Shown here in pieces: positions 1-31,419 of a stretch of DNA of 31,419 bases; positions within the stretch are counted from its first letter, which is position 1, and each line of letters begins with the position of its first letter. The stretch comes from a virus. The translations under genes were made by a program, and so were the position numbers. A model generated the notes under the pieces. The model had not been told where the DNA came from. It did no database searches and was given only the letters and a program-made list of their open reading frames with translations. The stretch is from IMG/VR virus record IMGVR_UViG_3300038701_001684, positions 1-31,419 of that record; one strand, given 5' to 3'.

Positions 1-1670
1 ACCGACAGGCAGACATCCTCGACAAGTACTCCGACGCAATGACAAGCGCCTACGTGCGCGAAGGCGGCCCGGATAAAAGCGATATCGAGGGCTGGCTGAA
101 AGATGGCGAGGACCACTACTTCACCGCATCGGAGGCTATTGAATTGGGCCTCATTGATGACACAACCGAATCCGTGAGTATCGCGGCCTGCGCAAACATC
201 GATTTTGACAAATACAAACCACACCTGGCGGCAGCCGCTGCCATCACTGCCAAACAGGAGACTCCTATGGCTACCAAAAAGACTACGGCGGCAGAGCCTA
301 ACACCGCCACCGATAAGGACGAGCCCGTCAATGTGACGGCTATTGAAGAAGCCGCCATCGCCAAGCGCGAAAAAGAGATCAAGGCGCGTAACGAACAGGT
401 GATTTCCATCCTGGCGCCCCATATGTCCGTCAAGGGTATGGCTGAACTGAAGGACAAGGCGCTGTCCGACCCGGCCATGACTGTTGAGGCGGTCCGCGAG
501 GAGGCGCTTGCTCTTCACGGAAAAGGCGCCGAGTCCCTGCAGCAGGCTGGTGGCGCCCGGGTCGAGGTGATCGAGGATGAGCGCGATAAGCGTGTTGACG
601 CCGCTACCAGCGTTATTCTGGCACGCGCCAACATCAAGACCCCGGATGGTAAGCGGATCGATATGTCAGGCAATCCGTATCGCGGCATGACGCTGATGGA
701 TATCTCCCGCGAGTGCCTGGCCAGAGCGGGAATCGACGTTCGCGGCCGCAACAAGCTGGAGGTTGTCGCATCCGCCTTCACCCAGTCAACCAGCGACTTC
801 CCCGTGCTGCTGGAAAACGCCATGCACAAGGCCCTGCTGGCTGGCTACATGACCGCGCCCGATACCTGGACTCGCTTCTGCTCGGTTGGCTCTGTTTCCG
901 ACTTCCGAGCACACAACCGATACATGATTGGCTCCCTCGGCAATCTGGACGATCTCAACGAACTCGGCGAGTTCGAGAACAAGCAGATTGGAGACGGCCG
1001 AAAAGAGTCCGTATCTATCGGCACCAAGGGCAATCTGATCAACCTCAGTCGTCAGGCGATCATCAACGACGACCTGGGCGCGTTTGTCGGCCTGGCAAAC
1101 TCTCTTGGTCGAGCAGCCCGCCGCACCATCGAGTCCAAGGTCTACGCGACACTGGCGCTGAACTCCGGGCTTGGTCCGACTCTCAGCGACGGAAAATCGG
1201 TATTCCATGCCGATCACGGAAACATCGGATCGGCTGCGGCCCTTTCTGTCGAGTCAATCGATGCAGATCGCGTTCTGATGGCCAAGCAGACCGATGTGAA
1301 CGGCAACGACTATCTGGATCTGCGCCCAAGCATCCTGCTTCTGCCCATCGGCCTTGGCGGACAGGCTCGCGAAATCAACGCACAGGAGTACAACGATGCG
1401 TCACAGAAAAACCAGCGCCGCCCGAACAGCGTGCGCGGGCTCTATAGCGACATCGTCGACACGCCGAGGCTGACCGGCACCGCGCGCTATTCCTTCGCTG
1501 ATCCCAATGAGGCCCCAGTCCTGGAGGTGTCGTTCCTGGATGGCGAGCAGGAGCCGTTCCTCGACATGCAGGACGGCTGGGGTGTCGACGGCGTTCAGTA
1601 CAAGGCCCGTCTCGACTTTGGTGTGAGCGGTGTTGGCTACGAGGGCGCCGTTCGCAACGCAGGCGGCTAA
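1..1670 (+). CDS. Prohead protease / major capsid protein fusion (5' end outside window)
   Basis: The frame is open from the first bases, so the gene begins upstream; the first in-window ATG (39) is not its start. The first ~60 residues are the tail of a ClpP-like (S14) head protease, with the family's phrase DDTT after an EAIELGLI helix (F-A-EA-ELGL pattern). An Ala/Lys/Glu-rich, probably helical scaffold-like segment follows to about residue 165. The rest is a Mu gpT-type capsid subunit ending in a GYEGAVRNAGG tail. Known fusions of this type release capsid protein by self-cleavage during head assembly. An in-frame internal start at 267 could also make a 467-aa capsid precursor alone. Next gene is decoration protein. 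Confidence 0.88.
   Translation, partial: RQADILDKYSDAMTSAYVREGGPDKSDIEGWLKDGEDHYFTASEAIELGLIDDTTESVSIAACANIDFDKYKPHLAAAAAITAKQETPMATKKTTAAEPNTATDKDEPVNVTAIEEAAIAKREKEIKARNEQVISILAPHMSVKGMAELKDKALSDPAMTVEAVREEALALHGKGAESLQQAGGARVEVIEDERDKRVDAATSVILARANIKTPDGKRIDMSGNPYRGMTLMDISRECLARAGIDVRGRNKLEVVASAFTQSTSDFPVLLENAMHKALLAGYMTAPDTWTRFCSVGSVSDFRAHNRYMIGSLGNLDDLNELGEFENKQIGDGRKESVSIGTKGNLINLSRQAIINDDLGAFVGLANSLGRAARRTIESKVYATLALNSGLGPTLSDGKSVFHADHGNIGSAAALSVESIDADRVLMAKQTDVNGNDYLDLRPSILLLPIGLGGQAREINAQEYNDASQKNQRRPNSVRGLYSDIVDTPRLTGTARYSFADPNEAPVLEVSFLDGEQEPFLDMQDGWGVDGVQYKARLDFGVSGVGYEGAVRNAGG
255..269 (+). promoter_or_regulatory. Internal ribosome binding site and in-frame ATG in the protease-capsid fusion
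   Basis: CAGGAG at 255-260 lies six bases before ATG 267-269, in frame with the fusion. The resulting protein begins MATKKTTAA, just after the protease domain. This would permit separate, higher-level synthesis of the scaffold plus capsid part. Seen in sequence; use is inferred. Confidence 0.55.
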
Positions 1671-1679
1671 TCGACAACA

Positions 1680-1705
1680 GCCCGGCCGCATGCTCGCGGC
1701 CGGGC
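1680..1705 (+). other. Perfect 10-bp stem-loop after capsid gene
   Basis: GCCCGGCCGC, loop ATGCTC, GCGGCCGGGC. There is no following T-run, so it is more likely an mRNA-stabilising or processing hairpin, or a weak terminator, between the capsid and decoration genes than a full intrinsic terminator. Confidence 0.6.
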
Positions 1706-1733
1706 ACATCTCGACTATTAAGAGGAACAGAAA

Positions 1734-2117
1734 ATGGCTTCGAATGTTTACAACTCCAACAACATGATTGTCCGTCCGTGGACAAACGCCGGAACCGCTG
1801 TTTCAGCGGACGACATCGTTGTAATTGGATCTACCGGAGACGCCACGCTTGCCGTCGCACTGGTGGATATTGCTCAGAACGCCACTGGCTCGGTCGGCGT
1901 CAACTGTGGCGTCACCGTCGACAAGGTATCCGCCGCCGTATTCAAGCAGGGCGAGTCCCTGATCTGGGACTCCAGCGTTGGCAAGTTCGACGACAACCAG
2001 GCAACCCCGGCAAGCGGCGACGTGTCCGGCTCCTGTCTCGCGGATGCGGACGGCGCGAACCTGGAAACCAGCTGCAATGTCTGGCTGACCGGTATCCCCG
2101 GAACCCTGACAGCGTAA
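1734..2117 (+). CDS. DUF2190-family capsid decoration (cement) protein
   Basis: 127 aa, preceded by AAGAGGAACAGAAA. It is Gly/Ala/Val-rich and all beta, with the family's pattern: an N-terminal DxVVIGS-like strand (residues 27-33), a GxVSVNCGVTVD-like strand around 50-60, then a FKQGESLIWDSS-like strand. DUF2190 proteins are small trimeric capsid decorations or head fibres, and the position immediately after the capsid gene fits. The family call is from pattern and synteny, not a search. Confidence 0.7.
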   Translation: MASNVYNSNNMIVRPWTNAGTAVSADDIVVIGSTGDATLAVALVDIAQNATGSVGVNCGVTVDKVSAAVFKQGESLIWDSSVGKFDDNQATPASGDVSGSCLADADGANLETSCNVWLTGIPGTLTA

Positions 2118-2160
2118 CGGCAAAGGAGGCGCAGGGACGCGCCAATCCGGAGACTAACCA

Positions 2161-2439
2161 ATGCTCGACAAAGACCCATCAAACTGGCTGGACCTTATCC
2201 CGTTCATGTTGCGCGCCGGCCAGACGCAAAAGCTGTCCATGCAGCGGATTGCAGAGGCCGTGATCATTGCAGGCATAACGGCCGGCGTGGTCATGTACTC
2301 AACACAGCAGGTGATCGCAGAGCGGCTTGAGGGTGTGCGTAAGGACGTTCAGCGGGTCGAGCAGAAGGTCAACGTCGTTGACAGTAAAGTCGAGCGCATA
2401 CGGAGTGATCTGTATGCGCCTGTCTTAGAATCGAGGTAA
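2161..2439 (+). CDS. Small one-pass membrane protein with coiled coil, unknown role
   Basis: 92 aa. A polar N-terminus is followed by one hydrophobic segment (about residues 33-48, AVIIAGITAGVVMYST) and a heptad-like charged tail (EGVRKDVQRVEQKVNVVDSKVERIRSDL). SD-like sequence GGAGAC is found before the ATG. It sits among head genes, far from the endolysin. A single TM segment plus coiled coil is also seen in XhlA-like hemolysins and some holin-like proteins, so a membrane role in lysis cannot be excluded; nothing here proves it. Confidence 0.6.
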   Translation: MLDKDPSNWLDLIPFMLRAGQTQKLSMQRIAEAVIIAGITAGVVMYSTQQVIAERLEGVRKDVQRVEQKVNVVDSKVERIRSDLYAPVLESR

Positions 2440-2445
2440 TCACAG

Positions 2446-2916
2446 ATGCCACATACAAACAAAGGGCTTGGCCTGCTACTGGAGGGCATGTTTCGCGGCC
2501 AGTTCAACGGCGGCTCCTTCCCGACCAACTTCTACGTGCTGCTTGCCACATCAGCGGCGGCAGTGACAGCCGACACCAACACCGTGGCCGACCTGACCCA
2601 GATTGCCACCGGCAACGGCTATGCCGACGGCGGTGCGGCCAAGGCGCGGGGCACGACGGATTTCGAGGCCATTGTCGAGGATGACACCAACGACTGGGCC
2701 TACGTGCAGACCACCGACGTGGTGTTCACCGCCTCCGGTGGCGCGATCCCGGACAGCGGTAACGGCGCCCGGTATGCAGCCCTGACCGATGACAACGCCA
2801 CCGTGGCCAGTCGCCTAGTGATGGGCGGCTGGGACCTGTCCAGCGACCGTACCGTATCCGATGGCCAGACACTCACCCTGCAGGACCCGGAATTCCGACT
2901 GCAGCAGGCCGCATAA
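2446..2916 (+). CDS. Phage structural protein, unknown family
   Basis: 156 aa, Thr/Ala/Gly/Asp-rich, no TM or signal. It begins MPHTNKGLGLLLEGMF and has repeating short beta-like stretches (NFYVLLATSAA; DWAYVQTTDVVFTA; RLVMGGWDLSSDRTV). It starts seven bases after the preceding gene and ends ten bases before the next, within the head operon. The composition suggests a virion component such as a head or neck accessory protein. No catalytic motif is visible. Confidence 0.6.
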   Translation: MPHTNKGLGLLLEGMFRGQFNGGSFPTNFYVLLATSAAAVTADTNTVADLTQIATGNGYADGGAAKARGTTDFEAIVEDDTNDWAYVQTTDVVFTASGGAIPDSGNGARYAALTDDNATVASRLVMGGWDLSSDRTVSDGQTLTLQDPEFRLQQAA

Positions 2917-2926
2917 GGAGCAGACC

Positions 2927-3262
2927 ATGACCGACATCAAACTCCCCGAGTGGGCCGCGCAGGATGAATCCGGCGCCATCGAGCTGGACCCGGCCATTGC
3001 CTACCCGCACTACATCGGCCTGCTGGGTCTGGGGGTCGACAAGTACGGCGCGGAGGTTGCCCGCCGCTGCGCTATCGCAGACCTGAAAGCCCTGTGTGGT
3101 GTGCCGCTGCGGGTCAAGATCATGAAGCGGCCGGACTGGGCGCTGTCTGCCTTGCCTGGTTCCGATGAAGACGCCCAGCGCGGCGCTGACGGTTTCCGCC
3201 AGCACTACGACAAGCTGACCCGGAAGCGGGCGGCGCGGTTCATGGCGGCCGGGGATCTGTAG
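2927..3262 (+). CDS. Hypothetical phage protein in head region
   Basis: 111 aa. The start at 2927 is chosen because AAGGAG (2914-2919) precedes it at good spacing; a longer frame begins inside the previous gene. The protein is mixed alpha, with an acidic N-terminus (LPEWAAQDESGAIELDP) and a basic C-terminus (DKLTRKRAARF). No recognised domain. It follows the preceding structural gene closely and is probably co-transcribed with it. Confidence 0.6.
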   Translation: MTDIKLPEWAAQDESGAIELDPAIAYPHYIGLLGLGVDKYGAEVARRCAIADLKALCGVPLRVKIMKRPDWALSALPGSDEDAQRGADGFRQHYDKLTRKRAARFMAAGDL

Positions 3263-3270
3263 GCGAGCAG

Positions 3271-3534
3271 ATGACCCTGATCAACTGGATCATCCATTGG
3301 TTTGCGGATCGCTCCAACTGCGTGTTTTACGCCGTTGGTCGGTATCGGCGCGAGGGCGGGTATCTGCTGTTTGAGCGGTCACCGATCCCTGGTGCGATGG
3401 TCAGAGCCAGTTGGTCGCCGGATTTTCGCACCTGGTTTAGCTACGTTGAGGAAGGCGGGATGCGATTCAAGCGGTGGCAAGTAATGATCAGGCAGATTTG
3501 GTTTAAAGGATATGTGCGGGAGTACAGACGGTAG
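3271..3534 (+). CDS. Small Trp/Arg-rich hypothetical protein
   Basis: 87 aa, basic and aromatic (WIIHWFADRSNC at the N-terminus; RFKRWQVMIRQIWFKGYVREYRR at the C-terminus). AGGCGAGCAG precedes the ATG. Its stop overlaps the GTG start of the next gene by one base, suggesting coupled translation. Base composition begins to fall in GC from here into the two adhesin-like genes. No function recognised. Confidence 0.5.
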   Translation: MTLINWIIHWFADRSNCVFYAVGRYRREGGYLLFERSPIPGAMVRASWSPDFRTWFSYVEEGGMRFKRWQVMIRQIWFKGYVREYRR

Positions 3535-4712
3535 TGGCAACCCCTCAGTCAGATAACTACAGCGCAGCAACCGGCCAGGGTATTTATGGGGGCAGGTTTA
3601 ATCGCCCCGCATGGCGACGAGATATGCCGCCTGAGACATGGGCAACAATACCTGCCACTAATAAGCTCTCTGATCTCAACCCGGCAAATGACCCGCTGAT
3701 AAATCCAGATTATCCGTCAGCGCCGGAATGGATGGGCAACCATGCCAATATTATCGGAGCATGGTGTGGCGCTTGTAATAATGACGCTGTGCTGTGGCTA
3801 CCTCTCTCTGGCGGGCATGCGGATTATGGTGGCAATGAGCCATATAGGATCAACTTGATGAATGAACCACCAACATGGGAAATGGTGCGCTATCCATCAG
3901 GTGCAGTCGGAAATGTATTAACAACCCGAGACGGTCAGGAGTCAACTGGGCTCTATAGTGACGGTAGGCCCAGGGCTATCCACAGCTATAACAAGCCGGT
4001 CTATGTGCCCGATGTTGGGCCGGTTATTTCTGTGCAAGGCAGTACCTGGTATTCAGGGCAATCCGGGACTACAAAACCTATTTTTATAAATCCGGTGACA
4101 GGGGAGATGGATCATTTTTACGGTGCCCCCTCATCCGATAGCGGTACATCATCAGGGTCTGGTGCCTGTTACGATCCATCACGGCATGCAATTTGGCGTA
4201 GAGGTGCTGGCACGGCAAAAGTTCAGAAATTTGATATTGCAACGCAAGTGTGGACGAACCACGGGTCTCTGTTAGCTTGGAACGGGTATGTCGGGGTCGA
4301 GTATCTACCAGACCATGATTGCCTGTTTATTATATGTGGGTCATTGGCTAATGATTTTGCGGTATTTGACTGCGATACCAGCACCTACTACTACCCGTCT
4401 GTTTCTGGGGCGCTGCAAGGGCTTTCATTGTCAGGCGCGTGCCAACCTAGGTTAATACCTGGTACAAATTCTGTTGCAGTGTGGAACAACAGCACGGACA
4501 CAACGCTAATAAACACATTGTCATTTACAACAAACCCACGTACCGATATATGGGCGGTATCTCAGCTATCGGTGGCTGCTGAAAATTCGGTCACTCCAAC
4601 TGTAAGGGCTGGAAATGGCACATACGGACGTTTCTTCTACTCCCCGTCGCTGGATGGGTTTGGCGTGATTAACGCGACCAACCAGCCGATTTATTTTTAC
4701 GCGAGGTCATAA
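3534..4712 (+). CDS. Predicted beta-propeller-like virion protein
   Basis: 392 aa from GTG 3534 (TAGTG overlap with the upstream stop). No signal peptide, no TM. There are several Kelch-like blades: a Gly-Gly pair before an aromatic or hydrophobic run (LSGGHADYGGNEPYRINL at ~93-110, GSTWYSGQSGTTKPIF, HAIWRRGAGTAKVQKFD), with WxxxG patterns ending strands. Such folds are used as carbohydrate- or receptor-binding domains. It is noticeably more AT-rich than the capsid and tail genes, as is the next gene, which suggests recent exchange. The fold is inferred from repeat pattern only; no enzymatic motif is seen. Confidence 0.55.
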   Translation: MATPQSDNYSAATGQGIYGGRFNRPAWRRDMPPETWATIPATNKLSDLNPANDPLINPDYPSAPEWMGNHANIIGAWCGACNNDAVLWLPLSGGHADYGGNEPYRINLMNEPPTWEMVRYPSGAVGNVLTTRDGQESTGLYSDGRPRAIHSYNKPVYVPDVGPVISVQGSTWYSGQSGTTKPIFINPVTGEMDHFYGAPSSDSGTSSGSGACYDPSRHAIWRRGAGTAKVQKFDIATQVWTNHGSLLAWNGYVGVEYLPDHDCLFIICGSLANDFAVFDCDTSTYYYPSVSGALQGLSLSGACQPRLIPGTNSVAVWNNSTDTTLINTLSFTTNPRTDIWAVSQLSVAAENSVTPTVRAGNGTYGRFFYSPSLDGFGVINATNQPIYFYARS

Positions 4713-6163
4713 TGGCTGATTACACAATTACAGTCGGCCCGAGTGCCCGTGACTATACGACGCTGCAAGATGCGTGGAATTCCCTGCCATCTACTATTGA
4801 TGCGGCTGATACATACTATATCAGCGTTGATGCCGGTTCCTATTCTGGAATTGATGACGCATCGAATTTAAAAACCATCAACGGTCGGGTTCATATTCTC
4901 CCTGCTGCTGGGGATGCATGGTATGAAAATATAAATCTTGCGTCAGACGCCCTAGCATTTCTTGGAACACGTGGCGTAGTAATTACCGGTTCAGTGTATT
5001 TAAAAAGTGTGGTTCAGGTTCATGGGAATGTGACATTTGATGGCCTACAGATCGAGGCCACCGGTTATGATGGCGCGTTGCAGATAGAGGATAGTGGCTG
5101 GATAGTAGACCGATGTATTCTTATCGCGAGTGGGTCAGCAGAGCGGCCGTTTCGAGCTACAGGAAATTGCGGCGGATCGCTTCAAAACTCACTTATAGTG
5201 TCGAACACATCAAATTCAAACAATTACGGTATATACATACGCGATACAAATTCAGCATCAGTAAACATAAACAATAATATCCTAATCTGTGTTGGCGGAG
5301 GCGGGGGGGCGTGGCTGCATGGGAACTACGGTGGCGACTCTATTGCAAAAAATAACATTATTTTCGGTTTCGCTGCTGCAACAGCAAGTCGTGTTTCTTC
5401 GTCATCAGCCAACAACCTCACTGATCTCAGTTCACTGCCCGGAACGGGAAACATTGTTTCCCAAACAATCTCAGACCATATAGAGAGCATATCAACGTAT
5501 GACGCGAGAATTAAATCATGGTCGAGTGCGTTAGCGGGTGGTGTTGACACGGGACTCACTTATGACATAACCAATCAACCGCGCTCAGTGCCCCTATCTA
5601 TTGGTGCACAGGAAGATGCTGCGGGTGCTGATGCCTACGGTTTTACCGATCAAACAGGCGCTGCGTTGTCTACGCTGACCACCTCTGACACCATTACGGT
5701 GACGGGCATTGATGCGTCAACGCCGATCAGCATTACCGGTGGCGAGTACTCGATCAACGGCGGCGCTTACACATCAGCATCTGGCAACGTGGTTGTTAAC
5801 GACACCGTGACCCTGCGCGTGACCAGCTCTGCAAGCTACTCAACCGCAGTCAATGTTGCTCTTGATATCGGTGGAGTGCAGGACACATGGACTGTCACCA
5901 CGATGGCGCAGCCGGTTGGTACGCTGACCTTACCCGCCATGAAAAACAACACAGGCACAGTCAACGCCAGCGATACCGGCATCACCGTGGACGTTTACAG
6001 CGTATCAACCGGCGATCTGGTAGAGCGATTTACCGGTGAGACTACTGACGCATCTGGCATCTGCGCCGTTAGCAGCGTAAATATTATCGCGGCAACGGAT
6101 TATACGGTAGTCGTTCGTCGCTCCAACGATGCGATTGGCGTAGCAGAGATAACCGCTACATGA
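4712..6163 (+). CDS. Predicted parallel beta-helix protein with C-terminal Ig-like domains
   Basis: 483 aa; ATG overlaps the preceding TAA by one base. Residues ~10-210 carry a pectate-lyase-like opening (DYTTLQDAWNSLP) and turns rich in Asn/Gly/Ser, typical of right-handed beta-helix proteins (e.g. VNINNNILICVGGGGG). Residues ~300-390 look like a first beta-sandwich (TITVTGIDASTPISITGGEYSINGG), and ~395-483 like a second (carboxypeptidase-regulatory-like, TDASGICAVSSVNI). Tailspike and host-binding proteins share this architecture. It lies in the head-tail border, not near the tail tip. AT-rich like its upstream partner. Confidence 0.6.
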   Translation: MADYTITVGPSARDYTTLQDAWNSLPSTIDAADTYYISVDAGSYSGIDDASNLKTINGRVHILPAAGDAWYENINLASDALAFLGTRGVVITGSVYLKSVVQVHGNVTFDGLQIEATGYDGALQIEDSGWIVDRCILIASGSAERPFRATGNCGGSLQNSLIVSNTSNSNNYGIYIRDTNSASVNINNNILICVGGGGGAWLHGNYGGDSIAKNNIIFGFAAATASRVSSSSANNLTDLSSLPGTGNIVSQTISDHIESISTYDARIKSWSSALAGGVDTGLTYDITNQPRSVPLSIGAQEDAAGADAYGFTDQTGAALSTLTTSDTITVTGIDASTPISITGGEYSINGGAYTSASGNVVVNDTVTLRVTSSASYSTAVNVALDIGGVQDTWTVTTMAQPVGTLTLPAMKNNTGTVNASDTGITVDVYSVSTGDLVERFTGETTDASGICAVSSVNIIAATDYTVVVRRSNDAIGVAEITAT

Positions 6164-7212
6164 GTATACGGGTAGACACAGCGCCATTAATCGCAAACTC
6201 GCTGATTGTTGGTGATACCGGCCTCGGTGTGCTGGGCTCCGAAGTGCCCAGCACGGGCGAGAGCGGCCCGGGGTATCTTTACAACGATTTGAGTCTGCCG
6301 GCTGATGCCAACAAAGAAGTACGTGGTGAGATTGTTACATGGCCGTCGGCGGGGGATCTTTACGCATACGAGGATACATCGTTCGAGTTTACCGGTGCGC
6401 CGGATGGTGAATATTCATTCACCTATCAGCTTTATGTTGACGGCGTGGCTACAGGGTCACCAGAAACGGTTTCTCTGAGTGTTGGCACACTGGGCGTTGA
6501 TGTTTCGCTATCGCCTATCACCGCATACGCCACGGCCAGTGTCACGGCGATAGCAGGATCGATTGGTGTAGTAATTGCGCCATCCACGGCCCACGGCAAA
6601 ACCAGCATCACAGGCGCATCACTGGGTGACATAACCACAACCCCGGCCCCGGCGACTGCCTACGGCAAATCCCTTGTCAGCCTGATCGAGCAGGGCAGCA
6701 TTACCGTGGACCTTCCGGCAGCGGTCGCCCATGCCGCCACGGTCAACCCGACGATCCTGCAAAACGGCGTGGCGGTATCACCGGACCCGGCAACGGCCTA
6801 TGGCGCTGCGCAGATCGGCGGCGTGCAACTGGGCAGTACCGCGATAACACCAACACCGGCCACCGCCTATGGTTCTGCCAGTGCAACGCCGGTACTCGGC
6901 AGCCTATCGCTGCAGCCTACCCCGGCCATGGCCTACGGGCGGGCGCTGGGCGCGGATGTGGCGGCCTCTGGCCTGGCGGTGCAGCCAGATCCCGCGACGG
7001 CATATGGCACGGCGCTGAACCCCGGCCTGCACTTTGGCGCGGTGACGGTTGACATGCTGCCGGCAACGGCCTATGGGGCGGCAGTTGATCCGCTGGTGTT
7101 GATTGATGGGGCCGGGGAGTTCCTCGCGGGGAACCCGCGTGTCTGGTCACTACCCCCGCGCTCGCACACTTGGTCACTACCGCAGCGCTCGCACACATGG
7201 GAGATCAATTAA
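6160..7212 (+). CDS. Repeat protein: nine ~23-residue PATAYG repeats with duplicated WSLPxRSHT tail
   Basis: 350 aa; ATGA overlap with the preceding gene. Residues ~40-110 resemble an Ig-like domain. From ~120 to 306 a 22-23-residue unit recurs nine times, each centred on (P)ATAYG or a variant (ITAYA 120, STAHG 142, ATAYG 165, AVAHA 188, ATAYG 211, 234, AMAYG 256, ATAYG 279, 302). The regular spacing suggests a stacked solenoid or fibre shaft. The C-terminus has two tandem nine-residue copies WSLPPRSHT / WSLPQRSHT then WEIN, encoded by a 27-bp near-direct repeat, a possible docking peptide for the next, small structural protein. Role inferred: structural or attachment fibre. Confidence 0.6.
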   Translation: MSIRVDTAPLIANSLIVGDTGLGVLGSEVPSTGESGPGYLYNDLSLPADANKEVRGEIVTWPSAGDLYAYEDTSFEFTGAPDGEYSFTYQLYVDGVATGSPETVSLSVGTLGVDVSLSPITAYATASVTAIAGSIGVVIAPSTAHGKTSITGASLGDITTTPAPATAYGKSLVSLIEQGSITVDLPAAVAHAATVNPTILQNGVAVSPDPATAYGAAQIGGVQLGSTAITPTPATAYGSASATPVLGSLSLQPTPAMAYGRALGADVAASGLAVQPDPATAYGTALNPGLHFGAVTVDMLPATAYGAAVDPLVLIDGAGEFLAGNPRVWSLPPRSHTWSLPQRSHTWEIN

Positions 7213-7535
7213 TGCCGTACACAGACCCGGATACCGACCTGTTCGTCCTGGCCAAGCAGCCGTGGGAAGACCTGCGCTATGACATGGACTTTTCCGATCA
7301 GATGCGTGATGGCGATGATCTGGCCTCTGTGTCCGCTGTCGTTGTAACCAACATGGGCAATGTTGACGGATCAGGCGACGTAACGGCCAGCGGCGAGACC
7401 GTGAGCGGCGACATTGCCCAGGTAAAACTGTCCGGCGGCGATGACCTGGAGAACTACAAAATCACGATACGCGCCATCACGACCGACGGCGACAAGATCG
7501 AGGGCGACGGGATGCTCTATGTGAGGGAGCAATGA
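7212..7535 (+). CDS. Small structural protein, possibly fibre-tail adaptor type
   Basis: 107 aa. The start at 7212 (TAATG overlap with the previous stop) is preferred over an upstream in-frame ATG inside the previous gene. The pattern WEDLRYDMDFSDQMRDGDDLASVSAVVV ... SGGDDLENYKITIRAITTDGDKIEGDGMLYVRE resembles the small beta-sandwich adaptor family of siphoviruses: an N-terminal xDW-like helix, then GD-I-S, with a final strand of a transport-like Ig fold. The assignment is from pattern only. Confidence 0.5.
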   Translation: MPYTDPDTDLFVLAKQPWEDLRYDMDFSDQMRDGDDLASVSAVVVTNMGNVDGSGDVTASGETVSGDIAQVKLSGGDDLENYKITIRAITTDGDKIEGDGMLYVREQ

Positions 7536-7846
7536 CCATCCGCGATATACAGGCCAGGGCGGCCCGTTCGGTGTTCCGAACGCTTGGCGCAGAGGTCAAA
7601 TACCACCACGTCGGCGGCGTTGTGAGTACGGTCCATGCCATCGAATCGGTATCGCCGGAGTTTATCCCAGACGGGTTAATGTCTCAGGTGCAGGAGAGCG
7701 AGACGGTTTACCACGTCAATGCCGCAGACATTCCAAGTCCGGCTAAGGGCGATTTCATCGTCGACGGGACGAAGAGGTTTGATGTGGTGACGGTCGAACC
7801 TACCGACAGATACAAGTTTGCGCTGATTGTGCGGGAGGTTATCTGA
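7532..7846 (+). CDS. Putative head-tail joining (neck) protein
   Basis: 104 aa; four-base ATGA overlap with the upstream gene and one-base overlap downstream. It has an N-terminal helix (RDIQARAARSVFRTLGAEVKY) followed by beta strands and the phrase DGTKRFDVVTVEPTDRYKFALIVREV, which resembles the ending of lambda FII / phage attachment proteins (short beta-barrel joining head to tail). Its position right before a terminator-like protein and the tail tube supports this. Moderate certainty. Confidence 0.55.
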   Translation: MTIRDIQARAARSVFRTLGAEVKYHHVGGVVSTVHAIESVSPEFIPDGLMSQVQESETVYHVNAADIPSPAKGDFIVDGTKRFDVVTVEPTDRYKFALIVREVI

Positions 7847-8307
7847 TGTTCGCAGATATTGTCACGCAGGCAGTAACCAGGTTATCGGCGATCAATAGGT
7901 CATCCGGATATAACACCGATATCGGCGATAACATAAAGCGCGGGGCAAGCGCGATGCCGCTTTCTGATCTCCCCTATTGCGCCGCCCATGTTGCCAGTCG
8001 AGCAGCCGAAGAAAGCGCGCAGGGAGGAAAGAGGCAAAAGGCATCCGCGCAACTCATTATCGAAGCGGCGGCAGAATACGGCGATCACTCGTTTGATGTG
8101 GCAAAACTACTGCTCGCTGATATACAAACCGCGATGGAGATCGAGCCGCAGAACCTAGGAGGGCTGTTAACCGGTAACGGCCTGGAGTGGGTTAGCGATG
8201 ACATCGTTTTTCCATCGGAGGGCAGTAACGTCGTCGGCGTTACGGTTATCTACTCAATCCCCCATCTCCGGTTTTACGGAGACCCAACCAAACCAGAGGT
8301 GAATTAA
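7846..8307 (+). CDS. Putative tail terminator / tail completion protein
   Basis: 153 aa, one-base overlap with the preceding gene and immediately before the tail tube gene. It is alpha/beta, with a Ser/Gly/Arg-rich N-terminal third and a hydrophobic C-terminus (SNVVGVTVIYSIPHLRF). Lambda U and Z-type proteins, which cap the tail tube and join it to the head, are about this size and in this position. Sequence similarity itself is not recognisable by eye, so this is a positional call. Confidence 0.45.
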   Translation: MFADIVTQAVTRLSAINRSSGYNTDIGDNIKRGASAMPLSDLPYCAAHVASRAAEESAQGGKRQKASAQLIIEAAAEYGDHSFDVAKLLLADIQTAMEIEPQNLGGLLTGNGLEWVSDDIVFPSEGSNVVGVTVIYSIPHLRFYGDPTKPEVN

Positions 8308-8308
8308 A

Positions 8309-9031
8309 ATGGCTGATAAAAGCTACATTGGCAAGGGCAAGGTCCACCTGAACGGCCGTTATGTCGGCAACGTATCCGCTCTCTCCGTGGCCATTCAGGA
8401 AGAGAAAAAGGACCTGATCGACTACACCAGCGCAGGCGGCGGAAACTACAACTCGCTGCGCCGGATAACCGGCGTTGAAGTCACTATGACCATGCACGAT
8501 CTGAGCAAGGAGAATCTTGCTATGGCGCTGTATGGCTCGACGTCTGCCGTGACTGCTGTCACCGCCACGGATGAGTCGATCTCCGCCGGGTCTGACCTCG
8601 CCACCCTGATCAAAACCGCAAACGTCATCGACACCAGCAAGACCGTGACCGTTACCACCGATCCGTCTGGCACCACCTACACCGAGGACACCGACTATAC
8701 CGTGTCGGCAGCAGGCATCACTCCGATTGCAACCGGGTCGATCACTGCATCTGAGAGTCTTTTGATCACATATGACAAAAAGGCGGTCGACGTTGTGCAG
8801 GCACTGACAACCTCGGCTCAGGAGTTCGATATGGTCCTGGACGGGCTGAACGAGGCGCAGTCCGGGGTTCCGGTGTTTATCAATGCCTTTCGTGCAAAGT
8901 TCGGTGGAGCGCAGGGGCTTGGTTTCATCGGTGATGAGTTTGCCGAGATACAGCTGACCGGCGACATTCTGAAAGATACCACCATCACCGGTTCCGGCCT
9001 GTCCCAGTACATGGTTATCAAAGCGGCATAA
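8309..9031 (+). CDS. Major tail tube protein
   Basis: 240 aa. It begins ADKSYIGKGKVHLNGRYVGNVSALSVA, the usual opening of siphovirus tail tube proteins; a strand-rich first domain includes EVTMTMHDLSKENLAMAL. A central region (~residues 100-160) includes TVTTDPSGTTYTEDTDYTVSAAGI, an inserted Ig-like domain often seen in these proteins. It ends in a region typical of tube subunits (GGAQGLGFIGDEFAEIQLTGDIL). SD-like AGAGGTGAATTAAA precedes the ATG. Location just before tape measure agrees. Confidence 0.8.
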   Translation: MADKSYIGKGKVHLNGRYVGNVSALSVAIQEEKKDLIDYTSAGGGNYNSLRRITGVEVTMTMHDLSKENLAMALYGSTSAVTAVTATDESISAGSDLATLIKTANVIDTSKTVTVTTDPSGTTYTEDTDYTVSAAGITPIATGSITASESLLITYDKKAVDVVQALTTSAQEFDMVLDGLNEAQSGVPVFINAFRAKFGGAQGLGFIGDEFAEIQLTGDILKDTTITGSGLSQYMVIKAA

Positions 9032-9074
9032 CCCATCAAGGCCACGGACGGCTGCCCATATTGAGTAACCACGC

Positions 9075-10985
9075 ATGGCGATAAAAGACCGCGTTATCGA
9101 GATTGCCTATAAGCTCAAGGACCAGTTCACGGCCGGGACCAAGAAGATCGCCGGGTCGCTGCGCAAGGTCGAGACGGCATCCGATAAATCAACCGACAAG
9201 ATGGTGCGCAATAACAAGCGCGCCTCGTCGTCGTTTGGCGGAATTTCACGTGCGGTCGGGCCTGTCAAACTCGCAATTCTCGGACTGGGCGCCGCTATTG
9301 CCGGGATCATCGCATCTATTGGCAAATGGACAAAGGCGGCTGCTACACAGGAGCGCGCAGAAACCAAACTCGCCACATCCCTGAAGAGCCTGGCCGGCGC
9401 AACCGATGATCAGGTCAAGGCGCTGTATGACCAGGCCGCCGCACTGCAGCAGGTTACTGGTTATGGTGACGAGGCGACAATCTCCGCGCAGGCCATGCTG
9501 GCCACGTTTAAACTCAACGCCAGCCAGATCCAGCAGCTGACCCCGCTATTGCTCGACACTGCAGAAGCGCAGCGCAAGATGGGCAATGAGAGCGTTGACC
9601 TGGAATCAATCGCAATCGCGCTTGGTAAGGCATTCACATCCGGCATTGGCTCCCTGTCCCGGTACGGCATTGCGCTGACAGATGCGCAGAAAGAGGCCTT
9701 TAAGCTGGCCGACCAGCAAGGCAAGGTCAATCTGTTGGTGCAGGCCCTGACGGAAAATTACGGCGGGCTCGCTGAGGCAGTAGGCAAACAGTACGACGGC
9801 TCGATCCGTGGCGCCGATGCTGCGCAGGGTGATTTCCTCGAAACGCTGGGGAGGGTATTCACGCAGAACAAGGCCTGGATCAAGTTAGTTCAGGAGGTCA
9901 AGGCGGTATGGGAGTCTTTGGCCGAGGGTATCGCAGGATCTGGTAAAGAGATCGGCCACGCCGTCACGCGCATAGCGCAGGGACTCACCACACTTATCGG
10001 AGGCATCCGGATCACGTTCAACACTGCGCAGATCGTGATCAAGAGCGCCGCTGTCGCTGTCGCCGAGTCGGTTCAATTCATCCTCCGCGCATTGTCAAAA
10101 GTCTCATTTGGGGCTCTATCAAAGCGGCTCAAGAAAGACGCCGACGATATCAAGCGGTACGCGAGGGAACTGCGAGAAGGGATTACGGACGATTTCGGCG
10201 ATATCGAAGAGGCCTCAAATAGCATCATCGGAGCCTGGTCTGACATGGATGATGCTGCTGAGGATGTCAAGAAATCCACCGACGAACTCACAAAATCAAC
10301 GAAGGACCTTGGAAAGAAAACTAACGATACAAAGAAATCAATAAAACAAGAAAAAGACGAAATCATAAAGCACAACACCGCGCTTGAGGCCGCGAAGAAG
10401 AAAGTCGATGAGTATAAAAAAGCGAAGGAGAAGGCAAATGACGTAAGGCTTGAGTTCGAAGACTTTGTCGAGGGGCTTGGCGGTGGCGGCGGGCAAGATG
10501 ACCCGCCGGACTACATAGACGCCTCGTATGAGCGCCTGAAGGCACAGAACGCCCTGGATACCGGCAACTATGACGAAGCTATCGAGAAGGCAAGGTCTGC
10601 CGCCGATATGGTCAAGCAGATCGGAGAGTCTGGCGAGTATTCAAACTACGAAGTCACGAACCTGGGCAAGACGATCCGCAATGTTGCGGTTGAGGCCGCG
10701 AACCGGAAGGCAGAGACATCGCTGATCGACGGCGAGAAAGAGAAGACCGAGATCGAGCAGGTCAAGGAGTTGCTATCCAATGTCCCGGCCAACATCGACC
10801 AGGCCAGCCTGTCACAGAGCTTCCGGGAGGCCCTGCAGACCCTCCAGGCAGAGGCAAGCCAGAACCCGGTGGTGGTCAAGGTACAAACGGTCCAGGAGAC
10901 GACCCACAACGGTGTGCGCGGCTACAGCGACGGCACAGACTACATCGAGACTGAATCCCGCAAGCGAGGAATTAGACCGCAATGA
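9075..10985 (+). CDS. Tail tape measure protein
   Basis: 636 aa. Amphipathic helices fill the N-terminus; a hydrophobic stretch spans about residues 60-85 (VKLAILGLGAAIAGIIASIG). The central part (~90-260) has the typical YGDEATISAQAMLATFKL ... VDLESIAIALGKAF region of small tape measure proteins. A long charged coiled coil (~400-470) is followed by a GGGGG linker. The length is modest, so the tail should be short. Only 43 bases separate it from the tail tube gene, which leaves no room for the usual tail assembly chaperones (gpG/gpT type). The SD is weak. Confidence 0.82.
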   Translation: MAIKDRVIEIAYKLKDQFTAGTKKIAGSLRKVETASDKSTDKMVRNNKRASSSFGGISRAVGPVKLAILGLGAAIAGIIASIGKWTKAAATQERAETKLATSLKSLAGATDDQVKALYDQAAALQQVTGYGDEATISAQAMLATFKLNASQIQQLTPLLLDTAEAQRKMGNESVDLESIAIALGKAFTSGIGSLSRYGIALTDAQKEAFKLADQQGKVNLLVQALTENYGGLAEAVGKQYDGSIRGADAAQGDFLETLGRVFTQNKAWIKLVQEVKAVWESLAEGIAGSGKEIGHAVTRIAQGLTTLIGGIRITFNTAQIVIKSAAVAVAESVQFILRALSKVSFGALSKRLKKDADDIKRYARELREGITDDFGDIEEASNSIIGAWSDMDDAAEDVKKSTDELTKSTKDLGKKTNDTKKSIKQEKDEIIKHNTALEAAKKKVDEYKKAKEKANDVRLEFEDFVEGLGGGGGQDDPPDYIDASYERLKAQNALDTGNYDEAIEKARSAADMVKQIGESGEYSNYEVTNLGKTIRNVAVEAANRKAETSLIDGEKEKTEIEQVKELLSNVPANIDQASLSQSFREALQTLQAEASQNPVVVKVQTVQETTHNGVRGYSDGTDYIETESRKRGIRPQ

Positions 10986-11497
10986 TCAATTTTGAACTTG
11001 GCGGCGTAGTCATTCCTGACATGGCCGGATTTAACCTACAACAGCGGTATAGCCCTGTCGACGGCGGCAGCGCTGTCCTCCGGTCCATGAACGGTACTGC
11101 CGTCAAGATGACCCACTGGGAGAAAACCCGCATCGTCACATCCGCCACAGGATGGATACCTCCGGCGCTGCAGATGCTGGACTATGCCTCTGCTATGACA
11201 ATGAAATGCATTGCGCCGATGCACGCCCAATCTGCCAGCAACGTGATCACGATATCCGCAGATCGGCGCATCGATACCGGGGCTGACCCGTTCGGTATGG
11301 CCCTGGTCGGCGATGACTGGGTTGATACCGCAGTCTCCATGAGTGTTGACGAAGCGACGCTGACGACCGTCACTGGCGCCACACTATATCGCGTTGGCTG
11401 GTATCCACAGTTCACCGTCTATGCCGCCAGGCCGCAGGACAACAGCGACCTGGGCGGACCATCCTACAGCTGGACCCTGGAAGCGGAGCAGGCCTGA
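10982..11497 (+). CDS. Distal tail-type protein
   Basis: 171 aa, ATGA overlap with tape measure gene, one-base overlap with the next. Mostly beta; begins INFELGGVVIPDMAGFNLQQRY and ends PSYSWTLEAEQA. In this position, right after tape measure, siphoviruses encode the distal tail protein or a lambda M-like minor tail protein. Composition fits; no definitive motif. Confidence 0.5.
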   Translation: MINFELGGVVIPDMAGFNLQQRYSPVDGGSAVLRSMNGTAVKMTHWEKTRIVTSATGWIPPALQMLDYASAMTMKCIAPMHAQSASNVITISADRRIDTGADPFGMALVGDDWVDTAVSMSVDEATLTTVTGATLYRVGWYPQFTVYAARPQDNSDLGGPSYSWTLEAEQA

Positions 11498-13143
11498 TGC
11501 GCTGGAAGGCAAGAGTCACGCTCGGCGGGTCTGATGTATCGGCCAGCGTGGTAGGCAGGATCAACATCGAGGCGGAGGAGTCGTCTGCCAGAATCGCGGA
11601 TTTCTCCATTATCCCTGCCACCGGGTCAATTGATGTCACCGATTGGACGGGCAAGGCCGTTGTCATCGATTACCTGACAATCGATGCATCAGGCTCAACG
11701 CTGACCGACAATACGGTATTCACCGGCACGGTCGACTTGCCGGTCTATGATCCGCAGACCGGGCTGGTGTCGTTTCAATGTACCGACGGCTATCAGCAGC
11801 GGTTCGAGAGCATGGACGAGTCCGCTATTCTCGCCGAGCTAGGCGGCTGGTATTCAGAGTCGGAATTCGGAGAGGCCGAGGACGGCTGGCAATATGCGCA
11901 GGACGTACTGTCGACAATTCCGAAATCATTTGATCTAAACGTTGACGGTTCGACCGGCGTACTAACCGCATGGGAGGCAAAGGTAACGCCAGATTTCTCC
12001 TTTGACGAGTCCGTGGTGATCGGCGGGTCCGTAGAGATAGAGCTTGCCAGGCAGCGCGAGATACACAATAAAAACGTCATCACATTTGAGTACCGGTTCA
12101 GCCGGTCTATCCACCGCGAGCATGATTACAATTGGCAAGTTCCAAGCTGGGATTTTTGCACCTATTACGCAGACACCCACGAACTCCCTAACAAGGAGCA
12201 GATCACCGATGCGGCAAACGGTATTGGCTGGGGCGTGCAACTCCCGATATCATTTACCGAACTACCAGACTCTGGGACCTACAACTGCGGCGGTAGCGTC
12301 GTATGGATCATTAACGAGGACTTGCAGGACCAGCTTGTCCGCCAAGCCGCCTGGACGTCCGTCAAGCGTTGGTCGCAGACCGTCACCGAGACCTACACGA
12401 TGACCGTGCAGGCGCCGCAGTCGATTACACATTTTGGCGAGATAGCCATCACCGACAAGGGATCACTGACGACCGATTACGACGACGCCAGCTGGGAGGA
12501 TTCCGAGGAAACATCGACTCCGGCCGGAGCGACCCAAGACGCCATAGACGACTGGATTATAGACCGGGCTGATCGGACAGAAAGCGATAACGCAATCGAA
12601 ACCAAGATCAACCTGGCGGCAGCCGCAGAACTTGAGGCGCACCGGAGGAACTACGTCACCTGGCAGGTGATGCCGATATCTCCTACCATCGAGCGATCAC
12701 ACACCGCCAAGCTTGATACCGCGCCCTACGAGGCGCAGGGAAAGGTGGCAGAGGTCAGGCATCTGATGGACATAGACAGCGGCGAGGCCATCACAACAAT
12801 CCGGATAGCGATATCAAAGTCCGGCACGTCCACGCCACCAACCCCAGACGTGCTGACAGCGCCATCAGCGCCATCAACAGCGCCAACTATTACTCCGCCT
12901 GCGACATCAACCGCTCTCGGCACGCAACTCGGCGGAAAATCAGGCGCCCCGGTTCATGACCCAAACGACGACGGATTCAGCGGCAACCACACGGTCACGG
13001 ACTTTGGCGCGGAGATATACCCACATCAATTCAAGGTCGACTCTGCAGCGATCGAGGACGAGGTGCGAAATGAGGCGACCGGCAGCACGTCGACAACCTA
13101 CAACATCGTTATCCCAGACGAAACACTGGTGATCAACGTATGA
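11497..13143 (+). CDS. Tail hub / baseplate protein
   Basis: 548 aa. The N-terminal ~100 residues read as a beta domain (RWKARVTLGGSDVSASVVGRINIEAEESSARIADFSI), typical of siphovirus tail hub proteins, then an alpha/beta region. The C-terminal linker (~450-485) is Pro/Ser/Thr/Ala-rich (TAPSAPSTAPTITPPATS) and the tail of the protein beta-rich. Overlaps both neighbours by one to four bases, hence translationally coupled. Likely the ring-forming tail-tip protein that joins tube and tip. Confidence 0.6.
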   Translation: MRWKARVTLGGSDVSASVVGRINIEAEESSARIADFSIIPATGSIDVTDWTGKAVVIDYLTIDASGSTLTDNTVFTGTVDLPVYDPQTGLVSFQCTDGYQQRFESMDESAILAELGGWYSESEFGEAEDGWQYAQDVLSTIPKSFDLNVDGSTGVLTAWEAKVTPDFSFDESVVIGGSVEIELARQREIHNKNVITFEYRFSRSIHREHDYNWQVPSWDFCTYYADTHELPNKEQITDAANGIGWGVQLPISFTELPDSGTYNCGGSVVWIINEDLQDQLVRQAAWTSVKRWSQTVTETYTMTVQAPQSITHFGEIAITDKGSLTTDYDDASWEDSEETSTPAGATQDAIDDWIIDRADRTESDNAIETKINLAAAAELEAHRRNYVTWQVMPISPTIERSHTAKLDTAPYEAQGKVAEVRHLMDIDSGEAITTIRIAISKSGTSTPPTPDVLTAPSAPSTAPTITPPATSTALGTQLGGKSGAPVHDPNDDGFSGNHTVTDFGAEIYPHQFKVDSAAIEDEVRNEATGSTSTTYNIVIPDETLVINV

Positions 13144-13466
13144 GCAAACGACAAGTCGAAGAACTGAATAGTCTGATCAGGCAGCGGAAGAATCGGCAGG
13201 GGCTTGGCAGTGCCAGCGAGCGGCAGCCAATCCCGTCAGGATCGGCAACATCAACTCTGCGAGAGAGTCAGCCAGAATCGTCAGGAGGTGGGATAGCATC
13301 CCCGAGAACCGAGGTACTTGCCGACAGGACGTATCACCCAGAATACCCAGTCTATTCGTCTGATGGGCTTTATGTGATTGTCTGGCAAGACATCGCGTCT
13401 GTTAAATTTCTGGATGCAGATTCTGTCGAAACTGTGGATGAGTATGGAGACCCTAACGCGCCATGA
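13140..13466 (+). CDS. Small tail-tip-associated hypothetical protein
   Basis: 108 aa, ATGA overlaps at both ends. Ser/Gln/Arg-rich unstructured N-terminus (residues 1-55), then a short beta hairpin with aromatic residues (YPVYSSDGLYVIVWQDIASVKFLDA). No known domain. Tight overlaps with a hub protein and a large tip protein suggest a partner in the tail-tip complex. GC falls within this gene. Confidence 0.5.
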   Translation: MSKRQVEELNSLIRQRKNRQGLGSASERQPIPSGSATSTLRESQPESSGGGIASPRTEVLADRTYHPEYPVYSSDGLYVIVWQDIASVKFLDADSVETVDEYGDPNAP

Positions 13467-15046
13467 GCAAGCCAGGGCCATCTCCATTTAAGCGAATCGC
13501 TATTCACGGATTTCCGTTTCACGGCGAGGTGCTTGATCACACGTTATACAAAACAACTGGCGGCACAAGATTCCTAGGCTCGTCGTATTGGCCTAACCCA
13601 AGTAACGTCCTGCTCAAAAAAATACAGGACTTGCCAGACAGGACAGGGAACGTTCTTGATGCTGCTGAGGGGTTTGATTGGAAAGACAGGCATCTGTACC
13701 ACCCGCCTTCAAAATACGATTTTATGCTAATCGATGAAGCGAATAATGCGTACACGATGGATGTCGATGTGTCTGTTGCAGGTAAAATAGCGACATTCAA
13801 TGTGCGCCTAAAAAAACGCTTTGGGTTGTTTGATGTGACCGGTTCGGCCACCGTCAATTACAGCAATAAAATCATCCACACTTTTGATGTCGATTTTACT
13901 TCAGAGACTCGACACTCAGGGTTATATGATTATGCAGTCAGGCAAAACCCGGATGGCAGGGATATTCTGATAGAAATTGACCCTTGGAATTTGCAATCAA
14001 ATTACCACGGATATTTAGCAATGATCTGCAGGGTGCAGATTAACGGCACAATCGATCCAGAAACAGGGACTGGGCTTTCAGCTACTGATTCAATTTATAA
14101 GACAGGCGATGACTGTATAGCCGATATAGTTACAACGGAAACGTCTAACACACTGCAAAAATATGTGCATGAAGTTTTAACGACGGAAACCGTTACATGC
14201 AATGCCGGAAATAAAGAATACAGTAGCACAACGCAGTACTCGTCAAATAAGCGGACGCCGACATCAGCCGAGCTTTCAAATCAATACATACAGAAATCAA
14301 TAGAGGGAGAGTTAACGGAAAGCACTGTCACAGATATAGTGATTGGCGGTTTTTATGATGAGGCTGGTGTTTTGCGCTATGTCGAAGAGTCGCGCTCGAT
14401 AGATAGAGTGTACACATCTGAATTTGATTTCTCCCTCACGTCAGCAAATGAAAAAACATCAGAACTACGCGGTTCAGATTTCTACTATATAACCAGCAAG
14501 ACTATCATTTCAGGGTCTGGGAATATGAAGATCGATGACACCATCACATCGACAATGGATTTAAAAATAAGCGGGGTAACTGTTGCATCTGGCGTTGCTG
14601 AATTCCATACCTACAACTATAAAATTTGGGATAGATATAGTGACACCGGGGTTGTGTCTGTCGATCTTTATGCGGGAACAGCACCGTGCGTTGCGTCGAG
14701 TCAAAACACAACCGGCATTTTGTATAAATCTTTTGTTGACCAGCACTACTCAACTGATCAGCAGTTAGGAATAACAGCGACAAACCCGGTAGGAAAAAAT
14801 CTCGATGTAGACATTGACGGAGTATCTGTATCCAGTGGTCCCACGACGGAATCGGCGTCACCTAAATTATTTTCTGTTAGAAAAACAAATAGGCTTTTCA
14901 GCGTTTTGCTGTCAACTGACTACGACACTGATCATTATGGAGCGTATACAAATGATGCGGAGATCACAGGACTGATAACAAATGTAAGCTATGACCCGTA
15001 TACGCACAGTATAGGGTCTTCCACGAGCCAAATAGGATATCTATAG
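13463..15046 (+). CDS. Large AT-rich tail-tip protein, family unrecognised
   Basis: 527 aa, ATGA overlap with the previous gene. No signal, no TM, no motif I recognise. It is Thr/Ser/Asp/Tyr-rich and likely all beta. It lies at the end of the tail module, where central fibre or tip proteins usually are. It is markedly richer in A and T than the hub and tape measure genes, like 3534-6163, so tip and adhesin genes share an acquired composition. Candidate receptor-binding protein by position only. Confidence 0.5.
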   Translation: MSKPGPSPFKRIAIHGFPFHGEVLDHTLYKTTGGTRFLGSSYWPNPSNVLLKKIQDLPDRTGNVLDAAEGFDWKDRHLYHPPSKYDFMLIDEANNAYTMDVDVSVAGKIATFNVRLKKRFGLFDVTGSATVNYSNKIIHTFDVDFTSETRHSGLYDYAVRQNPDGRDILIEIDPWNLQSNYHGYLAMICRVQINGTIDPETGTGLSATDSIYKTGDDCIADIVTTETSNTLQKYVHEVLTTETVTCNAGNKEYSSTTQYSSNKRTPTSAELSNQYIQKSIEGELTESTVTDIVIGGFYDEAGVLRYVEESRSIDRVYTSEFDFSLTSANEKTSELRGSDFYYITSKTIISGSGNMKIDDTITSTMDLKISGVTVASGVAEFHTYNYKIWDRYSDTGVVSVDLYAGTAPCVASSQNTTGILYKSFVDQHYSTDQQLGITATNPVGKNLDVDIDGVSVSSGPTTESASPKLFSVRKTNRLFSVLLSTDYDTDHYGAYTNDAEITGLITNVSYDPYTHSIGSSTSQIGYL

Positions 15047-15056
15047 GAGACTGGTT

Positions 15057-15320
15057 ATGAAATATATAATTTTGATTGCCATGGTATTGATCTCTGGGTG
15101 CGCGACATCACCCTACGGCACCGCCACAAGCGGCGGCGCGAATTACAGATACAGTAAGACGGCAGATGGTGATTGTGCGATTACGATAAATTCTGCGCGG
15201 GATATTGCAGGCGCAACTATTGCTATCGGTAACGACTGCTCTGTCGATGTCATCGCTGAGCAGGCAGGCGGAACTGACGCAATCCGGGTTATCGGAGAAC
15301 TCGTTGGCAAGATAAAATGA
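15057..15320 (+). CDS. Small lipoprotein
   Basis: 87 aa. A short n-region (MKYI), hydrophobic stretch and lipobox LISGC with the lipidated Cys at residue 16; Ala at +2 favours outer-membrane sorting. SD AGGAGA precedes the ATG. The mature part is short and Gly/Asp/Ala-rich (DCAITINSARDIAGATIAIGNDC). It lies between tail and lysis genes. It could be an outer-membrane spanin-like or superinfection-exclusion lipoprotein; no inner-membrane spanin partner is seen, so neither role is shown. Confidence 0.65.
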   Translation: MKYIILIAMVLISGCATSPYGTATSGGANYRYSKTADGDCAITINSARDIAGATIAIGNDCSVDVIAEQAGGTDAIRVIGELVGKIK

Positions 15321-15739
15321 ACGGCCACATTGTCTACCGAGTGGTCGACGGGTATAAGTACCAGCTTGTCGGCCCGGCACAGGTAGAGTCCGGCATTATC
15401 GGCATCAATGCCGACACTGAGTATCTGTTCCTGCGCAAAGACGGCCTGCTGATCGCCAAGTCCGGCTACTGCTGGGACGGTCCATCCGGGCCGAGTATCG
15501 ACACCAAAACGTTCAGGCGCGGCAGCCTGTTTCATGACGCCGGCTATCAGCTGATCCGGCGGGGGCTGCTCCCGAGATCCTACAAGCGGCAGATCGATGA
15601 CCTGCTCAAGCGGATCTGCCTGGAGGACGGGATGTCCAGCTTCCGGGCGTGGTATGTCCATCTGTCTGTTTTGATGTTCGGCAGTGGATCGTGCCTGCCA
15701 AACTCAGAGGCCAAGAAAATCCCGCAGGTCGCACCGTGA
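15317..15739 (+). CDS. DUF1353-family phage protein
   Basis: 140 aa, ATGA overlap with the lipoprotein gene. The family pattern is clear: GYCWDGPSGPSIDTKTFRRGSLFHDAGYQLIR at ~52-83, with an Asp/His pair (HD) in LFHDAGYQ, as in HxD-type DUF1353 proteins. Function of the family is unknown, but it is regularly found next to endolysins in tailed phages. The following endolysin's GTG overlaps its stop. Confidence 0.7.
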   Translation: MNGHIVYRVVDGYKYQLVGPAQVESGIIGINADTEYLFLRKDGLLIAKSGYCWDGPSGPSIDTKTFRRGSLFHDAGYQLIRRGLLPRSYKRQIDDLLKRICLEDGMSSFRAWYVHLSVLMFGSGSCLPNSEAKKIPQVAP

Positions 15740-16281
15740 GCGAACTGAAGCGCCACATAATCCAAGTCATCATGGACCGGGAAGGCGGCTACGTGGATCA
15801 CCCGGACGACTCCGGCGGCCCCACCCGATACGGAATCACCCAGGAGACCGCGCGCAGTTTTGGCTACAAGGGGCCAATGTCCGAGTTCCCGCGCGCAGAG
15901 GCGGAAAAAATCTACGAGGCCCGCTACTGGCACAGTCTAAAACTGGATCTGATCGAGCCTATATCTGCTGATATAGCAGAGGAACTGGCGGACACCGGAA
16001 TCAACATGGGAACGCACCGAGCCGCCACTTTCCTGCAGCGCAGTCTGAACGTGCTGAACGCCCAGGAGCGGTACTATCCGGACATCGAGGTGGACGGCTG
16101 GGTTGGCCGCATGACGGTGGGTGCCCTGAAAGAGCTGCTGCGCCGCCGCCAGGTGAACGGCGAACTGGTCATGCTCCGCATGCTCAATAGCCTACAGGGG
16201 GCGTCATACGTGCGCCTTGCCGAGCGGCGGGAAAAGGACGAAAGTTTTGTCTTCGGCTGGTTTCTGCACCGAGTGGCCTGA
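15736..16281 (+). CDS. Endolysin, GH108 lysozyme with PG-binding domain
   Basis: 181 aa from GTG 15736, overlapping the previous stop (GTGA). A longer frame begins inside the previous gene and is not credible. Residues 8-34 match GH108: MDREGGYVDHPDDSGG with catalytic Glu16 in EGGY, then TRYGIT. The C-terminal half (TGINMGTHRAATFLQRSLNVL ... DIEVDGWVGRMTVGALKELL) resembles peptidoglycan-binding domain 3 that accompanies GH108. It hydrolyses peptidoglycan for host lysis. No signal peptide, so a holin is needed; none is obvious in this cluster. Confidence 0.88.
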   Translation: MSELKRHIIQVIMDREGGYVDHPDDSGGPTRYGITQETARSFGYKGPMSEFPRAEAEKIYEARYWHSLKLDLIEPISADIAEELADTGINMGTHRAATFLQRSLNVLNAQERYYPDIEVDGWVGRMTVGALKELLRRRQVNGELVMLRMLNSLQGASYVRLAERREKDESFVFGWFLHRVA

Positions 16282-16439
16282 TGGATCTGGACAAACGCTA
16301 CCAGCTAGACCTGCGGGACAGAGTAGATCGGCATATCAGGCGAGGCTGGGTAATCACCTGCCGCGATCCGTTGACGGTACAGCGCGAAGGCGAGATTCGA
16401 GAGCTGATACATCCGTTTGCGCGGGACCAGAAAAGTTAA
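16281..16439 (+). CDS. 52-residue hypothetical protein after endolysin
   Basis: ATG shares its A with the endolysin stop (TGATG). The protein is soluble, charged and rich in Arg and Asp (MDLDKRYQLDLRDRVDRH ... ending FARDQKS). No TM, so not a holin. The one-base overlap in the operon favours a real gene. Function unknown. It is the last rightward late gene before the attachment region. Confidence 0.45.
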   Translation: MDLDKRYQLDLRDRVDRHIRRGWVITCRDPLTVQREGEIRELIHPFARDQKS

Positions 16440-16682
16440 CGGCAGGTCTTCCGGCTGTCTAAAATAAATCCTTTGGGTAAATAAAATCAACGGCTTATAT
16501 GGCTGGTTTTTGCTGTATTGTCTAATACTAACAGTCTGTCAATGCTCTGGTTCTGGTTGCAAATCAATCATATGCAGATATTCACAAACATGATGCTGCA
16601 TCATGGGGGTGTGCGCTTGTTTTTGTATATATTCAGCCACTTAAAAAAAATCTGTCTAATTGGTTTTCACGGCTGTCTAAAA
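16440..16682. other. Candidate phage attachment site (attP) with integrase arm-type repeats
   Basis: This AT-rich stretch lies between the endolysin operon and the convergent integrase. YTGTCTAA recurs four times on the + strand (16455-16462, 16518-16525, 16652-16659, 16673-16680). A longer 13-bp exact repeat, CGGCTGTCTAAAA, is at 16452-16464 and 16670-16682; the second copy overlaps the integrase C-terminal codons. A 7-3-7 palindrome CATGATG-CTG-CATCATG is at 16589-16605. An IHF-like AATCAATCATATG occurs at ~16562. Arm sites on both sides of a core are the expected attP layout; the core itself is not identified. Confidence 0.5.
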
Positions 16683-17632
16683 CTCGGGCCAGAAACAACC
16701 GCTGTTTCACGGTCTCGAATATATCTGACCGTCTGCGCCTCTGTGGTGTGTCCGGCCAGTGCCTGAGGGTCTAGGCCCTGCCGCTTTGCGTCGGTGATCG
16801 ACTTGGCTCTAATGTCATGCAGCGTCACATCTACCACTCCGGCCTTTAGTGCTGCTCGCTGAAATAGCCCCTTCACGCCGCTGTATTTCCTCACCTTGCC
16901 GTTTCTCTGTCCCAGCAGGTAGGTAGGGGTGATCTTACGCCCGTGCAGAGCCTTGGCGCGCGATACGGCCTCCGATAGCTCGGGGGTTGATCGCACCATC
17001 AGCCGCTTACCCGTTTTCTCCTGTCTGAATAAAACCCCATCAGCGGTGATATCTGAGAGTCTGATAGACAGGATATCCCCGATCCTTTGCGCGGTTAGGT
17101 AGGCCATATCCATAATTGATCTGAGCGTGGGAGAACCAGCGTTGTAAATCCCCATATATTCCTTATCAGTTATATACCTGTCCCGCTTGGCTTCTTTGAA
17201 CCTAGGGACTGATACCGCTGGGTTAGATTGACACTCTCCTGACCGGACGGCGTAATCAAAAGCCATCTTCAAGACAGAGCGCATCCGATTAGCCATATTT
17301 GGTGTCGATTTGTGGTGGTCCATGAACTGGAACACGTGCTGCGGATTGACCTTTTCCGGCGAAAATTCCACAAACGCCGCCTTAATGGTGGCGGCGGCCT
17401 GCCGGTACTGCGCCAAGGTGTTTGGCTTGACCCGCTTCTCGGCGTCACTAATCACCCGGTCAACGATGATGGACAGCCCTTTGCCGTGCGTTTTTATCCT
17501 GGCGTATTCCTGCAGTGCTGTAGGGAGATCAGACCCAAGCCGCTCCCATTTGCCACCCTTGACGTAATAGTAGGCCCCGTGCTTCTGGTAGACGCACTGC
17601 GGAAGATGGCGATTTGATTTCCTTTTTCTCAT
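16667..17632 (-). CDS. int: Phage integrase (tyrosine recombinase)
   Basis: 321 aa. N-terminal arm-binding domain (residues 1-45, basic, with KHGAYYYVKGGKWERLG), a SAM-like core-binding domain (~50-140), then the catalytic domain: Arg183 in AQRIGD, Lys206 in QEKTGKR, His272 and Arg275 in LHDIR, His295 in AGHTT and the nucleophile Tyr304 in RYIR. All catalytic residues are intact. It lacks the extra internal segment that marks integron integrases, so it is phage-type. ATGA overlap with the DUF4224 gene indicates coupled translation. Catalyses site-specific integration and excision of the phage. Confidence 0.92.
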   Translation of the reverse strand: MRKRKSNRHLPQCVYQKHGAYYYVKGGKWERLGSDLPTALQEYARIKTHGKGLSIIVDRVISDAEKRVKPNTLAQYRQAAATIKAAFVEFSPEKVNPQHVFQFMDHHKSTPNMANRMRSVLKMAFDYAVRSGECQSNPAVSVPRFKEAKRDRYITDKEYMGIYNAGSPTLRSIMDMAYLTAQRIGDILSIRLSDITADGVLFRQEKTGKRLMVRSTPELSEAVSRAKALHGRKITPTYLLGQRNGKVRKYSGVKGLFQRAALKAGVVDVTLHDIRAKSITDAKRQGLDPQALAGHTTEAQTVRYIRDRETAVVSGPSFRQP

Positions 17633-17829
17633 CCGAGGCGGAGTTTCGGTTCATGGGGCTCGGGTTCTACCACACCACCAAGGCGGTTGACAACATAGGA
17701 CCGCAGCACCTTGGGCCGCCCGTCGCCGCCGACCTCGAACAGAAAGCCGTTCTCTTTCAGCCAGTCAATCTGTTTCGCGGCGTACTTAAAGCCCGTGAGG
17801 TCGATTATTTCTTGTGATGTCATAAACAT
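17629..17829 (-). CDS. DUF4224 protein, excisionase-like partner of integrase
   Basis: 66 aa from ATG 17829 (a second ATG two codons on is possible). It matches DUF4224: MFMTSQEIIDLTGFKYAAKQIDWLKENGFLFEV followed by DGRPKVLRSYV, a winged-helix-like DNA-binding fold found immediately before phage integrases. The four-base overlap with int supports a xis-like or integrase-control role, which is inference. An upstream extension to 17913 is less likely because family members start MFMT or similar. The 113 bases between it and the cassette region have no gene. Confidence 0.72.
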   Translation of the reverse strand: MFMTSQEIIDLTGFKYAAKQIDWLKENGFLFEVGGDGRPKVLRSYVVNRLGGVVEPEPHEPKLRLG

Positions 17830-17946
17830 CGAGCTACCCAGATATATTCCAAATAGAAGCCACGTCACGGACCCATTTCTGGCCCCAGTAATAGAACAAA
17901 AATAGAACTCCATGCTCGAATATTGGTAAACACGAGCAGGGAAGAC

Positions 17947-17965
17947 GCATAATCACCTGTTAAAT
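17947..17965 (+). other. Left border of cassette array, minimal attI/attC-like core
   Basis: GCATAAT-CACCT-GTTAAAT: an imperfect inverted pair with a 5-bp spacer. GTTAAAT is the front core of the first cassette and matches ATTTAAC at 18534. The 20-bp context AGACGCATAAYCACCTGTTA recurs at 22731-22750 with one mismatch. Confidence 0.6.
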
Positions 17966-18163
17966 TTCCCCCAACCACTGTGCCAGCGCTGGGCCTCGTT
18001 TTTCGTGCAGCCAGCAGAGCAGGTGCATTAACTGAGCGGCGGCGTTGTCTGGTTTCCGCTCACAACGCTCCCACTTAACCCACGTCTGCCGGTGCACTCC
18101 CATCGCTCGGGCCATCTCCTCGCGGGAGAGGCCCAGCTTTTGCCGGACCTCTGCGGGGGTCAT
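17960..18163 (-). CDS. Small XRE-family HTH protein (cassette cargo)
   Basis: 67 aa. A Cro/CI-type HTH fills residues 1-45: VRQKLGLSREEMARAMGVHRQTWVKWERCERKPD, helix 2 LSREEMARAMG, recognition helix VHRQTWVKWER. The C-terminal helix is LMHLLCWLHEKRG. It overlaps the upstream gene by four bases (ATGA), forming a two-gene operon behind its own promoter. The stop codon lies in the array border core GTTAAAT. It probably autoregulates the operon through the palindrome at 18494-18510; toxin-antitoxin-like pairing is possible but unproven. Confidence 0.72.
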   Translation of the reverse strand: MTPAEVRQKLGLSREEMARAMGVHRQTWVKWERCERKPDNAAAQLMHLLCWLHEKRGPALAQWLGEI

Positions 18164-18441
18164 TGTCCGTCTTGCCCCATCTCTATTTCCCAGTCCTCGC
18201 GAACTCTGGCATACGCCGCGCCGTCCTTTGTGTATACGGATTCGCCGTTGTAATCAGCATTCTCGTGATCAACCAGGTTCACCCATACATTCATTGTTCC
18301 GTGGCTCGTCGCAAAATATCCGTTTTTGAACGCCTCGCCCACTGTCGTTTCAAATTCACTCCGACTGTTGGAGTCCAGCGCGCCAATCCGGTCGCGAATA
18401 ATCCTGATTTTTTGCGCCTTTTTCAATTTAATGTCTTTCAT
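18160..18441 (-). CDS. 93-residue hypothetical protein paired with HTH gene (cassette cargo)
   Basis: Begins MKDIKLKKAQKIRIIRDRIGAL, a basic helical N-terminus; the remainder is mixed with acidic C-terminus (YARVREDWEIEMGQDGQ). No TM and no catalytic motif known to me. SD AAGGGGAA is close to the ATG. First gene of a two-gene cassette with its own strong promoter. Such own-promoter pairs in integron arrays are often toxin-antitoxin modules; here that is only a suggestion. Confidence 0.6.
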   Translation of the reverse strand: MKDIKLKKAQKIRIIRDRIGALDSNSRSEFETTVGEAFKNGYFATSHGTMNVWVNLVDHENADYNGESVYTKDGAAYARVREDWEIEMGQDGQ

Positions 18442-18489
18442 GTCATTCCCCTTGTTTCGGCTCGGCTTTTTTGCCTCCCCTTGACTATA

Positions 18490-18517
18490 AGTATATACCC
18501 ATTGGGTATATTGTCAA
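18490..18517 (-). promoter_or_regulatory. Strong sigma70 promoter with overlapping palindromic operator, cassette 1
   Basis: On the minus strand TTGACA (18512-18517), 16-bp spacer, TATACT (18490-18495). A perfect 7-3-7 palindrome TATACCC-AAT-GGGTATA (18494-18510) fills the spacer and touches the -10. It reads into the 93-aa and HTH genes. The operator differs from the CI/Cro operators (AATAGG-N3-CCTATT), so it likely serves the cassette's own HTH protein. Confidence 0.75.
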
Positions 18518-18533
18518 TGATTTTATCAAAGAA

Positions 18534-18596
18534 ATTTAACCAGTTGCTCCAGTCGATGCCTCGCTTCACTCGCCACGCCTGAGCATGGCGTTCCCC
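18534..18596 (+). other. attC site 1
   Basis: R'' ATTTAAC (18534-18540), R' GTTCCCC (18590-18596), 63 bp. Left arm TGCTCCAGTCGATGCC pairs with right arm GCCACGCCTGAGCA, leaving unpaired C and A on the left arm. R'' is the exact complement of front core GTTAAAT at 17959. Confidence 0.8.
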
Positions 18597-18630
18597 AGAC
18601 CGCTCCGCTGCGCTCCGCGGTCCGGGGAAC
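18589..18630. repeat. 42-bp exact repeat, copy 1: ORF-less mini-cassette body
   Basis: Identical to 19371-19412. It runs from front core GTTCCCC through a GC-rich hairpin to R'' GGGGAAC, with only 27 bp between cores, so no gene fits. The sequences beyond both cores differ completely from those of copy 2. Confidence 0.9.
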
Positions 18631-18684
18631 AAGTAATTCTAAGCGACGGCAAAAAGCCGCCGCGCTTAAATAAAGTCGTTAGCG
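18624..18684 (+). other. attC site 2
   Basis: R'' GGGGAAC (18624-18630), R' GTTAGCG (18678-18684), 61 bp. Left arm ATTCTAAGCGACGGC pairs with the right arm leaving C and A unpaired six bases apart, exactly the spacing of classical attC sites. The loop is AAAAA. Confidence 0.85.
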
Positions 18685-18945
18685 AGACAAATACTCATAG
18701 CACATATCTCGCAATCTTTTCGCATCATCATCGCTCAATATCCAGCAGTCCCATTGTCCGTATCTGCATGAGTACCCAAATATATATTTCAAACCAATCC
18801 ATGTCCGTTTCCACCAAGGTCGCCACTGATTCAGATAAACCTCTGTGTGTATGCCGGGGTCTTCCGGGTCTTTGTCCAGCACAAACCTCAGTGTATGCTC
18901 ACTTGAGCCACACCGACATTCAAAAAAATGTGTTCCATCCAACAT
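18679..18945 (-). CDS. Hypothetical cassette protein, Trp/Cys-rich
   Basis: 88 aa. Cys and His in the first 13 residues (HFFECRCGSSEH) and a Trp-rich middle (NQWRPWWKRTWIGLKYIFGYSC). SD AGCGAGG is seven bases before the ATG. It fills the cassette between cores GTTAGCG and CGCTAAC exactly; the TAA stop lies in the core. No recognised family. The short length and sharp boundaries are typical of integron cassette ORFs. Confidence 0.65.
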   Translation of the reverse strand: MLDGTHFFECRCGSSEHTLRFVLDKDPEDPGIHTEVYLNQWRPWWKRTWIGLKYIFGYSCRYGQWDCWILSDDDAKRLRDMCYEYLSR

Positions 18946-18955
18946 ATCAAAACCT

Positions 18956-19020
18956 CGCTAACAATGCCGTCAACTCGGACGGCTCACTTCGTTCGCCTCC
19001 GGTTACGGCAGGCGTTACGT
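18956..19020 (+). other. attC site 3
   Basis: R'' CGCTAAC (18956-18962), R' GTTACGT (19014-19020), 65 bp. Left arm GCCGTCAACTCGGACGGC pairs with right arm whose complement reads GCCGTAACCGGAGGC, leaving C, T and C unpaired on the left arm. R'' is followed by AA and R' preceded by GC, as in canonical sites. Confidence 0.9.
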
Positions 19021-19290
19021 GACTATTCTGTATTCGTAGAATCCGTGCTTTCTTTCGCAGTTCTCTATCATTGTTCTGGCCTCATCTACAGTTCTGTACC
19101 TTCCGTATCGGGTCCACTCCCGTACACCCCAAGGCAGCGTAGAGGCGTAGTAGCCGGGTTTATGCCTGTATTCCACAACGACAGGCTTATCCTTCTTCCC
19201 CGGCGCACGTTTAGGAGTGCAGTCCTTTGCGGGCATCTGCCTCTTGTCTTTAGCCTTGCTTCGCTCTGCCTTTGCTCTTGGGTTTGCCAT
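19015..19290 (-). CDS. Hypothetical basic cassette protein
   Basis: 91 aa. Lys/Arg-rich, probably disordered N-terminal third (MANPRAKAERSKAKDKRQMPAKD), then a compact alpha/beta region (VVVEYRHKPGYYASTLPWG ... YRTVDEARTMIENCERKHGFYEYRIV). ACGGAG is seven bases before ATG. The cassette is bounded by GTTACGT and ACGTAAC, exact complements, with the TAA stop inside the core. Basic N-terminus suggests nucleic-acid contact; that is speculative. Confidence 0.65.
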   Translation of the reverse strand: MANPRAKAERSKAKDKRQMPAKDCTPKRAPGKKDKPVVVEYRHKPGYYASTLPWGVREWTRYGRYRTVDEARTMIENCERKHGFYEYRIVT

Positions 19291-19303
19291 TTAAAACTCC
19301 GTC

Positions 19304-19378
19304 ACGTAACCATCACCACCAGCCGATTCGCTCAGTCGCTGGCGCTCCTTCGCTCCCGGCTGTGTCTGGTCGTTCCCC
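19304..19378 (+). other. attC site 4
   Basis: R'' ACGTAAC (19304-19310), R' GTTCCCC (19372-19378), 75 bp. Left arm CACCAGCCG against right-arm complement CACAGCCG leaves an unpaired C on the left arm. Precedes the second copy of the 42-bp mini-cassette. Confidence 0.8.
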
Positions 19379-19412
19379 AGACCGCTCCGCTGCGCTCCGC
19401 GGTCCGGGGAAC
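19371..19412. repeat. 42-bp exact repeat, copy 2: ORF-less mini-cassette body
   Basis: Identical to 18589-18630. Bounded by GTTCCCC (19372-19378) and GGGGAAC (19406-19412); flanked by different attC bodies on both sides. Confidence 0.9.
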
Positions 19413-19514
19413 GGGCCGCCGCCTGAGGTGCGCCGCTACGCGGCAAGGAGAACAACCGGCTTGAGCTGACATGGGTTGCACTATCCATGCACCTCAGCCG
19501 GCGGCCCGTTATGC
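19406..19514 (+). other. attC site 5 (irregular)
   Basis: R'' GGGGAAC (19406-19412), R' GTTATGC (19508-19514), 109 bp. The 19-base arms starting GGGCCGCCGC pair with a single mismatch and no unpaired base, so polarity is not marked. The long apical part contains a second hairpin. Confidence 0.65.
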
Positions 19515-20036
19515 CTTCAAAAAGGCTACCCAGTGCGTCTGGGCTTTCTTCCCGCTCTTGTGCCCATACAGGGGCTTTTCCGGCGTGAGTTTCAGAACCT
19601 CGCTCAGTGGTATCTCTGTATCACACCATTTGAAAATCAGTGTTCCCTTCGGTTTCAGCACCCTGAAGCACTCAGCAAAACCATCTGCAAGCATTTCGCG
19701 CCAGTCGTCGCCAAGCCTGCCGTATTTCTTTTCCATCACTCCGGTGCCTGTTTTCCCAAGTCTCTTGCTGGTGTGGTGCGGTGGATCAAAGACAACGTGA
19801 TAAAATGTATCCGCATCAAACGGTAAATCGGTAAAACTTGCCTCCTTATCTGGGGCAACATGCAGCACAGCGCCATTCTTGTATGCCCTGCCTGGCGCTA
19901 TAGAAAAACTTTCTGTTCTTTTGTCCACAAACACACACCTGCTGTCTTTTTTATCTATCCACATCATTCTTGTGCCGCAACAAACATCGAGCACATCAGG
20001 CATAACAAAACGGTCAAGCGGATTCGCTTCGCTCAC
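19509..20036 (-). CDS. Class I SAM-dependent methyltransferase (cassette cargo)
   Basis: 175 aa from GTG 20036, chosen because GGAGGT lies six bases upstream; ATG 20003 is the alternative. Motif I is VLDVCCGTRMMW (~15-26), acidic second motif VFVDKR (~35-40), and motif IV is DPPH (84-87), as in N6-adenine-type and related MTases with DPPY/DPPH. Then KYGRLGDDWREML, a catalytic-domain helix FAECFRVLKPKGTLIFKW, and HKSGKKAQTHWVAF. Small MTases of this type occur in phages and mobile elements. Substrate unknown. The SD and start codons lie inside attC site 6. Confidence 0.75.
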   Translation of the reverse strand: MSEANPLDRFVMPDVLDVCCGTRMMWIDKKDSRCVFVDKRTESFSIAPGRAYKNGAVLHVAPDKEASFTDLPFDADTFYHVVFDPPHHTSKRLGKTGTGVMEKKYGRLGDDWREMLADGFAECFRVLKPKGTLIFKWCDTEIPLSEVLKLTPEKPLYGHKSGKKAQTHWVAFLKA

Positions 20037-20058
20037 GCGCTTACCTCCATCGTTAGTG
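20000..20058 (+). other. attC site 6
   Basis: R'' GCATAAC (20000-20006), R' GTTAGTG (20052-20058), exactly 59 bp. Left arm GGTCAAGCG against right-arm complement GGTAAGCG leaves one unpaired C on the left arm. It also contains the methyltransferase ribosome binding site. Confidence 0.85.
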
Positions 20059-20301
20059 TGAAACGCTCCACGCATTCAACTTGCCTGCTGCAAGGTCTGC
20101 TTCGCCTTCGTCAGCAAAGAAGAATGGCATATACTTGGACTCACTGAATCGTTTCTTCCCTGGCAGTCGCACATTCAGGCCAAATCCACTCTGTTTGCCA
20201 TTGTCGTAAATGTCGTACAGCGGCTTTACACGTACTTTCATCCCCTTGTATTCAGGGTTCATTTTTGAAACATCAATTTGTTCCGCTGTCATTCCGTCCA
20301 T
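20053..20301 (-). CDS. Hypothetical cassette protein
   Basis: 82 aa, mostly beta with alternating charge (MKVRVKPLYDIYDNGKQSGFGLNVRLPGKKRFSES) and a C-terminal helix (DEGEADLAAGKLNAWSVSH). SD GGAG is upstream at normal spacing. The cassette runs from core GTTAGTG, which contains the TAA stop, to CACTAAC at 20323. No known family. No TM. Confidence 0.62.
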   Translation of the reverse strand: MDGMTAEQIDVSKMNPEYKGMKVRVKPLYDIYDNGKQSGFGLNVRLPGKKRFSESKYMPFFFADEGEADLAAGKLNAWSVSH

Positions 20302-20322
20302 ATCAATCTCCAGTAATATTCA

Positions 20323-20380
20323 CACTAACCAGCAACACCATCCGATTCGTCACCGCTGCGCGGCCCCTCTCGGCTGTATC
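20323..20380 (+). other. Half attC site h1 (left half kept)
   Basis: R'' CACTAAC (20323-20329) and the left arm are present, followed by a 26-bp apical sequence (20352-20377). The site then ends after three bases at the next R'' (20381), so its right arm and R' are missing. The 26 bp recur exactly at 23298-23323. Confidence 0.7.
20352..20377 (+). repeat. 26-bp exact direct repeat, copy 1
   Basis: Starts ACCGCTGCGCGGCCC and ends CTCGGCTGT; identical to 23298-23323. Both copies are attC apical regions. Confidence 0.9.
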
Positions 20381-20466
20381 GCATAACCAGTATCTCCAGT
20401 GGATGCCGGGTAGTCCGGCGTTCTATTCAAACCTCAGTGGCGGCACCACTGAGAAAGGCGTTATGG
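20381..20466 (+). other. attC site 7
   Basis: R'' GCATAAC (20381-20387), R' GTTATGG (20460-20466), 86 bp. Left arm TCTCCAGTGGATGCCG against right-arm complement TCTCAGTGGTGCCG leaves C and A unpaired. A cassette front GTTATGC expected to its left is missing, so its cassette body has been lost. Confidence 0.85.
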
Positions 20467-20562
20467 CGCTTGAGTACCAAGCCAATAGAAAAAAGGCGCG
20501 GTTAAGGCCATGCCAAAAATAAACCCCACCGCCATACCTTCCCAGCTACACTCGTTTTTCAT
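20461..20562 (-). CDS. 33-residue membrane protein (cassette cargo)
   Basis: MKNECSWEGMAVGFIFGMAL then TAPFFYWLGTQAP. SD GGAGAAGA precedes the ATG. One hydrophobic segment (about residues 10-28) ends in an aromatic belt. The TAA stop lies in core GTTATGG, and the gene exactly fills the cassette up to CCATAAC at 20582. Its tight fit between matched cores supports reality despite its length. Small membrane peptides are common cassette cargo; the function is unknown. Confidence 0.6.
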   Translation of the reverse strand: MKNECSWEGMAVGFIFGMALTAPFFYWLGTQAP

Positions 20563-20581
20563 ATCTCTTCTCCAAATCGCG

Positions 20582-20704
20582 CCATAACCAGTGGTTTCAG
20601 TGGTCAAGGGCACAGCGCCCGCCTTAAGCAATTAGCGTAGCGAGTCGAGTCTGCAGCCCCGTTTTTCCGTCAATGCCCTTGCCACTGAACACTAATCGTT
20701 ATGC
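20582..20704 (+). other. attC site 8
   Basis: R'' CCATAAC (20582-20588), R' GTTATGC (20698-20704), 123 bp. Left arm TTCAGTGGTCAAGGGCA against right-arm complement TTCAGTGGCAAGGGCA leaves one T unpaired on the left arm. It directly abuts the stop codon of the recombination module's last gene. Confidence 0.88.
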
Positions 20705-20980
20705 GTGGCTCTCTCCCATAGTCTTGCCACGCTGCTGTTCCATTGGCATGAAACCGCATCCATCATCGAAATCTGACCTGTCGCTGCGAATCATCGCGTC
20801 ATAGCACTCCGGATGCTGATGCCCGCTAAACATTTCTTCATCATGAACTCCGGATCGATACTGCGCTTGCGCACCCTTCTCGATCCACTCACCGCACCAC
20901 TCGCAGCGGTGTTTCTTGCGGCAGGTAACCGTTTTGTTTGTAAGTTCAATGCTCATGCCATCCTCGAAATGGATACTCAA
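20699..20980 (-). CDS. Small zinc-binding protein, last gene of recombination block
   Basis: 93 aa. A probable zinc site: Cys20, Cys26, Cys29 ([14 protein letters not shown]) plus His/Cys in HQHPEC (~54-59). Similar small Cys-rich proteins follow SSB genes in many siphoviruses. ATGA overlap with the ssb stop. The TAA stop lies in core GTTATGC of attC site 8, as for a cassette gene. Exact role unknown. Confidence 0.65.
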
Positions 20981-21411
20981 AACGGAATATCGTCATCAAA
21001 CCCATCATCCGGCATCGGCGCAGACTGTGGTGCGTCAGATGATCCCTGCTGCCGTGGTGCGTCACCCGACCCGCCGCGACTGTCCAGCATCTGCATCTGA
21101 TCCGCAACAATCTCAGTTGTATAGCGATCCTGACCGCTCTGGTCCTGCCACTTGCGGGTAGTCATGCGGCCAGAGATATACACCTGCGATCCTTTTGACA
21201 GATATTTACCCATGATCTCCGCCAGTTTCCCGAACGCGACGATGCGTACCCATTCGGTTTTTTCCTTCTTCTCGCCAGTCCCTTTGTCCTTCCAGGATTC
21301 CCCGCAGGCTATGGATAGCGTAGCTATCGCTTTCCCGTCTTGGGTGTATCGGGTCTCAACGTCTTTGCCAAGTCTTCCGATGAACTGGCATAAATTCAGG
21401 TCTTTAGCCAT
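20977..21411 (-). CDS. ssb: Single-stranded DNA-binding protein
   Basis: 144 aa. A full OB-fold: [30 protein letters not shown] at the N-terminus, then [32 protein letters not shown] and the [12 protein letters not shown] strand. A Gly/Gln/Ser/Ala/Pro-rich linker follows (~112-135), and the acidic tip DDDIPF recruits partner proteins. It starts at the last base of the exonuclease gene's stop. Coats ssDNA during phage recombination and replication. Being in a cassette-bounded block is unusual. Confidence 0.93.
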
Positions 21412-22031
21412 TATGGTGCTTCCTGTATGTCGTGTTTCACTTGATTAACCAGCGCCTCAAACTCGGCCAGCCTGGTATCTATTTGGATAAACTGCTCTTT
21501 CAGTTGATCGGCGCGTATTCTACGAACGAACAGCCTTTTCTCCTCTGGGAAGCCGGCGCAGAAACTCACGTAATCTATCCACTCCCGGCCTGACTCGCGC
21601 AGGTTAAAAGCGATCTGCCACTTGTAGGCCGGATCTGGGAGGCCGGTTTTTACTCGCTTATATTGCACTGATGGTATGACGGATTTAATCTCTATCATTC
21701 CCGACTCGCCTATCAAGCCGTCTGGAGAGCAGCCAGTAATACCATTGTCGAAAAAGCCGCCGTTCGTCACGTCGCAAAAATATTCCTCTTCGTACAGCAT
21801 CCTGGCAATCGGCTCCTGCTCATGGCCTCTTTCCATATGCTCGTTACTGTACGATCCTCCGACGATCTTTCCGGTGATCCGTTCGATGGCTATATCAACA
21901 GCTAGCTTTTTGGCGGGATCTCCGAACTCCTTGCCGTAATTAGCCATAATCTTTCCGATGGCCGACCCCGTAACCTTCCCGGATCTCAGCATCAGCCACT
22001 CATCGGCATTCTGCTCAATGTTGTGCCACAT
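21411..22031 (-). CDS. YqaJ-family / lambda-exonuclease-like recombinase nuclease
   Basis: 206 aa. Family motifs: [20 protein letters not shown] (residues 10-29), RGHEQEPIA (68-76, Glu73), then the nuclease core with Asp104 in CSPDGLIG and Glu114-x-Lys116 in GMIEIKS, giving the D-ExK metal site. Acts as a 5'-3' exonuclease that resects double-strand ends for annealing-based recombination. It overlaps the upstream gene by 17 bases and SSB by one, forming the phage recombination operon. No obvious Bet/RecT annealase except possibly the upstream gene. Confidence 0.85.
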
Positions 22032-22530
22032 TGGCGGACTCCATGATTAGGGCCTGGTTCTCATCGGAGATAGTCATCCTCTCCAGCACCGCATCAAGAT
22101 CACCGTCGCGCTCAAATGCGGCTATCGCATTTTTCCACGCCTTGGCTTTCTGCGGGGTCAGTTCCGGCTTCTGCGTTCTCGGCTTCTCCGTGCTGATCCG
22201 GAGCCCTTCGACCGTATCCCTTCCGAACCTGACGTTGTGATCGACGTAGACCGTTACCGGGACATTGTTCCAGTCGTCGATAAAATGAGACCCGGTAAGA
22301 TCCTTTAGCGTCCGCGAGTTGACCGCGTTCAGGATCATCGGTTTCAGTTTTTCACCTGGCCGGATTTCAGCCTCGACGAAATAAGCCGTGTTGAAAATGT
22401 CCTTGCTCTTTTTCGTCTTGTCATCCTCCAGGCATACCCTCGCTATGGTCAGTACCGTAGGCTCGACAATATCCGCGCTAGACAGATACGGCGAGTTGAA
22501 CGCTTTCCTGTAATGTGTTTTCTCTGACAT
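22015..22530 (-). CDS. Phage protein of recombination operon, 171 aa
   Basis: AGGAG precedes the ATG. Begins KAFNSPYLSSADIVEPTVLTIARVCLED; middle contains LKPMILNAVNSRTLKDLTGSHFIDDWNNVPVTVYVDHNVRFGRDTVEGLRI. This matches a widespread uncharacterised phage family encoded beside YqaJ/ERF-type genes. The beta-rich core and the C-terminal helical tail (AKAWKNAIAAFERDGDLDAVLERM) are seen. It lies where an annealase would be, but no RecT, Bet or Erf signature is visible. DNA-recombination accessory is the best inference. Confidence 0.65.
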   Translation of the reverse strand: MSEKTHYRKAFNSPYLSSADIVEPTVLTIARVCLEDDKTKKSKDIFNTAYFVEAEIRPGEKLKPMILNAVNSRTLKDLTGSHFIDDWNNVPVTVYVDHNVRFGRDTVEGLRISTEKPRTQKPELTPQKAKAWKNAIAAFERDGDLDAVLERMTISDENQALIMESANVAQH

Positions 22531-22534
22531 TTAA

Positions 22535-22738
22535 TTAACTCCTAATCAAAATCCCGCGCCCATACTCGACCACTGATCTACCCCTGGTCAGGGTCATGCG
22601 GTCCCGGTCTATCTCGTACCCCATGCCCAGTAGCCGGGTAACGGCGTTGCGTAGGTCTATCTGTAGTCGTCGGTTGGTCATGTCTGGTTTCTCAGTATTG
22701 GCGCGAGTAACATTTCTCAGTATTTGCGCGAGACGCAT
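22535..22738 (-). CDS. Small hypothetical protein, first gene of recombination block
   Basis: 67 aa from ATG 22738, which lies in the core GTTATGC; alternatively 48 aa from ATG 22681 (MTNRRLQIDLRNAVTRLL). The latter part looks like a compact basic helix-strand protein (GMGYEIDRDRMTLTRGRSVVEYGRGIL). The first 20 codons span a tandem 20-bp repeat, so the shorter form may be the true product. Function unknown. Confidence 0.5.
   Translation of the reverse strand: MRLAQILRNVTRANTEKPDMTNRRLQIDLRNAVTRLLGMGYEIDRDRMTLTRGRSVVEYGRGILIRS
22688..22732. repeat. Tandem 20-bp near-repeat (25-bp period)
   Basis: TTTCTCAGTATTGGCGCGAG at 22688-22707 and a one-mismatch copy at 22713-22732, 25 bp apart. They lie just inside the module's right core. 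Possibly regulatory binding sites or a simple duplication. Confidence 0.75.
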
Positions 22739-22753
22739 AACCACCTGTTATGT
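22731..22753 (+). other. Minimal attC/attI-like site between recombination block and cassette 11
   Basis: GCATAAC (22735-22741), spacer CACCT, GTTATGT (22747-22753). GCATAAC complements front core GTTATGC at 20698; GTTATGT matches ACATAAC at 22947. Context AGACGCATAAYCACCTGTTA (22731-22750) also forms the left array border (17943-17962). Confidence 0.65.
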
Positions 22754-22755
22754 TG

Positions 22756-22950
22756 CTAATCTATCCGTCCTTCATCTGGCACATCTTGCCACTCGGTGGC
22801 AATAACCCCATACACGTCATGCTGCTTGGTTACCCTGTATTGCAGCACTTTATAGCTCTCGGTTCCGTCATAAGTCGCGGCCCCTATTGCGCCGGGGTTT
22901 GTGCTGAACTTAACTGCTCGCGTCTTCGTTACCCATCTGAGTTGCAACAT
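22756..22950 (-). CDS. Hypothetical cassette protein, 64 aa
   Basis: MLQLRWVTKTRAVKFSTNPG, then a beta-rich region (YKVLQYRVTKQHDVYGVIATEWQDVPDE). The ATG is part of core ACATAAC read on the minus strand, and GGAG lies nine bases upstream inside attC site 9. The repeated Trp, Tyr and Val strands resemble a small beta-barrel. No family known. Bounded by GTTATGT/ACATAAC. Confidence 0.6.
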   Translation of the reverse strand: MLQLRWVTKTRAVKFSTNPGAIGAATYDGTESYKVLQYRVTKQHDVYGVIATEWQDVPDEGRID

Positions 22951-23046
22951 AACCCGTCACTCCAGCCGACCCGCTGCCGCGTGTCGACTTCCGTTAAAAT
23001 TTCAGTTCGCAGGCGCGGTAGCGGTCGCCTGAGTTAAGCGTTATGT
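22947..23046 (+). other. attC site 9
   Basis: R'' ACATAAC (22947-22953), R' GTTATGT (23040-23046), 100 bp. Left arm ACTCCAGCCGACCCGCT against right-arm complement ACTCAGGCGACCGCT leaves two unpaired C bases on the left arm. R' is preceded by AAGC as in classical sites. Confidence 0.88.
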
Positions 23047-23280
23047 GTATCTATCCGCAGTACACACCATCACCGCCCTGTTAGCCTGTCTATGCAACCC
23101 ATCAACAACAGGGAGCTCTCTTGCGCAACCGTCGCAGTTATGGTGCGGGACTCCACCGACAGCACCCTCATCGTAATGATCACGCCTCCAGGGTTCGGCA
23201 TGTATGCAGTTGGAGCAATAACTATCCTGTGATAGGCCCATAGGCTTTCCCCTGTGGATACATTTTGAACAATCAACCAT
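23041..23280 (-). CDS. Cys-rich putative zinc protein (cassette cargo)
   Basis: 79 aa with three CxxC pairs (Cys4/7, 22/25, 49/52: DCSKCIHRG, YCSNCIHAE, NCDGCARE), suggesting one or two zinc ribbons. AAGGAG is seven bases before the ATG. The TAA stop lies in core GTTATGT of attC site 9. The cassette's other core is missing because half site h2 has lost its R''. Nucleic-acid or protein binding is plausible; no family assigned. Confidence 0.62.
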   Translation of the reverse strand: MVDCSKCIHRGKPMGLSQDSYCSNCIHAEPWRRDHYDEGAVGGVPHHNCDGCARELPVVDGLHRQANRAVMVCTADRYT

Positions 23281-23297
23281 TTTCTAGCTCCTTCGCA

Positions 23298-23323
23298 ACC
23301 GCTGCGCGGCCCCTCTCGGCTGT
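23298..23323 (+). repeat. 26-bp exact direct repeat, copy 2
   Basis: Identical to 20352-20377. Here it is the apex of half attC site h2. Confidence 0.9.
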
Positions 23324-23337
23324 GCTGGTCGTTACAA
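23298..23337 (+). other. Half attC site h2 (right half kept), right end of array
   Basis: The 26-bp apex, right arm GGCTGTGCTGGTC and R' GTTACAA (23331-23337) are present; the left arm and R'' are missing. The stop of the 32-aa leftward gene lies in this core. Joined to half site h1 at the 26-bp repeat it would make one complete attC. Confidence 0.7.
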
Positions 23338-23430
23338 CTCCGGCACCTGCCAATAAAACCGCTTTACCCGATACCACAGCACTCGCAGCCTGCTGGATCG
23401 TAGTTTGGATAAGTCTCTGCCCCAGATCAT
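23332..23430 (-). CDS. 32-residue basic peptide
   Basis: MIWGRDLSKLRSSRLRVLWY then RVKRFYWQVPEL. The ATG shares its A with the upstream stop (TGATG), so translation is coupled. Strongly basic and aromatic. Its TAA stop is inside core GTTACAA, just as in cassette genes. Too short for family assignment; could be a small phage early protein or chance. Confidence 0.4.
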   Translation of the reverse strand: MIWGRDLSKLRSSRLRVLWYRVKRFYWQVPEL

Positions 23431-23522
23431 CACAACACCCCCATCGCAGTAAGGCTGATTGGTGCCACCAGTAGCAGTGCGGCGAACAGAATAAACCCGA
23501 TGACCTTTTTTGATTCGAGCAT
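23430..23522 (-). CDS. 30-residue one-pass membrane peptide
   Basis: MLESKKVIGFILFAALLLVA then PISLTAMGVL. Nearly all hydrophobic after residue 6, so a membrane or signal-anchor peptide. Starts two bases after the upstream stop and shares a base with the next gene's ATG. The compact coupling in the PL operon supports it being real. Confidence 0.45.
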   Translation of the reverse strand: MLESKKVIGFILFAALLLVAPISLTAMGVL

Positions 23523-23524
23523 GT

Positions 23525-23797
23525 TCAAGCGACCTCCGTCGCAGGCTGGGCCATCAGTCCAGCCTTTTCCTGTTCAAGCAATGTGATGTCCGCCCGGATG
23601 CGCATGATCGACTCATCAACGGCAGCAACCTTATTTGCCGCTACGTCCGATCTATCCAGGTCCGTAAAATCGACATCCGCAGGTTCGGTTACGCGGACAT
23701 ACTCGGGACGATACTCCCTGTCGTGCTCTTCGTCGTAGTACTCCAGTGCGAGATGACAGCCGTATGTCGTTTCGTATAATGCGAGTGTCTTTTTCAT
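23525..23797 (-). CDS. Hypothetical early left-operon protein, 90 aa
   Basis: ATGA overlap with the previous gene. N-terminal half is beta with many Tyr/Glu (TLALYETTYGCHLALEYYDEEHDREYRP); C-terminal half is a helical coil (DRSDVAANKVAAVDESIMRIRADITLLEQEKAGLM). Acidic. No known family. Part of the PL transcript. Confidence 0.6.
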   Translation of the reverse strand: MKKTLALYETTYGCHLALEYYDEEHDREYRPEYVRVTEPADVDFTDLDRSDVAANKVAAVDESIMRIRADITLLEQEKAGLMAQPATEVA

Positions 23798-24102
23798 TCC
23801 GCCTGCCTCCTAAGTAATGCCGGCCTCGGCGTAGAAGTTTTTGCGTATTCCTCCGCGATCCCCTTCTGTAGATCCTGATACTCATCCCGCAGCCTTGCCC
23901 ATTCCTCTACGGAGGCCGTAGCCAGCCGTGACAGGAGTCTGGCGTAGTTGGCCTGTACAACCTCCGGGCCGGACCAGATAACATCCCCTATGGCGTCGTC
24001 CAGCTCCTGGGGATCGGCCAGTATCTCCGCCACTCTTTGCTCGATAGCAAGATCCCTCAGCCATTCCTGGTCCTGCTGATTTTCGTATTGCGCGAGATTC
24101 AT
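23794..24102 (-). CDS. Hypothetical early left-operon protein, 102 aa
   Basis: ATG 24102 is chosen because AGGGGG lies just upstream. All-helical and acidic (MNLAQYENQQDQEWLRDLAI; ASVEEWARLRDEYQDLQKGIAEEYAKT) with a basic, proline-containing end. No domain recognised. Four-base overlap with the next gene. Small helical acidic proteins are typical of PL-type operons. Confidence 0.6.
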   Translation of the reverse strand: MNLAQYENQQDQEWLRDLAIEQRVAEILADPQELDDAIGDVIWSGPEVVQANYARLLSRLATASVEEWARLRDEYQDLQKGIAEEYAKTSTPRPALLRRQAE

Positions 24103-24110
24103 TTTTCCCC

Positions 24111-24320
24111 CTAACATCTGATACACCCACCACCGACCCTGAACTGCTCCCTGTCAGGCTCGTCTTGAAATTCCTCGATCACGGACCAGAATTTATCCCC
24201 TGCCCGCTTCCTCAGCTCCAGGTCCTTACGCAGCGGCCAGGCTCCCTGCCAGTCGCACTGAAATAGCCACCCTTTGTACTCGTAGATGCGGGGGCCGCAA
24301 ATGGTGGTGATGTGGTTCAT
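24111..24320 (-). CDS. Hypothetical early left-operon protein, 69 aa
   Basis: ATG 24320 chosen (AGGCAGG upstream); a longer frame overlaps the preceding gene heavily. MNHITTICGPRIYEYKGWLF begins a beta segment, then QCDWQGAWPLRKDLELRKRAGDKFWSVIEEF. Ends in GGGCIRC. Several Trp and Cys residues. No family known. Confidence 0.55.
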   Translation of the reverse strand: MNHITTICGPRIYEYKGWLFQCDWQGAWPLRKDLELRKRAGDKFWSVIEEFQDEPDREQFRVGGGCIRC

Positions 24321-24342
24321 AGTTACCTGCCTGTTTCCTTGC

Positions 24343-24513
24343 CTAGCCTGCCACGCCGCGCCCTGCCACGCCCTGCCGAGCCGCCGAGATAACCTCGTCC
24401 GGCGTCCTGGTTGACCGAATCCATTTACCATTGACCCGGACAAACACCATGCCGCGAAGACCGATCTTGTAGAGCAGTCCGTCGATAAAGGCTTGTGGGT
24501 TGGAGTGGGTCAT
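24343..24513 (-). CDS. Hypothetical early left-operon protein, 56 aa
   Basis: ATG 24513 overlaps the upstream stop (ATGA). MTHSNPQAFIDGLLYKIGLR then GMVFVRVNGKWIRSTRTPDEVISAARQGV, a small helix-strand-strand-helix protein. The C-terminal codons run into a GC-rich imperfect tandem repeat (QGVAGRGVAG). Function unknown. Confidence 0.55.
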   Translation of the reverse strand: MTHSNPQAFIDGLLYKIGLRGMVFVRVNGKWIRSTRTPDEVISAARQGVAGRGVAG

Positions 24514-24776
24514 GCCTGGTCCTGCTTCAGCATCGTCAGCAACATGCCGCACAGCGCCTCAGCGGCCCCGGTGCGGATAAAATAGTGCTCCTGCATGACT
24601 GCCATTCTCCGGCCCACCTCGGACAGATACGCCATCGCGAAATTCTTCTTGCTCTCATCGTTGAGCATTTCCGGGGCGATCCCGTCGGCAGCCATCAGTT
24701 CCGCTGTCCACCGCGCATTTGCCTCAATGTCAGCTGCGGATATCCCGGTGATTGCTGCGAGTTCTGCGCTGGTCAT
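24510..24776 (-). CDS. First gene of PL operon, 88 aa, unknown function
   Basis: Starts ~25 bases downstream of the predicted PL transcription start; AGGACG precedes ATG. Helical: SAELAAITGISAADIEANARWTAELM resembles a small helix-turn-helix; then SKKNFAMAYLSEVGRRMAVMQEHYF and a hydrophobic end ALCGMLLTML. It occupies the place of lambda N, but lacks an arginine-rich N-terminus, so it is not an N-type antiterminator. Confidence 0.6.
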   Translation of the reverse strand: MTSAELAAITGISAADIEANARWTAELMAADGIAPEMLNDESKKNFAMAYLSEVGRRMAVMQEHYFIRTGAAEALCGMLLTMLKQDQA

Positions 24777-24808
24777 GTCTGCGTCCTGTTTCGTTGTACG
24801 TGGGTAGT

Positions 24809-24837
24809 ATAATAGGCCGCGTATTACCCTATGTCAA
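24809..24837 (-). promoter_or_regulatory. PL, leftward early promoter
   Basis: Minus strand TTGACA (24832-24837), 17-bp spacer, TATTAT (24809-24814). Spacer length and hexamers are the same as in PR at 26123. Drives the left operon through the cassette array. Confidence 0.88.
24810..24826 (-). promoter_or_regulatory. Operator OL1
   Basis: 17-bp TAATAGGCCGCGTATTA overlapping PL -10. Consensus with the other four sites is TAATAGG-N3-CCTATTA. Confidence 0.85.
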
Positions 24838-24851
24838 TAGGGCGCGTATTA
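24835..24851 (-). promoter_or_regulatory. Operator OL2
   Basis: 17-bp CAATAGGGCGCGTATTA overlapping PL -35. Starts exactly 25 bp from OL1, as OR2 does from OR1. Confidence 0.82.
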
Positions 24852-24910
24852 TTTTTAAAAAAAATACTGTGAGAGAATGGAAAGTGTGAAATCAAACCAC
24901 CGGAGGAGAC

Positions 24911-25393
24911 ATGAAAAGGACTGCAATGATCGCGCTCTCACTGGCCCTTATCGCCACAACCAGCCAGGCTGGAGGGGTCAAGAAATGGACCGACGAGGAC
25001 GGGAATGTCCATTTTGGCGATACCCCGCCGCCCAGTCAGTCGGCCAAGCGTATCCAGGTGCGCGACCCAGCTACCGGCAACGGATCTATGGTGCGGCCAG
25101 GGTTGATCGAGATCGGGCGGCGGCCGGCCGCAAAAAGAGTGGCCGACCAGGATAGGGGGTACGGTGACCGGCTGCGCTACCGAAACGCCACGGTAAAGGG
25201 CGAGGTCCTGAGCGGCATGACCCAGCGGGAAGTTGAGCGGGCCTGGGGTCGGCCTGACGAGGTTGACGTAAGTGATAGCGGGTCTGGGCGCACGGAACGC
25301 TGGTGGTGGTGGGACCACTCTGGGAGCAGGATCAAATCGAAGTACGTTCGGTTCAAAGACGGGCGGGTGACGAACTGGAGCATAGACAGGTGA
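24911..25393 (+). CDS. Secreted DUF4124 protein with SmpA-like C-terminal domain (cargo gene)
   Basis: 160 aa. Signal peptide MKRTAMIALSLALIATTSQA, then DUF4124 (residues ~22-60, KKWTDEDGNVHFGDTPPP). The C-terminal region VLSGMTQREVERAWGRPDEV ... GRTERWWWWDHSGSRIKSKYVRFKDGRVTNW fits the SmpA/DUF2845-like fold of envelope proteins. RBS GGAGGAG. It lies between PL and cI, facing right, opposite to cI. DUF4124 proteins are chromosomal in gammaproteobacteria, so this is a probable lysogenic-conversion gene acting in the periplasm. No clear promoter of its own could be assigned. Confidence 0.72.
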   Translation: MKRTAMIALSLALIATTSQAGGVKKWTDEDGNVHFGDTPPPSQSAKRIQVRDPATGNGSMVRPGLIEIGRRPAAKRVADQDRGYGDRLRYRNATVKGEVLSGMTQREVERAWGRPDEVDVSDSGSGRTERWWWWDHSGSRIKSKYVRFKDGRVTNWSIDR

Positions 25394-25395
25394 CG

Positions 25396-25446
25396 GGCTC
25401 ACGGTTTGAGCCTGCGAAGAATTTAGAATCCTCCTTCTGCAGGAGG
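25396..25446 (+). promoter_or_regulatory. Tandem hairpins, second one masking a ribosome binding site
   Basis: Hairpin 1: GGCTCA-CGGTT-TGAGCC (25396-25412). Hairpin 2: CCTCCT-TCTGC-AGGAGG (25430-25446); its 3' arm is the Shine-Dalgarno of the gene at 25453. A fold like this would block initiation unless opened. Seen in sequence; regulation inferred. Confidence 0.6.
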
Positions 25447-25452
25447 TGAAAC

Positions 25453-25686
25453 ATGGAAAAAAAGAAAAACACTGGATGTGGATATTGCCCGGAGCGGGCA
25501 AGGTTGTTATCCCTGATAGGCAACGCTGTTGCGCTCTATCTGCGCATTGAATGGAACGGGCGGAACGGCGCCGGGATCGAGTCTATCCTGAATGACATCA
25601 AGATGGTGTCTGCAGGCCTGGCCCGCGCGTCCCTTGCCTGTCAGTGTCAGACTCCAGGGCCTTCCTCCCGGCGGGATTCTGGATAA
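25453..25686 (+). CDS. Small hypothetical protein convergent with cI
   Basis: 77 aa. A near-perfect SD (AGGAGG, six bases before ATG). CGYC motif at residues 9-12, then a helix (RARLLSLIGNAVALYLRIEW) and a Cys-containing C-terminus. It overlaps the last ~90 bases of cI on the other strand. The strong SD and hairpin favour a real gene; overlap with cI lowers certainty. Function unknown. Confidence 0.45.
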   Translation: MEKKKNTGCGYCPERARLLSLIGNAVALYLRIEWNGRNGAGIESILNDIKMVSAGLARASLACQCQTPGPSSRRDSG

Positions 25687-26074
25687 AATCTACATCGCCG
25701 CCTCGCTCAACATCAGCATATAAAACCGTCAATACCGCCCGCCGCGCGTCTGCGCTGGCGGCGCGGTATAGTTCGATGAGCATACCTATCTCATCTGATT
25801 GTCCGGTGCCTAACGATCCTGACAGGACCTCTAAGTCAGGGTGGATATCTCTGGCGTCCACCTGCAGGGCGATGGCAAATCTCATGGCATACACGATGCT
25901 GATGGGCGATTTGCCGTTGATCATGTTCCCCACATAGCCCTGCGTGCGCCCCCAGGAGTCGGCCAACGCCTGCTGCGTCAGCCCTAGCGGTCGCGCCCTT
26001 TTGTTCCAGATGCGCCGTAGGTTTTGTTGGGCGATTTGCTCGCTTTCTGTCAGTGGTCTGGTTTTCATTGCCAT
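25598..26074 (-). CDS. cI: CI-type prophage repressor without protease domain
   Basis: 158 aa from ATG 26074 (ATG 26068 also possible). HTH XRE domain spans ~12-75: LTQQALADSWGRTQGYVGNMINGKSPISIVYAMRFAIAL, with the recognition helix around TQGYVGNMI. The C-terminal part is short and helical (SDEIGMLIELYRAASADARRAVLTVLYADV), with no S24/LexA peptidase Ser-Lys dyad region. It therefore cannot be induced by RecA-mediated autocleavage. Faces cro across the OR region, as in lambda. PRM is weak and gives an almost leaderless transcript. Binds the five 17-bp operators (inferred). Confidence 0.8.
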   Translation of the reverse strand: MAMKTRPLTESEQIAQQNLRRIWNKRARPLGLTQQALADSWGRTQGYVGNMINGKSPISIVYAMRFAIALQVDARDIHPDLEVLSGSLGTGQSDEIGMLIELYRAASADARRAVLTVLYADVERGGDVDFIQNPAGRKALESDTDRQGTRGPGLQTPS

Positions 26075-26084
26075 AGATCAAATT

Positions 26085-26090
26085 TTAATA
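26085..26090 (-). promoter_or_regulatory. PRM -10 element, candidate maintenance promoter
   Basis: TATTAA on the minus strand, about 11 bases upstream of the cI ATG; no good -35 at proper spacing. A start seven bases on would leave a leader of only a few bases, as for lambda PRM cI mRNA. Weak promoter implies need for activation. Confidence 0.4.
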
Positions 26091-26102
26091 CGTTTGGTAT
26101 TA
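26086..26102 (+). promoter_or_regulatory. Operator OR3
   Basis: 17-bp TAATACGTTTGGTATTA. Matches the operator consensus in its outer bases and overlaps PRM. Starts 23 bp from OR2. Confidence 0.65.
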
Positions 26103-26108
26103 AGTGCC

Positions 26109-26125
26109 GAATAGGCACCCTATTG
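26109..26125 (+). promoter_or_regulatory. Operator OR2
   Basis: 17-bp GAATAGGCACCCTATTG, near-perfect inverted repeat AATAGG-N5-CCTATT. Overlaps the PR -35. Confidence 0.85.
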
Positions 26126-26151
26126 ACATTGTGTAATAGGCCGCCTATTAT
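26123..26151 (+). promoter_or_regulatory. PR, rightward early promoter
   Basis: TTGACA (26123-26128), 17-bp spacer, TATTAT (26146-26151). Drives cro and the replication operon. Confidence 0.9.
26134..26150 (+). promoter_or_regulatory. Operator OR1
   Basis: 17-bp perfect palindrome TAATAGG-CCG-CCTATTA lying in the PR spacer and -10. Starts 25 bp from OR2. Confidence 0.9.
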
Positions 26152-26178
26152 CTGCCTAAGAACATAAAGGTGAGGCAG

Positions 26179-26418
26179 ATGAACCTGAAAGACTTCTTCG
26201 AAAACCGGCTTGCCACTCAGGGTGAGATTGCAAAGGCAGTCGGCGTCACCCAGGGGTACGTATCCCACTGGTGCAAAGACAGGTCCCCGATCCCGGCAGA
26301 GAAGGTAATCCCTCTTTACCGGGCGACAGAGGGCCGGGTGTCTCCGCATGAAATGCGTCCGGACATTTACCCGGACCCCGAGTGGGCACCGCCGATAGCC
26401 GATGAATCTGCCGCATGA
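26179..26418 (+). CDS. cro: Cro-like repressor
   Basis: 79 aa from ATG 26179 (AGGTGAGG upstream). A single HTH: MNLKDFFENRLATQGEIAKAVGVTQGYVSHWCKDRSPIPAEKVIPLYRATEGRVSPHEMRPDIYPDPEW. The 'SPHEMRPDIYP' phrase is characteristic of Cro/YdaS-type phage regulators. Its recognition helix VTQGYVSHW resembles the CI segment TQGYVGNMI, in line with shared operators. It is the first gene after PR and is followed by hairpins and a terminator as in lambda. Confidence 0.82.
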   Translation: MNLKDFFENRLATQGEIAKAVGVTQGYVSHWCKDRSPIPAEKVIPLYRATEGRVSPHEMRPDIYPDPEWAPPIADESAA

Positions 26419-26428
26419 ATTCCTCCTC

Positions 26429-26445
26429 TCTCCCTACACGGGAGA
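26429..26445 (+). promoter_or_regulatory. boxB-like hairpin after cro (nutR candidate)
   Basis: TCTCCC-TACAC-GGGAGA: perfect 6-bp stem, 5-base loop, between cro and the terminator, the place of nutR in lambda. No clear boxA and no matching hairpin in the PL leader were seen. Confidence 0.4.
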
Positions 26446-26451
26446 TTAACA

Positions 26452-26487
26452 ACCCACCCCTGGCAACAGGGGCTGGGTCTTTTTTTT
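26452..26487 (+). terminator. Intrinsic terminator after cro (tR1-like)
   Basis: Stem ACCCACCCCTG / CAGGGGCTGGGT with loop GCAA, followed by C and eight T bases. Strong rho-independent terminator between cro and the CII-like gene; genes beyond need readthrough or antitermination, or leak. Confidence 0.9.
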
Positions 26488-26534
26488 AGGCGGAATTGCG
26501 GTGTAAAGCCAAGTAAACCGGTGGGAACAGAAAA

Positions 26535-26876
26535 ATGAATCAGCTCTCCATAGATTTCGACCGCGACATCACCAAGGCGTATTCGTCATGCCGGGCCTAT
26601 GTCGAGAACCGGGTCCATCACCAGGGCCGGTCACAGAAATCCATCGCGGCAGACATGGACTACTCACCCAGCCAACTCTCAAACAAGCTCGCTCAGGGGG
26701 ATGGCACCAGCGCACGTTTCACCCTGGATGACCTGGAGCTTTTTATGCAGGTCACGGGGGATATCGAGCCGGTCAAGTACCTGGTCGCGAAATACCTCTA
26801 CCGGCAAGCCCCGGAAGAGATCGAGAGGCAGATTGAAGCCTTACAGAAGAAGCTTGCCGAGGTAAAACACCAGTGA
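26535..26876 (+). CDS. CII-like phage regulatory protein
   Basis: 113 aa. HTH at ~30-75: GRSQKSIAADMDYSPSQLSNKLAQGDGTSARFTLDDLELFMQVTGD, matching the CII/CP76-type regulator family, followed by a C-terminal coil (PEEIERQIEALQKKLAEVKHQ) suited to oligomerisation. Position after cro and tR1 equals lambda cII. Probably activates lysogenic promoters; target sites were not identified. The next gene starts at GTG 26873. Confidence 0.7.
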   Translation: MNQLSIDFDRDITKAYSSCRAYVENRVHHQGRSQKSIAADMDYSPSQLSNKLAQGDGTSARFTLDDLELFMQVTGDIEPVKYLVAKYLYRQAPEEIERQIEALQKKLAEVKHQ

Positions 26877-27493
26877 CCCAGCTAATCCGATATGACGCCA
26901 TGTGCACAGCCATCGCCGAGTGCCATCAGGTTGATGAGGTAAAGGACATTCGAGACAAGGCCATGGCAATGGAGGCCTATGCGCGTCAAGCGATGAACAC
27001 CGATGCTGAAAGGAAGGCAACAGAGATCCGCATCAGGGCCGAGAGAAAGGCCGGCCAGATGATGCGGGAGATGGAGCGAAACCAGGGAGCAAGAACAGAT
27101 TTGACCTCGGGTCACGCTGAACCAAAGTCGCAGTCCGAATACGCCCAAGCCAAAGAGTCCGCGAACATCTCAAACACCCAGGCAAAGCGTTGGCAGAAAC
27201 TGGCGGATGTTCCTGATAAGGACTTTGAAGAAGCGTTAAGCACTCCATCAAGACCAAGCACGACCGGGATCTTAAAAACACGCCCCGCACCTCCAGCCGC
27301 AAAGAAACCGATGGACGAGGATGCATTGTGGTTATGGGGAAGGCTACGAGATTTTGAAGGTCGAGGAGTGTTTTCTGCGGACCCTCACCAGCTGATAGAT
27401 GAACTGACCGACAGCATGCGCTCCGATGTGATGAGGGCCGCTGAATCAATGATTGTCCTATGCCAGGAGATTCTGACAAATGAAAGACTTTAA
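26873..27493 (+). CDS. Phage early protein, helical, replication-region family
   Basis: 206 aa, GTG start overlapping the CII-like stop. Opening LIRYDAMCTAIAECHQVDEVKDIRDKAMAMEAYARQAMNTDAERKATEIRIRAERKAGQMMREM is a widespread phage and plasmid pattern in proteins of unknown role. A basic, disordered middle (SGHAEPKSQSEYAQAKESANIS) includes a region resembling ParB/KorB-type HTH spacing (NTQAKRWQKLADVPDKDFEEAL). The C-terminal ~60 residues are a separate helical domain. DNA binding is inferred. Confidence 0.6.
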   Translation: MTQLIRYDAMCTAIAECHQVDEVKDIRDKAMAMEAYARQAMNTDAERKATEIRIRAERKAGQMMREMERNQGARTDLTSGHAEPKSQSEYAQAKESANISNTQAKRWQKLADVPDKDFEEALSTPSRPSTTGILKTRPAPPAAKKPMDEDALWLWGRLRDFEGRGVFSADPHQLIDELTDSMRSDVMRAAESMIVLCQEILTNERL

Positions 27494-27938
27494 CGAAAAA
27501 CTGACAAGCCATATTTCCTCAGTAATCGAGGAGAGTGAATCAGAGATAGCGATATCCCCGGCTTTTGTTGCCAAGCGGGTGCTCGAGTTGATCGACCCGA
27601 ATTCTATCGCTCCTACGCTGGTGTCCTATGGTTGCAACCTCGAGATACGACAGGTTGCGAGAGGCATCTTAAGAAAGCGATTTGAATCTTACGATGAAGA
27701 CGGTAATGGCGGGCAGGTCGAGATGTTCGAGGGCCTACAAGATCGGTACCCAGCCAGACGTAATGGCGAATCTGTCTACGTAAAGCGAATGGATCTGGTG
27801 CTTGATGAGCGCCTTCTTATCCCGCAGCGGCTACGCCAGGAGGCAGGGGAAAAACTGAAACATGCCGACGCGTTCGAGGCGGAGACCCTGTACCTGATGG
27901 AGTCGGGGTACTTCACGGAAGAATCAGCCACCGCATGA
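27480..27938 (+). CDS. Hypothetical early protein, 152 aa
   Basis: Overlaps the preceding gene by 14 bases in another frame. Helical with HTH-like spacing (SPAFVAKRVLELIDPNSIAPTLVSYGCNLEIRQVARGILRKRF), then YVKRMDLVLDERLLIPQRLRQEAGEKLKHADAFEAETLYLMESGYF. Similar paired arrangements occur in phage replication operons. No recognised domain. Confidence 0.55.
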   Translation: MKDFNEKLTSHISSVIEESESEIAISPAFVAKRVLELIDPNSIAPTLVSYGCNLEIRQVARGILRKRFESYDEDGNGGQVEMFEGLQDRYPARRNGESVYVKRMDLVLDERLLIPQRLRQEAGEKLKHADAFEAETLYLMESGYFTEESATA

Positions 27939-27948
27939 GGGCAATAGG

Positions 27949-28137
27949 ATGAACCAGGAACAAATCGTACTGCGCGAGCTCAAGCGTCGGACCCGTAAGG
28001 GCGTGACGCAGCAGGACATGATCAAGCACGGCGTCCTGAGACTGGCGGCAAGGGTCCAGGATCTCCGAGACCGAGGTATCAGTATAGTCACCCAGTACAA
28101 GCCCTACATCAACCGTCACGGCAACCGGGTGCGGTAA
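27949..28137 (+). CDS. Small helix-turn-helix protein (HTH_41-like)
   Basis: 62 aa, GAGGGCAATAGG precedes the ATG. IVLRELKRRTRKGVTQQDMIKHGVLRLAARVQDLRDRGISIVTQYKPYINRHGNRV is the compact winged-helix pattern of phage HTH_41 proteins: LxxLKxG-VT-x-x-G-RLAARI-LR-G-I. Likely DNA-binding. Function in the operon unknown. Confidence 0.68.
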   Translation: MNQEQIVLRELKRRTRKGVTQQDMIKHGVLRLAARVQDLRDRGISIVTQYKPYINRHGNRVR

Positions 28138-28150
28138 AGGCGGTATTTTC

Positions 28151-28342
28151 TTGCCTGATTTTACCGATAGGACCACCTGGTCGGCGCCTATGTGGCAGGC
28201 CCACATAGCCAGCCTGCCAACGTATGAAGAGCGGAATCGGGCCGTGGAAAACGAAGTGCCGGAACACATGCGGGACCGCGTTATCAGTCATCTAAAAACA
28301 ATATTGGCTTTGAGGAGACATCATGGGCGACCCAATAGATAG
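28151..28342 (+). CDS. Small hypothetical protein with TTG start
   Basis: 63 aa from TTG 28151, AAAGGCGG upstream. PMWQAHIASLPTYEERNRAVENEVPEHMRDRVISHLKTIL is a helical pattern seen in small phage proteins next to replication genes (EVPxHxRxxV). Overlaps the next gene by 20 bases. Real by context; role unknown. Confidence 0.5.
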   Translation: MPDFTDRTTWSAPMWQAHIASLPTYEERNRAVENEVPEHMRDRVISHLKTILALRRHHGRPNR

Positions 28343-28559
28343 AGCGAACGAAATATCCGAAGATTTTCTGGAGCGGTCCATACATGCCGCAAGAGGCATT
28401 ACTCCGATTTCTGTTGACATGACCAAGGACAGCGCCGACAACTGCGCTGAGTGCGGCTTGCAGATCCCCTCAGCCCGTCAACTAGCGGTGCCGGGGTGCC
28501 AGTATTGTGCATCCTGTGCGGATGATCTGGAGAAGCGGGCCAGGAGGGCTGGGCTGTGA
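28323..28559 (+). CDS. TraR/DksA-type zinc finger protein
   Basis: 78 aa, GAGGAGA before ATG. Helical N-terminus (DRANEISEDFLERSIHAARG), then C4 zinc finger: Cys41, Cys44, Cys62, Cys65 (CAECGLQIPSARQLAVPGCQYCASC), the classic DksA/TraR C-terminal pattern. TraR-like phage proteins bind RNA polymerase's secondary channel; whether this one does is inference. GTGA overlap with the next gene. Confidence 0.75.
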   Translation: MGDPIDRANEISEDFLERSIHAARGITPISVDMTKDSADNCAECGLQIPSARQLAVPGCQYCASCADDLEKRARRAGL

Positions 28560-28669
28560 GAACTGAGCAGCAAAAAGCCATGCGTCAGGCCAAGAGGATC
28601 AAGCACAGCGGCAACAAGAATCTGTCTATCAAGGCGTTGTTTAGGCGGCTTAGGAAGGTGCTAGCATGA
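28556..28669 (+). CDS. 37-residue basic protein
   Basis: GTG start overlaps the upstream stop, and its stop overlaps the next ATG, both four-base. MRTEQQKAMRQAKRIKHSGN then KNLSIKALFRRLRKVLA: very basic, helical. Coupled at both ends, so probably translated. Likely nucleic-acid binding. No family assigned. Confidence 0.5.
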   Translation: MRTEQQKAMRQAKRIKHSGNKNLSIKALFRRLRKVLA

Positions 28670-29079
28670 ATGCAGATCAATTTGTGGCCATGCTGGATGG
28701 CGTAAAGAGAAAGGGCGACAGTCAATATATGGCTCGCTGCCCTGCCCACGACGACCACGATCCGTCACTGTCTGTGACTGAGCATAACGGTAAGGTATTG
28801 GTGAAATGCTGGGCAGGGTGTACGGCCCTGGATGTTGTGGAATCACTCGGCCTGTCACTGGCCGACCTGTTCCACGACAACAATGAATCATCCCCGCCGC
28901 ATGCGTTCGCCAAAAAAGAGATGGCAGAGAAGCGGAGAACACAGGAGAGAGTCAGCAAGGCCCGTACCTATCTCCAGGTAGCAACGGCTGCGCTAAAGCG
29001 CGGAGAGAAGCTCACAGATCGTGAAATATCCCATTGCCACCAAGCTAAAAGGTTTTTGCAGTCACAGGGGGCTATTTAA
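28666..29079 (+). CDS. Stand-alone primase zinc-ribbon (CHC2-like) protein
   Basis: 137 aa. CHC2-like zinc site: Cys25-x2-His28 (ARCPAHDDHDPSLSV) and Cys48-x3-Cys52 (VLVKCWAGCTALDVVESLGLSLADLF). Only the zinc domain of a DnaG-type primase; there is no Toprim domain, and the C-terminal ~60 residues are helical and basic. A phage replication protein that would need another protein for primase chemistry. Between the small basic gene and the initiator. Confidence 0.7.
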   Translation: MNADQFVAMLDGVKRKGDSQYMARCPAHDDHDPSLSVTEHNGKVLVKCWAGCTALDVVESLGLSLADLFHDNNESSPPHAFAKKEMAEKRRTQERVSKARTYLQVATAALKRGEKLTDREISHCHQAKRFLQSQGAI

Positions 29080-29735
29080 TGAAATGGTTCCGGCATGACA
29101 GCGACGCAAGAACTGACGCAAAGCTCGAAAAAGTGCTTATGCGTTACGGCATGGAGGGATACGGATTGTACTGGTATTGCCTCGAATTAATCGCGGCGCA
29201 GGTAGAAAAACACAATCTCACATTCGAGCTGGAACATGACGCAGAGATGATCGGATACAGGACCGGCATTAATTACGCGAAGGTGCAGGAAATCATGACG
29301 TTCATGGTAGATACGGGCCTGTTTGAAGATGATCGCGGCGTTATCACATGCCTGAAAATGGCAAAAAGGACCGACGAATACACTCAGAAGCTACTTCGAG
29401 ACGCAAAATTATCGGGACACTCTCTGGATACTCTCCCGACACCATCAGGACATAATCCAGAAAAGTCCGAATTAAGAGAAGAGAAGAGAAGAGAAGATAT
29501 ATTCATTGCGTTTTGGAATCGGTACCCAAAAAAGGTGGATAAGAAAAAAGCGCGAGCGGCATTCAATCGCTTAACGGAAGAGAAAAAACAAAAAGCCACA
29601 GAGGACTGCGCAATCCGGTACAGCGAGACGGATAAACAATTCATCCCCAATCCCACTACGTACATTCATGGCGAGCGGTGGGAGGATGAGGTGGCATCCG
29701 ATAGATGTCTGGCATACGGGGCTGGCGGAATATGA
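29079..29735 (+). CDS. Replication initiator (lambda O-like, DUF4373-type N-terminus)
   Basis: 218 aa, ATG shares a base with the previous stop. KWFRHDSDARTDAKLEKVLMRYGMEGYGLYWYCLELIA is the Lin1244/Lin1753-like N-terminal domain of phage replication proteins. A central charged linker (REEKRREDI) is encoded by four tandem GAGAA units; the C-terminal domain (FWNRYPKKVDKKKARAAFNRL ... IPNPTTYIHGERWED) matches the conserved end of such initiators. Binds the origin and loads the helicase encoded next. The origin may lie within the gene, as in lambda O. Confidence 0.75.
   Translation: MKWFRHDSDARTDAKLEKVLMRYGMEGYGLYWYCLELIAAQVEKHNLTFELEHDAEMIGYRTGINYAKVQEIMTFMVDTGLFEDDRGVITCLKMAKRTDEYTQKLLRDAKLSGHSLDTLPTPSGHNPEKSELREEKRREDIFIAFWNRYPKKVDKKKARAAFNRLTEEKKQKATEDCAIRYSETDKQFIPNPTTYIHGERWEDEVASDRCLAYGAGGI
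29476..29495 (+). repeat. (GAGAA)4 pentanucleotide tandem repeat in initiator gene
   Basis: Four perfect GAGAA units inside the coding sequence, followed by the AT-rich GATATATTC. Not a multiple of three, so a unit gain or loss would shift frame. Could also mark the origin region. Confidence 0.85.
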
Positions 29736-30631
29736 TCCTATCCAACGACATCGACTTTGAAAAATACCTGCAGCTCGGGGAATTCTCCGACATCAGATCA
29801 CCGTCGCATTGGCGGGATGCTTTAGCGGAGACGTTCAGGAATCATGGCATTAGCTCAGGTGAACTCCTGCCATGGGGTAAAACGCACAGCCACGTGCAGT
29901 TCCGCCAGGGAGAGGTGTCGATATGGGCCGGCATCAACGGCCATTCAAAATCGCTTATCACGGGGATGATGGCGCTTTGGATTCTACCCGTTACCAAGGT
30001 CTGCATTGCTTCGATGGAGATGAAACCACCGCTAACGCTACAGCGGATGGTACGGCAGGCGGCAGGGTGCAACGATGTAGACGAGGATTTCCAGGGTAGG
30101 TTCCTGGACTGGGCAGAGGGCAGGCTGTGGATATACGATAGAGCCGACCAAGTGCCGACGAAGACGATACTCGGCATGGTTTCGTACTGCGCCGCCGAAC
30201 TGGGAATATCCCACGTCATTATCGACTCGCTGATGAAGTGCGGCATTGACGACGACGATTACAACAAGCAAAAGCGTTTTGTTGATCAGCTCTGTCAACT
30301 GTCCAAGCAATTAGGCGTGCACGTCCATCTGATTGCCCACATGCGGAAGGGCGAATCCGAAAACAAAAGGCCGGGCAAGTTCGATGTTCTCGGATCATCT
30401 GCGCTAACAAATCTCGTTGACAACCTTTTCATCGTCCACCGGAACAAGGCGAAGGAAGAGAAAATCCGGCTAAAGGAAGAAGTGAACGAAGACGAGCCAG
30501 ACATCACGATGACGGTTGCGAAGCAAAGGCACGGGGAATACGAGGGTGTTTTTAACTTGTGGTTCCATCCTGCATCCCAGCAAATCATATCCCGTCCAGG
30601 GCAGGTAATCCCGTTTAATTTTGGAGGCTAA
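29732..30631 (+). CDS. DnaB-like replicative helicase (RecA-fold ATPase)
   Basis: 299 aa from ATG 29732 (ATGA overlap with the initiator). Walker A GINGHSKS at ~67-74 preceded by GEVSIWA; Walker B-like HVIIDSLMKCG ~165-175; DnaB-like H4 segment HVHLIAHMRKGESENKRPGKFDVLGSSALTNLVDNLFIVHRNK and a C-terminal arginine-containing strand. There is no DnaB N-terminal domain. Probably unwinds the phage origin in place of host DnaB. Paired with the initiator in one operon. Confidence 0.82.
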   Translation: MILSNDIDFEKYLQLGEFSDIRSPSHWRDALAETFRNHGISSGELLPWGKTHSHVQFRQGEVSIWAGINGHSKSLITGMMALWILPVTKVCIASMEMKPPLTLQRMVRQAAGCNDVDEDFQGRFLDWAEGRLWIYDRADQVPTKTILGMVSYCAAELGISHVIIDSLMKCGIDDDDYNKQKRFVDQLCQLSKQLGVHVHLIAHMRKGESENKRPGKFDVLGSSALTNLVDNLFIVHRNKAKEEKIRLKEEVNEDEPDITMTVAKQRHGEYEGVFNLWFHPASQQIISRPGQVIPFNFGG

Positions 30632-30632
30632 A

Positions 30633-31001
30633 ATGGCGTCAAGAATGCAGCAAGAAATCATCAACGAGCGCATCATCAGCGCCGTAGCCTGTACTCCCTG
30701 GGACAGTGCCGGCGTTGATCGGATCATGGGGGTAATTGAGAGCAAGGGCATGAATACCCTGCTCGCTACCAAATCAGACGCCCATATCCGCAATGTCTAC
30801 GGCTATCGCCAGGCGACCATCGACCGGATGCGGGGGAGAGATACCAAGCACCACCGCGCAAAGATGGACATGGAGGATGTACAACTCATTCTCGCACTGA
30901 GAGACCACGGGCTGTCGTACAAGGCGATAGCGGAGAAGTTCGAATGCGGGATCTCTACGGTGCGGGATATCACCAAGGGGCGGACGAGAAAGGTGGCGTA
31001 A
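30633..31001 (+). CDS. HTH protein after helicase, possible late regulator
   Basis: 122 aa from ATG 30633 (GGAGG at 30623-30627). N-terminal half is helical (MQQEIINERIISAVACTPWD ... KGMNTLLATKSD). The C-terminal Hin/resolvase-like HTH is DMEDVQLILALRDHGLSYKAIAEKFECGISTVRDITKGRTR, with a basic end. It sits between helicase and nin-like genes. Late regulation is possible, but no Q signature is visible. Confidence 0.6.
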   Translation: MASRMQQEIINERIISAVACTPWDSAGVDRIMGVIESKGMNTLLATKSDAHIRNVYGYRQATIDRMRGRDTKHHRAKMDMEDVQLILALRDHGLSYKAIAEKFECGISTVRDITKGRTRKVA

Positions 31002-31019
31002 CGATTGAGGTAACGAGCG

Positions 31020-31283
31020 ATGACATTTGACGCAGATAGTTTTAAACAGCCTGAACTACCGACGCCTGACATATTTGAAGATGACGTACTAATTGAATCG
31101 TCTCGTTCACCGGCTGGTTCAGCAATTGAGCCTGACCCAATAAACGTGGTGTTTGCAATGCTAACCCGTGCGAGAGATGCGGGAATGGTTGTGGAGGTGG
31201 TTGCTACCTACGGAGATTTAAGAGCCGCAGGCAACAGCGTGGTTGAAGCGTCACGCCACGCTTTGCGGGAATGGGATTGCTGA
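31020..31283 (+). CDS. Hypothetical protein, 87 aa
   Basis: GAGGTAACGAGCG precedes the ATG. An acidic, disordered N-terminal half (PTPDIFEDDVLIESSRSPAGSA) and a helical C-terminal half (INVVFAMLTRARDAGMVVEVVATYGDLRAAGNSVVEASRHALREW). No family recognised. Between the HTH protein and a NinB-like gene, so part of a nin-like region. Confidence 0.5.
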   Translation: MTFDADSFKQPELPTPDIFEDDVLIESSRSPAGSAIEPDPINVVFAMLTRARDAGMVVEVVATYGDLRAAGNSVVEASRHALREWDC

Positions 31284-31339
31284 ACGGAGTAATAACAAAC
31301 CCTTGAATACTTTTTAATAAATATTCACCGGAATAGAGC

Positions 31340-31419
31340 ATGAGAGCATTCACCATCCAAGATCACAGCGGTATCCAAGAGCGCATGCGGGCCGTATTCG
31401 AGACCGTCAAGGCGGCTCT
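31340..31419 (+). CDS. 5' end of a NinB-like recombination gene (partial)
   Basis: 26 residues remain: MRAFTIQDHSGIQERMRAVF then ETVKAA. The opening resembles lambda NinB-type recombination mediators, which start with a short strand then an amphipathic helix; position after the helicase matches the nin region. It runs out of the window, so the call is tentative. Confidence 0.4.
   Translation, partial: MRAFTIQDHSGIQERMRAVFETVKAA

Follow-up and report, generated by a model that had tools for sequence, protein, structure and literature searches.

The closest described system to the locus analysed here is that of the CP-933P/Rac type, which consists of a repressor (PaaR2 or RacR), YdaS and YdaT. 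CP-933P of E. coli O157:H7 has been called lambda-like: its PL boxes are the same as those of PR, its OL sites resemble those at OR, and its peptidase-less CI equivalent, PaaR2, has been reported to octamerise (PMC8630535). Twin promoters and matched OL and OR operators are therefore known features, since the CP-933P/Rac type has them. PaaR2 has also been described as not reactive to mitomycin C.

We analysed a viral DNA stretch of 31,419 nucleotides (the window). Its switch locus is of this Rac/CP-933P (RacR/PaaR2-YdaS-YdaT) kind and is very probably a temperate-phage immunity region built on a lambda-type OR/OL switch. The features are:

24510-24776, minus strand: first ORF of the PL (early-left) operon
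24809-24837, minus strand: PL promoter, TTGACA-17-TATTAT, 11/12 to consensus, directed leftward at the early-left operon; forms with PR the top inverted pair of the window
24810-24826, minus strand: OL1 operator, TAATAGGCCGCGTATTA (plus-strand letters), overlapping the PL -10 box
24835-24851, minus strand: OL2 operator, CAATAGGGCGCGTATTA (plus-strand letters), overlapping the PL -35 box
24911-25393, plus strand: DUF4124 cargo gene in the OL-OR interval, convergent with cI; N-terminus signal-peptide-like by eye
25453-25686, plus strand: small ORF, 77 aa, with a strong AGGAGGTG ribosome site; 3' end overlapping the 3' end of cI; no family match
25598-26074, minus strand: cI repressor, 158 aa, with a lambda CI-type N-terminal domain (1-81), a short helical C-terminal tail and no S24 peptidase domain
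26082-26110, minus strand: candidate PRM promoter, TCGGCA-17-TAAAAT, expected start about 26074-26075
26086-26102, minus strand: weak OR3 operator, TAATACGTTTGGTATTA, covering the PRM core promoter, at the position of the third site in relatives
26109-26125, plus strand: OR2 operator, GAATAGGCACCCTATTG, overlapping the PR -35 box and abutting the PRM -35 box
26123-26151, plus strand: PR promoter, TTGACA-17-TATTAT, 11/12 to consensus
26134-26150, plus strand: OR1 operator, TAATAGGCCGCCTATTA, overlapping the PR -10 box
26179-26418, plus strand: cro (YdaS / Xfaso1-Cro type), 79 aa from ATG 26179 with AAAGGTGAGG just upstream; start in the ORF list GTG 26170
26451-26487, plus strand: intrinsic terminator between cro and cII, in the position of lambda tR1 (-20.8 kcal/mol, z -2.8)
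26535-26876, plus strand: CII-like regulator (Phage_CP76 / phrog_101)

In lambda, OR1 and OL1 lie over the -10 boxes of their promoters, OR2 and OL2 over the -35 boxes, and OR3 over PRM. As read from the sequence, PR, PL and PRM of the window are in the same register: the -10 boxes of PR and PL fall under OR1 and OL1, the -35 boxes under OR2 and OL2, and PRM under OR3. The genes cI and cro diverge with matched operators between them, and a second cluster of the same specificity lies over PL past cI. An earlier note on this DNA had assigned TTGACA-17-TATTAT to both PR and PL, which we confirm on opposite strands, and had put OL and OR about 1.3 kb apart with cI and cargo genes in between; the clusters, which flank cI, measure 1.25-1.32 kb apart and enclose cI, the 77-aa ORF and the DUF4124 gene. 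The centre of OR2 lies at about -42/-43 from the expected PRM start. This start falls at or next to ATG 26074, and the promoter position, together with a distance conserved in relatives, supports the prediction that cI is leaderless.

All five operator coordinates of the earlier note were correct (centres: OR1 26142, OR2 26117, OR3 26094, OL1 24818, OL2 24843), and the equal centre spacing that it gave for OR1-OR2 and OL1-OL2 was indeed measured as 25 bp in both; OR2 and OR3 are 23 bp apart. Calling all five sites matched, in turn, was an overstatement: the exact AATAGG-N3-CCTATT palindrome is found at OR1 and OR2 only, one arm reads AATACG in OL1 and likewise in OL2 (one mismatch each), and OR3 has three mismatches. 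Scored in the 31-kb window with a matrix made from the four good sites, these reach 20.5-26.4 bits and OR3 11.6 bits, which places OR3 at rank 6, with one background site slightly above it. We call OL3 absent because the best separate site past OL2 scores only -5.4 bits. The window thus departs from the three OL sites of lambda, and most relatives likewise have two.

The repressor resembles lambda CI in its DNA-binding half. The N-terminal arm is part of the alignment of the two proteins, which spans residues 1-81 (E 1e-7 single, 2e-17 by profile), and the DNA-binding part of the AF2 model (pLDDT about 88-97) matches operator-bound lambda CI with a Foldseek probability of 1.00. The model is confident only in that domain; the C-terminal part is poor (pLDDT 41-63), with the tail predicted helical. 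In lambda numbering, taken from the alignment, Q33, D38, Q44, G48 and N52 are kept, and K4 is changed to T, S45 to G and G46 to Y. A Pfam search of CI returned the HTH domain only and no S24 peptidase/dimerisation domain, and in an alignment with relatives that bear S24, the GDSM motif and everything downstream of it are absent from the window CI. The S24 C-terminal domain, a lambda trait that serves RecA-stimulated self-cleavage and oligomerisation and is not universal in lambda-type switches, is accordingly missing. Because CI has 158 aa and is without the lambda C-terminal domain, its cooperativity, looping and SOS induction cannot be taken to have the basis that they have in lambda. Foldseek matches of the tail to Stl-type repressors had E above 0.01 in a low-confidence region and were set aside.

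Cro scores 58 bits against the YdaS family PF15943 (cut-off 30). The CII-like protein gave no match to a YdaT family, its family matches being CP76/phrog_101. Further down, the PL operon encodes a phrog_21613 protein, a YqaJ exonuclease and the ORF at 20977-21411. A search at OL for a rightward promoter of the DUF4124 gene yielded only weak 8/12 candidates, and no toxin-antitoxin match was found in the window. Small secreted or lipoprotein-like genes adjoin cI in several of these phages (loci L015/L016, L033 and L041), the DUF4124 gene, on the strand opposite cI, being the case of the window.

Four single proteins (CI, Cro, the CII-like one and the phrog_21613 one) and an alignment of CI served as queries and together retrieved nearly 200 viral loci. 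A CI with the same N-terminal domain occurs in 100 of the sequences examined, the window included, with 41 distinct N-termini. Past the far end of cI a site pair is present in 34 of the 40 distinct loci with enough flank, and most of them are also paired between cI and cro. In total, the 40 loci hold 92 operator pairs as opposed to 0.6 in locally shuffled copies, counts that are not independent, as the site pattern was picked after some of the relatives had been viewed and several of these are close kin. Two loci (L059 and L100) are doubtful members of the set; precise numbers are not needed for the conclusion. The spacing of paired sites within clusters is a constant 23-25 bp across the family. 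Counted from the cI start codon, OR sites of relatives typically lie at -73 to -75, -49 to -50 and -26 to -28, and those of the window at -75, -50 and -27 from ATG 26074 (the comparison itself counted the window from the second ATG, 6 bases on). Since the distances in the window match the near-constant ones of its relatives, they support both OR3 and the leaderless start of cI.

Phages with a short CI (132-166 aa) and phages with an S24-bearing CI have this layout in common. Behind one N-terminal domain, and with the same operators, two kinds of tail occur, one short and helical (L123, L154, L155, L162, L175, L195, L032), the other S24 (L124, L129, L169, L196, L165), as if C-terminal domains had been exchanged while the switch layout stayed. 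In L123 and L154, cI alone lies between OL and OR, at about 0.5 kb, and the layout is the same. Single-protein searches of viral and genome contigs found no close relative of CI, whereas the CI alignment query succeeded; a search of genome contigs with the CI of L032 also found no close relative, and a whole-region megablast against phages gave no match. A PR-like DNA pattern is by itself no proof of kinship, because in viral contigs it also retrieved a chance coding match (L010) and three contigs whose repressor is of an unrelated S24 type (L011-L013). The latter three have operators (TAATACGATGCGTATTA) that resemble these, and their TATTGACA / -10 overlap is the same.

Half-sites are alike within a phage and unlike between phages, and their differences go with those of the CI arm and recognition helix. 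AATACC pairs with MEKKK arms, AATAGC/ATTAGC with KRK, NRK or KRR arms, and AATA-S-G occurs only with the TQGYVGNM helix, which is unique to the window CI among the compared loci. Position 7 is G in nine of the ten window half-sites; the other lambda-type loci mainly show C or T there, and G makes up no more than half in any of them (L165). This co-variation is a correlation, and it offers the best available evidence that the window CI reads the window sites. Position 6 tends to C where the arm has K at lambda position 4 (MEKKK, RKK) and to G where it has R or T; arm residue and position 6 apparently form a readable arm/operator code, with the arm alignment of the KRK group being uncertain. CI and Cro of the window share the helix start TQGYV. 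By analogy, and from this shared start, Cro would bind the CI operators as well; AATAGC-type sites occur in other phages whose Cro helix is TQGYV as well, so that the shared motif is weak evidence for Cro at the same sites.

The lambda-type switch that the earlier note proposed is supported by the CI DNA-binding domain, a YdaS-type Cro, a CII-like gene, the geometry of PR, PL and PRM and the co-varying operators of relatives. Operators over the -35 and -10 boxes of PR and PL, a third and weak OR site over PRM and a lambda-type CI N-terminus all belong to this design. Judged by sequence, there is a strong case that CI binds the operators, and repression of PR and PL by CI as well as a contest of CI and Cro at OR are strongly supported. 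In a lysogen, OR1/OR2 and OL1/OL2 would be occupied by CI dimers that block PR and PL and keep both early operons off. CI on OR2, beside the -35 box of PRM, would probably aid transcription of the leaderless cI, activation of PRM from OR2 being plausible. OR3, lying over PRM, is the likely site at which Cro, and CI in excess, would switch cI off; lytic growth would follow where Cro prevails.

AT-rich inverted repeats might, in principle, reflect chance or a generic promoter resemblance, and a loose search allowing three mismatches would agree with that, as it found 12 matches in the window where 8.3 were expected. Being at chance level and not significant alone, this count was discarded as evidence. 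In the 31,419-base record the strict pattern AATANGNNNCNTATT is limited to four places, OR1, OR2, OL1 and OL2, and its reversed control has none, so the scan of the rest of the phage that the earlier note had called for leaves the consensus confined to the two clusters. A pattern-free test compared all inverted 42-mer pairs in the window with those of four dinucleotide-preserving shuffles. The best pair of the 31.4-kb contig is PR/PL, identical at 36 of 42 positions, the shuffle maximum being 28, and this is decisive for the reality of the match between the PR and PL operators. Refuted by this unbiased test, the strict pattern and the conservation in relatives, the chance explanation retains a negligible probability.

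How the two clusters of the lambda-type switch cooperate is a separate matter. OL and OR could act independently, with one CI repressing two early promoters and no looping, and we lean slightly towards this reading: each cluster covers the -35 and -10 boxes of its own promoter, which would suffice for repression, and the lambda oligomerisation domain is missing. The 23-25 bp pairing of sites across the family speaks against fully separate action, as it suggests at least cooperativity between neighbours. The full lambda mechanism, in which CI octamers close a 1.3-kb OL-OR loop, whereby repression becomes tighter and CI can also turn PRM off, has in our view somewhat less than an even chance. 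Two clusters stand 1.25-1.32 kb apart on either side of cI, the CI tail is predicted helical, and PaaR2 of CP-933P, which lacks the peptidase too, forms octamers in solution and has both an OL and an OR (PMC8630535). Against a loop stand the loss of the domain that forms tetramers and octamers in lambda, the lack of an OL3 as partner for OR3, and the poor model of the CI C-terminus (pLDDT 41-63). The spacing by itself proves nothing, because the same layout is seen in L123 and L154, where OL and OR are about 0.5 kb apart and enclose nothing but cI. By analogy, then, looping in the window is possible. Cleavage in the SOS response is an unlikely inducing route, by analogy with PaaR2 and its described indifference to mitomycin C. 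A broader reading of the lambda-type switch, which we put forward as speculative and rather doubtful, is that a peptidase-less CI holds both clusters by its short helical tail and is released other than by RecA cleavage. The family would then swap C-terminal domains, cleavable or not, and keep the operator architecture, the changed arm and recognition helix (T4, Y46 and N49 in lambda numbering) having set the new specificity AATA-S-G.

Elsewhere in the contig, 18589-18630 and 19371-19412 are identical 42-nt G+C-rich self-complementary copies (CGTTCCCCAGACCGC...GCGGTCCGGGGAAC) 782 bp apart, and the early-left operon contains a 32-nt direct repeat (20346-20377 and 23292-23323, 94% identical). 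The linear 31.4-kb contig begins at an apparent capsid/protease gene (1-39; other end 31283-31419). Since packaging genes are not seen in it, the genome is probably incomplete.

Like lambda, the window has 17-bp operators, three of them at OR, sites on the -35 and -10 boxes of PR and PL, OR3 over PRM, a CI N-terminal domain with an arm, a tR1-like terminator and the gene order cI-cro-cII. It differs in a CI without the C-terminal peptidase/oligomerisation domain, a Cro of YdaS type, the half-site AATAGG/AATACG, two sites at OL and an OL-OR distance of 1.3 kb. In lambda this distance is about 2.3 kb. With CP-933P/Rac, the window shares a short CI equivalent without peptidase, a YdaS-type Cro, PL boxes equal to those of PR and OL sites like those at OR. 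Its CII-like third gene stands where CP-933P has YdaT, and its repressor gene, leaderless in CP-933P, is predicted to be so here from promoter position. At OL, CP-933P carries three sites to the window's two. Its repressor has a toxin-antitoxin pair as neighbour, whereas the window gave no toxin-antitoxin match, and the cargo genes of the window read rightward and converge on cI. A relative in an E. coli prophage (L155) combines an annotated YdaT-family gene and a RelB-type antitoxin with OR/OL pairs and a short CI whose N-terminus is of the same family. Rac-SA53 (dicA/dicC, KU052037) is the top-ranked annotated phage for CI (39% over 4-84), and its Cro is among the closest (35%). It resembles the window in its short CI and OR2/-35 overlap; unlike the window, it has the half-site AATAGTC, and no OL pair was found with the pattern used. 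Similarly, L032 (IMG/VR 3300002145_000107) has a peptidase-less CI (132 aa, 28% identical), a CII-like protein that is 53% identical, and matched OR and twin OL sites, there 2.1-2.2 kb apart, but a different half-site, AATACC, and different cargo.

The kind of switch is therefore known and widespread, and what is new here is the operator sequence and the cargo. The window offers a clean switch of lambda geometry whose repressor lacks the cleavage/oligomerisation domain. As cleavable and non-cleavable CIs of its relatives share operators and layout, the need for the C-terminal domain in OL-OR systems becomes directly testable, and so does the way in which changes in the CI arm and recognition helix set operator specificity.
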